A stretch of DNA of 64,000 bases from Candidatus Dichloromethanomonas elyunquensis (lineage in GTDB: Bacteria > Bacillota > Desulfitobacteriia > Desulfitobacteriales > Syntrophobotulaceae). A program made the translations under genes and the position numbers. The notes under the pieces were generated by a model. The model saw nothing but the letters and a program-made list of their open reading frames with translations, made no database searches and was not told the origin of the DNA. The stretch is taken from the NCBI GenBank assembly GCA_001515265.1, contig LNDB01000008.1:1-64000 (forward strand). Reading direction: 5' to 3'. Below, in pieces: positions 1 through 64,000 of the stretch. Within the stretch, counting starts at the first letter, position 1. Every line of letters begins with the position of its first letter.

Positions 1-1
1 A

Positions 2-727
2 CTTTGCGGAGTCGCCTACAATGGCAATGATGCTTTGGATATGATCGGCAAAGAAGAACCGGATGTTATGGTATTAGATATTATTATGCCTCATTTAGAC
101 GGGCTCGGCGTTATGGAAAAACTGGGAAATAGTCCCAAAAAGCCAAGGGTTATTATTCTTACTTCTTTTGGGCAGGAGAATATGACCCAAAGAGCCGTAC
201 AACTGGGAGCAGATTACTATATATTAAAGCCATTCGATTTAGAAACATTGGGAAAAAGAATCAGGCAGCTTGTAGGCGTTAGTGAAATCTCCCCACCCTT
301 TCATGCTGTATCCAAATCAGTGATACATACAGAAACCTCACATTTTGTCGAAAAAAAATATATAGCAAAGCCGCTAAAAATAGTTGAAGTTGAAGTCACT
401 AAAATGATTCAGCAGATGGGAGTTCCGGCCCATGTGAAAGGGTATCAATATCTCAGGGATGCCATCGTATCGGTAATCAACGATGTTTCCTTACTCGGAG
501 CCGTAACAAAAGAATTATATCCGAGGATTGCTGAAAAATATAATACAACCCCAAGCAGAGTGGAAAGGGCAATCCGGCATGCGATTGAACTGGCCTGGGA
601 CAGGGGAAATATTGAATTTATGAACAAATTCTTTGGCTATACGATTAATGTTGACCGCGGTAAACCCACTAATTCTGAATTTATTGCCATGGTTGCAGAT
701 AAATTGAGAATTTCGGATAAATTATAA
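2..727 (+). CDS. spo0A: Spo0A sporulation response regulator, 5'-truncated by window edge
   Basis: Frame is open from base 2 ([16 protein letters not shown]...), receiver domain with KPFD, and C-terminal Spo0A effector domain ([16 protein letters not shown]...[15 protein letters not shown]). Confidence 0.95.
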
Positions 728-751
728 AAACAGAAAACAAAGGAAATCTAT

Positions 752-839
752 TTTAGAAGGGGATGTCGCAAAACTACTTTTTAAGTAGCTCGCAACATCC
801 TTTGAACTTTAAATTCGTTGTGCAACAGCCCCTTCTAAA
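752..839. terminator. Long hairpin between convergent spo0A and the 835-1401 gene, likely bidirectional terminator
   Basis: TTTAGAAGGGG (752-762) pairs with CCCCTTCTAAA (829-839); inner GGATGTCGC/GCAACATCC-like arms; followed by a T-run. Confidence 0.6.
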
Positions 840-1401
840 TTTTTTGCAAATATTCGACTATGTGGTTTTTATCTTCTTTCGATGCATGTAAAATAGCACC
901 TGCTCTTCCCTCCGTAATCCCCGGCCATTTTAGATAGATAATTTGCTCATGGCTTTTCCCCAGCACCGGATCGGAATATTTTAAATTTAAGATAATATAA
1001 TGTGGATTGAACTGCTTGGGATGAAGCATTATACTAGGATTGTCCAACCGGATGGACAGATCTGCAGCAGCATTTTGCGGGATATCATTAACGAAAGAGA
1101 ATTGATCTGTATGCAGAGGAGGACCTTTTAGTTCACAATCTAAGATCATGGTTTGGATATGAAGATTCTCTGCGGGGTGAAGACCGGAGTTTTGAAACCT
1201 AAATAAAAAAACGAGTTCTTTATTAGGAGTAAAAAACACTTCCGGAGAGCTGTTAAACGTTAAATAAGGTTTTACAGATTCGCGTTCTTCCCTCCAGGAA
1301 GAAGCTGAAATAAAAACCGTAATCATGGAAGTGATTGCAAATATAAGCGTTGTTAAGGTAATAACTAAATTCGAAACGGTAGTTTGATGTTCTGAGGACA
1401 T
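835..1401 (-). CDS. Uncharacterised membrane-anchored protein, N-terminal TM plus extracytoplasmic domain
   Basis: 188-aa ORF; hydrophobic N-terminus followed by SSWREERESVKPYLTF; paralogous to the ORF at 35952-36548. Confidence 0.7.
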   Translation of the reverse strand: MSSEHQTTVSNLVITLTTLIFAITSMITVFISASSWREERESVKPYLTFNSSPEVFFTPNKELVFLFRFQNSGLHPAENLHIQTMILDCELKGPPLHTDQFSFVNDIPQNAAADLSIRLDNPSIMLHPKQFNPHYIILNLKYSDPVLGKSHEQIIYLKWPGITEGRAGAILHASKEDKNHIVEYLQKI

Positions 1402-1500
1402 TCGGAATCACCTCCGGAGAACTGCCTATTCTAAACTATTGATTCGGCTTTCTTTTCATGAAAGCTTTTTGAAAACTTCCGAAAATTAAGGAGGGATTTA

Positions 1501-2034
1501 ATGAGTGAAATCAAATTCGAAGAAAAATGCCTTTCCAGCCAGCTGATTCATAATGGAAAAATAATCAAGGTACTAAAAGATACAGTATCTCTCCCGAATG
1601 GCAGAACCGCAACTAGAGAGATCGTCAGGCACCCCGGTGCAGTAGGTATTGTTGCACTCCACGAGAGGAAGGTCTTAATGGTAAAGCAATATCGGTATGC
1701 TTTAGGCCAAGAAACCTTAGAAATTCCCGCCGGGAAAATAGATCCCGGGGAAAAACCGGAAATTTGCGCCATTCGTGAATTAAGGGAAGAAACAGGCTAT
1801 GAAGGGGTTATGTCTTTTTTGGGGGTTTTTCATATCTCTCCCGGATTTGCCGATGAGAAGATTTTTCTTTATCTGGCGGAGGACCTTAGGTGGGCACCTC
1901 TTCAAGCCGATGAGGACGAATTTATTGGATTAACGATGATTCCTTGGGAAGAAGCCGTGAAGATGGCGAATCAGGGAAAGATTATGGACGCCAAAACAGC
2001 ACTGGGTATTCTACTCACAGCCGGGAAAATATAA
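1501..2034 (+). CDS. nudF: NUDIX hydrolase, ADP-ribose pyrophosphatase type
   Basis: Nudix box GKIDPGEKPEICAIRELREETGYEG; GGAGG upstream. Confidence 0.9.
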   Translation: MSEIKFEEKCLSSQLIHNGKIIKVLKDTVSLPNGRTATREIVRHPGAVGIVALHERKVLMVKQYRYALGQETLEIPAGKIDPGEKPEICAIRELREETGYEGVMSFLGVFHISPGFADEKIFLYLAEDLRWAPLQADEDEFIGLTMIPWEEAVKMANQGKIMDAKTALGILLTAGKI

Positions 2035-2120
2035 TGATTTATGCTGACAGTGACAGACATAATGTGCTAAATAATGGAATACAATTCCTTGAGGACAAGT
2101 CTTCAAGGAGGGATGCATGG

Positions 2121-2720
2121 ATGAAAAAAATACTGTTTGAACATATTCGGCAGTATTGGGTAATATACCTTACCCTCAGCAGTGTTTTTCTGGCTGGCGG
2201 GGTTTTCGGGGCCGTTGGTTCAGGTGTTTTAGACGCTCAAAAAACAGACGAACTATCCAAGTTTCTTCTTAAACTCCTCGGAGAACAGCCTAATACAGTT
2301 GATTCCGCTTTTCTCCAAAAAATTGCCAAGGATTATTTTCTGATGATGGCGGGGATCTGGATATTGGGCTTAACTGTTATCGGGACTCCGTTAGTGTATT
2401 TGATCGTCTTCTCCAGAGGCTTTATTTTGGGTTTCACAATTGCCTTTATTATCCAAGTGAAAAGTATTACCGGTTTAGGCTTGGTATTCTTCACGATTTT
2501 TCTGCCATCGATCCTGGTAATTCCCTGTCTTCTTCTTGGAGCAGGTTTGGCAACGATTTTTTCCTTTCTTCTTCTCCAGGGGAAATCGAATGGAGATATT
2601 TTAAGAAAAGATTTTTTATATTACAGCGCTGCTTCCCTTTTCATCTCTTTGGGTTCTGTGTCCGCAGGAGTTTTGCAGGGATACTTCTCTATTGTCGGTA
2701 CCCGTTTTTTAGGTTTTTAA
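2121..2720 (+). CDS. spoIIM: Stage II sporulation protein M
   Basis: Multi-TM protein MKKILFEHIRQYWVIYLT...; start moved from 1944 to ATG 2121 preceded by AAGGAGGG; position just upstream of xerD matches Firmicute synteny. Confidence 0.88.
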   Translation: MKKILFEHIRQYWVIYLTLSSVFLAGGVFGAVGSGVLDAQKTDELSKFLLKLLGEQPNTVDSAFLQKIAKDYFLMMAGIWILGLTVIGTPLVYLIVFSRGFILGFTIAFIIQVKSITGLGLVFFTIFLPSILVIPCLLLGAGLATIFSFLLLQGKSNGDILRKDFLYYSAASLFISLGSVSAGVLQGYFSIVGTRFLGF

Positions 2721-2787
2721 CAAGGGGAGTGTTCCGATTCCGTATAATAAAAACCTTTGCCAGAAAATAATAAACTAAAGGAAAAAG

Positions 2788-2821
2788 CCTCCTTGTGTAG
2801 AAAAGATTTCTGATAAGGAGG
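2788..2821 (+). promoter_or_regulatory. Hairpin sequestering the xerD Shine-Dalgarno
   Basis: CCTCCTT (2788-2794) is perfectly complementary to SD AAGGAGG (2815-2821), with internal AGAAA/TTTCT stem. Confidence 0.5.
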
Positions 2822-2831
2822 TGGTTTTCTT

Positions 2832-3770
2832 ATGAAAAGACAAAAACAGCTGAAAGAAGAATTAATTGAAGACTATTTATTCCATATCAGAGTGGAAAAA
2901 GGTCTTAGTGCCAATAGCTGTTCGAATTATCAAAGAGACTTAGCAAAATACTATCTTTATTTGCAGGACCGGACCAAGACTCTTTTGGAAAGTCATTCTT
3001 CCGACATTATGGACTTTATGCTCAGCGAAAAGACCAAGGGTCGTTCAGCAAAGTCATTGGCGAGGTATGGCGCGGCAATCAAGGGATTTTACGGTTATCT
3101 GCTGCAAGAAGATAAAATTAAGGATGATCCCACAGCTTATCTAAGCATGCCTAAAATAGAGCAAAAGCTTCCCCATGTAGTTGGGGAGAGCAGTTTGCAC
3201 AAAGCACTTTCTCGGGGTAAGACGGATACCTTACTTCGGCAAAGGGATCAGACCATGATTGAAGTCCTTTACGGGAGCGGTCTTCGTGTCTCCGAACTGG
3301 TCAGTCTTGGGGTAAATGATTTGTCTCTGGATATGGGCTATATTCGCTGCCGGGGGAAAGGGAACAAAGAAAGGATCGTGCCTGCAGGGCAACAGGCACT
3401 CAACCTGTTGCAAAACTATATTTCCGTTTCCAGGCCGCAATTCCTGCTGCGCAATCAAAAGCCATCGGTGACAGATAGAAATACGTTATTCCTCAATGCT
3501 GCCGGAAAAAAACTAACCCGTCAAGGGGTGTGGCAGATACTCAAAAAATGGGGAAAACAAAACGGTATTGCTGAAAATATTTACCCCCATATCTTTAGGC
3601 ATAGTTTTGCCACCCATTTACTGGACCATGGGGCTGATTTGCGCTCTGTTCAGGAGATGCTGGGACATGCCGATATATCTACTACCCAGATCTATACCCA
3701 CGTATCACGGAAACGCATTTTGGAAGTATTCCGCAAAGCTCATCCAAGGGCCAAAAAAGGAGGAGACTGA
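2832..3770 (+). CDS. xerD: Tyrosine recombinase XerD
   Basis: Phage-integrase catalytic motifs: [52 protein letters not shown]. Confidence 0.95.
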
Positions 3771-3772
3771 AC

Positions 3773-4954
3773 ATGGTACATAGGGTCGTACTGATCATTA
3801 TCGATAGTGTAGGGATTGGGGAATTGCCGGATGCCAAGGATTACGGGGATGAGGGAAGCAATACCCTGGCCAATATTTCTAAGGAAGTCGGAGGACTTCA
3901 TATAGCCAATCTCAGTAAACTGGGGATAGGGAACATCATCGACATTCCCTATGTCCAACCTGTAATGCAGCCTTTGGCTTGCTACGGTAAAATGACTGAA
4001 AAATCAAAAGGGAAAGATACTACGACAGGTCATTGGGAACAAATGGGGTTGGTTACCGAACAGCCTTTTCCCACTTTTCCTGAAGGTTTTCCCATAGAAT
4101 TTATCCGTGATTTTGAAGATCGAATCGGCAGGGGCGTATTAGGTAATATTGCTGCTTCGGGAACAGAGATTATCGAAAAACTTGGTTCTGAACATATCAG
4201 AACCGGAAAACCTATCGTTTATACCTCAGCTGATTCCGTTTTTCAGATCGCAGCACATGAAGAAATTATTCCTCTGACTGATTTAATGGAAATGTGCCGC
4301 ACCGCCAGGGAAATGCTTACAGGAGAATTAAACGTATCCCGGGTGATCGCCCGGCCTTTTATAGGTCAAGCCGGGAGTTTTCAAAGAACTGCCAACAGGC
4401 ATGATTTTTCCATCGTACCCCCTGCAGATACGTTATTGGATCATATTGTCGAGTCCGGTCAGAAAGTGATGGCTGCCGGAAAAATCAATGATATCTTTGC
4501 CGGCCGCGGAATCAGCGAAACTGTCCCAACCAATGGGAACATGGACGGCGTGGAGAAGACACTGCGGTATTTGAAAAGGAATGAGCCGGGTTTCATTTTT
4601 ACCAATTTAGTTGATTTCGATATGGTTTACGGACATCGCAACAACGCGAAGGGGTATGCGCAGGCGTTAGAAGAGTTTGATGCAAAAATACCATTGATTC
4701 TGGAATCTTTACAAGACAGGGATATCTTGCTGATATCCGCCGACCATGGTTGTGATCCGACAACATCCAGCACAGATCATTCCCGGGAATATGTACCTTT
4801 ACTCGTATACGGAAAAGAGATCAACCAGGGAATCAACTTGGGGGTTAGGGAGACCTTTGCCGATGTGGGCGCTACGATTGCCGAAGCCCTTTCTGTAAAA
4901 CCTCCTTTACAGGGTAAAAGCTTTTTTTATGAACTAACTAAAAACATTTTTTAG
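3773..4954 (+). CDS. deoB: Phosphopentomutase
   Basis: [40 protein letters not shown] motifs. Confidence 0.95.
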
Positions 4955-4971
4955 ACAAGGAGGAATGAAAG

Positions 4972-5805
4972 ATGATATCAGAAGAGACTTTTGTGGCAAA
5001 ACTGCATGAAGCCAAGGCATGTGTAATTGAGAAATTGCTTGAAATACCGGAATTGGGTATTATTCTCGGATCGGGTTTGGGAAAGCTGGCCCATTTGGTA
5101 CAAGACAGCATTGTCATCCCCTATCGGGAAATTCCTCATTTTCCCGTATCAACCGTTCAAGGGCATTCCGGAAATCTCATATTCGGGAAATTGTCGGGAC
5201 GTAAAGTCATGGTTTTGCAGGGACGTTTTCATTATTATGAAGGCTACGGGATGCATGAGGTGACATTTCCTGTTCGCCTTATGCAGACGTTGGGTATGAA
5301 AAGCCTTGTGGTTACTAACGCCGCAGGAGGAATTAATCCAGCATTCCAAGCCGGAGACTTGGTTTTGATTCAAGACCACATTAATCTTGTGGGGGTTAAT
5401 CCCCTGCGGGGAGCCAATATTTCCGCTCTGGGACCCAGATTCCCGGATATGAGCGATACTTATTATGAAGGCTGGAGACAAAGGGCGCTCGGGCTCATGG
5501 AAAAGATGAAACTGCCCATCCTTCAGGGAGTCTATGCCGGGGTAAGCGGTCCAAGCTATGAGACTCCCGCTGAAATCCGCTATCTGAGGGCCATCGGGGC
5601 AGATTTGGTGGGAATGTCCACAGTGCCCGAAGTGATTGCCGCTAATCACGGAGGGATGAAAGTCCTGGGAATTTCCTGCGTAACCAACATGGCAGCAGGA
5701 ATCCTAGCCAAAAAACTAAGCCACGCCGAAGTGATTGAAACAACCGAACGGGTTGGTGAAACCTTCGTGAACTTTGTGCGGGAGCTTATTCAAATTTTAG
5801 ATTAA
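4972..5805 (+). CDS. punA: Purine-nucleoside phosphorylase
   Basis: LGSGLG, QGRFHYYEGY, VTNAAGG, GPSYETPAEIR motifs. Confidence 0.95.
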   Translation: MISEETFVAKLHEAKACVIEKLLEIPELGIILGSGLGKLAHLVQDSIVIPYREIPHFPVSTVQGHSGNLIFGKLSGRKVMVLQGRFHYYEGYGMHEVTFPVRLMQTLGMKSLVVTNAAGGINPAFQAGDLVLIQDHINLVGVNPLRGANISALGPRFPDMSDTYYEGWRQRALGLMEKMKLPILQGVYAGVSGPSYETPAEIRYLRAIGADLVGMSTVPEVIAANHGGMKVLGISCVTNMAAGILAKKLSHAEVIETTERVGETFVNFVRELIQILD

Positions 5806-5855
5806 CTTTTAACCGGATAGGACTTCATGAGTAAAATCTTAAGGTGGCTATAAAG

Positions 5856-7160
5856 ATGAGAATGGTGGAATTAATTCAAAAGAAAAGAAATGGTCTGGTT
5901 TTATCTCCGGAAGAGATCCGGTTTATCATTCGGGGTTATGTTCAAGGGAGCATACCGGACTATCAAATGTCCGCGTTGACTATGGCAATATACTATAAGG
6001 GCATGACAGCAGAGGAAACCGCAGAATTGACCATGGCTATGGCCCAAAGCGGGGACCAGGTGGAGTTATCGTTTCCCGGCAAAACCTTTGTAGACAAACA
6101 CAGCTCAGGCGGGGTGGGTGATAAGACGACACTGATTGTCGGTCCCATGGTAGCCGCCTGCGGTGTCCCTGTTGCCAAGATGTCAGGCCGCGGTCTAGGG
6201 CATACCGGAGGGACCATTGACAAACTTTCGTCAATTCCCGGGTTTCAAGTAGAAATGAAACAAAAGGATTTTTTGGAACAGGTGAACCGTATCGGGCTCT
6301 CTGTTACAGCGCAAACCGGAAATCTTGTGCCGGCAGATAAAAAGCTTTATGCCTTACGGGATGTGACGGCTACTGTGGATTCTATTCCTCTAATTGCTTC
6401 CTCGATTATGAGTAAAAAGATAGCTTCCGGTGCCAGGGGAATTGTCCTGGATGTTAAGTACGGCTCAGGTGCTTTTACGGGTTCGCTAAAGGAAGCGAAG
6501 ATTCTGGCCAAAACCATGGTCCGCATCGGCCGGAATCTGGGGAGAGAAACGGTAGCTATTCTCAGCAATATGGATCAACCTTTAGGAAAGGCAGTGGGTA
6601 ACAGTCTTGAAGTCCTTGAAGCGGTAAACTCGCTGCAGGGGAATGGGCCTGCTGACCTGATGGAAGTGAGTTATGAACTTGCCAGCTGGATGCTGGTCCT
6701 CGGAAAGAAGGCCAAAACAAGAGATGAAGCCCGCAAGATTTTAGAAGAAAATGTGGAGAAGGGCAGGGCCTGGCAAAAATTCCTGGAATTCGTGGAAGCA
6801 CAAGGCGGGAATACCGCGGCCGTGGCTAATAAGCAATTCACCTTAGCCCCCATCAGGCTGGAAGTAAAAGCGGAGAAAAATGGGTTTATTCATAATCAGG
6901 ATGCCCGTGTGATCGGAATTTGTGCAATGAACCTGGGAGCGGGAAGAGAAACGAAAGAGAGCAGTATCGATTTGGGAGCAGGTATTTGTTTGGAAAAAAA
7001 GAGCGGGGATTATGTCCGCAAAGGTGAAACCGTCTTTGAATTGTATACTTCCAATGCGGAGAAGGCCGGTTTGGTTGCAGACCTATTAAAAACCGCAGTA
7101 CGAATTAAGGACCAACCAGTATCCCATAAACCGATTGTGGCCCAAGTGATTTTAAAATAA
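5856..7160 (+). CDS. pdp: Pyrimidine-nucleoside phosphorylase
   Basis: KHSSGGVGDKTTLIVGPMVAACGVPVAKMSGRGLGHTGGTIDKL; start set to ATG 5856 after AAGGTGG. Confidence 0.95.
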   Translation: MRMVELIQKKRNGLVLSPEEIRFIIRGYVQGSIPDYQMSALTMAIYYKGMTAEETAELTMAMAQSGDQVELSFPGKTFVDKHSSGGVGDKTTLIVGPMVAACGVPVAKMSGRGLGHTGGTIDKLSSIPGFQVEMKQKDFLEQVNRIGLSVTAQTGNLVPADKKLYALRDVTATVDSIPLIASSIMSKKIASGARGIVLDVKYGSGAFTGSLKEAKILAKTMVRIGRNLGRETVAILSNMDQPLGKAVGNSLEVLEAVNSLQGNGPADLMEVSYELASWMLVLGKKAKTRDEARKILEENVEKGRAWQKFLEFVEAQGGNTAAVANKQFTLAPIRLEVKAEKNGFIHNQDARVIGICAMNLGAGRETKESSIDLGAGICLEKKSGDYVRKGETVFELYTSNAEKAGLVADLLKTAVRIKDQPVSHKPIVAQVILK

Positions 7161-7314
7161 ACAAAAGATGACAACAAGAGCGTAAGCGATTTGCTGAACA
7201 AAATGCTGTTAAAAGTAGGGCAGCCTCTTTTTTTACTTTTGAGGCAAGACAGAGGCATCACGATCATAAATTATTTCTGAGACGCCAAAAAATAATAAGA
7301 CAGGAGTGGCGATC

Positions 7315-7806
7315 ATGACCGGTAAGAAATTAAAAGTTTATGAAATGACAGGTGCTCTTGATACAAGCATGAGTTATGCCATCTTGGCCAATGCCGACAG
7401 GCTGCAAAGACACCGTCATGCCTGGAAAGTCTGGCATGCCCTTAAAGATTTCGGATGCAAGGTTTTTATGGTGGCTCCTGAATTGGCAAGGTTTGAGGGC
7501 AGTAAAATTTATCCGGATTTGCCGAGCCTGCAAGGGAAAATTGAGGTGGTTATACCCTGTTTGCGTCCCGAGTACCTTCAGGATATTGTATCTCAAACAA
7601 TAGAAAGCGGGGCAAAATACATATGGTTTCAAGAAAAAAATTGGACACCGGAACTTGATGCCCGGTGCCAGGAAAACGGTATTGAAATCATCCGGGGGTG
7701 TGTTTTAAAACATAAGTACTATCAAAAACCGTTTGCCTATCTTCATCCCTGTTTTTGGCATGGGTGGAAAGAAAAAAAAGTGCCGGGAAGATATCAAAAA
7801 ATTTAA
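7315..7806 (+). CDS. CoA-binding (Rossmann) domain protein
   Basis: CoA_binding_2-like pattern incl. VIPCLRPEYLQDIVSQTIESGAKYIWFQ; ATG 7315 after AGGAGTGG. Confidence 0.6.
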   Translation: MTGKKLKVYEMTGALDTSMSYAILANADRLQRHRHAWKVWHALKDFGCKVFMVAPELARFEGSKIYPDLPSLQGKIEVVIPCLRPEYLQDIVSQTIESGAKYIWFQEKNWTPELDARCQENGIEIIRGCVLKHKYYQKPFAYLHPCFWHGWKEKKVPGRYQKI

Positions 7807-7868
7807 TATAAAACAAGTTAACAAGGGCATACTAAAACAACCAAATTTTTATTCAGGAGGTTTTAGGT

Positions 7869-9035
7869 ATGCTTAAACTCCGATTAAGATCATTTATAGT
7901 ACTTTTTGTTAGTACGTGTTTCTTAATCTGTAATGTACCGCCTATTAAGGCCGCAAATATCGAAACATCTGCAGAAAGCGCTATTTTAATAGATGCGGCA
8001 ACAGGTAAAATTTTATATGAAAAAGAGTCTCATAAAGAGCTGGCCCCCGCAAGCGTTACCAAGCTCATGACTATGCTGGTGGCGGTAGAGGCGGTAGAGT
8101 CCGGTAAAGCAAAGCTTAAGGATACAGTCACCGCCAGTGAAAATGCTTGTTCCTTGGGAGGATCGCAAATCTATCTGGAACCCGGCGAAAAGTTCTCTTT
8201 AGAGGAAATGCTTATTTCGATAGCGGTTGGTTCCGCAAATGATGCTTGTGTAGCAGTAGCCGAACACCTTTATGGTTCTCATGAAGAATTTGTGGAAGCG
8301 ATGAATAAAAAAGCCCAGGAATTAGGCATGAAAAATACCCATTTTGTCAATGCCTATGGGCTCCCTGCCAAAGGGCATTATACAAGTGCTTCTGACCTTG
8401 CCCTATTAGGAAGGGAAGCATTGAAACATCCCTTGATCACAAAATTCACTTCGATGAAAGAATATGACCTTCGAAATGGGAAATTTAAACTCTGGAATAC
8501 CAATAAACTTTTGTGGTGGTACGAAGGAACCGATGGATTTAAAACCGGTTGGACACAGGAAGCGAAGTATTGTTTAGCTTCAACCGTGAAAAGAGACGGT
8601 TTAAGACTAATTTGTGTAGTTATGGGGATACCCGATGCCCGGGGACACTTTTCTGAGTCTATGAAAATCTATAATTATGGTTTTGCCAAATATATGTATA
8701 AGGAATTTGCTCCAGCAGATTCCAAGCAAGGTGAAATCGTTATTAATAAGGGTTCAAAACCGACAGTCGAACTTGTAGCACAGACCCCTATAGGTGTATG
8801 TGTAGAAAAAGGTAAAGATAAAAATTGCTGGACAGAAATCAAATTAACGCAGCAGGTCAACGCTCCGGTTGCTCAAGGACAAAAACTTGGTGAAATTATT
8901 ATTCATTGCGGACAGGAAGAATTGGGTAAGATTGATCTTATTGCCAAAGAAAATGTAGACAAAGCAGGGTTCTTTGAAATGATGAAGAGAACCATTCAGT
9001 ATTCATACGGGATGTCTCCCCTTTATGCCCGATAG
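7869..9035 (+). CDS. dacF: D-alanyl-D-alanine carboxypeptidase, DacF type
   Basis: SxxK motif APASVTKLMTM, SANDA, KTGWTQEA. Confidence 0.93.
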   Translation: MLKLRLRSFIVLFVSTCFLICNVPPIKAANIETSAESAILIDAATGKILYEKESHKELAPASVTKLMTMLVAVEAVESGKAKLKDTVTASENACSLGGSQIYLEPGEKFSLEEMLISIAVGSANDACVAVAEHLYGSHEEFVEAMNKKAQELGMKNTHFVNAYGLPAKGHYTSASDLALLGREALKHPLITKFTSMKEYDLRNGKFKLWNTNKLLWWYEGTDGFKTGWTQEAKYCLASTVKRDGLRLICVVMGIPDARGHFSESMKIYNYGFAKYMYKEFAPADSKQGEIVINKGSKPTVELVAQTPIGVCVEKGKDKNCWTEIKLTQQVNAPVAQGQKLGEIIIHCGQEELGKIDLIAKENVDKAGFFEMMKRTIQYSYGMSPLYAR

Positions 9036-9038
9036 GCA

Positions 9039-9821
9039 TTAGTCTTTAGTTTCTTCACTGAGAATTTGCCGTAGCCGGTGTAAAGCGGCGCGTTCAATTC
9101 TTGATATTTGAACTTGAGAAAGATTCATGGTTTTAGCGATTTCGCTTTGAGTTTTGTCTTCAAAGAATCGCAAGTGGAGAACGCGTTTTTCTCGTTCCGG
9201 AAGCTTATCCAGGACTTCCTTCAAAGCGATTTTTTCAAACCATCCCGGGTTGTTTTCTTTATCTAAAGGAAGCTGATCCAGCACATAGATGGGGTCAGAG
9301 TCATCCTGGTAAAGGGTATCGTGAATGGATGTCGGGCTTTGCACTGCTTCTAAGGCGATAATTACATCCTCACTGTCAATGCCGAGGTCAGCGGCGATCT
9401 CATTGATGGTGGGATCTCTTTTTAATTCTAGCGACAATTTATCCCGCGACCGGTTGATCTTATAAACCAATTCTTTATAAGAGCGGGGTACTTTAATCGG
9501 ATGGTCGTCCCGTAGGAATCTTCTGATTTCACCAATGATCATCGGAACAGCGTAAGTGGAAAATTTAACGCCATAGGAAAAATCAAATTTATCAATGGCC
9601 TTAATTAAACCGATTGTTCCAATTTGAAACAGGTCTTCCAATTCATAACCGCGGTGAGCAAACCGTTGAATCAAGTTAAAAATTAGTTTCAGATTACAAT
9701 TGACAAGACGCTCCCGGGCTTCTATATCTCCTTTTTGAGCTTTTCTCAGAAGATCCATCATTTCGTTTTCGGAAAGTAAAGGAAACCTCGGAAGGTTCAT
9801 ATCTGATAGTCTTTGAATCAT
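9039..9821 (-). CDS. sigF: RNA polymerase sporulation sigma factor SigF
   Basis: Sigma-70 regions 2 and 4; third gene after spoIIAA and spoIIAB on the minus strand. Confidence 0.93.
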   Translation of the reverse strand: MIQRLSDMNLPRFPLLSENEMMDLLRKAQKGDIEARERLVNCNLKLIFNLIQRFAHRGYELEDLFQIGTIGLIKAIDKFDFSYGVKFSTYAVPMIIGEIRRFLRDDHPIKVPRSYKELVYKINRSRDKLSLELKRDPTINEIAADLGIDSEDVIIALEAVQSPTSIHDTLYQDDSDPIYVLDQLPLDKENNPGWFEKIALKEVLDKLPEREKRVLHLRFFEDKTQSEIAKTMNLSQVQISRIERAALHRLRQILSEETKD

Positions 9822-9836
9822 TTTTCTACCTCCCTC

Positions 9837-10274
9837 TTAATGAGAGGAAGAATGGTTGCTTTTGAGGTATTTCACCATAGATACCCTGGTTCCGTTCCCA
9901 ACTTCAGACTGTACTCGTAATTCATCCATAAAAGATTGCATAAAAATAAACCCGAGTCCCATTCTTTCGGGATCCGTTGAAAAAGATGCCTGCATTGCCT
10001 GTTTGACATCCGGTATACCGCAGCCGTTATCAATCACATCAATCAGTAATTTTTCGTCTGTAGCTTCAAATTCCAAGGTTACAAAACAGTCCGGATGATT
10101 GCTGTACCCATGGATGATGGCATTCGAGACAGCTTCGGAAACTGCTACCTTCAGTTCTTCCAATTCATTGATGGTTAGATCTAATTGGGCACCTAAAGCT
10201 GAAGCAAGCATCCTGGTAATAGTCACGTTTTCCGGAACACTGGAAAATGTAAAATTCATTTTATTTACTTTCAT
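9837..10274 (-). CDS. spoIIAB: Anti-sigma F factor SpoIIAB
   Basis: GHKL ATPase: EAVSNAIIHGY, DNGCGIPDV, GLGFIFMQSFMD. Confidence 0.94.
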   Translation of the reverse strand: MKVNKMNFTFSSVPENVTITRMLASALGAQLDLTINELEELKVAVSEAVSNAIIHGYSNHPDCFVTLEFEATDEKLLIDVIDNGCGIPDVKQAMQASFSTDPERMGLGFIFMQSFMDELRVQSEVGNGTRVSMVKYLKSNHSSSH

Positions 10275-10315
10275 TATTTTTCCCCTTTCTATTTATTCGA
10301 TGGTGAGGCAAGTTT

Positions 10316-10633
10316 TTATATCGTGGTTTCTTCCGGTAAAAATTCAATAATTTTAGGCAAACCGGACAATTCCATGATTTTATAAAGATGGGGGGGAGTG
10401 TTAGTAATGATTACCTTTCCCCCTAAGGGTAATAATTTTTTGTATCTGCCTAAGATTACCCCAAGCCCTGAACTATCGATAAATTTTAGATCCTGCATAT
10501 GCAGAATTACCGTTTGGATTCCTTTTTTATCGATTTCCATATCAATGAGCTGTTTCAACTCATTGGCATTTTTCATGTCCAACTCGCCTTCGATATAGAG
10601 ATGGAGTGTCTGCCGTTCAACCTTTTTTTTCAT
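10316..10633 (-). CDS. spoIIAA: Anti-sigma F factor antagonist SpoIIAA
   Basis: STAS domain, phosphoserine motif FIDSSGLGVILGRYK. Confidence 0.94.
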   Translation of the reverse strand: MKKKVERQTLHLYIEGELDMKNANELKQLIDMEIDKKGIQTVILHMQDLKFIDSSGLGVILGRYKKLLPLGGKVIITNTPPHLYKIMELSGLPKIIEFLPEETTI

Positions 10634-10673
10634 TGATCATCACGCTCCCAACCATAAAGGTATTTAAAATACT

Positions 10674-10700
10674 GTTCGACATGACCCAAATTTTTCCTCT
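10674..10700 (-). promoter_or_regulatory. Candidate sigma-H promoter with Spo0A box upstream of spoIIAA
   Basis: Minus strand AGAGGAAAA-N13-CGAAC resembles RWAGGAWWT-N12-14-HGAAT; contains TGTCGAA (0A box, + coords 10675-10681). Confidence 0.4.
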
Positions 10701-10827
10701 GTAGTTAAACTCCGAAAAGAATGCCTGATAAGCATAAATAAAAAATAAAAATCAAATAATGATAGTGTTATGTGGAATTTTGTGAAAATTAATGGAGAAT
10801 TATAGATCAAAAAAAGAGGTGATAAAC

Positions 10828-11298
10828 GTGCCAAATTCCAATCTGCGTCCTCCCACTATCAACGTTACCCCGGAAGAGTACAAACAAATGACCGAAAAAA
10901 TTTCCCCTAAGCCCACTTTAGTCAAAAATACTATTATGGCTTTTTTGGTGGGAGGTTTCATTTGCAGTATCGGTCAAATGATTATCAACTTTTATGTGAT
11001 GTACCTGGGATTGGCCCAGGCTTCAGCTCAAATTGCAGGAACCGCCACCCTTATTTTGGTCGGAGCGCTTTTGACAGGGTTGGGAGTCTATGACGAGGTG
11101 GTAAAAGTGGGGGGAGCGGGAGCAATTGTCCCGGTTACCGGCTTTGCCAATTCCATGGTTTCTCCGGCTCTCGAATTTAAGAGGGAGGGTTATGTTTTTG
11201 GGGTAGGCGGAAAATTATTTACCGTAGCTGGACCCATTCTTGTCTATGGGATAGTAAGTTCCATCATCGTAGGAATTGTTTCTGTTTTACTAAAGTAA
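10828..11298 (+). CDS. spoVAC: Stage V sporulation protein AC
   Basis: SpoVAC/AE-family membrane protein; GTG 10828 preceded by AGAGGTGAT; first of the spoVA cluster. Confidence 0.92.
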   Translation: MPNSNLRPPTINVTPEEYKQMTEKISPKPTLVKNTIMAFLVGGFICSIGQMIINFYVMYLGLAQASAQIAGTATLILVGALLTGLGVYDEVVKVGGAGAIVPVTGFANSMVSPALEFKREGYVFGVGGKLFTVAGPILVYGIVSSIIVGIVSVLLK

Positions 11299-11324
11299 TC
11301 CTTTCAGCAAAAGGAGATGAAGAA

Positions 11325-12329
11325 ATGAATTCCAAGAAAAGCGGAAACCAAACGGTTACTTTTCAGAATCCGCCGGTAATTCTTTCCCGCTGCAATGTGG
11401 TTGGACCCAAGGAAGGAGACGGCCCCCTCAAGGGTTCTTTTGATGTGATTCTTCACGATACCTATGACGGAGAAAAATCTTGGGAAAGGACAGAGGCCAA
11501 AATACTGGAACGGGCAATGCGGGGGGCGCTGGAAAAGGTCAATGTTCCATCGGATTCGGTAGATTATATCCTGGCAGGAGACCTGTTGAATCAGATTATC
11601 TCTTCCAATTTTGCAGCAAGGCAAATGGGTCTTCCTTTTATTGGCCTTTATGGAGCATGTTCCACGATGGCTTTGTCAATCGCACTCGGATCCATGTTAA
11701 TTGACGGAGGATTTGCGTCTAAGACGTTATGTGGCGCCTCAAGTCATCATGATACAGCAGAGAGGCAATACCGGCTGCCTACCGAGCAAGGCAGCCAGCG
11801 TGCCATGTATTCGCAGTGGACAGTAACCGGAGCGGGGACTGTTCTCTTAGGAGATTCCGGACAAGGACCCAGGGTTACTGCAGCAACCATTGGGAGGATT
11901 CTTGATTACGGAGAGACTGATGCGGGGAATATGGGAGCCGCTATGGCACCAGCAGTAGCGGATACAATCCTTAACCACTTCCAGGATTTAAACCGGCACC
12001 CGGATTTTTATGATCTTATTGTAACCGGTGATCTGGGGTCGGTCGGTCTGCAGTTAGTTTTAGATATCTTAAAAAAAAGCGGCTTAAATATCAATAACTT
12101 TTCTGACTGCGGAGTAATGATTTACAGCACTGAGCAGGATACCCACGCAGGTGGAAGCGGCTGCGGGTGTTCAGCAGTGGTCTTAACCGGAGATATTCTG
12201 AACAGAATGACAAGCGGTGAATTGAATAAAGTCCTGCTGATCGGAAGCGGTTCTCTTCATAGTTCCCTTTCAACCCAGCAGGGTGAATCCATGCCTGCCA
12301 TAGGTCATGCGGTATGTATTGAAAAATAA
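11325..12329 (+). CDS. spoVAD: Stage V sporulation protein AD
   Basis: Thiolase-like fold protein between spoVAC and spoVAE; FIGLYGACSTMALSIALGSMLIDGG. Confidence 0.94.
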   Translation: MNSKKSGNQTVTFQNPPVILSRCNVVGPKEGDGPLKGSFDVILHDTYDGEKSWERTEAKILERAMRGALEKVNVPSDSVDYILAGDLLNQIISSNFAARQMGLPFIGLYGACSTMALSIALGSMLIDGGFASKTLCGASSHHDTAERQYRLPTEQGSQRAMYSQWTVTGAGTVLLGDSGQGPRVTAATIGRILDYGETDAGNMGAAMAPAVADTILNHFQDLNRHPDFYDLIVTGDLGSVGLQLVLDILKKSGLNINNFSDCGVMIYSTEQDTHAGGSGCGCSAVVLTGDILNRMTSGELNKVLLIGSGSLHSSLSTQQGESMPAIGHAVCIEK

Positions 12330-12347
12330 ACCGGTGAGGTAACTAAA

Positions 12348-12710
12348 ATGTATAATTATGTTATTCCAGCTTTTATCATCGGCGGTTTAATTTGTGTTGC
12401 CGGTCAGTTATTAATGGATTTGACAAAAGCCAATATTACTCCCGCCCATGTTTTGGTAAGCTTTGTAACAGCCGGCGTGATTTTAGGAGGATTAGGCTTA
12501 TATCAGCCCCTGGTCAAAATCGGAGGGGCGGGCGCAACCGTTCCTTTGACAGGTTTTGGATATACCCTGGCTAAAGGGGCTATGGAAGGTGCCAGTTCCA
12601 ATGGACTCCTTGGAGCTCTTTCCGGGGGAATTCAGGCTGCAGCCGTAGGAATTGCCGCTGCAATCCTATTCGGTTATCTGGTCGCAGTCGTATTTAATCC
12701 GAAAGGATAA
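12348..12710 (+). CDS. spoVAE: Stage V sporulation protein AE (SpoVAEB type)
   Basis: Membrane protein MYNYVIPAFIIGGLICVAGQLLMDLTKANITPAHVLVSFV; VKIGGAGATVPLTGFG. Confidence 0.93.
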   Translation: MYNYVIPAFIIGGLICVAGQLLMDLTKANITPAHVLVSFVTAGVILGGLGLYQPLVKIGGAGATVPLTGFGYTLAKGAMEGASSNGLLGALSGGIQAAAVGIAAAILFGYLVAVVFNPKG

Positions 12711-14212
12711 TGGAAAATATGTCACAAACAGCTGAAGCCAATGTTGCTATCTCCAAAAACTATGAGGAAAATATCACTTATCTAAATAAAAAATTAGGGG
12801 TGCCGGACAGTTTTGATATTATTGTCCGGGAAATGAATGTCGCCCGTAAAAAAATAGTTATTTATTCCGTAAACGGCTTGGTGGGAAGGCCGGCATCCAA
12901 TCTCATTCTGGAAACTTTTGCAGAGATCGAAAAATCCGAGCTGGCTGTCAACGCTTTGGATAAACTGAAATCAAAAATAGTTGATTTGCAAGTTTCTGAG
13001 GTTGAATCAATGGATGAAGTCATTTATTTTGTTTTGTCAGGCACCATGGCGATTTTGATTGAAGGAAAAAAGGAAGCCGTTATCGTAGATGTAAGAAGTT
13101 ATCCGGCACGAATGCCTGAAGAGCCGGATATTGAACGCGTTACAAGGGGTTCCCGCGACGGTTTTACAGAGACACTGGTTTTTAATACCAATCTGATTCG
13201 CCGTCGGCTGAGGGACCCCGGGTTAAGAATGAAACTTGTTAAGGCCGGAAGCCGTTCCAAGACAGACGTATGTATCGCTTACATTGAAGATATCACGAAT
13301 CCGAAAATGGTAGACTATATGGAGAAAGAGATAAAAAATATTAAGATTGACGGCATTCCCATGGCCGAAAAAACGATTGAAGAATTCATTCTTGGCAGCA
13401 AGTTTTGGAATCCTTATCCCAGGGTAAGGTATACTGAACGTCCGGACGTTGCGGCTATCCACTTGCTGGAGGGCAACGTCATCATTCTGGTCGATACATC
13501 CCCGAGTGTAATTATTGCACCTTGTACGTTCTGGCATCATGTCCAGCATGCCGAGGAGTACCGGCAGGAGCCTGTTGTCGGAGCCTATTTGCGGTGGGTC
13601 AGATTTATTGCCATAATTGCTTCGATATTTCTATTACCCACATGGCTGGCGTGCGCCCTTAATCCTCAGCTTTTACCGCATTCCCTCCAATTCATCGGCA
13701 TAGAAAAACCAGCTAAGGTCGGCCTTCTCTTTCAAGCCATAACCGGGGATATTGCCATTGACATCCTGCGTATGGCAGCGATTCATACACCATCCCCGTT
13801 AGCCACCGCCTTGGGTTTAATTGCGGTATTTATGATGGGAGATGTGGCTATTAAAGTGGGATTCTTCACTCCGGAAATCATCATGTACTTATCTATCGCT
13901 GCAGTAGGTACGTTTGCAACACCCAGTTATGAACTGGCACAGGCCAATAGGCTGGTCAGAATATTTCTGGTTTTGGCCGCAGGGTTGTTCAATTTCTGGG
14001 GATTGGGGATTGGTGTTCTATTGGTATTCTTTTTGCTTTGGCGGACCAATTCTTTCGGCGTACCCTATCTTTGGCCTCTTATCCCGCTTGATTTTAAAGC
14101 ATTAAAAACAATTTTGGTAAGAAACCCGGTTCCCATTGCCAATCAAAGGCCAAGCATCTTGAAATCAAAAGACCGGATCAGACAGCCTCAGCAAAGACCA
14201 AACCCATCGTGA
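12710..14212 (+). CDS. spoVAF: Stage V sporulation protein AF (GerA-like family)
   Basis: GerA-family pattern (ILVDTSPSVIIAPCTFWHHVQHAEEY, PSPLATALGLIAVFMMGDVA), last gene of spoVA cluster. Confidence 0.92.
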   Translation: MENMSQTAEANVAISKNYEENITYLNKKLGVPDSFDIIVREMNVARKKIVIYSVNGLVGRPASNLILETFAEIEKSELAVNALDKLKSKIVDLQVSEVESMDEVIYFVLSGTMAILIEGKKEAVIVDVRSYPARMPEEPDIERVTRGSRDGFTETLVFNTNLIRRRLRDPGLRMKLVKAGSRSKTDVCIAYIEDITNPKMVDYMEKEIKNIKIDGIPMAEKTIEEFILGSKFWNPYPRVRYTERPDVAAIHLLEGNVIILVDTSPSVIIAPCTFWHHVQHAEEYRQEPVVGAYLRWVRFIAIIASIFLLPTWLACALNPQLLPHSLQFIGIEKPAKVGLLFQAITGDIAIDILRMAAIHTPSPLATALGLIAVFMMGDVAIKVGFFTPEIIMYLSIAAVGTFATPSYELAQANRLVRIFLVLAAGLFNFWGLGIGVLLVFFLLWRTNSFGVPYLWPLIPLDFKALKTILVRNPVPIANQRPSILKSKDRIRQPQQRPNPS

Positions 14213-14218
14213 AAGACA

Positions 14219-14623
14219 TTATTCTTTCATAGAGAGGATAAGCTGCTGCTCTTTAGCAGGTCTGACAACAATCAGATCTAAAGACACTAAGATAAGGATG
14301 GCAATAAGAATTTTTTCCAGATTATTGGAATTGTCAAAATGAGCTTGGTATAAAGGCGAGTTCACAACCTGAGGAACGGTGTATGAATAGACAGGAGGGA
14401 AGGGGAGGCTGGGGGCGGCAACGATATTTGAACTTGCCGCTGGAAATAGAGGCTGATACGCAGGATGGTAGTTCAAGGTGTTTTTTTGCGGAAATAACTG
14501 CGGATAAGGTCTTTGCGGGGACATAACATAAGGATTGCCTATTGAAGCAGGATAATTTGAATAGGTGTTCCATTGGGAAGCACGTGTGGGATAATTATAC
14601 TTGCAAATTGGGTTGTTCCTCAT
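14219..14623 (-). CDS. Small Pro/Tyr/Asn-rich protein with C-terminal TM, function unknown
   Basis: 134 aa; low-complexity P/Y/N-rich first 100 residues then LEKILIAILILVSLDLIVV; start preceded by AGAGGGGGACA. Confidence 0.55.
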   Translation of the reverse strand: MRNNPICKYNYPTRASQWNTYSNYPASIGNPYVMSPQRPYPQLFPQKNTLNYHPAYQPLFPAASSNIVAAPSLPFPPVYSYTVPQVVNSPLYQAHFDNSNNLEKILIAILILVSLDLIVVRPAKEQQLILSMKE

Positions 14624-14811
14624 TCATTGTCCCCCTCTTTTATTGGAGCTATCTTCAGTATATTGTTTGAATTGGGGCATTGATACAAAAGTGGAATTAT
14701 TTTCCTATAAAGGATCAATTCAATTTTTATAGTTTCACTGATGCTTTTTTTGTTTCCAATTGACAACTTTGCATCTATAATAAACGAGGTATCAAAATGA
14801 CGGAGGTTGCT

Positions 14812-15153
14812 ATGGAAGAAAAACTTACTACACTTAAAGAATATGTTCACATGGATTCAGAGATATCATTTGAAGAATTTAAAACGTATTATTCGAGTTT
14901 CATCGGTCAACTCAATGCTGAATATAATGAAATGGATCAGGGCACTTGTCTGAAAGCACGATTCATCTGCAGCATTGTTAAAGCAAACGCCGAGACCCGT
15001 TCCCACCAGTCTAAAACCAATGCCAAAGCCTTTCGGAAGATGGCTGACAAATGCGGTTTTTGGATGGAGGCAATTGATCATCGTCTGAAGAAAGAAGGTC
15101 TGCCTCAGGCAGCAATTGATACGGCAATGAATGAGATCAATAAGCGCCTGTAA
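14812..15153 (+). CDS. Conserved hypothetical small helical protein
   Basis: ORF with GGAGG five bases before ATG 14812. Confidence 0.55.
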   Translation: MEEKLTTLKEYVHMDSEISFEEFKTYYSSFIGQLNAEYNEMDQGTCLKARFICSIVKANAETRSHQSKTNAKAFRKMADKCGFWMEAIDHRLKKEGLPQAAIDTAMNEINKRL

Positions 15154-15295
15154 TTGTATTCAATGATGTCCATATATCGCGGAGGCTGTTGCAGAACTGC
15201 TAACAGTCCCTTTGTTTTGTTCTGCCTAAAATGATATAATTTATCGTGGAATTGATGGTAAATGCCTATTTTCGGCGAATGCTGCGAGGAGTCCC

Positions 15296-17854
15296 ATGAA
15301 GATCATCCTATCACACCGCTATTTGGATTTTGATGCCTTAGCTTCTATGGTTGCTGTTCAGAGGATATACCCTGATGCAGCTTTGGTCATTGAAGGTAAG
15401 AATAATTCTTATGTCCAGGACTTTCTCGCCTTAACCAAGGAACACCTGCCCTTATTGAAGCTAAAAGATATTGATACCGGCAGGGTTGAAAAAATATTTC
15501 TTGTTGATACTCATGAATTGAGCCGTTCGGTAGGAAATAAAAATATTCTTGATCATCTCAACGAAGCAGACATTGAAATTATTGACCATCACCCTTTCGA
15601 AGGATCTGTGGAAAAAAAACATACTTTTGCAATGGTAGGGGCTTGTACGACTATTCTTGTGGAAAAAATCAAGAATATGGGTTTAAGGTTAAGCAGTTTT
15701 GATGCCACACTTATGGCTTTGGGAATCTATGACGATACGGGCAGTCTCCTATTTGAAAATACGACTTCCCGGGATGTCATGGCTGTTGCTTACCTCATTG
15801 ACCAGGGAGCTCAGCTGGGGGTTGTTGCGGAATATTTGCGGAAACCCCTTTCCAGTGAACAAATGGACCTTTTTCAACTCTTGTTGGATAACGGGAGCAC
15901 GGAATTGTTTGAAGGAACCCCGGTTTACATAACTTTTGCGGAGCAGCAGGACTTTGTAGAAGGTTTGGCGCTATTGGCCCAGAGAATCGGCGAAATAGAA
16001 AGCGCCGATATTTGGTTCATTGTTGCCCAAATGGAAAACAGGGTGCATATTGTCGCCAGATCCAGAGGAAATGTACTTCCCGTGAACAAGATAGTCGGCG
16101 TATTTGGCGGATCGGGACATGAAAAAGCTGCTTCAGCCGTTATTAAGGAAGGGGATCTGCATGAGGTTATGGGCCGGCTGCGCGAAGAAATCCAAAAGCG
16201 TATGGCAAGACCAAGTCAGATCAGGGATATCATGAGTTTCCCCGTAAAAACGGTTTACCCCGATACGACCATGGAAGAAGTAGGAAAAATACTTTTAAAG
16301 TATGGACATACCGGCGTTCCGGTTGTGGAAAACGACATGCTGGTGGGAATCATCTCCCGCAGGGATGTGGATAAGGCTTTAAAACATGGACTTCAGCACG
16401 CGCCTGCGAAGGGATTTATGACCAAAGATGTTGTGACGGTGAATCCGGATCTTGCGTGGGAGGAAGTACAAAAACTGATGGTTTTTCACGATATCGGCAG
16501 ACTTCCTGTGGTGGAAAATGGGCACCTGGTGGGAATTGTATCCAGATCGGATATCTTACGTTTGATTTATGGAAGAGCTGTGCCCACAACCAGTCTGCTG
16601 GCCAGGGAAAGAAGTTTGGCCCGCAGGGAAGACACTTTGGCATTAATCAATAATTTGCCGGAAGACTTGAAGTCTGCGCTTATCATCATCAAAGATGTTG
16701 CGGCATTAATGGATGAGCCGATTTATCTTGTGGGAGGATTTGTTCGGGATTTGCTACTGGGGGTACCGATGGCAGACCTTGATATTGTGGTGGAGGGAGA
16801 CGGTATCGCTTTCGCTAAACAGCTCCATGAAAAACTTTTCCCCAAGAAGATGATCTACCATCAGCCTTTCGGAACTGCTAAGATAGTCATGAATGATGGA
16901 ACCCATTTTGATATTGCCGGTTCCAGAAGAGAAGATTATGATTATCCGGGGGCATTGCCAACGGTAGAAGAATCTACTCTAAGAAATGATTTGTTCCGAA
17001 GGGATTTTACGATTAATGCCATGGCCATGTGTTTAAACCGGGATCGGTTTGGAGAGGTCATCGATTTCTATGGCGGTTTTAGAGATTTGCAGCAAGGGGA
17101 GATCCGCTTCCTTCACAATCTAAGCTTCATCGATGATCCGATGAGGATTATGAGAGCAATCCGGTTTGCGGAACGCTATGGATTCAAACTGGCAAAGAAT
17201 ACCGGAGATGCTATAGGCATCGCCTTAGAGGCCGATGTATTTGCCAAAATCAGTCCGGAAAGGTTTACTGAAGAACTCCTGCTGGTTTACCAGGAACGGC
17301 ATTATCAAAAGATGGGCAGAAAGTTAATAGAATATGGCGTTTTTCGGGCGTGGTTTGGTCAGGACTTTCCCTGGAATTATCATAAGGAAGAAGAAACCGC
17401 AGCTTGGCCTCTCGAAAAACGATGGTTGATGAGCCTTAAATCTATTGACGACCAAGGAGTAAATCAAATCCTGGCAAGATTGAAGATTAATAAGAATCTG
17501 CATAAAAACACAATTGAATACTTGCGGCTGCGCCAGGAACTAAGAGTGAGAATCTCGGATCTAACAAAAATAGACGAGGTATTGATGGCGGCTCCCCGAA
17601 ACCTTGTCGAAGTGTTGTCGGGCCACGAAGAATTTGAACAGGGTATCCGGCAATATTTACAAGCCGCAGCTCAAGTAGATATGGAAATCACGGGAATCCA
17701 ACTGATGGAATCAGGAATGAAAGAAGGCCCTGAAATAGGGAAAACGCTGCGGAAAATTCGCAGCCTTTGGCTTGAAGGCAAGATAACTTCTATTGAAGAA
17801 GAAAAGAAATACGTAGATCATATTTTCAGTACTGGAAGGGAGTTAATCGAATGA
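15296..17854 (+). CDS. Multidomain protein: DHH phosphoesterase, two CBS domains, tRNA nucleotidyltransferase/poly(A) polymerase
   Basis: N-term DHH motifs (HRYLDFDALAS, DHH at EIIDHHPFEG), two CBS repeats, polymerase head YLVGGFVRDLLLGVPMADLDIVVEGDGIAFA. Confidence 0.92.
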   Translation: MKIILSHRYLDFDALASMVAVQRIYPDAALVIEGKNNSYVQDFLALTKEHLPLLKLKDIDTGRVEKIFLVDTHELSRSVGNKNILDHLNEADIEIIDHHPFEGSVEKKHTFAMVGACTTILVEKIKNMGLRLSSFDATLMALGIYDDTGSLLFENTTSRDVMAVAYLIDQGAQLGVVAEYLRKPLSSEQMDLFQLLLDNGSTELFEGTPVYITFAEQQDFVEGLALLAQRIGEIESADIWFIVAQMENRVHIVARSRGNVLPVNKIVGVFGGSGHEKAASAVIKEGDLHEVMGRLREEIQKRMARPSQIRDIMSFPVKTVYPDTTMEEVGKILLKYGHTGVPVVENDMLVGIISRRDVDKALKHGLQHAPAKGFMTKDVVTVNPDLAWEEVQKLMVFHDIGRLPVVENGHLVGIVSRSDILRLIYGRAVPTTSLLARERSLARREDTLALINNLPEDLKSALIIIKDVAALMDEPIYLVGGFVRDLLLGVPMADLDIVVEGDGIAFAKQLHEKLFPKKMIYHQPFGTAKIVMNDGTHFDIAGSRREDYDYPGALPTVEESTLRNDLFRRDFTINAMAMCLNRDRFGEVIDFYGGFRDLQQGEIRFLHNLSFIDDPMRIMRAIRFAERYGFKLAKNTGDAIGIALEADVFAKISPERFTEELLLVYQERHYQKMGRKLIEYGVFRAWFGQDFPWNYHKEEETAAWPLEKRWLMSLKSIDDQGVNQILARLKINKNLHKNTIEYLRLRQELRVRISDLTKIDEVLMAAPRNLVEVLSGHEEFEQGIRQYLQAAAQVDMEITGIQLMESGMKEGPEIGKTLRKIRSLWLEGKITSIEEEKKYVDHIFSTGRELIE

Positions 17855-18837
17855 AACGAAGAATTCTAAGCGGAATGCGTCCAACCGGATCACTTCATAT
17901 CGGACATTTGAGCGTTCTTCAGAATTGGGTGGTGCTTCAGGATGAATATGAATGTTATTTTTCAATCGTGGATTGGCATGCCCTGACTACAGGATATGAA
18001 GACAAACTGGATCTTAAAGCGCTGTCCAAAGAAATTGCCTTGGATTGGCTGAGCGTGGGAATTGATCCCCAAAAAAGCGCTGTCTTTATTCAATCCCAGG
18101 TGAAAGAACACGCTGAACTGCATTTGCTGTTCTCTATGTTTACGCCGATGTCCTGGCTGGAGAGAGTCCCGACTTATAAAGATCAAATTCAGCAGCTCGG
18201 AGAAGACGGCAAAGATTTGCATACGTACGGCTTTTTAGGTTACCCGTTGCTGCAGGCCGCCGATATACTGGTCTATAAGGCCAGTGCCGTCCCCGTTGGG
18301 GAAGATCAGGTTCCGCATATCGAATTGTCCCGGGAGATTGCCCGCAGATTTAATTATCTTTATTCCGGGGTGTTTCCCGAACCTCAGGCCCTCATCGGGA
18401 AAGTTCCGCTTTTGCCGGGGGTTGACGGCAGAAAGATGAGCAAAAGTTACAATAATGCGATCTCTTTAACTGCCTCTACGGATGAAATTGGCTTCAGGGT
18501 AAAACAAATGATTACCGATCCGCAAAGAATTCGTAAAGATGATCCGGGACACCCGGAAGTATGCGTGGTTTCAAAATTCCATAAGATTTATTCTCCCGAC
18601 ATTGATCGGATTGAACGGGACTGTAAGGCCGGAAAAATAGGTTGCGTTGCTTGTAAAAAGTATTTGGCCGAAAATATTGATAAGGTTTTAGCCCCTTATC
18701 GTGAAAGAAGGAAACTCTGGCAAGAGGAAGGAAAAGTGGAAAGCGTTCTTCAGGAAGGCACTGAAAAGGCGAGAGCAACTGCTTCTGATACCATGAATGA
18801 AGTACGAAAAGTGATGGGTCTCTATGGAAGCCGCTAA
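17851..18837 (+). CDS. trpS: Tryptophanyl-tRNA synthetase
   Basis: GMRPTGSLHIGHL and KMSKS motifs. Confidence 0.96.
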   Translation: MKRRILSGMRPTGSLHIGHLSVLQNWVVLQDEYECYFSIVDWHALTTGYEDKLDLKALSKEIALDWLSVGIDPQKSAVFIQSQVKEHAELHLLFSMFTPMSWLERVPTYKDQIQQLGEDGKDLHTYGFLGYPLLQAADILVYKASAVPVGEDQVPHIELSREIARRFNYLYSGVFPEPQALIGKVPLLPGVDGRKMSKSYNNAISLTASTDEIGFRVKQMITDPQRIRKDDPGHPEVCVVSKFHKIYSPDIDRIERDCKAGKIGCVACKKYLAENIDKVLAPYRERRKLWQEEGKVESVLQEGTEKARATASDTMNEVRKVMGLYGSR

Positions 18838-19597
18838 ACAAACCCCTTATGTGGAACTTCCTGCCTTTCAAGGACCTTTGGATCTTCTTCTGCATTTGAT
18901 TCAGCAAAACAAAGTAGATATTTATGATATTCCTATTGCTGTAATAGCAGATCAATTCATTGCCACGGTCAAAAAGATGGAAGAACTGGATATGGATATT
19001 ACATCCGAGTTTTTGGTATTAGCCGCGCAGCTTCTGCATCTGAAATCCCGGCAGCTGCTTCCCAAACCGCAAAAGACGGAAGAAGACCTTCAACTGGAAG
19101 AAGAACTGAAACAAGATTTAGTGGAAAGACTCATAGCTTACAGAGCGTTTAAGGAGATGGCCGTTTATTTGGGCTCAAGGGCCGAATCTTCAGGTAACAG
19201 GTATTTCAGGGAAATTGATCTCGATGAGTTCATTGCTAAACTGAAACCTCCCAATCCTTTGCTGGGGGTAGGGATGGATGAATTGATGCAGGCCTTTGAT
19301 GCAGTCCTAAAAAGAGTAGAAAAAGGGGAATATGTCCATTACGTTCAGGTGGACGAAATTCCTGTGGAAATGATGATTGATGATATCATGAGAAGAATGA
19401 TCCTGAATCCCAAAGGCATGAGATTCATCCAGCTGCTCAGATATAAAACCCGTGCGGAAACCGTTGTTGCTTTTGTTGCTATTCTCGAATTATTAAAAGA
19501 AGGAAAAATCAGAGCAGAACAAGGGGAAAAAAGGAATGACATTTTTATTGTTCCAACGGACAGGGCTTGGGATTTGATAAATGAGGAGTCGGTTTAA
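18824..19597 (+). CDS. scpA: Segregation and condensation protein A
   Basis: FQGPLDLLLHLIQQNKVDIYDIPIAVIADQF. Confidence 0.95.
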   Translation: MEAAKQTPYVELPAFQGPLDLLLHLIQQNKVDIYDIPIAVIADQFIATVKKMEELDMDITSEFLVLAAQLLHLKSRQLLPKPQKTEEDLQLEEELKQDLVERLIAYRAFKEMAVYLGSRAESSGNRYFREIDLDEFIAKLKPPNPLLGVGMDELMQAFDAVLKRVEKGEYVHYVQVDEIPVEMMIDDIMRRMILNPKGMRFIQLLRYKTRAETVVAFVAILELLKEGKIRAEQGEKRNDIFIVPTDRAWDLINEESV

Positions 19598-20169
19598 TGC
19601 TTTTTCAGGAAACGGAAATAGCTGCCCTGGAAGCTTTACTTTTTATGGCCAAAGAACCGCTGCAGGTCCATAAACTTGCTGAAATTCTTGAAATCTCTTC
19701 TGACAATGTGATTGAGCTGGCGGAAGTGTTAAAGGAAAGATATGCATCCCCTTCCAGCGGATTTATCCTGATTGAACTGAAAAATGGTTATCGGTTAGGA
19801 ACAAAGCCGGAAATAGCCCGTTACATTGAAGTTTTATATAAGCAGCCATCCCAAATGCTTTCCAACGCAGCTTTGGAAGTATTATCAATTGTTGCCTATA
19901 AGCAGCCTATTACCCGCGGGGAGATTGATTTTATCCGCGGGGTTCAGTCTGACCGCGCCATAGCTACACTTGCCGAAAAAGGGCTTGTCAGGGAAATTGG
20001 CCGAAAAGACGGACCGGGCAGGCCTATCCTCTATGGAACAACGGAAGAGTTTTTGATTCATTTTGGGATTAAATCCCTTCATGAGCTTCCCGAACTTGGT
20101 GAATTTAAAGATACGGAAACAGAAGGGTCAGAAGAAAAAAAGCAGAATATATTGAAGACTGAGCAGTAA
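19597..20169 (+). CDS. scpB: Segregation and condensation protein B
   Basis: ALEVLSIVAYKQPITRGEIDFIRGVQSD; overlaps scpA stop. Confidence 0.95.
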   Translation: MLFQETEIAALEALLFMAKEPLQVHKLAEILEISSDNVIELAEVLKERYASPSSGFILIELKNGYRLGTKPEIARYIEVLYKQPSQMLSNAALEVLSIVAYKQPITRGEIDFIRGVQSDRAIATLAEKGLVREIGRKDGPGRPILYGTTEEFLIHFGIKSLHELPELGEFKDTETEGSEEKKQNILKTEQ

Positions 20170-20254
20170 AAGATGCAAATCACGATGGAGATGATCCTTG
20201 AGTTGTAAACAAAATCACTTTGTGGTAATATACTTTGTATAATTGAATTTGCGG

Positions 20255-20413
20255 GGATAGAGGCGCGGTAATCAAGAGTAGGTATTCGGAGAAGGCAATC
20301 GGTGAAGAATACGGAAAGGGATTACTGCCGAAGCTTACGTCCGGCTGGGACTTAAGCTGGGCCCACACTGAAAAAGTATGGGACTGTCATTCTTAGAGGA
20401 ATGAAGCGCTGTC
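20255..20413 (+). ncRNA. Lysine riboswitch (L-box) leader of lysA
   Basis: GATAGAGGCGCG...TCAAGAGTA...GGAGAA...GTGAA...GAAAGGGATTACTGCCGAAGC...GGCTGG...GGGACTGTCA...GCGCTGTC matches the L-box core order. Confidence 0.9.
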
Positions 20414-20467
20414 TGGGACATGGAAAATAATAGATATCTTCGGGTATGTCTATTGATGAGTTTCGTG

Positions 20468-20498
20468 GTTTACGGGTCGTTCCTCGTAAACTTTTTTT
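20468..20498 (+). terminator. Intrinsic terminator of the lysine riboswitch expression platform
   Basis: GTTTACGGG-tcgtt-CCTCGTAAAC followed by TTTTTTT, 20 nt before the lysA start. Confidence 0.8.
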
Positions 20499-20519
20499 AT
20501 TTTGAAGGAGGATCGCATT

Positions 20520-21773
20520 ATGGTACAAAAAAAGCTGCCTTTTACGACAGAAGAACTTGCAAGGATTGCGCAACAATACGGTACTCCTTTTCATATTTAT
20601 GATGAAAAGGCTATCAGAGAGAATGTTCACCGTTTACAGAAAGCTTTCTCCTGGGTCAAAGGGTTTAAAGAGCATTTTGCCGTAAAAGCGACTCCCAATC
20701 CGTACATTTTGAAAGTCTTGGCTGAAGAAGGGATCGGAGCAGACTGCAGTTCACTTCCCGAGCTGATTTTGGCTGAAAAAGTTGGGCTTCGGGGCGAGGA
20801 TATCGTTTTTACCTCCAATGATACTCCTGCGGAAGAATATAGAAAGGCGCGGGAAATTGGTGCATTAATTAATTTAGATGATATTACGCATATTGATTTT
20901 TTGGCCAGGGAAGCCGGTATTCCTGAAAAGATCTCTTTCCGGTATAATCCGGGGTCGCTTCGTCAGGGGGGCAACACCATTATCGGGAACCCGGAACATG
21001 CCAAATACGGTGTGACCAGGGCTCAGATTTTTGAAGGATATGCCGCATTAAGAAGCCTGGGGGCTCAGCGCTTTGGCCTTCATACCATGATTATTTCCAA
21101 TGAGCTTGACCCGGATTATTTCGTGGAAACGGCCAGGATGATGTTTGAATTGGCGGTAGAAATTAAGCAGAAGCTGGGTGTACGGATTGAAACGATCAAC
21201 CTGGGAGGGGGTATTGGTATTCCCTACCGCCCTGAACAGGAACCTGTTAATTTGGAATATTTGGGGGACAAGATCAGGGAAGTCTATGAGAAGTTGATCG
21301 TTCCCAATGGACTTGATCCAATGAGGATTGCTATGGAATGCGGCAGAATGATTACCGGTCCTTACGGTTATCTTGTTGCGCGAGCGATCCATAAAAAAGA
21401 AATCTATAAAAACTATATTGGACTGGACGCCTGTATGGCCAATTTAATGAGACCGGGAGTTTATGGGGCCTATCACCATATTACGGTATCCGGCAAAGAA
21501 CAAGCCGCACCGGAACACCGGTATGATGTGACCGGAAGCCTGTGTGAGAACAATGATAAATTTGCAGTAGACAGGATGCTTCCGAAAATAGATACCGGGG
21601 ACTTGGTCGTTATCCATGATACCGGCGCCCATGGCCATGCCATGGGCTTTAATTACAACGGGAAGCTCCGGTCCAAAGAATTACTGCTTAAGGCCGATGG
21701 GTCTGTAAAACTTATCCGGCGAGCAGAAACCATGGATGATTATTTTGCAACTATTGACTTTGCCAATCTTTAA
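20520..21773 (+). CDS. lysA: Diaminopimelate decarboxylase
   Basis: FAVKATPNPYILKVLAEEGIGADCSS, INLGGGIGIPY, GSLCENNDKFA; ATG after AAGGAGG. Confidence 0.92.
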   Translation: MVQKKLPFTTEELARIAQQYGTPFHIYDEKAIRENVHRLQKAFSWVKGFKEHFAVKATPNPYILKVLAEEGIGADCSSLPELILAEKVGLRGEDIVFTSNDTPAEEYRKAREIGALINLDDITHIDFLAREAGIPEKISFRYNPGSLRQGGNTIIGNPEHAKYGVTRAQIFEGYAALRSLGAQRFGLHTMIISNELDPDYFVETARMMFELAVEIKQKLGVRIETINLGGGIGIPYRPEQEPVNLEYLGDKIREVYEKLIVPNGLDPMRIAMECGRMITGPYGYLVARAIHKKEIYKNYIGLDACMANLMRPGVYGAYHHITVSGKEQAAPEHRYDVTGSLCENNDKFAVDRMLPKIDTGDLVVIHDTGAHGHAMGFNYNGKLRSKELLLKADGSVKLIRRAETMDDYFATIDFANL

Positions 21774-22601
21774 TCACTTGCAATTATTTTTTAAAATCAG
21801 GACTGCGTTAAAAGCACAGCCTAAGAGTAAAATGATACAGCTCCAATACAGCCAGAGCAGAAGAATCATGCCTCCCCCAATACTGCCGTAGGTAACTGTG
21901 TAACTGTTGAAATGTTTAAAATAAAAGGAAAAGGCGAGAGATATGATTACCCATCCTCCGGCTGAAAATAAAGAACCGGGAAAGACCTGCCGAAGGGTAA
22001 ATGAAGGTCCTGTTGCCGTTTTGTTGATGATGATAAACGTCAAGACAAGCAGAAAAAATTGGATAATTAATCGGATATCGTGCCAAATCCCCTCGAAAAT
22101 GCCGGTCGCTCCAAACAACTGAAACAACCAATCACCAAACATTTCTCCCCAAAACAATAGGCTGATAGAACCGAGAAGAGTAACTACGAAAATAATAAGC
22201 AGCAGTACTGAAATCAGTTTTTGCCGGAAGAAAGAACGTTTTTCCTTGAGACCATAGGCTTTGGTCATCCCTCTCAGAAGGGCATTGATGCCGTTCAGGG
22301 AAGCCCAGGCTGCGCCTAACATCCCAATAGACAGCAGCGTGAAACTTCGTGTAGAAAAAATTTCGTAGAGGATGCTTTCAACCATATGATAGGTCTCATA
22401 GGGTATCAGGTACTTAAAATCTTCAAAAACCTGTTCGCTGTTCAGGTTTGCGTAGCCTGCCAAGGTTAGGACAAAGATCAATAATGGAAAGAAAGACAGG
22501 ATAATATAATACGTTACCTGTCCCCCTAAAGCTATGAGTTCATTTTTATTGACCAGTTCCCAATAACTGAACAAGAACTTCCGCCAATTCAAAACCTTCA
22601 C
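21774..22601 (-). CDS. YihY/BrkB family membrane protein
   Basis: Multi-TM; GGQVTYYIILSFFPLLIFVLTL, GSIGGGMILLLWLYWSCIILLLGCAFNAV. Confidence 0.85.
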   Translation of the reverse strand: MKVLNWRKFLFSYWELVNKNELIALGGQVTYYIILSFFPLLIFVLTLAGYANLNSEQVFEDFKYLIPYETYHMVESILYEIFSTRSFTLLSIGMLGAAWASLNGINALLRGMTKAYGLKEKRSFFRQKLISVLLLIIFVVTLLGSISLLFWGEMFGDWLFQLFGATGIFEGIWHDIRLIIQFFLLVLTFIIINKTATGPSFTLRQVFPGSLFSAGGWVIISLAFSFYFKHFNSYTVTYGSIGGGMILLLWLYWSCIILLLGCAFNAVLILKNNCK

Positions 22602-22623
22602 TCCTTATATCTGTTTATCCAAT

Positions 22624-23010
22624 TTAAAAGATATTATTCAACCTTAATGATTCTGATTCAGGTATGTTTTCCAGCAGGACCATTAAGGTGTTCAGTTCCG
22701 CCAGAGAATGAGAAGTTTCTTGATTCAGGGTATATTGCCGGAGACGGGCATAACTGATTTCTATCGTATCCAACGTATTGTGATTGAGTATAATAGCCCA
22801 CCAGAGTTTGGCCTGGGACCAATCATCCAAGGTTTCATCGATAAGTGCGGAAGCTTCATTCCACCGGTTGGAATGAATGAGAACCTCAGCTTGATTTAAT
22901 TCTGCCTGAATAGTTTGTGCGGTATGTTGAATTTGGATTCCCAAATAGGCAGAAATACTAATTAAGATTAAAAATCCCAAAATAATTGCTATGGTGGCTC
23001 GCATTCTCAT
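22624..23010 (-). CDS. DUF4363-like small membrane-anchored protein
   Basis: Single N-terminal TM then helical domain; overlaps the DUF421 gene, a typical pairing. Confidence 0.6.
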   Translation of the reverse strand: MRMRATIAIILGFLILISISAYLGIQIQHTAQTIQAELNQAEVLIHSNRWNEASALIDETLDDWSQAKLWWAIILNHNTLDTIEISYARLRQYTLNQETSHSLAELNTLMVLLENIPESESLRLNNIF

Positions 23011-23699
23011 TCACCCCTTGAAGATTTATCTGCTTTTTCTTGCACATATAATTTGCCCTGTGTCCCGATGCTCGCTATAAGAACTTTTTTATAGTCCTTG
23101 ATATTTGCCTTGGTTAATTCTTGTTCCAGCCAATTCATGTTGACGTTGGCTTTGGTAAAATTTTTCTGTTGAAGAACCCCGTCCATGATCAAGGTATAGG
23201 GCAACGTTTCGCCGGCGACTTCAATTTTTAGATCTTCCGGGTTTGCAGGACGTTTTGTGGATTTTGGAATCACGCTGAGTTGTCCGTTGGTTTCCAGGAT
23301 AGCATATTCAACATCGGCTAAATCCGGGATATTTTTAACCCTTAACTGTTCCAGCAAGTCACTGAGGTTATATCGAAGTTTGCGGAGCTCATCCTCGAGG
23401 ATGTGTCCTTTATCGATCAAAACCGTAGGGGTTCCGCAAATAATTGCCCTGGCTTTTTCACTTTTTAGTGACACATGGGAGATCGTTATTCCCAGGAGCA
23501 AAAGGATGAGGACCGGAAGGAGACCGGCAATAAGTGGAATACCTATATCTTGACTGGGTATGGCAGCCAGCTCCGAAATCATCAAAACGATAACCAGCTC
23601 AAACGGCTGCAGCTGTCCAATCTGTCTCTTACCCATGACGCGAAGCACCGCGACAATGATTAAATAGAGAATAACAGTACGGATAATACTTATAAGCAT
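23007..23699 (-). CDS. DUF421 (YetF-like) membrane protein
   Basis: RTVILYLIIVAVLRVMGKRQIGQLQPFELVIVLMISELAAIP; start set to ATG at 23699. Confidence 0.85.
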   Translation of the reverse strand: MLISIIRTVILYLIIVAVLRVMGKRQIGQLQPFELVIVLMISELAAIPSQDIGIPLIAGLLPVLILLLLGITISHVSLKSEKARAIICGTPTVLIDKGHILEDELRKLRYNLSDLLEQLRVKNIPDLADVEYAILETNGQLSVIPKSTKRPANPEDLKIEVAGETLPYTLIMDGVLQQKNFTKANVNMNWLEQELTKANIKDYKKVLIASIGTQGKLYVQEKADKSSRGE

Positions 23700-23727
23700 G
23701 AAAGAGCTCCTTTCCAAAATAATGTTT

Positions 23728-23744
23728 TAATGCAAGTTGCATTA
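23728..23744. repeat. Perfect 17-bp dyad TAATGCAA-G-TTGCATTA
   Basis: Exact inverted repeat in the divergent region between the DUF421 gene and parM. Confidence 0.6.
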
Positions 23745-23908
23745 CGGTCAATCATTATTTTCTTCCTTCAGGAAAAAGATTATTCCTTAAAAAATTAAGA
23801 AAATTGAAGCGCTCAAAATCTTCCCAAGGGCATGGATTTGGTATACAATAGTTTAAATGAGAAAAAGTCAAAATAACCTCATTTTTTGAAATTTAAGGAG
23901 GAAAGAGC

Positions 23909-25018
23909 GTGTTTGAAAACGATATTCTCGTTGCGGGTGCTGATCCTGGTTTTGGCGCCATAAAACTGGATATTGGCGATACTAAGATATTGTTTCCGGC
24001 AGTGATATGTAACGGCAGTGAAAGGATTTTCTCCACCTTGGGCAGGGCCGGTCTGGAGCGGGGCAGCGATCTGGACAAACAGGTGGCTTCACTGGATGTT
24101 ATTGTGAAGAATAATTCAACCGGTGTGGAACGCCACTATTTTATGGGCAGTCTGGCCGAAAGCCTCAATCCAAAGGAAGCTCATTACTGTTGGGATGAAG
24201 ACAAATCAACGGATGAGGAAGCTATGTCTCTCTTAATTGTTGGGTTGGCCCTTGCCCAGCCGTACCCCAAAACCAACATTTATCTTGGCACCGGAGTTCC
24301 GGTTAAATTTTATGCTCCTCTAAAAGATAAATATGAAGCGGAATTGAAAGGATCTTTCTCGGTTACTTTTTTATCCGGTCCTTTTAAAGGGCAGACCAGA
24401 AGCATGAATATTCTGCGTTCCAGAGTATTGCCCCAGAGTTATGGGGTGTTCATTAAAGAGACACTCAATGAAGACGGGAATCCGGTCAACGAAAAGTTAT
24501 TTGGCGGGTACGTGGTTGTAATAGACCCCGGTTTCAGGACGACGGATATTGCGACATTTTATGACGGGGTTATGCTGGATCCTCCTAACTCTTTTAGCAT
24601 TGAAAAAGGGTTACAGTGGGCATATGCCGGTGTGGCCGAAAAGCTGAAGGAAATGACCGCAAATCATGCCAGTCCTATTGAAACAGACGATAAAGAACTG
24701 GACAAGATATTCAGAGTCAATAAAGGTCTTTATCCATGGAACAATGGCGCTATTGACCTTAATCCCGTCATGAAAAAGATGCTGTCCCAGCTGGCTGCGG
24801 ATATTTCCCGCGAAGTGATGAAGACCTTAAAGCCGATGGCGGGAAGAATCCATACCATTTTAGTTGCTGGAAAAGTCGGGGAAATGGTTTTTGAATACTT
24901 GCATTTGGATAATAAAGTTCTTATTGACGACCCCCAATTTGGCAATGCGACCGGTTTCCGAATTATGGCGGCAAACTTGGTCAATAATCTCACCAGGAAA
25001 GTTAATGTTAACGAATGA
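23909..25018 (+). CDS. ParM/Alp-like bacterial actin
   Basis: Actin-fold phosphate motifs: AGADPGFGAIKLDIG, YVVVIDPGFRTTDIATF, IHTILVAGKVGEMVFEYL. Confidence 0.82.
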   Translation: MFENDILVAGADPGFGAIKLDIGDTKILFPAVICNGSERIFSTLGRAGLERGSDLDKQVASLDVIVKNNSTGVERHYFMGSLAESLNPKEAHYCWDEDKSTDEEAMSLLIVGLALAQPYPKTNIYLGTGVPVKFYAPLKDKYEAELKGSFSVTFLSGPFKGQTRSMNILRSRVLPQSYGVFIKETLNEDGNPVNEKLFGGYVVVIDPGFRTTDIATFYDGVMLDPPNSFSIEKGLQWAYAGVAEKLKEMTANHASPIETDDKELDKIFRVNKGLYPWNNGAIDLNPVMKKMLSQLAADISREVMKTLKPMAGRIHTILVAGKVGEMVFEYLHLDNKVLIDDPQFGNATGFRIMAANLVNNLTRKVNVNE

Positions 25019-25560
25019 AAACTTCAGGACATCTTTTACTCTACATTTCTGAAAATGAGGATTTTGAATTGTGGCGTGTCCTATCACAGATTTCACCTGA
25101 TGATCGTACAGCCTTTGTTAAGTCTGCTTTAAAAAAAGCGCTCCTGCAGGGGAATGAGGCAAGAAATACATCAAGCCGCTGGGCAAAACAAAATAATGTT
25201 TTCAGAATGGATAAAAGTATCACTGAAAATCCCATAGACGAACTGGCATTAGAAGAATTGGGCTACTCATCTTTGACATCTTCCGAAGATAAGATGATCA
25301 AATCCTTGAAAGCCTTCTCTGCAGAGAGGACAACTCCTAAGGATATTTTCGACACGGGTTCTCTGCAGAAAGATGCTGCAGAGGAAGATCGTTTGGAGGA
25401 TTTCCACATAGATGATTTGCTTCAAACTCCTTCGTCCTCCAATAAAAGTACATTGCCGGGACTGGATTTTCTTCTGAACAATGTCATCGGTGAAGAAAAC
25501 GATGAAAAAGTTATAGAATTTATCCTCAGCAATAAACCCGCTGGCGGAGAAAATTCGTAG
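25015..25560 (+). CDS. Probable ParR-like adaptor, predicted RHH N-terminus and acidic C-terminus
   Basis: Overlaps parM stop by 4 nt; N-terminal beta-helix-helix pattern HLLLYISENEDFELWRVLSQISPDDRTAFVKSALKKALL; low-complexity C-terminus. Confidence 0.5.
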   Translation: MKTSGHLLLYISENEDFELWRVLSQISPDDRTAFVKSALKKALLQGNEARNTSSRWAKQNNVFRMDKSITENPIDELALEELGYSSLTSSEDKMIKSLKAFSAERTTPKDIFDTGSLQKDAAEEDRLEDFHIDDLLQTPSSSNKSTLPGLDFLLNNVIGEENDEKVIEFILSNKPAGGENS

Positions 25561-25657
25561 CCTATCAGACATAAATTTGAAAAAGTCAAATCGTAGCAAA
25601 TTAATATTAATTTTGTTAAAAATTTAACAGAAAAAAACAGAATGACGAGTTTTTTTG

Positions 25658-25673
25658 TGTAAGAAATCTTACA
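25658..25673. promoter_or_regulatory. FNR/CprK-geometry palindrome TGTAAG-N4-CTTACA upstream of rdhA
   Basis: Perfect inverted repeat; candidate -10 TAAAAT at 25694-25699 puts the dyad centre near -41. Confidence 0.6.
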
Positions 25674-25735
25674 TCTTAGATCATCGGAAGTGGTAAAATA
25701 AAAATAAAAAGAATGAATTGAGAGGAGATGCAAAA

Positions 25736-27100
25736 GTGAAAGAAAAAAAGACTCCAGTGAGCAGAAGAAATTTTTTAAAGACGCTTGGAATTACCGGCGC
25801 AGCTCTGGCGGCCCCTGCTCCTTTGCTGGCAGCATTAGGAAATAATGCTGACCCTAGTGGCGCAGGAGCGGTAAAGGCAAACCAACTTATTGAATATCCG
25901 AAAGAGATGCCTAAAATCTTTTATAAGCGTGTTCCCAAAAAGGATGGATACGTAGGGACAACGAAAGTTTTGAATCCTGTGGGTTTTCCTGACGCCAGGG
26001 AACATGGGTTCTCCCAATTTTTTATTCATGGAGCCAATAAAGATTATTCCGGGGAATGGGGGCAGCTCCTGAAAGAAGCACAGGAAGAAAAAAAGAAATT
26101 AATGGCTACTTTAACCGAAGAGCAGCGCCAAGATGTTATGTGGGGGGATGCGATCGTCCAAGCCAGTGATATCTGGCATATTAATCTGGAGTGGGGAAAA
26201 TGGGCTCCCGCACCCATTAGTCCCACTAAGTTGGAATTACCGCCGGACGTAATGAGTGCCAAAATCAAGAAAGTTGCTAAATGGTTCGGGGTTGATCAGG
26301 TTGGAATATGTGAAATTAATGACAGCTTGAGACCATTTTTCTTCAAAATAGGAAGAACTCAGGGATCATTGCGCGGGGGACCCAGAGCAGGGGTCACAGT
26401 GGATAACGGAAGAGAAGTACCCTGGCCTTACCCGTATAAATATTGTATTGTTTTGGCAAAGGCCGAAGGGCTCTATGGCCTGAAAGCATTAACAGGGCCT
26501 CTCAACAATGTAACTGTGGCCACGGAATGCGGCGAAGACGATATTTTTCCCAGAAATCTAGAAACTGTAGTTCGCCAGCTGGGTTACGATGCCAGGGCGC
26601 AATCCATGAACGGAACGGAAGATTTTAATTTTGTGGCTATGGCCGTAGCTGCCGGCTTAGGGGAACTCGGAAGAAACGGACAGCTGATTAGCCCTTGGGG
26701 AGCTCATCTTAGATTGTCTGCGGTAACTACCAATATGCCTTTGCTGGCTGATGATTATATGGACTTCGGACTGCAAGATTTTTGCAAGACATGTAAAAAA
26801 TGTGCCGAAAACTGTCCGTCAGGTGCCCTGAGTCTGGATAACGAACCGAGTATGATAGGCGGAGTGCTTCGCTATTCCTTTGATGCGAAAAAATGCACCA
26901 AACAGCGGACAATAACGGGATGTGCCGTTTGTGCCGGCGTTTGCCCCTATTCCAAACCGGACAATATAGTGCACTCCATCGGACGTGTCATAGGGCAAAA
27001 TCCGGTAGGTGCCAAAGTACTGAAAAATTTAGATGACCTGTTTTACGGTGCCCACCCCGCGGCCAGAGATATGGATGGGCTTGCACCGTGGAGGTTGTAA
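25736..27100 (+). CDS. rdhA: Reductive dehalogenase catalytic subunit
   Basis: Tat signal SRRNFLKTLG; FeS motifs CKTCKKCAENCPSGAL and CTKQRTITGCAVCAGVCPYSKP; GLGELGRNGQLISP. Start at GTG 25736 after AGAGGAG. Confidence 0.95.
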   Translation: MKEKKTPVSRRNFLKTLGITGAALAAPAPLLAALGNNADPSGAGAVKANQLIEYPKEMPKIFYKRVPKKDGYVGTTKVLNPVGFPDAREHGFSQFFIHGANKDYSGEWGQLLKEAQEEKKKLMATLTEEQRQDVMWGDAIVQASDIWHINLEWGKWAPAPISPTKLELPPDVMSAKIKKVAKWFGVDQVGICEINDSLRPFFFKIGRTQGSLRGGPRAGVTVDNGREVPWPYPYKYCIVLAKAEGLYGLKALTGPLNNVTVATECGEDDIFPRNLETVVRQLGYDARAQSMNGTEDFNFVAMAVAAGLGELGRNGQLISPWGAHLRLSAVTTNMPLLADDYMDFGLQDFCKTCKKCAENCPSGALSLDNEPSMIGGVLRYSFDAKKCTKQRTITGCAVCAGVCPYSKPDNIVHSIGRVIGQNPVGAKVLKNLDDLFYGAHPAARDMDGLAPWRL

Positions 27101-27118
27101 AATGAGGGAGGTTAAAAT

Positions 27119-27418
27119 ATGATTCTCTTTCTTTTGGGTGTCATATTAGGAGTTTTGGCGGTTAAGTTATGGGAAATCAAACAGGCCAAAAATATTCATT
27201 TTAGCAAACTGGAATATGCTATCGGAATAATATGGATTTTGTGGGTTTTATTTGGCGGCATCTTTGTCGTTGATAGTCTTGGTGAAGGGGAAACACGGGC
27301 GGCAAGCCTGGCGGCTCTGATTTTTGGGGGAATTGCGTTACTGGTTTTATTGGGAATGAGGCAGCTTTACTTAAGACGCAAGCGCATTGTCCCTCCGTCC
27401 AATTCAATTAATGCCTAA
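27119..27418 (+). CDS. rdhB: Reductive dehalogenase membrane anchor
   Basis: 99-aa, three TM segments, GEGETRAASLAALIFGG; immediately after rdhA with GGGAGG SD. Confidence 0.9.
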   Translation: MILFLLGVILGVLAVKLWEIKQAKNIHFSKLEYAIGIIWILWVLFGGIFVVDSLGEGETRAASLAALIFGGIALLVLLGMRQLYLRRKRIVPPSNSINA

Positions 27419-27449
27419 ATTAATTCGATTAAATTAATACATTAGCCTT

Positions 27450-27492
27450 AAACTGGTTTCCAATCAATCTTCGGATTGTTGGAAACCAGTTT
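27450..27492. terminator. Long UUCG-loop hairpin between rdhB and rdhC
   Basis: AAACTGGTTTCCAATCAATC-TTCG-GATTGTTGGAAACCAGTTT, one bulged base, TTCG tetraloop. Confidence 0.75.
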
Positions 27493-27517
27493 GGCGAGTA
27501 TAAAGCAAGGGAAAAAA

Positions 27518-28708
27518 GTGGTTAAATACTTTAAAAATTTATTGTTTAAATTTTTACCGCTGGCTGCTTTTCTGATTCTTCTTATCACGGTTGTTTATCA
27601 GAATTTTAGTCCGAAGCAGGATGTATTGAATAATCTCCAGCAGGTTTGGCCTGAAACAACCGTATACGAAAAGATAACAGGAAAACAAGTTGTCTATAAA
27701 GCGTATAAGTTGACCGGAAATAATAAAGAATTATTGGGTTATGGAGCGGTTGCCAGTTCTTCAGGGTACTCAGGCCCTATAACTGTAATGGTTGGCATCA
27801 ATTCGTACGGCAAAATTGTTAAAACGATACTTTTAGAACAATTTGAAACCCCCTTGTTTTTACAAAGAGTAATAGCCCACGACTATCTTGGTAGTTTTAA
27901 AGGAAAATCAGTATTGGATCCGATCAACCTCAACGAAGATGTTGATCGGGTGACAGGTGCTACTTACTCTTCAAAGGGGATTGCCAATGCTGTTAAGAAA
28001 GCAGCCCACTGGGTAGGACAAAGTGAATTGGGCATTGAAGTAACGGAGCAAACTCAGCCTGTTTTTCACGTTGAAGAGGTAATCCTGATAGGATTGTACA
28101 TCTTAACTTTTCTGTCAATTTGGAAAAAATCAGCAAAGTTACGGTGGTTGATTATAGTTCTGTCGGTTGGATTTCTGGGTTTCTGGGAGAAATACCCGAT
28201 AACCTTTGCCAATTTTACAACTCTCTTTTCAGGGAATGCCCCTCCTTTTTTGGAGAACCCATTTTGGCATCTGCTGGTAGTTGTTGTGTTATTAGGCACT
28301 CTTTTGTCGGGGAGAAATTTTTATTGCCATTATTTATGTCCATTTGGGGGCATTCAAGAAGGATTAAACAAAATTGGCGGAGTGCGGTGCAAGGTGTGTC
28401 CCGGGCAAAGCGCTAAGGCACGTAAAATAAGGCTTCCGTTAGCCTGGCTGGCCTTTATGGTCGCCTTGCTTTTTCATAACCATAGTATAGCAAGTTATGA
28501 GCCATTTTCGGCACTATTTCAGTTACAGGGAAATAAGGGGCAATGGTTGCTTATGCCCTTTGTTCTGTTTACAAGTGTTTTTATCTATAGATTTTGGTGT
28601 CATTTTTTTTGTCCGGTTGGAGCAGTGTTGGATTTGTCAGCTTCCGTAAAAAGGAGGGTATTAAAAATTTGGAAGAAGAAAAATGGAGAAAAACCTGTTT
28701 CGCAATAA
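27518..28708 (+). CDS. RdhC/NosR-like membrane flavoprotein with C-terminal ferredoxin-type motifs
   Basis: FMN-attachment-like DRVTGATYSSKGI; TM segments; CHYLCPFGGIQE and CHFFCPVGAVLD. Start set to GTG 27518 because the listed TTG start lies in the hairpin. Confidence 0.85.
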   Translation: MVKYFKNLLFKFLPLAAFLILLITVVYQNFSPKQDVLNNLQQVWPETTVYEKITGKQVVYKAYKLTGNNKELLGYGAVASSSGYSGPITVMVGINSYGKIVKTILLEQFETPLFLQRVIAHDYLGSFKGKSVLDPINLNEDVDRVTGATYSSKGIANAVKKAAHWVGQSELGIEVTEQTQPVFHVEEVILIGLYILTFLSIWKKSAKLRWLIIVLSVGFLGFWEKYPITFANFTTLFSGNAPPFLENPFWHLLVVVVLLGTLLSGRNFYCHYLCPFGGIQEGLNKIGGVRCKVCPGQSAKARKIRLPLAWLAFMVALLFHNHSIASYEPFSALFQLQGNKGQWLLMPFVLFTSVFIYRFWCHFFCPVGAVLDLSASVKRRVLKIWKKKNGEKPVSQ

Positions 28709-28773
28709 CGTATTTCATATCGTTCGCACTCATACTGTATATTCTGACACTGAATACGGGAATCATAAAATAA
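28669..28773 (+). CDS. Candidate 34-aa single-TM protein (absent from the ORF track)
   Basis: TTG start after AAGGAGGG (28651-28658): MEEEKWRKTCFAITYFISFALILYILTLNTGIIK; overlaps the 3' end of rdhC in another frame. Confidence 0.5.
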   Translation: MEEEKWRKTCFAITYFISFALILYILTLNTGIIK

Positions 28774-28864
28774 GATCGGCCAATAGGAAATAAGCTCTAG
28801 CTAAGCACGAAAAGGAAATTACTACTTTATCTCGAATATACAATTATCTAGTATTTGAGAGTGA

Positions 28865-29581
28865 GTGATCTTGTTGAAGCAATATGTACTTTGCCTTCAA
28901 GAATTGCCGGTATTTAAAGTTTTAACTAATAATCAGTCTATTGGAGAAATAAGGAAGAAAAAACAAAAGTTGTATGTCAAAAAAGGCCAAATTCTCTTTC
29001 ATCAAGGAGATGAAGCGAAGTATCTGTACTTGGTAAAAGCAGGAATGCTTAAATTGGTTTATTATGATTTAGAGGGTAATGAGAAAATATTGGATATGAT
29101 TGGTCCCAAGGAATGCGTTGGGGAGTCTGCTTTTTGGAGTACAAAGTACGATTTTGATGCGATCGCACTTGAGAACACGTTTGTTTGTTGCTACAACTTT
29201 GACTATTTCAGGACGGTTATTCTGGGAAACCCGGATTATGCGGAAAAAATGATAAAATACCTCGGGCAAAAACTTGATGACGGCATGTTTAGGATTAAAG
29301 ACAACGAAGGCCTTTCAGTTAAGGACAAATTACGAAAACAGTTAGACAAATTGGCTCATGATTACGGACAGTTGATGGAAGACGGGTATAACATCATAAT
29401 CAAATTAAAACTAACACAAAAAGACTTGGCTAATCTGATAGGTGCTTCAAGATTAATGGTAAATAATGCGCTCAGAGAACTGAAGAAAGACCTATTAATT
29501 GATAAACAAGACGGCTATTATATTTTAAAAAATGATCAAAGTTTAATTAAAAATTTTATTAAAAAATTTACAAATGTGTAA
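28865..29581 (+). CDS. CRP/FNR-family transcriptional regulator (CprK/RdhK-like)
   Basis: Cyclic-nucleotide-type barrel (LFHQGDEAKYLYLVKAGMLKLVYYDLEGNEKILDMIGP) and HTH (LTQKDLANLIGASRLMVNNALRELKK), adjacent to rdhABC. Confidence 0.88.
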   Translation: MILLKQYVLCLQELPVFKVLTNNQSIGEIRKKKQKLYVKKGQILFHQGDEAKYLYLVKAGMLKLVYYDLEGNEKILDMIGPKECVGESAFWSTKYDFDAIALENTFVCCYNFDYFRTVILGNPDYAEKMIKYLGQKLDDGMFRIKDNEGLSVKDKLRKQLDKLAHDYGQLMEDGYNIIIKLKLTQKDLANLIGASRLMVNNALRELKKDLLIDKQDGYYILKNDQSLIKNFIKKFTNV

Positions 29582-29608
29582 TATAGCGTATTTATGAGTG
29601 ATATTAAA

Positions 29609-31450
29609 TTAGACAATTTTTATTCTGTATGTTCTTAACCAGAAATCCATTTGGTAGAGGAACGCAAAGAGCCTTGGGGTATCCATCAATTGTCCAAACC
29701 AAGGTTTATTGGCATTAGACTCCGGATTTTCAACAATTGTCATGATGTTTTTCAGATTCACCAGGTCCCGCAGCGGGGAAGAAGGATCGTTAAGAACAGT
29801 TAACAGTTTTTCCTTCACTCCCAGCATAAATTGAGGGTTATGGGTTTTGGGATATGGACTTTTCTTTCTCCAGAGAATTTCCTCCGGCAAGATTCCTTCA
29901 AGCGCAAGGCGCAAGAGGCCTTTCTCCCTGCCTTGATAGTTTTTCATCTCCCACGGAATATTCCAGGCATATTCCACAATCCGGTGGTCGCAGAAAGGCA
30001 CACGTACTTCAAGTCCGGCCGCCATGGTCATCCGGTCTTTGCGGTCTAATAAGGTCGGCATGAATCTGGTTAAGGTCAGATAACCAACCCGGGTAAATAC
30101 ATTTTCCCCGCCTTGATCTGTATTGGAGTAGGGGATTTCCTTCAATGCCTCTTGATAGCGCCTATTCACGTAATCCAAAGGATGAATACGTTCACTAAGC
30201 TCGGGAGAAAGCACTTGAAGCCGTGTATTCAGATGGGATGCCCAGGGAAAGGTCCCGGCGTTTTGAAGATCATGTCTGTGGAACCAGGGGTAGCCCCCAA
30301 AGATTTCATCCGCGCATTCGCCGGAAATACCTACCGTAACATTTTCCTTGATTTTTCTGCTGAACAAGAGAAGAGAAGAATCCACATCAGCCATTCCGGG
30401 GAGATCTCTGGCCAAGACCGCATTTTCGAGAGAATCAATCAATTCAGGGGTATCAAAAAAGAAAGCATAATGATTCGTTGCAAAATGACCGGACATCTTC
30501 TCGATAAAAGGAGCGTCCGGATTAGGCTGAAAATCATTTGCTTTAAAGTATTTATGGTTATCTACATAGTCTATGGAAAAAGTAGAAAGCACTTGGTTAT
30601 GTCCTTTATATTGATTAGCTGCGATTGCTGTGATAATGCTGGAATCCAAACCGCCCGAAAGCAGGGTGCCAAGCGGGACATCGGAAACCAATTGCCGGGT
30701 AATGGAATCGATGACAAGATATCTGACTTTTTCAATCGTTGTTTTGAGATCATCCTCATGCGGTTTGTTCGTGAGCTGCCAGTAAGGCCAAATTTGAATT
30801 CCCTGGCGGTTCATCAAAAGACAGTGGGCAGGTTTGAGCTCTTTTACGTTCCTGATGACACCGTTTCCAGGGGTGCGGGCCGGTGCGATCATAAACAGTT
30901 CGGCAATTCCTTCTGCATTGATTTCAGCGGGAATTTGCGGGTGAGTTAACAATGCTTTTAATTCTGAAGCAAAGATCAGCGAATCTGTCTGAGGATAATA
31001 GAATAATGGTTTGACTCCCATCCGATCCCGGACTAAAAATAATGATTCATTCCGGCTGTCCCAAATGCCGAAGGCAAAAATGCCATTGAACTTGGTGACA
31101 CAGTCAACCCCCCATTCCATGTACGAAAGGAGCAAGACTTCTGTATCCGAATGACCCTGAAAAGCATATCCTTTTAATAAAAGCTCTTTGCGTAACTCTT
31201 CAGTATTATATAGTTCTCCGTTATAAGTAATGGTACAAGATCCTGCAGCACGGGTTCTGGTCATCGGCTGTTTCCCGCCCTCGATGTCCACTACGGCAAG
31301 CCTGCTATGTCCCAAAGCAATGTGGTTTTCAAACCATTGGCCTCGGGCATCAGGACCGCGGGGGATAAGAGTATCGACCATCCCGTCAATGACTTTGCCT
31401 GATGAAGACAAGTCTCTGTTCCAATTCAACCAGCCAACTATACCGCACAT
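29609..31450 (-). CDS. asnB: Asparagine synthase (glutamine-hydrolysing)
   Basis: N-terminal MCGIVGWLN (Cys2 nucleophile), LLSGGLDSS PP-loop; true start ATG at 31450. Confidence 0.94.
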   Translation of the reverse strand: MCGIVGWLNWNRDLSSSGKVIDGMVDTLIPRGPDARGQWFENHIALGHSRLAVVDIEGGKQPMTRTRAAGSCTITYNGELYNTEELRKELLLKGYAFQGHSDTEVLLLSYMEWGVDCVTKFNGIFAFGIWDSRNESLFLVRDRMGVKPLFYYPQTDSLIFASELKALLTHPQIPAEINAEGIAELFMIAPARTPGNGVIRNVKELKPAHCLLMNRQGIQIWPYWQLTNKPHEDDLKTTIEKVRYLVIDSITRQLVSDVPLGTLLSGGLDSSIITAIAANQYKGHNQVLSTFSIDYVDNHKYFKANDFQPNPDAPFIEKMSGHFATNHYAFFFDTPELIDSLENAVLARDLPGMADVDSSLLLFSRKIKENVTVGISGECADEIFGGYPWFHRHDLQNAGTFPWASHLNTRLQVLSPELSERIHPLDYVNRRYQEALKEIPYSNTDQGGENVFTRVGYLTLTRFMPTLLDRKDRMTMAAGLEVRVPFCDHRIVEYAWNIPWEMKNYQGREKGLLRLALEGILPEEILWRKKSPYPKTHNPQFMLGVKEKLLTVLNDPSSPLRDLVNLKNIMTIVENPESNANKPWFGQLMDTPRLFAFLYQMDFWLRTYRIKIV

Positions 31451-31473
31451 GTAAAACACTCCCGTAAGTAAAT

Positions 31474-31488
31474 TGATAATCATTATCA
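31474..31488. promoter_or_regulatory. Fur box, perfect 7-1-7 TGATAATCATTATCA
   Basis: Exact match to TGATAATNATTATCA, 23 bp upstream of the asnB ATG. Confidence 0.85.
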
Positions 31489-31570
31489 TATGAGTAATAT
31501 ATGCAGCTGCCTTTTAAAAGGATACACCGCGTTTGGGAACTTGGTACTTGTCGGAATTACATAAACGAAT

Positions 31571-31617
31571 AAAAAAAAGGCTGCTGCAAAAACGACTAGT
31601 CTTCGTAAGCAACAGCC
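31571..31617 (-). terminator. Intrinsic terminator of the UxaA-like genes
   Basis: GGCTGCTGC (31579-31587)/GCAACAGCC (31609-31617) stem, with an eight-T run on the minus strand. Confidence 0.75.
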
Positions 31618-31630
31618 AAAATGTGTCTCT

Positions 31631-32812
31631 CTAAAACGTTGGGGCGATCTTATAAATACCAAACTCTCTATGACCCAGGCTCTCGGCTTTGGTCAGTTTT
31701 CCGTTGGCAACCTCAAGGATTTCCTGAAAGATTTCTTTTCCTACATCACCGATAGATTTCTCTCCGGAGATAATACTGGAAGCGTTGATATCAATATTGT
31801 CCGTCATTTTCGAATAAGTTTCAGCATTGGCAGTGATTTTAATCACGGGAGCCAAAGGAAAACCGGTAGGGGTTCCGCGTCCGGTGGTGAAGATCATGAC
31901 GGTGGCTCCTCCGGCTGCCATCCCCGTCATGGATTCGACATCCTGACCGGGGGTATCCATGACGAATAATCCTTTTCCATGGGGAATTTCCCCATAAGCT
32001 AAAACGCCTTGAATCGGAGAATGACCGGCTTTGTGAATACATCCCAAAGATTTTTCTTCAATTGAGCTGATACCGCCCTCAATATTCCCAGGGGTAGGCT
32101 GACTTCCGCGAATATCCACGTGCATCTGTTTGGCTCTTTGTTCACAATCTATTACAAATTGGATAATTTTTTCGCTAAGTTCCGGGGTTTTAGCCCTTTT
32201 GGCCAGAACATGCTCAGCGCCGATAAATTCGGTTGTCTCGGAAAGCATAGAAGTTCCTCCCGCTTGAACGAGGAGGTCGGAAGCAGACCCGACAGCCGGA
32301 TTGGAAGCAAGGCCGGAGGTAAAATCTGAACCGCCGCATTCTACGCCCATACATAATTCGCTGACAGGGAATTGCTTTGTTTTGAATTGGGAGATTTCCC
32401 TTGCCATCCGGCCTGCCAATCGGACTCCTTTAGCAACAGCTTTGAGAGTTCCGCCGCAATCCTGAATAACAATGGTTTCCACACTTTTTCCGGATGTTAA
32501 GATTTCTTCAGCAACTTTGGCAATGGGAACGCCTTCACAACCCAGACCCACGACAAGGACTGCTCCGACATTCGGGTTTTTTCCAAGACCGATGAGCGTA
32601 TTGACTGTTTGTTCATGATCAGCACCAATTTGACAGCAGCCGTGCTGATTGGCCAGAGCCACTGCCTGGGGAATCTGGGAAGCAATCTGAAAAGCTACCG
32701 TGGCGGCGCAGACAGAAGTAGGAATAACGGCAAGATAATTTCGGATTCCCACTTTGCCATCAGGTCGTAAATATCCTTGAAAATTCATGTTTGTCTCATC
32801 CTCCATCATCAA
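31631..32812 (-). CDS. UxaA-family hydro-lyase large subunit (altronate/galactarate dehydratase C-terminal type)
   Basis: YLRPDGKVGIRNYLAVIPTSVCAATVA, GCCQIGADHEQT, MGVECGGSDFTSGLASNPAVG. Confidence 0.9.
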   Translation of the reverse strand: MMMEDETNMNFQGYLRPDGKVGIRNYLAVIPTSVCAATVAFQIASQIPQAVALANQHGCCQIGADHEQTVNTLIGLGKNPNVGAVLVVGLGCEGVPIAKVAEEILTSGKSVETIVIQDCGGTLKAVAKGVRLAGRMAREISQFKTKQFPVSELCMGVECGGSDFTSGLASNPAVGSASDLLVQAGGTSMLSETTEFIGAEHVLAKRAKTPELSEKIIQFVIDCEQRAKQMHVDIRGSQPTPGNIEGGISSIEEKSLGCIHKAGHSPIQGVLAYGEIPHGKGLFVMDTPGQDVESMTGMAAGGATVMIFTTGRGTPTGFPLAPVIKITANAETYSKMTDNIDINASSIISGEKSIGDVGKEIFQEILEVANGKLTKAESLGHREFGIYKIAPTF

Positions 32813-32832
32813 ATGTATTAGAACAGCACTTC

Positions 32833-33120
32833 CTAGAGGTCACCGCGTCCCCGGTTGCTCTGGATATTATGAATATGAACATGACTGCCTTTGGCAATCG
32901 GTGCGAGAGCGCTTCCAATGCTTTCACCGTATTTGATAATTTCTTGGCCTTTTCGAATATCACACAGTGCAAATTTATGTCCTAAAGGGATGATTTCACT
33001 CAAGGTAAGTTTTTCAACAGCCTGACCAACAAAAAAGCTTACTGTCGTTCCGGCGGCAAGGTCGGCGACGGTTGTTGCCACATTGTCCTTTGGATTAATG
33101 ACAACGGCTTGTTTCTGCAT
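32833..33120 (-). CDS. UxaA-family hydro-lyase small subunit (SAF domain)
   Basis: VVINPKDNVATTVADLAAG, IPLGHKFALCDIRKGQEIIKYGESIGSA; next to the large subunit. Confidence 0.9.
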   Translation of the reverse strand: MQKQAVVINPKDNVATTVADLAAGTTVSFFVGQAVEKLTLSEIIPLGHKFALCDIRKGQEIIKYGESIGSALAPIAKGSHVHIHNIQSNRGRGDL

Positions 33121-33212
33121 GATCTTTACCTCCTCAATTTTATTTCCGTTTAAATATATCATGTTTCCTAAGAGGATAACATAAATCTCAACAAAAAATA
33201 AACAGCTGAAGT

Positions 33213-34478
33213 TTAACTGATTATTTTTTGCGGCGTATATTTTTTAATTAAATCTTCTTTGCCAATCCATACAATTTTAGGTTTGTTGCCAAGGCTTTCG
33301 GTACGGCGTTGTTTTCCTGCAGGATGATAGATCCGTATCAGGATTTTTTGGCATAATCCAATGATCCTTCCCATTGGAGAGGGATATTCCTGAACGTTAA
33401 AGCCAAGACCTTTAACCCCGCGGTTCAGAAGTGTTATTCCAAGGTATACCTTTACCTCCCGATTTTCGGGATCTGAAGAGACATACCTTGCCAGATCGGG
33501 CAAAGACCGGCGGACTAGTTTAAGGGTACGGATTCCAATGCTTTGCGGATCGGACCCCGATAATTGGAAACGGATGTTATCTAAATGGATTTCTCCTACA
33601 AGGTCTCCCTTGGAAGCTAACAGTTCACCATTTCCGTTAATAAGGTCGGGTCCGTGATAATGGTTGAGAGATATGCGAAAAATATTTTCTTCATTGATTC
33701 TTTGGACATGATTTATTTTTGAATAGAAATGCTCCCATTGTTCCCAGACGCGAAAAGCAATCCTTCTCAATAAGGACCATTCCGGAAAAGTAAGAGGTAC
33801 GAGAGGCAATTTTAACGAAGATTTTATTTTCAAAGATAATTCATGAATACAAGCCAAGGTGTTTGCCGGTGCTCCCTCATCACCCCTACTGTCGTGGAGA
33901 AGAATGATGGTTCCTTCCTTGGTATTTCTAAGAATGCGATTAATAATTTGGGAACAAGATCTGTTGCCAACCCAATCTCTGCCCATCGCATTCCAAATGA
34001 CGATTTTCTTTTTTCTAAAAAGGCTCCAAAGGAACAGAGAGAGGTTCATTCCTCCCCAAGGAGGGCGTATAATATCGGGTTCTTTTCCAATAACGTTCCG
34101 GATAATTTCCATACTTTTGTCCCACAATTCCCACGTTTTGTGCGGAGACATCAGCCAGGCATGCCGATGCCGGTAGCCATGGGACCCTATGCGGTGTCCC
34201 TGACTTTCGATCATTTTGACGAGGTCCGGATATTTCTGAACCTTTTCTCCAAGCAAAAAGAAACAAGCGGTTATTTTTTCCTTAGCCAGGATTTCCAAGA
34301 GTTTCGGAGTGTAGACAGGATCGGGACCATCATCAAAGGTCAAAGTTACACCAGGTGAGTATTGTCGTTTCCAGGAACCGATTCCTAAAAAATGGAATAC
34401 TACTTCAGGCATTACACAGTAAAGAATAAAGAAAATAAGCAATACAGAAAAAAAACCTGTTAATTCTTCAATTCGCAT
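33213..34478 (-). CDS. Polysaccharide deacetylase with C-terminal extension (YkoP-like)
   Basis: NodB motifs VTLTFDDGPDPVYTPKLLEIL, SHGYRHRH; N-terminal TM. Confidence 0.85.
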   Translation of the reverse strand: MRIEELTGFFSVLLIFFILYCVMPEVVFHFLGIGSWKRQYSPGVTLTFDDGPDPVYTPKLLEILAKEKITACFFLLGEKVQKYPDLVKMIESQGHRIGSHGYRHRHAWLMSPHKTWELWDKSMEIIRNVIGKEPDIIRPPWGGMNLSLFLWSLFRKKKIVIWNAMGRDWVGNRSCSQIINRILRNTKEGTIILLHDSRGDEGAPANTLACIHELSLKIKSSLKLPLVPLTFPEWSLLRRIAFRVWEQWEHFYSKINHVQRINEENIFRISLNHYHGPDLINGNGELLASKGDLVGEIHLDNIRFQLSGSDPQSIGIRTLKLVRRSLPDLARYVSSDPENREVKVYLGITLLNRGVKGLGFNVQEYPSPMGRIIGLCQKILIRIYHPAGKQRRTESLGNKPKIVWIGKEDLIKKYTPQKIIS

Positions 34479-34492
34479 GAGAAAATCACTTC

Positions 34493-35641
34493 CTAACTGG
34501 TACTTAGGGTAATTGCAGGGGTTTGTTTATATTTTCGCGGCGATAAGGAACATTTCAATAAAATATCCATCATTTTTTGCCAGGCAGGGCACTCAATTTG
34601 ACTTATATACGCATCTGCTCTTTGTCTCCAGAGTGCCTGCTCCTCTTTATCTTGAAAGAAAGCATTTAATTGATCGGCAACAGAGATAGAGACATCCAGG
34701 GGATAGATTAGTTTTCTTTCGAAAAGGTATTCCATATTGACTTCTTCTTGTCCGGGTAAAGCAGAATGGCTGAAAATGGGGAGCCGCTTGCAGAGCGCTT
34801 CGCTTAGGGTGACGCCCCCGGGTTTGGTAATGATGGCGTGGGTCTCATTATATAACGAATTCATGGTTTCCCTGGAACAAATATAAGCAAGGGGCTTCAC
34901 ATTGTTTTGTTTAAGAGACAAAACTCCCTTGTAGAGTTTTTTATTGTTTCCGCAAAGGATTGAAAAATAATAATTTTGGTCTTCAGGAAGACCGGAAACC
35001 AGATTTTCTATATCTCCCAGACCTCCGCTTCCCCCCGAAATTAAAATGTGATAGGGGAGGGGATGATTATCGGTTTTCCGGGGATGGAAGCATTCGTCAA
35101 TGGGTATTCCTGTGACAGTTATACGGTTAGGGTTGATATTGTATTTGGCCAATAATTGCGTTTTCATTGTTTGATCAGGCACAAAGTGATAATCAATACC
35201 TTCTATTCCCCAAAGTTTATTGACGAAAAAGTCGGTATAGATATTGACAACTGGCGGGGTGGCAATACCATAAAACCGTAAGCGATTAATTAAGAAGGAT
35301 GGAAAAGCCTGAGTACATACCAGAAGGTCAGGCTGTTCTTGGTGAATAAGAGTTTTCATTTTGTCTAAAAATTTTGTTTCATACCAATTAAAATGTCTTG
35401 TTGATTTTGTCGGATACACATAGTTCCTGTACAACCAAACAAAAGTTTGCGGAGAATGATCCATCCAAGTAAGATAAGTAATCCGAAATGCTTTCTCCAA
35501 TAACTTATCTGCATAACTAAAAAAATCAATTTTACTGCACGCTACATTGTCGATCCTTTGCTCCAGTGAACGGATTAATGCATCGGCTACTGTATGGTGT
35601 CCGGTTGGTATTTTAAGAAATGGAAGAAAAAGTACCTTCAT
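34493..35641 (-). CDS. Glycosyltransferase of the MGDG synthase/UgtP type
   Basis: MKVLFLPFLKIPTGHHTVADAL, ILISGGSGGLGD, AIITKPGGVTLSEAL. Confidence 0.85.
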   Translation of the reverse strand: MKVLFLPFLKIPTGHHTVADALIRSLEQRIDNVACSKIDFFSYADKLLEKAFRITYLTWMDHSPQTFVWLYRNYVYPTKSTRHFNWYETKFLDKMKTLIHQEQPDLLVCTQAFPSFLINRLRFYGIATPPVVNIYTDFFVNKLWGIEGIDYHFVPDQTMKTQLLAKYNINPNRITVTGIPIDECFHPRKTDNHPLPYHILISGGSGGLGDIENLVSGLPEDQNYYFSILCGNNKKLYKGVLSLKQNNVKPLAYICSRETMNSLYNETHAIITKPGGVTLSEALCKRLPIFSHSALPGQEEVNMEYLFERKLIYPLDVSISVADQLNAFFQDKEEQALWRQRADAYISQIECPAWQKMMDILLKCSLSPRKYKQTPAITLSTS

Positions 35642-35951
35642 TTCTGCTTTAGCCCCTTTCAAGAAATACCATAGAAAAGTGCTGTTTTTCGACCGGGATA
35701 AGCATCATCATGTCGTTCCTAGTTTTTCCATTTATGCGATATATATTCCGGATATTTTCATTTTTAGTACCAGGAAATTAAACCTATCGGCTTTTGCTTC
35801 GGTTCTCAAAATATAACCGTGCGGTTGAGAGACCGGCTGCGAATCTTTTGCAATAAATACGGGAATGATGGTATGGCAAAGAGAAAATCATAAGCTCTCA
35901 GCCTTTCTAATATATTTAAATCAGATTGCGATGCCTAACAGGAGTGTGAAT

Positions 35952-36548
35952 ATGTCCCGGAAGAAAGGAAATATAGCGAATTACACCAGCATAATAGCTA
36001 CTGTTGCAACCGCTATTTTAGCTATTACCGCATTAATAACCGTATATATTACCTTATCTGCCTGGCGCGAAGAGAGAGAAGCCAATAGACCGTATTTTAC
36101 CTTTTATGATTCACCGGCTGTAGTCTTTAATAGCGAATCCCCACAATTTGAAATCAAATTTACGAATGTGGGAGAACATCCTGCGGTTGACTTATGGAGT
36201 AAGTCGTTGGTTTTTAATACCAATCTTAAGGAAAAACCAATTGCGGAAGATGAATATGCCCTGGTAAATGATATCCCCAAAAATGCCTCGGCAACCTTAA
36301 TGATCGGTCTGGGTCAAATTGAAAAACAAGCGCATGAAGGCAATGTTGAACCGCAATTCATTGTCATCGTTTTACGGTACCAAGATCCTATTATCAATGA
36401 GAAATTCGAACAGACGCTCTACGTGAGATGGAACGGGATGCAAAAGGGAAAAGTACTCCCCACGACTCATGCTGAAGAAGAAGAAAAGAAGATAATTCTT
36501 CAATATTTTGAACGAATCCGATTCAATGGCGTATCTATACCGGAATAG
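35952..36548 (+). CDS. Uncharacterised membrane-anchored protein, paralogue of 835-1401
   Basis: LSAWREEREANRPYFTFYDSP vs SSWREERESVKPYLTFNSSP; ATG 35952 after AGGAGTG. Confidence 0.75.
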   Translation: MSRKKGNIANYTSIIATVATAILAITALITVYITLSAWREEREANRPYFTFYDSPAVVFNSESPQFEIKFTNVGEHPAVDLWSKSLVFNTNLKEKPIAEDEYALVNDIPKNASATLMIGLGQIEKQAHEGNVEPQFIVIVLRYQDPIINEKFEQTLYVRWNGMQKGKVLPTTHAEEEEKKIILQYFERIRFNGVSIPE

Positions 36549-36561
36549 AAAAGGATATTTC

Positions 36562-36741
36562 TTATTTTTGCAGAATTGGGACATCGGGGTCTTCATACCA
36601 GATAGAAATGATTGTACTATCCTCACTTGAGCTCTGGGTAATTTTTTTTACTTTTATCCAGCTTGTCGCTTCCAACCATAGGTTGATTTCTTTTTCCAAC
36701 AGGGTTAGGTTCGTGGAACCAAATATTTTTGATTTCAGCAT
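36562..36741 (-). CDS. Small protein, possibly Cse60-like
   Basis: MLKSKIFGSTNLTLLEKEINLWLEA...ISIWYED; SD AGGAGG before the ATG at 36741. Confidence 0.5.
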   Translation of the reverse strand: MLKSKIFGSTNLTLLEKEINLWLEATSWIKVKKITQSSSEDSTIISIWYEDPDVPILQK

Positions 36742-36886
36742 AGAAACCTCCTGATGCCATGTTCTCAACTATAGTCTAGCTGAAAAAAATGGACTTGCCA
36801 AGCTTAAATAAAAGAATGAAATTTAATAGTTTGTTTTCTTGTCTGCGGGATTGATTTGTAGTGAATTATCTTAAGAGGTGCTGATA

Positions 36887-37795
36887 ATGACAATCTGGTC
36901 AAAAATAGCGGGGTCTTTACTAGGGGTTGCAGTTGGGGATGCTTTAGGGGCCACCGTAGAGTTTATGACCAGGGGGGAAATAAGCAGGCAATTTGGAATC
37001 CATACCGAAATGATCGGAGAAGGGTATTGGCAATTAGCTCCCGGTGAAGTTACAGACGATACGGATATGACAATGGCGGTAGCCAAAGGGATACTAATGG
37101 ACCCAGGAAACCCGGTCCGGCACATCGCCCGTTTCTTTGCGGACTGGGCCGCAACAGACCCCAAGGATATCGGAAATATCTGCAGGCGGGTTCTCACGGA
37201 AGGAATCAGACGGGGAACGGATAGTGAAGCGGAATGGCTGGAGGTAGCCGAATTAGCCCATCTGCAGAGCGGAGGGAGAAGCGGTGGAAATGGTTCTCTG
37301 ATGAGGACAATTCCTATCGTTTTGGCTTATTATACCAATCGGGATACAATGCTGCATATGGCTTTACGGCAATCACGGCTTACTCATTATGATCCTGCTG
37401 CAGGAGAATGTGTTGTGCTCTATTGTGACCTTGTGGGCAGAATTATTAACGGAAAGTCTTTAAAACCGGCTGTTCAAGAGACAGTAAGAGAGGGTTCTGA
37501 GGATGTCCCATTTAAATGCAATCTTTTAACTGAACAGATACAAACAACCGGCTATGCTGTCCACACCCTGGAAGCGGCGATCAATTGCGCCTATCAGACG
37601 GACTCTTTTGAGGAGGCATTAACCATGGCTGTCAACCTCGGAGGGGATGCGGATACGATAGGTGCCGTAACTGGAGGAATTGCCGGTGCATATTACGGAT
37701 TGGAGCAAATTCCTTCCAGATGGTTGGAAAAATTGGCAGTGAAAAAGGAATTATTGGATCTGGCAGAGAGGATTTACCGTCTAAACAATAAGTAA
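36887..37795 (+). CDS. ADP-ribosylglycohydrolase (DraG/ARH family)
   Basis: GVAVGDALGA, TDDTDMTMAVA, GGNGSLMR, GGDADTIGAVTGGIAGA. Confidence 0.93.
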   Translation: MTIWSKIAGSLLGVAVGDALGATVEFMTRGEISRQFGIHTEMIGEGYWQLAPGEVTDDTDMTMAVAKGILMDPGNPVRHIARFFADWAATDPKDIGNICRRVLTEGIRRGTDSEAEWLEVAELAHLQSGGRSGGNGSLMRTIPIVLAYYTNRDTMLHMALRQSRLTHYDPAAGECVVLYCDLVGRIINGKSLKPAVQETVREGSEDVPFKCNLLTEQIQTTGYAVHTLEAAINCAYQTDSFEEALTMAVNLGGDADTIGAVTGGIAGAYYGLEQIPSRWLEKLAVKKELLDLAERIYRLNNK

Positions 37796-37921
37796 AAAAT
37801 ATTTTCCGGAAAAGAAGGTTTTCAAAACAATTTTTTGATTTGCTATTTTCCCAAAATCAACTATACTAAAATAATACAAAGACCATTAAGAATACAATGT
37901 TCTTCCTAGGGGGTAGCAATT

Positions 37922-39610
37922 ATTAATACATCAACAGCTTCTTCGAATTTTCTCCATACGATCATCCGGGACGATTTACAAATGAATAAAAATAACGGCC
38001 GGGTACATACACGCTTTCCGCCCGAACCCAACGGGTATCTCCATATTGGACATGCCAAGTCGATTTGTTTGAACTTCGGGATCGCCCAGGAATTTTATGG
38101 ATTGTGTAATCTCCGTTTTGATGATACAAATCCCAGCAGAGAAGAAGTGGAATTTGTAGAATCCATAAAAGAAGATGTCCGTTGGCTAGGTTTTTCCTGG
38201 AATGACAGACTGTATTATGCCTCGGATTATTTCGAAGCACTATTCAACTTTGCCGTGAAATTAATCCAGGACGGAAAAGCTTATGTTTGCGACCTCACGG
38301 CTGAAGAGATCAGAGAATACCGGGGAACATTAACACAGCCCGGCAAGGAAAGCCCGTTCCGCAACCGGTCCATTGGGGAGAACCTTGATTTATTTATGAG
38401 AATGCGGGCTGGAGAATTTCCCAATGGTTCAAGGGTCTTACGGGCCAAAATTGATATGGCATCTGCTAACCTCAATATGAGAGATCCTGTTCTTTACCGG
38501 ATTATGCATGAGATCCATCACAGGACAGGGGACCAATGGTGCATCTACCCTATGTACGATTTTGCGCATCCTTTATCGGATGCCTTGGAAAATATAACCC
38601 ATTCCGTCTGTACTTTGGAATTTGAAGATCACCGTCCGTTATACGATTGGCTGGTCGATCAGTTGATTGCCGAAAATAAACCAAGACAATATGAATTTGC
38701 CCGGCTTAACCTTACCAATACCGTTACGAGTAAACGGAAATTACGTCAATTGGTGGAACAAGGTTATGTCCGGGGATGGGACGACCCGAGAATGCCTACT
38801 ATTTCCGGTATCCGCAGAAGAGGATATACCCCTGAAGCCATACGGGATTTTTGTGACCGGATCGGTGTTGCCAGGGCCAACAGTATTGTGGACATTGCTC
38901 TTTTGGAACATTGCCTTAGGGAGGATTTAAATCTGAAGGCCCAAAGAGCTATGGCAGTTTTAGACCCGATCAAAGTCATTATCACCAATTATCCGCAAGA
39001 TCAAATTGAAATGCTGGAAGCGGAGAATCATCCTGAAAATCCGGATGCCGGCAAAAGACTCCTTCCTTTTTCCGGAACCGTATTTATTGAACGGGAAGAC
39101 TTTATGGAAGACCCGCCCAAGAAGTATTTCAGACTCTCGCCGGGTGCTGAAGTAAGATTAAAGCATGCTTACATCATCCAATGCGAGAAAGTAGTTAAAG
39201 ACCAGGACGGAAATATACGCGAGGTTCACTGCGCCTATGATCCTGAAACCAAGAGCGGCGGAGCGGCGAGCCAACGAAAAGTGAAAGGAACTTTGCATTG
39301 GGTTTCTGCCCGTCATGCCGTAAGTGCAGAAATACGGCTTTATGATTATTTGATTCGTGATGAACAGCCTTCTGAAGAAGAAGGAATAACCGAAGACGAT
39401 GATTTTCTTTCCAAAATCAACCCGGATTCCTGTATTACCCTAACAAATTGCAAAGTGGAGCCAAATCTTGGCAAATGTGCCCCCGGAGACAAATTTCAGT
39501 TCTTAAGACAGGGTTATTTTTGCGCGGACAGCAAAGAGCATACCCCGGAAAATCCAGTATTCAACCGAATAGTAGGACTAAGAGACAGTTGGGCAAAAGT
39601 CAATAAATAA
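37922..39610 (+). CDS. glnS: Glutaminyl-tRNA synthetase, probable non-canonical ATT start
   Basis: [22 protein letters not shown]; conserved N-terminal residues [13 protein letters not shown] lie upstream of the first ATG (37982); only ATT codons at 37919/37922 follow the in-frame stop and the AGGGGG. Confidence 0.85.
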
Positions 39611-39685
39611 CGCTGCCCCTCACGAACCCTTTCCCGGGGTTCGGTCTTTTTCGGAGCAGTGGTAACCAGAGAAGGAACAAAACAG

Positions 39686-40591
39686 ATGTCTAATGATCAT
39701 AAGGACCGAGTTCAAGGTGTTGCTGAAGTTTTTAGCGCAATCTTTTTATGGGGGATACTCCCTTTATATTGGAAACAACTCAATCGTATTCCCTCGGACC
39801 AAATCATCGCCAATCGCATTATTTGGTCATTCTTTTTTGTGATGATTATTCTTGTTTTTCAAGGGAGAATAACAGCACTTATCTCCCAGATGAAAAAACG
39901 AAAGAGCAGTGTTCTTTACCTCAGCGGGGTGATTATCGCCTTAAACTGGTTTACCTATATCTATGCGGTTAATTCCAATCAAATCATTGAAGCGAGTTTG
40001 GGATATTATATCAATCCGTTATTGACTATTTTTCTTGGCCGGGCAGTACTCAAGGAAAAAGTAAATACCTTTCAGATTATTGCGGTTATACTTGCAGCTA
40101 TCGGGGTTATCATCATGACTATCCGTTACGGAAGGATTCCCCTCATTGCCGTTGTCTTGGCACTCACTTTTTCAGCTTACAGCTTGGTAAAAAAACGGGT
40201 GGATACGGAAGTGATTATGGGTTTGTCTTTGGAGACTATGGCTGTTCTTCCTCTCGCAGCCGGATATTTATTGATGCTGAGTGTTCAAGGGCGATCGGCC
40301 TATTCTTTCTTATCTTTTTCAGAAGTCCTGCTTACCATCGGAACCGGGGTCATTACGGCCATTCCCTTGTTTCTCTTTTCTGACGGGGCAAGAAAAGTTC
40401 CTTTGACAACTGTCGGATTTATTCAATACCTATCGCCGACAATCAGTTTATTTTTGGGGATATACCTTTATCATGAAGCTTTTACTTTTATTCACATGTT
40501 CACATTTTCTTGTATTTGGACCGCGCTTCTGATCTATTCATTTTCCACCCTAATTCATGAATATAAGACAAAAAGCATTCCGAATTCGTGA
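39686..40591 (+). CDS. rarD: RarD/EamA-family transporter
   Basis: GVAEVFSAIFLWGILPLYWKQLNRIPSDQIIANRIIWSF; 10 TM pattern. Confidence 0.88.
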   Translation: MSNDHKDRVQGVAEVFSAIFLWGILPLYWKQLNRIPSDQIIANRIIWSFFFVMIILVFQGRITALISQMKKRKSSVLYLSGVIIALNWFTYIYAVNSNQIIEASLGYYINPLLTIFLGRAVLKEKVNTFQIIAVILAAIGVIIMTIRYGRIPLIAVVLALTFSAYSLVKKRVDTEVIMGLSLETMAVLPLAAGYLLMLSVQGRSAYSFLSFSEVLLTIGTGVITAIPLFLFSDGARKVPLTTVGFIQYLSPTISLFLGIYLYHEAFTFIHMFTFSCIWTALLIYSFSTLIHEYKTKSIPNS

Positions 40592-40602
40592 ATATATAAC
40601 AT

Positions 40603-40629
40603 AAAGCATTCCGATTAAGGAATGCTTTT
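40603..40629. terminator. Bidirectional terminator between rarD and the SASP gene
   Basis: AAAGCATTCC-gatta-aGGAATGCTTTT. Confidence 0.7.
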
Positions 40630-40663
40630 AACCACGATGAGAAGAAAACATACTTTTGATCCG

Positions 40664-40870
40664 TTAGATTCTCTGCCCGTTCTTCAGCTGCTGCTCAGCA
40701 AACTGAACCATGCGTTTTGTCATATAGCCGCCTACAGTACCGTTTTCACGGGCAGTGCGGTCTCCACCGAGGGTAGCCCCTATTTCGTTGGCAATCTCAT
40801 ATTTAAGTGAATCCAAGCCTTTTCCTGCACCTGAAATAACGGGTTGGTTTGTATTTCTTTCTCCAGGCAT
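40664..40870 (-). CDS. Alpha/beta-type small acid-soluble spore protein
   Basis: LDSLKYEIANEIGA...GGYMTKRMVQFAEQQL. Confidence 0.93.
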   Translation of the reverse strand: MPGERNTNQPVISGAGKGLDSLKYEIANEIGATLGGDRTARENGTVGGYMTKRMVQFAEQQLKNGQRI

Positions 40871-41037
40871 TGGTGTTTTCCCTCCTTCGATTCTTTTGTT
40901 TGCGAGTCGCTTTTATTATTTGTTATTTTGTATATATTACTCAGGTAATTCTTTGCTATTTTCTAATTAATTGCTATATAACGGAAAGAATATCATTCCA
41001 AAAACAGAGTTAAATTTTTGTAAATTCAAATTATAAA

Positions 41038-41073
41038 AGAGCAGTAATTCCCTAACAAGGTTATTACTACTCT
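41038..41073 (-). terminator. Terminator downstream of glnB
   Basis: AGAGCAGTAAT/ATTACTACTCT stem, T-rich tail on the minus strand. Confidence 0.65.
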
Positions 41074-41102
41074 CTTTGTTTGGATAATGATTGCGTGTGA
41101 TC

Positions 41103-42820
<1,718 letters not shown>

Positions 42821-42894
42821 CTTTTAAATCTCCTTCCAATAAAAAATTTTTCTAATAAATTTTTCTGTCACATTGGATTTCCCCCCTAAAATAC

Positions 42895-42968
42895 AAAAAT
42901 GCCCTGGTTCAAATTTTGAACTAAGGCATCGTTGCCAACATTATTTTATCTTCCGCGACCTCATTGTC
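42895..42968 (-). promoter_or_regulatory. ANTAR-type dual-hexaloop antitermination leader overlapping a terminator, upstream of amtB-glnB
   Basis: Minus strand: GAC-AATGAG-GTC (42957-42968), linker, GGC-AACGAT-GCC (42925-42936); the second right arm is part of terminator ATGCCTTAGTTCAAAATTTGAACCAGGGCAT-TTTT (42899-42929). Confidence 0.65.
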
Positions 42969-43223
42969 CTGACTAAACTTTCCACCTGACTCTATATTAG
43001 CAAAAAGCGGCAATATTGCAACATACTTTTTAATTGAATATTGTATTCATGTTTTTGTTGCGGAAAACTGGGCAGGTTACAGGTCAATAGTGAAAAAAGT
43101 CCCTGTCGATTGGACTGCGCGTTCTTGTCTTAACAAGTATGGGATTACTTGGTATGATATAAACAAATTACGAATAAGGAGAAACATCTGAGTAATGAAC
43201 AAGATTATTTATGTCATTCTCAT

Positions 43224-43352
43224 ATGGTTATTGATCATTTTGGATTATTTAATGTTCCGATGATTCATTTCAATCTTTATCGTTTAGCCGGAGTTGTACT
43301 CATGATTGCCGGTTTGTTCCTCATTTTTAAAGGCAACCTCAGTAGTTCATAA
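43224..43352 (+). pseudogene. Remnant of a YdcZ/DUF606-type small DMT transporter C-terminus
   Basis: VIDHFGLFNVPMIHFNLYRLAGVVLMIAGLFLIFKGN then stop; no upstream part of the domain present. Confidence 0.4.
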
Positions 43353-43401
43353 GTTTATCTTGTTCTTGACATAAGGCAGTGGCAGAAATATTAATGATTC
43401 A

Positions 43402-43989
43402 ATGGCAAAGGAACTTGGAATGGACGAAGAAAACAGAATGCCGATTAGTCGAAAATTATTGCGCTATAATATGATTTTATCCCTGGGAATTATGCTTTCG
43501 GCCAGCTTTTTACTAGCAAGGCTTATAACCCCCAGGATATCCATTCTGAGTATTTTTCAAGGCTATTTTACGGCAAAAACGGTAATTGTCTTGGTAGCTG
43601 GGTGTATTCTTTTATTCGTTTTACAGTTATTTTTTATTACATATATTTCCAGAGACGGATTAAAGGATGAAATTAACCGTTATCTCATGGATTATTTTTC
43701 ATTACCTGAGCTTTTTGCTGTTTTTTTCTTGGGGGCATTATCCGAAGAACTGCTGTTTCGGGGAGTGATTCAATTCCATTTAGGGATTTGGATCTCCAGC
43801 ATTTTATTTGCCGTGATCCATTTTCGCTATTTGCGCAAGATATTTCTTTTGACAGAAGTATTTCTTATGGGAATGATCCTGGGATGTTCTTATCTCCTGA
43901 CCCAGTCTCTATGGGTTCCCATTTGCTGCCATTGGAGTGTAAATTATATTACCGCAGTTTTTATTAAAAGAGGGTATATAGAGTATTAA
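43402..43989 (+). CDS. CPBP-family intramembrane metalloprotease
   Basis: GALSEELLFRGVIQF (EExxxR), FAVIHFRY, multiple TMs. Confidence 0.85.
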   Translation: MAKELGMDEENRMPISRKLLRYNMILSLGIMLSASFLLARLITPRISILSIFQGYFTAKTVIVLVAGCILLFVLQLFFITYISRDGLKDEINRYLMDYFSLPELFAVFFLGALSEELLFRGVIQFHLGIWISSILFAVIHFRYLRKIFLLTEVFLMGMILGCSYLLTQSLWVPICCHWSVNYITAVFIKRGYIEY

Positions 43990-44078
43990 TCAAAATAATT
44001 TCTCGTAAAATACTTAATCAAGCTGCTACTATCATTTCTTGAGTTTTACGAAATATGTATCTTTGAAAGGGGCAGACC

Positions 44079-46091
44079 ATGAAAACCAATCTGCGGAATA
44101 TTTGTTTAGCAGCCCATGTTGATGCAGGAAAGACATCTCTGGCCGAGCAGATCTTGTTTCAGACCGGGACAGTGAGAAAGATAGGGAGTGTCGATGACGG
44201 TTCCTCCTATTTTGATTGTTCACCCATTGAAATTAAAAGGGGCATCACTATTTTTTCCGAACTCTCCTCGGTTTTCTGGCACGATTGCAAGATTAATCTG
44301 ATTGATACTCCCGGCCATTTTGATTTTGTTTCCGAACTGGAGAGGTCATTAAGCGTGGTGGAGGGAGTCGTCCTGATTATTTCCGCAGTCGATGGAATCC
44401 AACAGCATACCGAATTGATCTGGGAACTGGTGAAAACCCATAAAATTCCCACCATTTTTTTTATTAATAAGTCTGATCGCCCGGATGTCAATATACAAGC
44501 AGTATTCGACCAAATCAAAAAAAATCTTACGCCACAAGCAGTTCTGTTCAGAGCAGATCATGGAAAACAATTCACATCATTTTTTGATATCACACCGGAG
44601 AAAACGGAATTTATGGAATGGATCGCTGAAAAGGACCAGAAGATATTAACAAAATATCTGGAAGACGAAGAATTATCTTCGGCAGATTTGTTGGGTTCCT
44701 TTCAAAATTTGTTTAGAGTCTATGAGGTTTTTCCGGTACTGGCCGGTTCTGCAAAGACCGGACGGGGTATCCCCGAACTGCTTGATGCCATTGTAGAATT
44801 GGTCTCTGGTCCAACCTACAATCAGCGGGAAGAAAAAGAGCCTGCAGCTGTTAAGATATTTAAAATCAAAAATGAAAATAAGACGGATAAACTGGCATAT
44901 GTCAAAGTCTTGACAGGCCAGGTCGGTGTCAGGGACACGCTGATCAATTCCAATCAGGAAGCATGTAAAATTACAAAAATCAGGGCTTTTGTGGGAAACA
45001 AGTGTACCTTTCCCGAAAGATTATGTACAGGGGATATCGGGATTTTATCCGGACTAAAAGATATTACTGCGGGCGAAGTACTGGGAACTGATCTCCCGCA
45101 AGCTGAAATGATGCTGCCACGGCTATGGCAGACGCAAGTCAAGCCAGTTAGCGAAGCCGACTGGCCCAAGCTTCATAATGCCTTGCTCACCCTGAATGAG
45201 GAAGACCCTTTGCTGGACTATGAATGGGAGACTCAAACCAAAGAAATGTACATTCATATCATGGGAAGCATCCACATGGAAGTTTTGGAAACCTTGATTC
45301 ATATCCGCTTTGGTATTCAAGTGCAGCTCACTCCGCCTGTTGTCAGCTATCATGAAACCATTTCAGGAAGAAGCCGCGGATCCTGCCATTACGAACCGAA
45401 AAAACACTACGCCGAAGTGGAGATCGAGCTGGAACCCAATCTAAGAGGTAGAGGCAATGTTTTTTTCTCCTGTATATCTACGGATGATTTGCCTATCCAA
45501 TATCAAAAGGCAGTCGAAAAATCTATCCCTGAAGCTCTCCGGCAAGGGGTTCTTATCGGCAGTCCGGTCAAGGATGTAAAAGTGAAACTTGTTGGCGGGA
45601 GACATCATTTAGAACATACCCATGGAGGCGATTTCCGTATAGCCACCATTCGTGCAGTTCAGCAGGCTTTGGAGAATAACCGGATACTGCTTCTTGAACC
45701 GGTAACTGTATTTAAAATCACGGTTCCTAAAGATTTGGCAGGAAGGGTCATGGCGGATATTGCTAAAATGAAAGGTGAGTGCCATGATCCGCAGATGATG
45801 AATGGCTCTGTTGAGATTACGGGCCGGGTGCCCCTGTCCACATCCATGAATTACCCTTTAGAACTGACCGCTTTATCCGGCGGGAGGGGTCAGATCATAG
45901 TAAAACCTGTGGGGTTCCAGCTTTGTCATAACCAGGAGGAAGTGTTGTCTGCAATTGAAGATGACGAAGAAGGCCCATCTAACTCCCGCAATAATATCCT
46001 TTACAATTCAGTCTCTTTATTTAGGGCCAAGAGGAAAATGAAAAAAGTGACCCATGAAAGAACATTTCTGGAGGAAGACGGCTTAAAATAA
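44079..46091 (+). CDS. TetM-family ribosomal protection-like translational GTPase
   Basis: AHVDAGKTSLAEQIL, RGITI, DTPGHFDF, NKSD; EF-G-like domains through the C-terminus. Confidence 0.85.
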   Translation: MKTNLRNICLAAHVDAGKTSLAEQILFQTGTVRKIGSVDDGSSYFDCSPIEIKRGITIFSELSSVFWHDCKINLIDTPGHFDFVSELERSLSVVEGVVLIISAVDGIQQHTELIWELVKTHKIPTIFFINKSDRPDVNIQAVFDQIKKNLTPQAVLFRADHGKQFTSFFDITPEKTEFMEWIAEKDQKILTKYLEDEELSSADLLGSFQNLFRVYEVFPVLAGSAKTGRGIPELLDAIVELVSGPTYNQREEKEPAAVKIFKIKNENKTDKLAYVKVLTGQVGVRDTLINSNQEACKITKIRAFVGNKCTFPERLCTGDIGILSGLKDITAGEVLGTDLPQAEMMLPRLWQTQVKPVSEADWPKLHNALLTLNEEDPLLDYEWETQTKEMYIHIMGSIHMEVLETLIHIRFGIQVQLTPPVVSYHETISGRSRGSCHYEPKKHYAEVEIELEPNLRGRGNVFFSCISTDDLPIQYQKAVEKSIPEALRQGVLIGSPVKDVKVKLVGGRHHLEHTHGGDFRIATIRAVQQALENNRILLLEPVTVFKITVPKDLAGRVMADIAKMKGECHDPQMMNGSVEITGRVPLSTSMNYPLELTALSGGRGQIIVKPVGFQLCHNQEEVLSAIEDDEEGPSNSRNNILYNSVSLFRAKRKMKKVTHERTFLEEDGLK

Positions 46092-46212
46092 TAAAGTAAT
46101 TCGTTATCCTATAAAACCACATTTGCTAGTCAGAAATCGAATACGTCTTACGTCTATAGTCAGTGAAAAGGAAAAAGTGCCGCGCGATGTCCGGTAAAGG
46201 GGGAATCAGGAC

Positions 46213-46716
46213 GTGCAGCAAGTGTCATTTGAAGAAATATATGAAGAGCTTTTTCCTGCAGTGTACCGGTTTACGTATTTGCGTATCCCTTCAAGTGAGA
46301 TTGAAGACGTAACTTCAGAAATTATGGCCAAGATATGGAAATACGTCTCAAGCTTTGAAGGAAGGAGCTCGCTCAAAAGCTGGGCTCTCCGCATCGCCTC
46401 AAATTACATTGCTGATTTTTACCGGGGCAGGAAAGAGGTCAGGATCATTGCTTTATCCGAAGAACTGCAAATCCCGCATGGAAACCTGGATTACAGTGAA
46501 GAGTTTTCTACCGTTGAATCTGTGAATTATACGCTGAAGCAATTGTCGGAACCTCAAGCCGCAGTCATTCAACTGAGACTGATAGAAGGATTCAGTTCTA
46601 ATGAAACTGCGTCCATGCTCGGTATTACCCAACAAGCTGTAGATAGTCTTCTCTATAGGGCTAAGAAAAATTTCCGCACAATCTATAAGACAGAAATGGC
46701 TGGAGGTGAATGTTGA
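46213..46716 (+). CDS. ECF-type RNA polymerase sigma factor
   Basis: Sigma region 2 (YRFTYLRIPSSEIEDVTSEIMAKIWKYVSSFEGRSSLKSWALRIASNYIADFYR) and region 4. Confidence 0.9.
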   Translation: MQQVSFEEIYEELFPAVYRFTYLRIPSSEIEDVTSEIMAKIWKYVSSFEGRSSLKSWALRIASNYIADFYRGRKEVRIIALSEELQIPHGNLDYSEEFSTVESVNYTLKQLSEPQAAVIQLRLIEGFSSNETASMLGITQQAVDSLLYRAKKNFRTIYKTEMAGGEC

Positions 46717-47927
46717 TGAAGGAAGACAAGATGACAGCCATATGGGAAGAAGATGGTGATTTGATGCACTTGCAAAAATTTTTTGCCTATATCTGTCAGG
46801 ATCAAGAATTGAAGGAACGAATCAAAGTGAAAACATTACAAAAGATATTGCATTCTAATGACCCTCAGTCCTGCCGGATTCCGGCAGAAACAGATCAGAA
46901 TGGGGAGATGAACCATGGCGGTTTGCAGAAAGACGGGACTCCTAAGAATCGTTTTCCCCTCTTTAAGAATGTGAAGAATCAATTATTTCATAAAAAATCT
47001 GTGAAATGGATAGCCGCAGCAGCTGTAATTATCTGTGCCGTCTTTGGATCATCGGTATTTCTGATGGAAGGTAATTCCTCTTTGATGACAGGATCAGCCA
47101 ACCCCAAAGCAGCCAACAAATCCGGCGTTTCGGCTGTGCCACCTGCTCCTTCTTCGGCCGATAAAGAGGAAACTGCGGACCGGAGTTCTGCCGTATACAG
47201 TTCTGAAGCTGCGGCCGGTACGGAATCCCAATCAGAAACTATCCCCCGGCAAAAGATTATTTATGTCCTGGATGCAACACTAAAGGCTGAAGATGTGGCA
47301 GCAGCAATGAAAGCGATAGAAGATAAAGTAAATGCAGCAGGAGGTTATATCGCTGAATCCAATCAAAGTAACAATGAGAAAGAAATGACTGGCTATCTTT
47401 TGCTCAGGGTACCAGTGGATCAATTTCAAAGTTTCAAAGAGGGCCTTTCTCAATTTGGAACGGTAGAAAACGAACATTTATCTTCAGACGATGTTTCTAA
47501 ACAATATTACGATGTTGAAACGAGGTTGAAATCCTGGGAAAACCAAGAAAAAAGGTATCTGGAAATATTGCAGCAGGCCAGAACAGTAGACGATATTCTA
47601 AAAATTGAAAATTCGCTGGCCAATATGCGCAGGGAAATGGAAAGCTTAAAAGGACAATTAAAATATTGGGACAATCATGTTCAGTATTCGGAAGTTCGAA
47701 TCAATATCTCCCAGACCAACAATAAACTTGCGGTAAACGACCCCTGGCGCCCCCTATCCATCACAGGTACCCTGCAGGCCGCCAAAAATGCTATCATTAA
47801 GACACTCAGTTTTCTGTGGAATGTGGTTAACTATCTGATAGTCTTCATCGGGTACGTTATTCTGCCAGGAATTTTGTTCGTGATTGCCTGGCTGGTTTAT
47901 AGAAAGTTTAAGAGGAAAAGAAAATAG
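46710..47927 (+). CDS. DUF4349-domain membrane protein, putative anti-sigma partner
   Basis: Overlaps the ECF sigma gene; DUF4349 pattern GGYIAESNQS...LRVPVDQFQSFKEGLSQFG...YYDVETRLKSWENQEKRYLEILQQA. Confidence 0.8.
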   Translation: MLMKEDKMTAIWEEDGDLMHLQKFFAYICQDQELKERIKVKTLQKILHSNDPQSCRIPAETDQNGEMNHGGLQKDGTPKNRFPLFKNVKNQLFHKKSVKWIAAAAVIICAVFGSSVFLMEGNSSLMTGSANPKAANKSGVSAVPPAPSSADKEETADRSSAVYSSEAAAGTESQSETIPRQKIIYVLDATLKAEDVAAAMKAIEDKVNAAGGYIAESNQSNNEKEMTGYLLLRVPVDQFQSFKEGLSQFGTVENEHLSSDDVSKQYYDVETRLKSWENQEKRYLEILQQARTVDDILKIENSLANMRREMESLKGQLKYWDNHVQYSEVRINISQTNNKLAVNDPWRPLSITGTLQAAKNAIIKTLSFLWNVVNYLIVFIGYVILPGILFVIAWLVYRKFKRKRK

Positions 47928-47981
47928 ACATTTATTGCTGCTGATATGGGCTGACAGCTATTTGTGCTTTAATCTTTAGAG

Positions 47982-48437
47982 GTGGGGGAAATCATGGACG
48001 AATTGGCATTTCAACAATTGATATATGAACAGATACCAATAACCGAAAAAATGGGTTTAGAAATTATAGAATTTAAACCTTTGAGTGTGAAGATACTTGC
48101 TAGGCTTAAACCGAATCTGAATCATAAGTGTACAGCATTTGGGGGCAGTATCAATAGTTTAATGACGGTATGCGGATGGGCAGCAGTATTTATCAATATC
48201 AAAAAATTTGATTCAGACTCACATATTGTTATCCAAAGAAGCAATATAGAATATCTGTCTCCCATCAATCAGGATTTTATTGCCGAATGCAAAATAGAAA
48301 AATACGAAACAATAGAAAAGTTTTTATTATCTTACAAGAAGTATAACCGGGCTCGAATAAAGTTAAATGTTTTTTGCAGAAATAACGATAAGATACTGTC
48401 AAGGTTTGAAGGGCAGTATGTCGCAATAACGTCATAG
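47982..48437 (+). CDS. YiiD C-terminal-type thioesterase
   Basis: IPITEKMGLEIIEF...NHKCTAFGGSINSLMTVCGWA hot-dog fold pattern. Confidence 0.7.
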   Translation: MGEIMDELAFQQLIYEQIPITEKMGLEIIEFKPLSVKILARLKPNLNHKCTAFGGSINSLMTVCGWAAVFINIKKFDSDSHIVIQRSNIEYLSPINQDFIAECKIEKYETIEKFLLSYKKYNRARIKLNVFCRNNDKILSRFEGQYVAITS

Positions 48438-48458
48438 GGATTCCACAACGCAGCTGCT

Positions 48459-48500
48459 AAGAAAGAGCCCATGATCAGGAAAAATCATGGGCTCTTTCTT
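48459..48500. terminator. Strong bidirectional terminator
   Basis: AAGAAAGAGCCCATGAT-caggaaaa-ATCATGGGCTCTTTCTT. Confidence 0.85.
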
Positions 48501-48564
48501 ACCTGGTTTGATATAATAATGTCACAGGATGTCTTCCGAAAGGTCAGAAAAGAACAAAATATAT

Positions 48565-48604
48565 CCTGACCAATATTGACCTTAGAAAAGATATCGCATA
48601 TAAT
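48565..48604 (+). promoter_or_regulatory. Sigma-A promoter of dnaJ-clpB with overlapping CtsR-like operator
   Basis: TTGACC (48576-48581)-N17-TATAAT (48599-48604); minus-strand heptads GGTCAAT-ATT-GGTCAGG (48565-48581) in CtsR 7-3-7 geometry. Confidence 0.7.
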
Positions 48605-48692
48605 ACTGTTAATAGGTAAATTATTGTAATTAGAGGTTTTATTTTAATAACCTGTATAAATATGGCCTGTATGCGCAGAAGAGGTGAGGTCT

Positions 48693-49676
48693 ATGGATTT
48701 TAAAGATTATTATGCAATTTTAGGGGTATCTCCTCAGGCGGATAATAAAGAAATTAAAAAGACGTACCAGGCTTTAGCGAAAAAGTATCATCCGGATAAG
48801 AATCCCGGGGATAAAGCGGCTGAAGAAAAGTTCAAGGAGATTAATGAAGCGTACCATGCGATTGCCGACCCTGGCAACAGGCAAAAATATGATGACCTGA
48901 GAGCCAATTATGAGCAGTGGCAGAAGCGGGGCGGCGGCGGTTCCTTTGATTGGTCCTCCTGGCAGCAGGCGCCGGGCAGCGGAACCGGCGGATATACCAG
49001 GACCATGACCCCGGAAGAATTTAACGAAATGTTCGGCGGGGACGGCGGCTTTTCGTTCGGGGGCGGCGGTTTTTCCGATTTCTTTTCCACCATCTTCGGT
49101 ATGGGCCAGGGTTTTGGTGCCGATCAGGGCGGATTCTACTCGGGTGTCGGGAGACAAGCGCGCACCGGCAGGGACTTGGAAGGAGAACTAACGATAACTT
49201 TGGAGGAAGCCTATCACGGTACGAAAAAGTTAATCGATGTCGGAAATAAAAGAATCGAAGCCAACATACCGAACGGGATCAAAGACAAAAACAAGATCAG
49301 GCTGTCCGGCCAGGGCCAGCCAGGATCCGGAGGGGGTAAACCGGGCGATTTGTTCCTGACCGTAAATGTTAATCCACATCGGCATATTACCCGGGACGGC
49401 GATGACCTTAAAACAAATGTGGAAATTGATTTCTACACTGCGGTTTTGGGTGGTGAAGCCCGGGTTCAGACTTTGGCGGGGGAGATCCTGATTAAGATTC
49501 CGCCGAAAACTCAAGCCGGCAAAAGTTTCAGGCTAAAAGGAAAAGGGATGCCGGTCATGAATCAAACCGGCAGGTTCGGAGATTTCTACGCGAATATAAC
49601 TATCGTATTGCCGGAAACAATATCCGAAAAAGAAATAGAAACCTTCAGGGAACTGAAAAAACACCGTAAGATGTAA
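48693..49676 (+). CDS. DnaJ/CbpA-type J-domain co-chaperone
   Basis: J domain with HPD ([24 protein letters not shown]), G/F region, C-terminal DnaJ substrate domain; lacks zinc-finger. Confidence 0.92.
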
Positions 49677-49690
49677 AGGAGGAAAATGCT

Positions 49691-52276
49691 ATGGCTTTTG
49701 ACACGAACCGGTTTACCCAAAAATCCCAGGAAGCGATTATCTCAGCCCAAACTCATGCTGAAAGGAACCATAACAGCCTGGTAGAGCCTGAACATCTCCT
49801 TCTTGCTTTATTGGAACAAGACGAGGGAGTAGTTCCCCAGTTGCTCAATAAGTTGAATATCTCCAATAAAACGATTGCTGATAAAACGAAAACAAGCATC
49901 GGGAAGATGCCAAGAATGATGGGTGCAGCAGCTCAGTTATCCTATTCTCCCAGAATGAGGACTATCCTGGTCAACGCCCATGACCTGATGGAACCGTTTG
50001 GAGACGATTATGTCAGCACTGAACATTTGTTCCTTTCGATATTGGATAATGCCGGAGGAGATGCAGAACGAATTCTAAAAGAGGCGGGTATTAACAGGGA
50101 ATCGCTGTTTAAAGTATTGAAGGAAATTAGGGGATCACAGCGGGTTACCAGCCAAAATCCGGAAGGAACGTATGCTGCTTTGGAACAGTACGGCAAAAAT
50201 TTGGTTACGCTGGCGAAAAGGGGAAAACTGGACCCGGTTATCGGCAGGGATGAAGAGATTCGCAGAGTGATTCAGATATTATCCCGCAGAACAAAAAATA
50301 ATCCCGTCCTTATCGGAGAACCCGGGGTAGGAAAAACAGCCATTGTTGAAGGTCTGGCCCAACGGATTGTACGGGGTGATGTACCGGAAGCCCTGAAAAA
50401 TAAAGAGGTGATCTCCCTGGATATGGGCGCGCTCATCGCCGGGGCTAAATACCGGGGCGAATTTGAAGAGCGCTTAAAGGCAGTTTTAAAAGAGGTTCAG
50501 GATAGGGAAAATATTATTTTATTTATTGATGAACTGCATACGGTCGTTGGAGCAGGGGCAGCAGAGGGGGCTATGGACGCGGGAAATATGCTCAAGCCCA
50601 TGCTGGCCCGGGGGGAACTCCGCATGGTCGGTGCTACGACACTGGATGAATATCGGAAGCATATTGAAAAAGATGCCGCTTTGGAACGAAGGTTTCAAAA
50701 TGTTCTTGTGGCTCCTCCGACCGTGGAAGATACGATTTCCATCTTACGGGGATTAAAAGAAAGGTATGAAACCCATCATGGCATCCGGATTACGGACGGT
50801 GCCATCATTGCGGCAAGTGTCCTTTCAGAAAGGTATATCAGCGACCGTTTCCTGCCGGATAAAGCTATCGATTTGATCGATGAAGCGGCGGCCGGACTGA
50901 GAATGGAGATTACCAGCGAACCTCAGGAATTGGATCAGATTAAGCGCCGGATGATGCAGTTGGAGATTGAAAGAGAAGCGCTGAAGAAAGAAAAAGACAA
51001 GGCAAGTCAAGAACGTCTTTCTAACCTGGAAAAAGAACTGGCTAACCTCAAAGAGAAGCGCAGCGCCTTGGAGGCCCAGCTGCTCGAAGAACGGGAAAAA
51101 ATCGGTAAAATTCAGAAATTGAAGGAAGAAATTGACAGAACACGCATTGCTATTGAAAACGCCCAACAGAAATTGGATTACAACAAAGCGGCTGAATTGC
51201 AATATGGTGTTCTGCCTCAACTGGAAAAGAAAATGACGGTTATCGAAACAATGATCTCTGAGAGGAACAATACCTTACTCCGGCAGGAAGTTACAGAGAG
51301 TGATATTGCCGAAATTGTGGGCAAGTGGACGCATATCCCTGTTTCTAGATTATTGGAAAGTGAAGCGGAAAAACTCATTTTGATGGAAGAGAACCTGCAT
51401 CGAAGAGTGATTGGTCAAAATAAAGCGGTTCAGGCGGTTGCAGATGCTGTCCGCAGGGCCCGTACCGGCCTTCAAGATCCCAACCGTCCTCTGGGTTCAT
51501 TCCTCTTCCTGGGGCCTACCGGCGTAGGGAAAACAGAACTGGCCAAAGCGCTGGCTGAATTTCTCTTTGATAATGATCAAGCGCTCATCCGGATCGATAT
51601 GTCTGAATATATGGAAAAACATTCCGTTGCCCGTTTAATCGGGGCTCCTCCCGGATATGTCGGATACGATGAGGGGGGACAGCTCACGGAAGCAGTCAGA
51701 AGGAAACCTTACGCTGTCATTTTACTGGATGAAATAGAAAAGGCCCATAGCGATGTTTTCAACGTTCTTCTGCAATTATTGGATGACGGCAGATTAACGG
51801 ACGGGCAGGGAAGAATCGTTAATTTTAAAAATACAGCGGTGATCCTGACCAGTAATATTGCCGGGCAGGAAATCAGAGAACTCAATGAGAATGGCAGCAG
51901 TCCAGACATCATTCGCAAAACAGTGGATAACGAACTGCGCAGGTATTTCCGACCCGAATTTTTGAACCGCCTCGATGAGATCATTATCTTTGATCCGCTG
52001 AAGCAAAAGGATATTGCACAAATTGTGGAGATTCAGCTAGATTCTTTAAGAAAACGACTTAGAGAAAAAGGGATTACCTTAACTTTAACTGAAAAGGCTT
52101 TGAAAAAACTGATTCAGGAAGGTTATGACCCGGTTTTTGGTGCCAGACCGTTGAAAAGAGCTATTCAGCAGCACATCCAAAACCGGCTGGCCAAACTGAT
52201 CCTGCAGGGAGAATTTTCTGAAGGAGCAGATATTCTGGTGGATTATGATACGGACTATGCATTCAAAGCTGGCTGA
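49691..52276 (+). CDS. clpB: ClpB disaggregase
   Basis: Two AAA modules ([37 protein letters not shown]), middle coiled-coil. Confidence 0.96.
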
Positions 52277-52413
52277 TTATTGTAAGCAGGCGTATGCCTG
52301 CTTACTTATTTTCTTTTTAAAAAGTATGTGTCGCAGAGAAATTTTTATTAAATGAATAAATATTTGTTATTTGGTGTATCCTGAAAATGCGTAAAAACCA
52401 TGGAGGTAGACTT

Positions 52414-52620
52414 ATGCATAATCAAGAAGAAATGAAAAAAATATTAGATCAGGGTATGTTAACCAGATCAATCATCGAAACTGAAGTTACTGCGAAAAAA
52501 TGCTATATGTACAGTGAGATGGCACATGAAAGAGAAGTGAAGGCCTTTTTTCAAAAACAGGCCAGTTCCCTGGATGACCTGACAGATTTTTTTAAGAGTA
52601 AGCTTACTGAAGTGATGTAG
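52414..52620 (+). CDS. Small helical protein, function unknown
   Basis: ATG after GGAGG; MHNQEEMKKILDQGMLTRSIIETEVTAKKCYMYSEMAHE... Confidence 0.5.
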   Translation: MHNQEEMKKILDQGMLTRSIIETEVTAKKCYMYSEMAHEREVKAFFQKQASSLDDLTDFFKSKLTEVM

Positions 52621-52636
52621 AAAGGTGATTAACTAT

Positions 52637-52834
52637 ATGAGTAATTTTTCCGATCTTGACATGTTATATGACTATGATAAAGATTGCTCAACTGCGGCAA
52701 TGGGTTATATAACCTTAGGAACCAAAGTTTCCAATGAAGAACTTAGCCACAAATACCTTCAGTTGGCCAATGAAGCGGGAAAGGTATCCGGGCAGATCAG
52801 AAAGCTTATTGAAAAAACCGGCGGCATTTCTTGA
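52637..52834 (+). CDS. Small helical protein, function unknown, coupled to the preceding ORF
   Basis: ATG after AAAGGTGAT; MSNFSDLDMLYDYDKDCSTAAMGYITLGTK... Confidence 0.5.
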   Translation: MSNFSDLDMLYDYDKDCSTAAMGYITLGTKVSNEELSHKYLQLANEAGKVSGQIRKLIEKTGGIS

Positions 52835-52943
52835 TAAATAAAGAAAAGGCAAAAAGACGGATAGATCAATCCGTCTTTTCTTATACCTTTTTTTGTATAT
52901 CGCTGTTATTTAAATAATGAGAAGAAGTTGCTTTTTTATAATT

Positions 52944-53417
52944 CTAAGAAATCTGCTTCATGAGGTTCGCTGTTTCAATCGCTGTCATAGCAGCATCAAA
53001 ACCTTTGTTGCCTGCTTTGGTACCGGCTCTTTCAATAGCCTGTTCAATGGTATCTGTTGTCAGAACACCGAAGATGACAGGAACACCGGTCTCTAAACCG
53101 ACATTGGCGACCCCTTTGCTGACCTCGCTGCTGACATAATCAAAGTGAGGTGTTGCTCCCCTGATAACGGCACCAAGGCAAATTACCGCGTCAAAACGTT
53201 TGAGGTGAGCCATTTTTTTGGCAATAAGCGGAATTTCAAATGAACCCGGAACCCAGACCAATTCGATATCGTCTTCTGCAACACCATGCCTTTTGAGGGC
53301 GTCTAAAGCTCCACTGATGAGTTTGTTGGTAATAAATTCATTAAACCTTCCTGCAACGATAGCAAACTTGAGATTTTCCGCAACGAGTTTTCCTTCCAAG
53401 ACCTTCATTGACAGCAC
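52944..53417 (-). CDS. ribH: 6,7-dimethyl-8-ribityllumazine synthase
   Basis: [32 protein letters not shown]. Confidence 0.96.
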
Positions 53418-53440
53418 CCTTTCTTATCAGATCGTATTAT

Positions 53441-54661
53441 TTATTTGACATTGGTCAGGTAGTGACCCATTTTTGCTTTTTTGGTAACAAGATAACGTTC
53501 ATTTTCAGGATTTGCGCATATCTCAATAGGAACTCTTTCCACAACCTTAATCCCGTAGCCTTCCAAACCGATGATCTTTTTTGGATTATTCGTCATCAAA
53601 CGTACTTTGGATATCCCTAAATCCGCAAGGATTTGAGCCCCGGTACCATAATCACGCAAGTCCGGGGGGAAACCGAGAGCAAGATTGGCTTCCACGGTAT
53701 CTTTTCCTTGTTCCTGCAATTTATAGGCTTTCAGTTTATTTAAGAGTCCGATTCCGCGTCCTTCCTGGCGCATATAGAGCAGGACACCGCGTCCTTCCCG
53801 TTCGATCCGGACCAGGGAAGCGGATAATTGGTCGCGGCAATCACATCTCCGGGAGAAGAATACATCCCCGGTTAAACATTCGGAGTGGACACGGACAAGG
53901 ACCGGATTTCCGTCGTCGACTTTTCCTTTAATCAAGGCTAAATGTTCTTTATTATCGATTAAACTCTTGTAACCGATGGCTTTAAAAACGCCGTATTCTG
54001 TAGGAAATTCAATACTTTCTGTCATTTCAATCAGTTTCTCGTTCTTCCGGCGGTAGCGAATCAAGTCTTGAATCGTAATCAGTTTCAGTTGGTGTTTTTC
54101 TTTAAAAGTCAAAAGATCGGGTATTCTGGCCATAGTACCATCGTCATTCATGATTTCACATAATACCCCTGCTGGTTGAAGACCGGCAAGTCGGGCCAGG
54201 TCAACAGAGCCTTCGGTATGTCCTGTCCGGACCAAAACGCCGCCTTCTTTAGCCTGCAGCGGAAAGATGTGGCCAGGTTTCCGTAGATCGTGGGGTTTGC
54301 TGTTCTTATTCACAAGAACCTCAACAGTGTGTGCTCTTTCATAGGCTGAAATTCCGGTGGTACTGCCGGAGGCATCCACACTTACCGTAAATGCAGTACC
54401 GTGAGGATCCGTGTTATGCTGAACCATCTGGTGAAGATCCAACTCTTGGAGACGTTCCTGGGTCAGCGGAACACAGATCAGACCGCGGCCGTAGGTTGCC
54501 ATGAAATTGATGGTCTCGGGGGTGGCCTTCTCAGCTGCCATGACGAGATCACCTTCATTTTCCCTGTCCTCATCGTCAACGACGATAATCATCTTCCCGT
54601 TGCGAATGTCTTGAATCGCTTCGTCAATGGTGTTAAAGATTTTTTCGGGATCAGTTTGCAT
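53441..54661 (-). CDS. ribBA: Bifunctional DHBP synthase/GTP cyclohydrolase II
   Basis: [37 protein letters not shown]. Confidence 0.96.
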
Positions 54662-54677
54662 GTGTCATTCACTCCTT

Positions 54678-55328
54678 TTAATCAATAAAACCGTGTTGGG
54701 ATAAATAATCTAAGGTAATATCCTTTTTTCCCAAATCTTTTTCCGGGTTAAGGAATTTAGCAACATATTTTCCTATCAGATCAGTTTCCAGGTTCACCGT
54801 GGAACCGGGCCCTTTAAACCCCAGAGTTGTATGGGCAAAGGTATGGGGGATAAGGGAGACGGTAAAGCGGTCTTCCTCAATATCGACAAGAGTTAAGGAT
54901 ATCCCGTCCACCGCAACCGAACCCTTAGGCAGTAAATAATGGGTTATATTTTTGCTGGTATGAATCTCATAAATATTCGCGATTCCTGTTTTATGAATAG
55001 AAGCTATTCTGCCCGTTCCGTCCACATGACCGCTCACGAGATGTCCTCCCAAACGGGTTTGTAACTGCAAAGCCCTTTCTAAATTAACATTAGAATGATT
55101 TTTCAGTTCATACAGATTGGTTTTCTGCAAAGTTTCAAACATAATATCCACAGAGAAAGAGCTATTGCTTCTGTCTGTAACTGTTAAACATACTCCGTTA
55201 ACGGCAATACTGTCTCCAATCTGAGACCCTATTAACACCTTATTAGCCTGAACGGTTAATCTTGCTGAATCTTTTAAGGTGTCCAGCTTTTGAACAGTCC
55301 CCAGTTCTTCGATGATTCCGGTGAACAA
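54678..55328 (-). CDS. ribE: Riboflavin synthase alpha subunit
   Basis: MFTGIIEELGTV; two lumazine-binding repeats. Confidence 0.95.
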   Translation of the reverse strand: MFTGIIEELGTVQKLDTLKDSARLTVQANKVLIGSQIGDSIAVNGVCLTVTDRSNSSFSVDIMFETLQKTNLYELKNHSNVNLERALQLQTRLGGHLVSGHVDGTGRIASIHKTGIANIYEIHTSKNITHYLLPKGSVAVDGISLTLVDIEEDRFTVSLIPHTFAHTTLGFKGPGSTVNLETDLIGKYVAKFLNPEKDLGKKDITLDYLSQHGFID

Positions 55329-55343
55329 TGTAAATCCTCCAGT

Positions 55344-56462
55344 CTATTTGAAATTTGCGTCGTAATCCGGATAACCGGTAAAGTGATAATCGTCAGCGAG
55401 ATTGTTTAGGGTCAGACCTTTAATAGGGAAAGACTGAGCCATCCTGGTTAGGTGTAAGCCGGAGAGAGGGGAGGGACCCGAACCGGCAAGTTTTGGCGCA
55501 AAAATAAATTCGAGTTTATCAATAAATTTCTCTTGAAGCATTTTTCCTGCCAAATTTCCGCCTCCTTCCAATAAAACACTGTTCCAGCCTTTTTTAACAA
55601 TATCCCTCATAAGTTCAATCAAAGGAACGTTCCTCTTCGAATCATACTGCCAAACTTCAATATTTGGCTTGTTTTTCAAGGAGAGAATTTTGGCGGAATC
55701 CGCAGCCATGGTTGTGGCCAGAATACAAGGTGAAGAGGAAGAATTCAAAACTTCAGCGTTTGGGGGAATGGAGAGCATTCCGTCTACAATCAGCCGGACT
55801 GGGTCACGGCCGTTTTCTATATAGCGGCAAGTCAGTTGAGGATTGTCTTGCAGAATAGTTTGACTGCCAACCATAATTACATCATAAATATTCCTTAACT
55901 CATGAACGTGATGCCTGGAAACTTCAGAAGTAATCCATTTGGAATCCCCGGATTCCACTGCGGTTTTGCCGTCGAGGGTTAACGCGGCTTTATATAGTAC
56001 GAAGGGCATTCCTGTAGAAATGACTTTAAGGAAAGCTTCGTTCACTTTTTTTGCTTCATCGGCAAGAAGGCCAATTTCTACCTCAATTCCCGCATTTCTT
56101 AATTTTTCAATTCCTTGGCCGCTGACCAGGGGGTTCGGATCGGTCATGGCCACAATGACACGTTTAACTTCCGCTTGAATTAAAGCATCGGCACAGGGAG
56201 GGGTCCTTCCATAATGGGAACAAGGTTCTAATGTGACATACACCTCTGCTCCTTTGGCCTTTTCGCCTGCAGCCAGCAAGGCATGTACTTCCGCATGCGG
56301 AGTCCCTGCCTTATGATGAAAACCTTCCCCTACAACTTCACCGTTCCGAACGATAACGCATCCAACCAAAGGATTAGGACTTGTTCTGCCTAATGCCAAT
56401 TGAGACAGTTCTAAAGCTCTCTGCATATATTTTTGTTCCCGGTAAAACTTATCTTGGTCCAT
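55344..56462 (-). CDS. ribD: Bifunctional deaminase/reductase RibD
   Basis: HAEVHAL, CSHYGRTPPCADAL; reductase domain. Confidence 0.95.
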   Translation of the reverse strand: MDQDKFYREQKYMQRALELSQLALGRTSPNPLVGCVIVRNGEVVGEGFHHKAGTPHAEVHALLAAGEKAKGAEVYVTLEPCSHYGRTPPCADALIQAEVKRVIVAMTDPNPLVSGQGIEKLRNAGIEVEIGLLADEAKKVNEAFLKVISTGMPFVLYKAALTLDGKTAVESGDSKWITSEVSRHHVHELRNIYDVIMVGSQTILQDNPQLTCRYIENGRDPVRLIVDGMLSIPPNAEVLNSSSSPCILATTMAADSAKILSLKNKPNIEVWQYDSKRNVPLIELMRDIVKKGWNSVLLEGGGNLAGKMLQEKFIDKLEFIFAPKLAGSGPSPLSGLHLTRMAQSFPIKGLTLNNLADDYHFTGYPDYDANFK

Positions 56463-56513
56463 TTTTATGCCTCTTTTATAGAACTTTATATATTCTTTCA
56501 AATTGATTAAACT

Positions 56514-56540
56514 AAAAATACCCGGACATTACTCCAGGTA
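56514..56540 (-). terminator. Terminator of the FMN riboswitch
   Basis: Minus strand TACCTGGA-gtaatg-TCCGGGTA followed by TTTTT. Confidence 0.7.
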
Positions 56541-56582
56541 CACCAGCAAAGCGTAAGGCAATCCAAAAGAATCACCCGAATA

Positions 56583-56690
56583 CACTCTTACCATCCAGAC
56601 TTTAACTGTCGGCTTCGTAATTGCAACGAATCTGCCAAAAGGCTCGCGGGCTGTACCGCCGGTAAGGAATTTCACCTAATCCCAGAGTAA
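56583..56690 (-). ncRNA. FMN riboswitch (RFN element)
   Basis: Minus strand AGGTGAAATTCCTTACCGGCGGTACAGCCCGCGAGCC...AGCCGACAGTTAAAGTCTGGATGGTAAGAGTG. Confidence 0.95.
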
Positions 56691-56781
56691 AGAAGTATTT
56701 AGTTTTTTATTACGCATATATCATACAGCAAGAATGAGCAGATTACAATTCAAAATTTCATGATAAACTTATAAGATTATA

Positions 56782-57318
56782 TTACCCAGTAAAATCACCT
56801 TGTAACAAACCCAGGATGACTGCATCGTAATACTTCCCGTTAATATAATAGGCCTCCCTTAAGCATCCTTCCCGTACAAATCCCATTTTTTGGTAACAGG
56901 CTAAAGCTCTTTTGTTTTCTTTCCAGGTTTCAGCATTAATTCTGTGAAAGTTCCATTGGCGGAAGAGGAATCTGAGAAATACCTGTAACGCATCCGAACC
57001 ATAACCCTGACTCCAGTGTTTCCGGGAGCCGATCCCGATGTAAAGTCGGGCCGATCTTGCAGGAATGTTGACCGCATCGAAACCAACCGTCCCGATTAGC
57101 GAACCGTCTTGGTCGGTAACTGCATAACGGTGTTCATCCTCCTCATACATTTTCCGCTCGATTTCGTCCCGTCTTAATAGCGTTGCACAAGGCCAATTAC
57201 CGCTGACCCAATAGGAAAATTCCTGGTCGTTATACCACTCATACAGGAGATCAAGATCATCGGTTTCCAATGGCCTGACCGTAGTTATTTTTCCTTTTAA
57301 TATGGCAATCACCTTCAA
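56782..57318 (-). CDS. GNAT-family acetyltransferase (RimJ/RimL-like)
   Basis: RLYIGIGSRKHWSQGYGSDAL; INAETWKENKRALACYQKMGFVREG. Confidence 0.88.
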   Translation of the reverse strand: MKVIAILKGKITTVRPLETDDLDLLYEWYNDQEFSYWVSGNWPCATLLRRDEIERKMYEEDEHRYAVTDQDGSLIGTVGFDAVNIPARSARLYIGIGSRKHWSQGYGSDALQVFLRFLFRQWNFHRINAETWKENKRALACYQKMGFVREGCLREAYYINGKYYDAVILGLLQGDFTG

Positions 57319-57405
57319 ACGGCTAGAATTAAAAAGTTTTATCCTAATCCAATTTTATCCGGCCCTTAAAGGATTGGCAAGTTTTTCGTTTTGAAATCGT
57401 TAGGT

Positions 57406-58323
57406 TTAATAATTGGGATTCTGAAGCCTTTTTTCAAATTCTTTCATCCCCATACTTGCAAAGCAGTAAATTCGATGCTGCAAGAGGAGATCCGTTTTTC
57501 TGTCAGCCCATCCTCTGTCAGTCGTGAAACCAATAAGATAACCCGCGTCCTGAACAGCCTTTTCCACTTTGGCATTATAGGCACCAAAAGGGTAGCAAAA
57601 CGATTTGATCGGTTCCAGTTTTTTTTCTAAGGATAACTTCGAATTTTTCACTTCTTCGGTTAACTTGGGGGAATCAAGTTTTGTCAAATCAACATGTGTC
57701 ATGGAGTGGCCTCCGATCTGCCATCCTTCTTTGATAAGCGCTTTTAGGTCGTCCCATGTCAATATATTGTTACTTCCAATATTTTCAGCAATTACAAAAA
57801 TTGTTCCTGTAAATCCGTATTTCTTCATCGTTGGAAATGCATTGGTGTAATTATCCTTATATCCATCGTCAAAAGTGATGGCAATGGGTTTATCGGGTAA
57901 AGTGCCTTTTCCGGTGAAAAAATCATAAATTTGGGTCACCGAAACAGTATGGTATCCTTGCTCAGATAAATATGCCATTTGTTTTTCAAATTCACTGGGC
58001 GGCATGCATATTTCATTTTTAGGAACAGTGGAAACTGAATGATAGTATAGAACCGGAATGGATAAATCTCTGTTAACATGCAGGGCTGCAGGAGTATTAT
58101 TATCAGGGGATGTTGTATTCGGCGAAGATGGCATTGTTTGACTGTTCGCAGACTGCCCCGGATTGGCAGGTGATTGTATTTGAGGATTCGCAGGAGTACC
58201 GGCCGGAATTCCTTTATTAGACATAGAACTTATCTGGGAACAGCCAGTTGTCAAAAGCAGTAAACAAATCGCTGCCGAAAAGACAGAAGAACGGATAGGC
58301 TTAAACAATATACCACCCTCCAT
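57406..58323 (-). CDS. Polysaccharide deacetylase lipoprotein
   Basis: Lipobox LLLTTGCSQ; IAITFDDGYKDNYTNAFP; GGHSMTHVDL. Confidence 0.9.
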   Translation of the reverse strand: MEGGILFKPIRSSVFSAAICLLLLTTGCSQISSMSNKGIPAGTPANPQIQSPANPGQSANSQTMPSSPNTTSPDNNTPAALHVNRDLSIPVLYYHSVSTVPKNEICMPPSEFEKQMAYLSEQGYHTVSVTQIYDFFTGKGTLPDKPIAITFDDGYKDNYTNAFPTMKKYGFTGTIFVIAENIGSNNILTWDDLKALIKEGWQIGGHSMTHVDLTKLDSPKLTEEVKNSKLSLEKKLEPIKSFCYPFGAYNAKVEKAVQDAGYLIGFTTDRGWADRKTDLLLQHRIYCFASMGMKEFEKRLQNPNY

Positions 58324-58433
58324 ATCATTTTTTTCACTATTAATATTCTCCGTATTCCAAAAATAACCTTGGAAAAATATTGTTTTTATACATCGAATAT
58401 TGATTTATTATTCGTCAAAAAAGGCGTCTCAAA

Positions 58434-58447
58434 ACTTGTTGACAAGT
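58434..58447. promoter_or_regulatory. Candidate FadR-type operator ACTTGT-TG-ACAAGT
   Basis: Perfect palindrome with TTGT/ACAA core, 50 bp upstream of the FadR-family gene. Confidence 0.55.
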
Positions 58448-58497
58448 AAAGGATTAATGTATCTGAGCGCGAATTTTTATCAAATAAAGTAAAGGAA

Positions 58498-59280
58498 GTG
58501 ACATTCTTGCGTTGCAGCGATAACGATAAACGAAAAAAATCCGATAAAGTTCTTGACAAAATTCAGGATTGCATCGTACAGGGGACATTTAAACCTAACA
58601 ATAAAATTTATTCGGAAAACCAACTGGCGAATATCCTTGGCTTAAATAGAAATGCTGTCAGAGAGACAATTACTGCGTTAGAGATACTTGGCATTGTACA
58701 AAGCAGGCAGGGTGAGGGTACTTTTCTGACACCGTTGAATATGGACAATTGTTCCAAAGTTTTATCTTTGCTGATATTGCTTGAACAGGGAGATCAAGAA
58801 GAAATCGTTCTGGTCAGGAGAATATTGGAAACAGCGGCTGCAGAACTTAGCGCAAGAAATAGAACACCGGAAGAATTAATCGATATGGAAGTATGTCTCA
58901 AAAATATGATGCAGTTTAAAGATTTTGCTGAAATATCCAAAGAAGATGCTCGTTTCCATACGATAGTCGCCGGTTCAACAGGTAATGCGTTGCTAAAAAA
59001 TTTAATAACTGTTTTTGCAGGGTATATCAGTCAAACTGCATCTGAAAGCTGGAAACGGATAAAGCTTGACGGTAATAAATTTGCGGAAATTATTTATAAG
59101 CATCATTGTGACCTAATGGATGCCATTAAAGAGGGAGATCCTTCTAAAGCCCGCCATATGATGGAAAAACATATGGATTTTCTTGAACAAATACTAAGCA
59201 GCAGTTCAAAAGAAAGTCATTATTGCAAGGAGGGATTACGGTGGTTTGACAAAAGTCTTCTTAATTCCTTGCAGGAATAG
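58498..59280 (+). CDS. GntR/FadR-family transcriptional regulator
   Basis: wHTH YSENQLANILGLNRNAVRETITALEILGIVQSRQGEGTFL; FCD domain. Confidence 0.9.
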   Translation: MTFLRCSDNDKRKKSDKVLDKIQDCIVQGTFKPNNKIYSENQLANILGLNRNAVRETITALEILGIVQSRQGEGTFLTPLNMDNCSKVLSLLILLEQGDQEEIVLVRRILETAAAELSARNRTPEELIDMEVCLKNMMQFKDFAEISKEDARFHTIVAGSTGNALLKNLITVFAGYISQTASESWKRIKLDGNKFAEIIYKHHCDLMDAIKEGDPSKARHMMEKHMDFLEQILSSSSKESHYCKEGLRWFDKSLLNSLQE

Positions 59281-59337
59281 ACAGGTTGGTGAACATTAAC
59301 AGAAGTTTAGGTGTACTATTACAAGGAGTGATAATCG

Positions 59338-60729
59338 TTGCTTGAAAAGAGTTTTATTAATTCCTTACGGGAATCCGTGGGGCGGAAAAATGTCCTAACG
59401 AAAAAGGAAGATTTAATCTGCTACTCTTATGATCCCACCATGAATCACCATCTTCCTGAAGCGGTGGTAATACCGGGTACCATTGAAGAAGTAGCTCTAG
59501 TGCTTAAATTGGCTAATGAGGCTGGAGTCCCTGTAACTCCAAGAGGAGGCGGGACGAATACTACCGGCGCCTCGATTCCTATCCGGGGAGGTATAGTGCT
59601 CGCGATGCACCGTTTTGACCGGATTATAGAAATTGATACCGCTAATTTGTGTGCGGTAGTTGAAGCCGGGGTGATCACTCAGGATTTTCAACGGCAGGTT
59701 GAGGAATTAGGTCTTTTTTATCCTCCAGACCCCCAGGGTCTCGATATGTCCACCTTAGGCGGAAATTTGGCAACAAACGCCAGTGGTCCGCGCGGTTTTA
59801 AATACGGAATTACCCGCGATTACGTATTAGGCTTTAAAATGGCGCTGCCTGATGGACGGATTTTGAAAGTCGGCGGCAAAACGGTTAAAAATGTAACCGG
59901 ATACGACCTGACGAAATTGTTCGTTGGTTCGGAAGGGACATTCGGTGTTTTTACTGAACTTATTCTGCGCTTAATCCCACTGCCCGAAAGCAAGCGAACA
60001 ATGTTGGTGATTTTCGATGATTTGATGGCTGCAGCCCGGACCGTTTCAGCAGTGATTCAGGCCAAGATCATTCCGACAACGCTGGAATTCATGGATAAAG
60101 AAGCGATGCGCGTAATCGAAGGATATGACCCCTGCGGTTTGCCAATCGATTCGGCAGCAGCCCTTTTGATCGAAGTCGATGGCAGCGAACGGGATGTCCC
60201 GGCACAAATGGTGCATATTGAGGAAGTTTGCCGAAGGGAAGGCGCCAGGGAGATTAGAATAGCCACTACCGAAGCTGAAGCCGCACAATTATGGAAAGCC
60301 CGCAAATTAGCATTTGCCGCGATGGCTAAAGTCGCTCCGACACTCTATGTTGAAGATGTGACGGTACCACGCAGTAAGATTCCGGATATGGTTAAGACGA
60401 TTTCTGAATTAGCACTCAAATACAGACTCAAAATTTGTATTTTAGGACATACAGGCGATGGCAATATGCATCCGCTCATTTTGACGGATGAACGCAATGA
60501 AGAGGAGATCCAGCGAGTTAGACTGGCGATAGATGAAATATTCAAAGCCGCACTGGAAATGGGTGGTACTTTAACCGGCGAACATGGGATCGGCATGGAG
60601 AAAATCAAATATATGGAATGGGAACTCGGTGCTACTGGAGTGGATGTAATGCGCAAAATTAAGCAAGCCCTGGATCCAAACGACATTATGAATCCCAGCA
60701 AGGTCTTGCCGGCGGAGGCAGCAGAATGA
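59338..60729 (+). CDS. FAD-linked glycolate/D-lactate oxidase subunit (GlcD-like)
   Basis: VTPRGGGTNTTGASIPIRGGIVLAM; GHTGDGNMHPLI; GEHGIGMEK. Confidence 0.92.
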   Translation: MLEKSFINSLRESVGRKNVLTKKEDLICYSYDPTMNHHLPEAVVIPGTIEEVALVLKLANEAGVPVTPRGGGTNTTGASIPIRGGIVLAMHRFDRIIEIDTANLCAVVEAGVITQDFQRQVEELGLFYPPDPQGLDMSTLGGNLATNASGPRGFKYGITRDYVLGFKMALPDGRILKVGGKTVKNVTGYDLTKLFVGSEGTFGVFTELILRLIPLPESKRTMLVIFDDLMAAARTVSAVIQAKIIPTTLEFMDKEAMRVIEGYDPCGLPIDSAAALLIEVDGSERDVPAQMVHIEEVCRREGAREIRIATTEAEAAQLWKARKLAFAAMAKVAPTLYVEDVTVPRSKIPDMVKTISELALKYRLKICILGHTGDGNMHPLILTDERNEEEIQRVRLAIDEIFKAALEMGGTLTGEHGIGMEKIKYMEWELGATGVDVMRKIKQALDPNDIMNPSKVLPAEAAE

Positions 60730-61976
60730 AAGCATTGCATGAGTATACGGAAGAATTATATCATTGTATTCGCTGCGGTTTTTGCACTAAGGTTTGTCCT
60801 GTTTATAATACTGTAAATAGGGAAATGGCTGTTTCCAGGGGAAGAATAAGGTTGATGCGGGAACATTTGGACGGGAATTTAGAACTCACGCCTAAAATGA
60901 TGGAATACCTGGATTCTTGCCTGGGTTGCAGGACTTGTGTGACCAATTGTCCCCCCCAGGTTCCTACCGATGAGATAGTCAGGGCGGCTAGAACCAAATA
61001 TGCACAAAATCAGGGACAGCCTCTGATGCGCCATGTTATGCTGCATAACGTAATGAACAAGCCTGAACGCTTTTCCAAGGCCTTTGGTTCTTTAAAGCTG
61101 GCACGAACGACAGGATTGAACAGGCTGTTGCCGAAGACGCTGAAAGCAAGAGAGAATTTGCTGCCTAATCTGCCGGAACGTACTTTTAAAGAAGAATTAA
61201 AGGAGTTAGCAATTAAGAAAAGCACAAAAAAAGTAGGCTTTTTCTTAGGTTGTATGGATAACAATTTATATCCGCAGATTATCAGAGCAGCAATCAATGT
61301 TTTGGAAAGACTTGGTTATGAACCTGTGATCCCCACAAATGTAGTTTGTTGCGGTGCAGCTCACCATACCTACGGCGATATGAATATTGGCCGTAAATTA
61401 GCCCTCAAGAATATTAAGGTCTTCTCCAACATTGATGCGGATGTTATTTTGACTGATTGTGCTACCTGCGGTTCAACCCTGCAGTCTTATGGTAAATTAT
61501 TCCAGAATCAACGGGAAGAGGCAGAGGCTTCTAACTTTGCCCGGAAAGTCATGGATATTAACGAATTTCTTAAAGGCAAGCTAATTCCGGGTGATTTACC
61601 TGTTCAGGAGACTGTAACATACCATGATCCTTGTCATCTTGTCCGTTACCAAAACGTTAAGGAATCTCCCCGGATGGTCCTGGCAGCAGCAGGGGCCAAA
61701 CTGGAGGAGATGTCTGAGGCTGACCGCTGCTGTGGCGGCGGAGGGACCTACAATATTTTCCACTATGACATCTCCATGAAAATCCTAGACCGTAAAATAG
61801 CGAACGTAAAAAAGACAGGGGCGACAATTCTTGCTACTTCCTGCCCGGCCTGCCGTATCCAATTGGCTCATGGAATAAAAAGGCACGGGTTATCTATCGA
61901 GGTATTGCATCCTATTGAACTCTTAGCTAAATCTTATGGAAATGGGGGGGAAGGCCAAGCCGAAGAATTACACTAG
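60726..61976 (+). CDS. Fe-S oxidoreductase (GlcF-like)
   Basis: CIRCGFCTKVCP, CLGCRTCVTNCP, two CCG-type domains. Confidence 0.92.
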   Translation: MKALHEYTEELYHCIRCGFCTKVCPVYNTVNREMAVSRGRIRLMREHLDGNLELTPKMMEYLDSCLGCRTCVTNCPPQVPTDEIVRAARTKYAQNQGQPLMRHVMLHNVMNKPERFSKAFGSLKLARTTGLNRLLPKTLKARENLLPNLPERTFKEELKELAIKKSTKKVGFFLGCMDNNLYPQIIRAAINVLERLGYEPVIPTNVVCCGAAHHTYGDMNIGRKLALKNIKVFSNIDADVILTDCATCGSTLQSYGKLFQNQREEAEASNFARKVMDINEFLKGKLIPGDLPVQETVTYHDPCHLVRYQNVKESPRMVLAAAGAKLEEMSEADRCCGGGGTYNIFHYDISMKILDRKIANVKKTGATILATSCPACRIQLAHGIKRHGLSIEVLHPIELLAKSYGNGGEGQAEELH

Positions 61977-62049
61977 AAAAGAGAATATCAGGGTCACTTA
62001 CGGAAAAGGTTTAAGAGGTTGTGTATTTAAATTTGGGAGGAGGTAAAAT

Positions 62050-63363
62050 ATGGATACTCAAAGTGAAGTCGCGAAACGTACAATCCGCAAGTTAACAACC
62101 CGTATCATTCCTTATATCTTCATACTGTATATTATTTCTTTTCTCGATCGGGTCAATATTGGCTATGCGGCGCTGACGATGAACAAAGCGTTAAGCCTAA
62201 GCAGTTCTGTGTTCGGTCTTATTTCGGGTATATTTTTTATTGGTTATTTTATTTTTGAAGTGCCCAGCAATATTATATTGCACAAGATAGGGGCCAGAAT
62301 ATGGATTGCCCGTATCATGGTTACTTGGGGAATCGTGGTGATAATTACCGCTTGGGCCGCTAATGCCACACATCTGTATATTTTGCGCTTTTTGTTGGGA
62401 CTCGCCGAAGCGGGATTTTTCCCAGGGATTATTCTCTACCTTACTTTATGGTTTCCGGCAAAACAGCAGGCGCGTGCGATTGCCCTGTTTATGAGCGCCA
62501 TGCCCGTATCCAATATCATCGGGGCTCCGATATCGGCATGGTTCTTAGGGTTTACTCATCTCGGCTGGGAAGGATGGCGGTGGTTGTTTGTCTGGGAAGG
62601 ACTTCCGGCAGTCATATTTGGAATCATAACAATTTTTTATTTGACCGACCGTCCGGAACAGGCAAAATGGCTGTCTGATGAAGAGAAGAATTGGCTTACC
62701 ACAAAACTGAAAGAGGAACATGAAGCTAAGATTGCCGCAAAAAAGCTTACGACCAAAGAAGCTTTGGCAAATCGCCGGGTCTGGTACCTTTCCTTAGTTT
62801 ATTTCTTTAGCCAAAACGGTCTTTTTGGGGTAGGGTTCTGGTTGCCTACCATTATTAAAGGCTTTTCTAATTCATTATCAAACCAGCAAGTCGGGTTTAT
62901 TGCTATGATTCCGTACATTGTCGCCGGTGTTTCCATGATATTTGTGGCCCGCCACTCTGACCGGACCGGGGAACGGCGTATCCATACCGCGATTCCACCC
63001 TTGGTCGGAGCGATTGGGCTTATCGGGTCGGGAATGAGCCATGACCCCGTTGTCCAAATTATCATGCTTTCCATAGCTACGGCAGGAATTTTCAGCTACT
63101 ATGCATGTTTCTGGTCTATGACATCGACGTTCCTGACCGGAGCGGCAGCGGCAGTCGGAATAGCAGTCATCAATTCCATCGGGAATCTTGGCGGTTTCGT
63201 TGGCCCTTACACGATTGGACTTTTGAAAGACGCGACAGGTTCAGTATACACGGGCCTATATTATCTAGGCGGCTGCTTATTGATTACGAGCCTATTAATT
63301 TTAGCTTTACGTAAGGAAAATCCTAGTTCCGCTAGTTCGCAATCCGGTAAACAAGCAGTCTAA
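62050..63363 (+). CDS. MFS transporter, anion:cation symporter type
   Basis: SFLDRVNIGYAALTMNKALSLSSSVFGLISGIFFIGYFIFEVPSN. Confidence 0.9.
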   Translation: MDTQSEVAKRTIRKLTTRIIPYIFILYIISFLDRVNIGYAALTMNKALSLSSSVFGLISGIFFIGYFIFEVPSNIILHKIGARIWIARIMVTWGIVVIITAWAANATHLYILRFLLGLAEAGFFPGIILYLTLWFPAKQQARAIALFMSAMPVSNIIGAPISAWFLGFTHLGWEGWRWLFVWEGLPAVIFGIITIFYLTDRPEQAKWLSDEEKNWLTTKLKEEHEAKIAAKKLTTKEALANRRVWYLSLVYFFSQNGLFGVGFWLPTIIKGFSNSLSNQQVGFIAMIPYIVAGVSMIFVARHSDRTGERRIHTAIPPLVGAIGLIGSGMSHDPVVQIIMLSIATAGIFSYYACFWSMTSTFLTGAAAAVGIAVINSIGNLGGFVGPYTIGLLKDATGSVYTGLYYLGGCLLITSLLILALRKENPSSASSQSGKQAV

Positions 63364-63445
63364 TCGGTTCAGATCTTAAAAACACGACCGGGTTCCGAAT
63401 TATCAAATGTGATAACTTAGGCTAAGACATACCAGGGCAATAAAA

Positions 63446-63497
63446 GAGCGTGTCGCCAAACGTTTATGGAAAAACGGAGCGCGGCACGCTCCTTTTT
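63446..63497 (+). terminator. Terminator after the MFS gene
   Basis: GAGCGTGtCGC/GCGgCACGCTC followed by TTTTT. Confidence 0.7.
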
Positions 63498-63551
63498 GTT
63501 GGGAACCGAGATGTAACATAAATTATACCAATTTTTGAAGGTAAAAAGAGG

Positions 63552-63595
63552 AATTTGAGGATAATTGTTGAATAATTTGAGGATTATTGTTGAAT
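63552..63595 (+). repeat. Tandem duplication of a 22-bp unit
   Basis: AATTTGAGGATAATTGTTGAAT then AATTTGAGGATTATTGTTGAAT, one mismatch. Confidence 0.9.
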
Positions 63596-63664
63596 GTACA
63601 CGGCTTTCCGTTGTTAAAAAATGTTTTTTAATATAAGGATTATTTAGAAATGGAGATGTTTTTA

Positions 63665-64000
63665 ATGCACGATGATTTTATTTCCATCGGTGAAGTTCTT
63701 ACATACTTAAGAGAAGAAAATATCACCGATCTGGAGAATAAAGCCCAATATGTTCACAATTTTATTGAAAAAGAGAATAAAAGTATTGGTAATGCATATG
63801 ACCGTTACCTGGAAAATGGGCCATCAACTTTCATGAATGTCGTAACAGAGCATTCCGGTGTCAAAAAAGAATGCATTTTATGGTGTGTCAACCATTATCT
63901 TAGTTTAAACAGGAACTCTAATGTTATCGAAAAAGCTTGTAATGCAATGCGCCAATTTGGAACCGGATGCGGAACATCCGCGTCTTCGTGCGGAATGACT
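63665..64000 (+). CDS. Partial PLP-dependent alpha-oxoamine synthase-like protein, truncated by window end
   Basis: Open frame from ATG 63665: ...VNHYLSLNRNSNVIEKACNAMRQFGTGCGTSASSCGMT resembles the YLGLsxxPxVixAaxxAxxxyGtGxGtSrxxxG region. Confidence 0.5.
   Translation, partial: MHDDFISIGEVLTYLREENITDLENKAQYVHNFIEKENKSIGNAYDRYLENGPSTFMNVVTEHSGVKKECILWCVNHYLSLNRNSNVIEKACNAMRQFGTGCGTSASSCGMT

Follow-up and report, generated by a model that had tools for sequence, protein, structure and literature searches.

The leader of the amtB-glnB operon of Candidatus Dichloromethanomonas elyunquensis very probably terminates transcription by default, and this termination would be relieved when an ANTAR protein holds the second of its two hexaloop hairpins (P2). 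The leader lies in a stretch of 64,000 nucleotides, referred to here as the window (GCA_001515265.1, contig LNDB01000008.1, positions 1-64,000), and on the minus strand it consists, in order, of an inverted repeat, a predicted promoter, a first hexaloop hairpin (P1), 20 nt, P2 and a terminator, followed by amtB and glnB. Sequence and comparison provide the basis for this reading: the elements themselves, the mutual exclusivity of P2 and the terminator, the conservation of the loops, the covariation of their stems, the presence of an ANTAR gene in the genome, and the co-occurrence of hexaloop leaders with ANTAR genes. A preliminary description of this DNA had proposed ANTAR antitermination of amtB-glnB by a regulator acting in trans, with the two-loop architecture of EutV targets; the first part of that proposal is supported, whereas the EutV-like architecture is not supported as the conserved one.

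The operon encodes an ammonium transporter of 436 aa (amtB, 41510..42820, minus strand; PF00909, E 4e-123; TIGR00836 above cut-off) and a P-II nitrogen regulatory protein of 115 aa (glnB, 41103..41450, minus strand; PF00543, E 2e-31). The leader region sits in a gap of 581 bp that separates amtB (42820, minus strand) from a neighboring gene at 43402-43989 on the plus strand. As this neighbor is divergent, the terminator cannot serve to end the transcript of an upstream gene. A promoter-like sequence, TTGCAA-N16-TAATAT, runs from 43021 to 42994 on the minus strand, with a predicted -35 at 43016..43021 and, preceded by TGC, a predicted extended -10 at 42994..42999; the predicted +1 is near 42987, and the pattern TTGCAW-N16-TANTAT is kept in the two nearest relatives (G010 and G015). 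Upstream of the promoter lies a perfect inverted repeat, TGAATA-CAA-TATTCA (TGAATACAATATTCA; 43035-43049, minus strand), which looks like a candidate site for a DNA-binding nitrogen regulator. Nine further amtB leaders from the order have it in the form TGAATACANNATTCA, with one mismatch at most. Several leaders of the second amtB family carry a related inverted repeat, TGTATACANTATTTA.

Inspection of the minus strand bears out the two A1/G4 hexaloop stems and the terminator of the preliminary description. P1, GAC[AATGAG]GTC (42957-42968), aligns with GGAC[AATGAA]GTCC of G010 and G015. It is separated by a linker of exactly 20 nt (42937-42956), the site of the first terminator in G010, from P2, GGC[AACGAT]GCC (42925-42936), whose loop has A1, A2 and G4 and which aligns with GGC[AAAGAT]GCC of G010. 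In both hairpins the loop is closed by a C-G pair and the stem is 3 bp or longer. The intrinsic terminator hairpin, ATGCCTTAGTTCAAAATTTGAACCAGGGCAT (42899-42929, minus strand; -13.5 kcal/mol), is followed by a U-tract at 42895-42899 on the same strand. The terminator starts within the second loop and takes the entire 3' arm of P2, with ATGCC common to both structures, and P2 and the terminator are therefore mutually exclusive, as had been supposed. When the 93-nt leader is folded, the minimum free energy structure contains the terminator, not P1 or P2 (z = -2.2).

From this fold, we infer that the nascent RNA would form the 42899-42929 terminator by default and stop transcription before amtB. 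By analogy with the EutV and NasR mechanisms, an active ANTAR protein would bind the A1/G4 hexaloop of P2, and once P2 is bound its 3' arm would be withheld from the terminator, allowing the polymerase to read through. Judging by the functions of the two genes, the protein is presumably active under nitrogen limitation. P1 may be a relic of an earlier first attenuator whose terminator has disappeared, and it may still help to recruit the protein.

Evidence that the hexaloops are functional elements comes from comparison of related leaders. The preliminary description had suggested aligning the amtB leaders of relatives to see whether A1 and G4 are conserved, and each hexaloop indeed proves to be kept individually. 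Across 106 amtB leaders with 108 terminators (ten leaders of the second amtB family were added later), an A1/G4 hexaloop hairpin overlaps 50 of the 108 terminators, every other class of loop defined by positions 1 and 4 is found on at most 7, and a reverse-strand control gives an A1/G4 hexaloop on 6 of 71 terminators. The closing pair is C-G in 49 of the 55 A1/G4 hairpins of amtB leaders, and the loop consensus, A-A-N-G-R-N, agrees with the published AGCAANGRRGCUY motif (PMC3369931) and with the motif obtained by SELEX for NasR (PMC7496416). The first loop of the window leader recurs in G010 and G015; the second recurs in G010, and its class is conserved throughout Clostridia. When the octamer CAANGNNG was picked by loop sequence alone, 48% of its occurrences were flanked by two further pairs, compared with 13-19% of control octamers flanked by pairing bases. 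This is a cleaner measure than the covariation count, in which 36 hairpins, all from genomes that do not belong to the order, gave 47 cells changed on both sides versus 13 in shuffles, as this set was prefiltered for pairs 2-3 and overstates the effect; in the same set, sliding the structures reduces pairing to 22-52%.

The hairpins by themselves are less distinctive. Loosely defined pairs of A1/G4 hairpins near a T-run are common, with about 20 in the 64-kb window. Under a strict rule that requires C-G closure, stems of 3 bp or more, and overlap of the second hairpin with a terminator, two dual hits remain in the window: the leader and a weak-stemmed pair at 57840. In 100 dinucleotide shuffles of the entire sequence, two such hits arose altogether. 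A hairpin-only covariance model (R1), which is small, describes a single hairpin and was trained solely on genomes outside the order, scores P2 at 9.1 bits and P1 at 7.7 bits, values that are not significant in 64 kb, and its 12 best matches in the own genome all lie inside open frames and lack a terminator. Because the window hairpins rank under chance matches, this model has no power by itself, and the support comes from context and comparison rather than from the hairpins alone. The curated covariance models of Rfam give no match up to E 1 at 42800-43100. Elsewhere in the window, Rfam models detect a lysine riboswitch (20250-20419, plus strand, 117.9 bits) and an FMN riboswitch (56579-56693, minus strand, 103 bits).

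The arrangement of two hairpins before one terminator is not kept in orthologous leaders. The leaders of relatives have one hexaloop per terminator, single or in tandem, which speaks against a conserved EutV-like unit of two hexaloops and one terminator as first envisaged. In G010, two units follow each other, GGAC[AATGAA]GTCC and then GGC[AAAGAT]GCC, each equipped with a separate terminator; G015 has the first hexaloop-terminator unit alone; and the window leader has both loops and lacks the first terminator, with an alignment gap of about 49 nt relative to G010 at that place. G010, G015 and the window thus represent three forms of the same leader, with a pair of attenuators, a single attenuator, and a pair of loops before one terminator, respectively. 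Among 52 leaders, only that of the window has a C-G-closed P1 that lacks a terminator of its own. Of 25 leaders whose promoters, as predicted from the sequence, are strong (scoring 10 or more out of 12), 20 have their first hexaloop 0-12 nt from the predicted +1, which leaves no room for a recruitment hairpin; in the other five it lies 23-33 nt from the predicted +1, and none of these has a C-G-closed P1.

The preliminary description placed no ANTAR protein in the window and called for one elsewhere in the genome. A genome-wide Pfam search of the own assembly (2.08 Mb, 82% complete) detects a single ANTAR gene (C8:75989-76558; PF03861, E 3e-12), which stands 12 kb beyond the right end of the window. 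It encodes an orphan protein of 189 aa with a receiver-like domain and an ANTAR domain, and we consider this pseudo-receiver ANTAR protein the likely regulator of the leader. The position of the phospho-accepting Asp54 of EutV is occupied by glycine, which is also found in 15 of the 19 subfamily rows, and the signal is therefore unlikely to be phosphorylation. Contact with RNA is plausible from the residues conserved: R142, K143, E160, Y164, R168, M172 and R175 of EutV are kept, and EutV binding is crippled or lost with the mutations E160A, Y164A and M172A (PMC8934654). Three EutV residues are changed (K147Q, K149V and N173T), in a nearly uniform manner throughout the subfamily. This orphan subfamily is conserved in relatives (L194-L203, L205, L207, L208, L211 and, from the own genome, L002:11989-12558); its members mostly have Gly at the phospho-Asp position, together with Q and a hydrophobic residue at those of EutV K147 and K149.

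At least two kinds of ANTAR gene occur in the relatives. One is the immediate neighbor of glnA in some 20 genomes; the second, whose product is 43-88% identical to the own protein, has no glnA neighbor, and the own protein belongs to this glnA-unlinked subfamily. AmiR of Pseudomonas aeruginosa, which is held by AmiC and controls amidase, likewise combines a receiver-like domain that lacks the phospho-acceptor with an ANTAR domain. NitR of Clostridium saccharobutylicum is reportedly encoded next to glnA, an adjacency shared by the first kind of gene and not by the own one. The complete genomes G002, G007 and G021 each have a single ANTAR gene, of the second kind only, and hexaloop leaders nevertheless precede amtB in all three. 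The presence of the motif tracks that of ANTAR genes: in 78 genomes of a second collection, an ANTAR gene accompanies 27 of 28 leaders with a hexaloop, compared with 19 of 50 without one (p = 1e-7, a value that is inflated by kinship and also limited by incomplete assemblies). G018 has neither hexaloop nor ANTAR gene, and within the order ANTAR is also absent from 9 of 10 genomes that lack amtB.

Pattern scans of the own genome (2.08 Mb) for two stem types, GC/GC and AC/GT, returned 37 matches, some of them overlapping. A convincing terminator accompanies the hexaloop at the window leader and at C9:6976-7029 alone; the others were rejected as they have no convincing terminator hairpin at the overlap. 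C9:6976-7029 lies directly before a second amtB and has a single hexaloop with the loop [AACGAA], which starts about 1 nt from the predicted +1, and a terminator of -28.5 kcal/mol. Further hexaloop sites occur before P-II/nifH-type operons in G007 and G021. Single A1/G4 hexaloops with terminators stand before P-II-like genes at L214 (G007:C1:2881000-2883500), L216 (G021:C1:632300-634800) and L212 (G021:C1:3598800-3601200), and at L214 and L216 a second P-II-like gene follows, and then nifH/nifD-like genes. In G007 we also observed a hexaloop, AGC[AAAGGC]GCT, with a terminator before a gene that by eye resembles gamma-glutamyl-GABA hydrolase (peptidase C26; L213, C1:1005500-1008000), and a hexaloop site before a HAD-type gene (L215).

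Within the reading of an ANTAR-controlled attenuator, the role of P1 admits a narrower alternative: P1 and P2 could together form a working canonical target of the EutV type, in which P1 recruits the ANTAR dimer and P2 antiterminates. The eut target of Enterococcus faecalis has the same A1/G4 hexaloops with C-G closing pairs and a P2 that overlaps the 5' arm of the terminator, and the retention of P1 after the loss of its terminator would fit such a role, as would its 3-bp stem with the same loop and closing pair as P2. The affinity of NasR is about tenfold higher for two hairpins than for one (PMC7496416), and deletion of P1 impaired the action of EutV (Ramesh 2012, PMC3369931); EutV itself binds one hexaloop as well as two (Walshe 2022, PMC8934654). 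The linker argues against this arrangement. Those of eut leaders span 5-12 nt, and 3 or 14 nt impaired EutV action in vivo (Ramesh 2012, PMC3369931); in vitro, antitermination was abolished once the linker had been extended by 20 nt (Walshe 2022, PMC8934654); and the 20 nt of the window fall outside the short linkers by which dual-hexaloop ANTAR targets are defined. The restriction of the two-loop form to this one leader and the single loop before the second amtB of the same genome also count against it, and we give a working dual target somewhat less than an even chance.

Some observations count against any ANTAR reading: the linker exceeds the EutV range, the own protein lacks K147, K149 and N173 of EutV, the hairpin-only model is not significant, and hexaloop leaders occur where no ANTAR gene was detected, in the genome of L075 and in G059 (85% complete). 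The last of these, along with the poor fit of single short hairpins that have no P1 to the published dual-hairpin requirement, could suggest that the hexaloop is read by some other RNA-binding protein or by a small molecule. We regard this as improbable, given that the C-G-closed A1/G4 hexaloop is what SELEX selected for NasR (PMC7496416) and what EutV binds (PMC8934654), that hexaloops and ANTAR genes co-occur strongly, that amtB-glnB and glnA-ANTAR lie within 6 kb of each other in G008, and that an 18-nt hairpin would be too small for a typical aptamer. A plain constitutive terminator with chance hexaloops and no regulation is less credible still; the frequency of loose A1/G4 pairs and the low covariance-model scores would accommodate it, but the conserved hexaloops with covarying stems, the divergent upstream gene, which leaves no transcript in need of ending here, and the passing of only two amtB leaders in 2.08 Mb weigh heavily against it.

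ANTAR sites before ammonium-transporter and P-II genes are of a known kind: Ramesh 2012 (PMC3369931) already reports putative ANTAR RNA sites in this gene context, with the same predicted mechanism. The nasF leader bound by NasR shares the terminal C:G pair and the A1 and G4 of the hexaloop, and differs in its two hairpins, in the nitrate signal and in the NIT sensor domain of its regulator (PMC7496416). The attenuator described here differs from the EutV system in its linker, in a regulator that has no phospho-aspartate, and in homologous amtB leaders that mostly have one hexaloop per terminator. A literature search for ANTAR attenuators that have a single hexaloop or stand in tandem brought up no relevant paper other than Ramesh 2012 and that on the EutV structure, and the form with one loop per terminator is undescribed in the literature searched. 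As the model used in Ramesh 2012 required two hairpins, single-hexaloop attenuators would have been missed, or scored only where they stand in tandem.

In the published model, ANTAR proteins act as dimers that require a pair of hexaloops, closely spaced at a fixed distance. When the first hexaloop of a leader starts a few bases past the predicted +1, there is no place for a recruiting loop before it; such single-hexaloop leaders fall outside the EutV model and provide natural test cases for action at a single loop. On balance we lean toward the view that ANTAR proteins of Clostridia antiterminate through a single hexaloop at the 5' end, one per terminator and often in tandem, that P1 is not generally required, and that the two-loop form of the window is secondary and arose by loss of the terminator between two units. 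The single-loop leaders suggest that dual-motif searches overlook some of the ANTAR nitrogen regulon, and its members, amtB and the P-II/nif operons, may accordingly have been under-counted.
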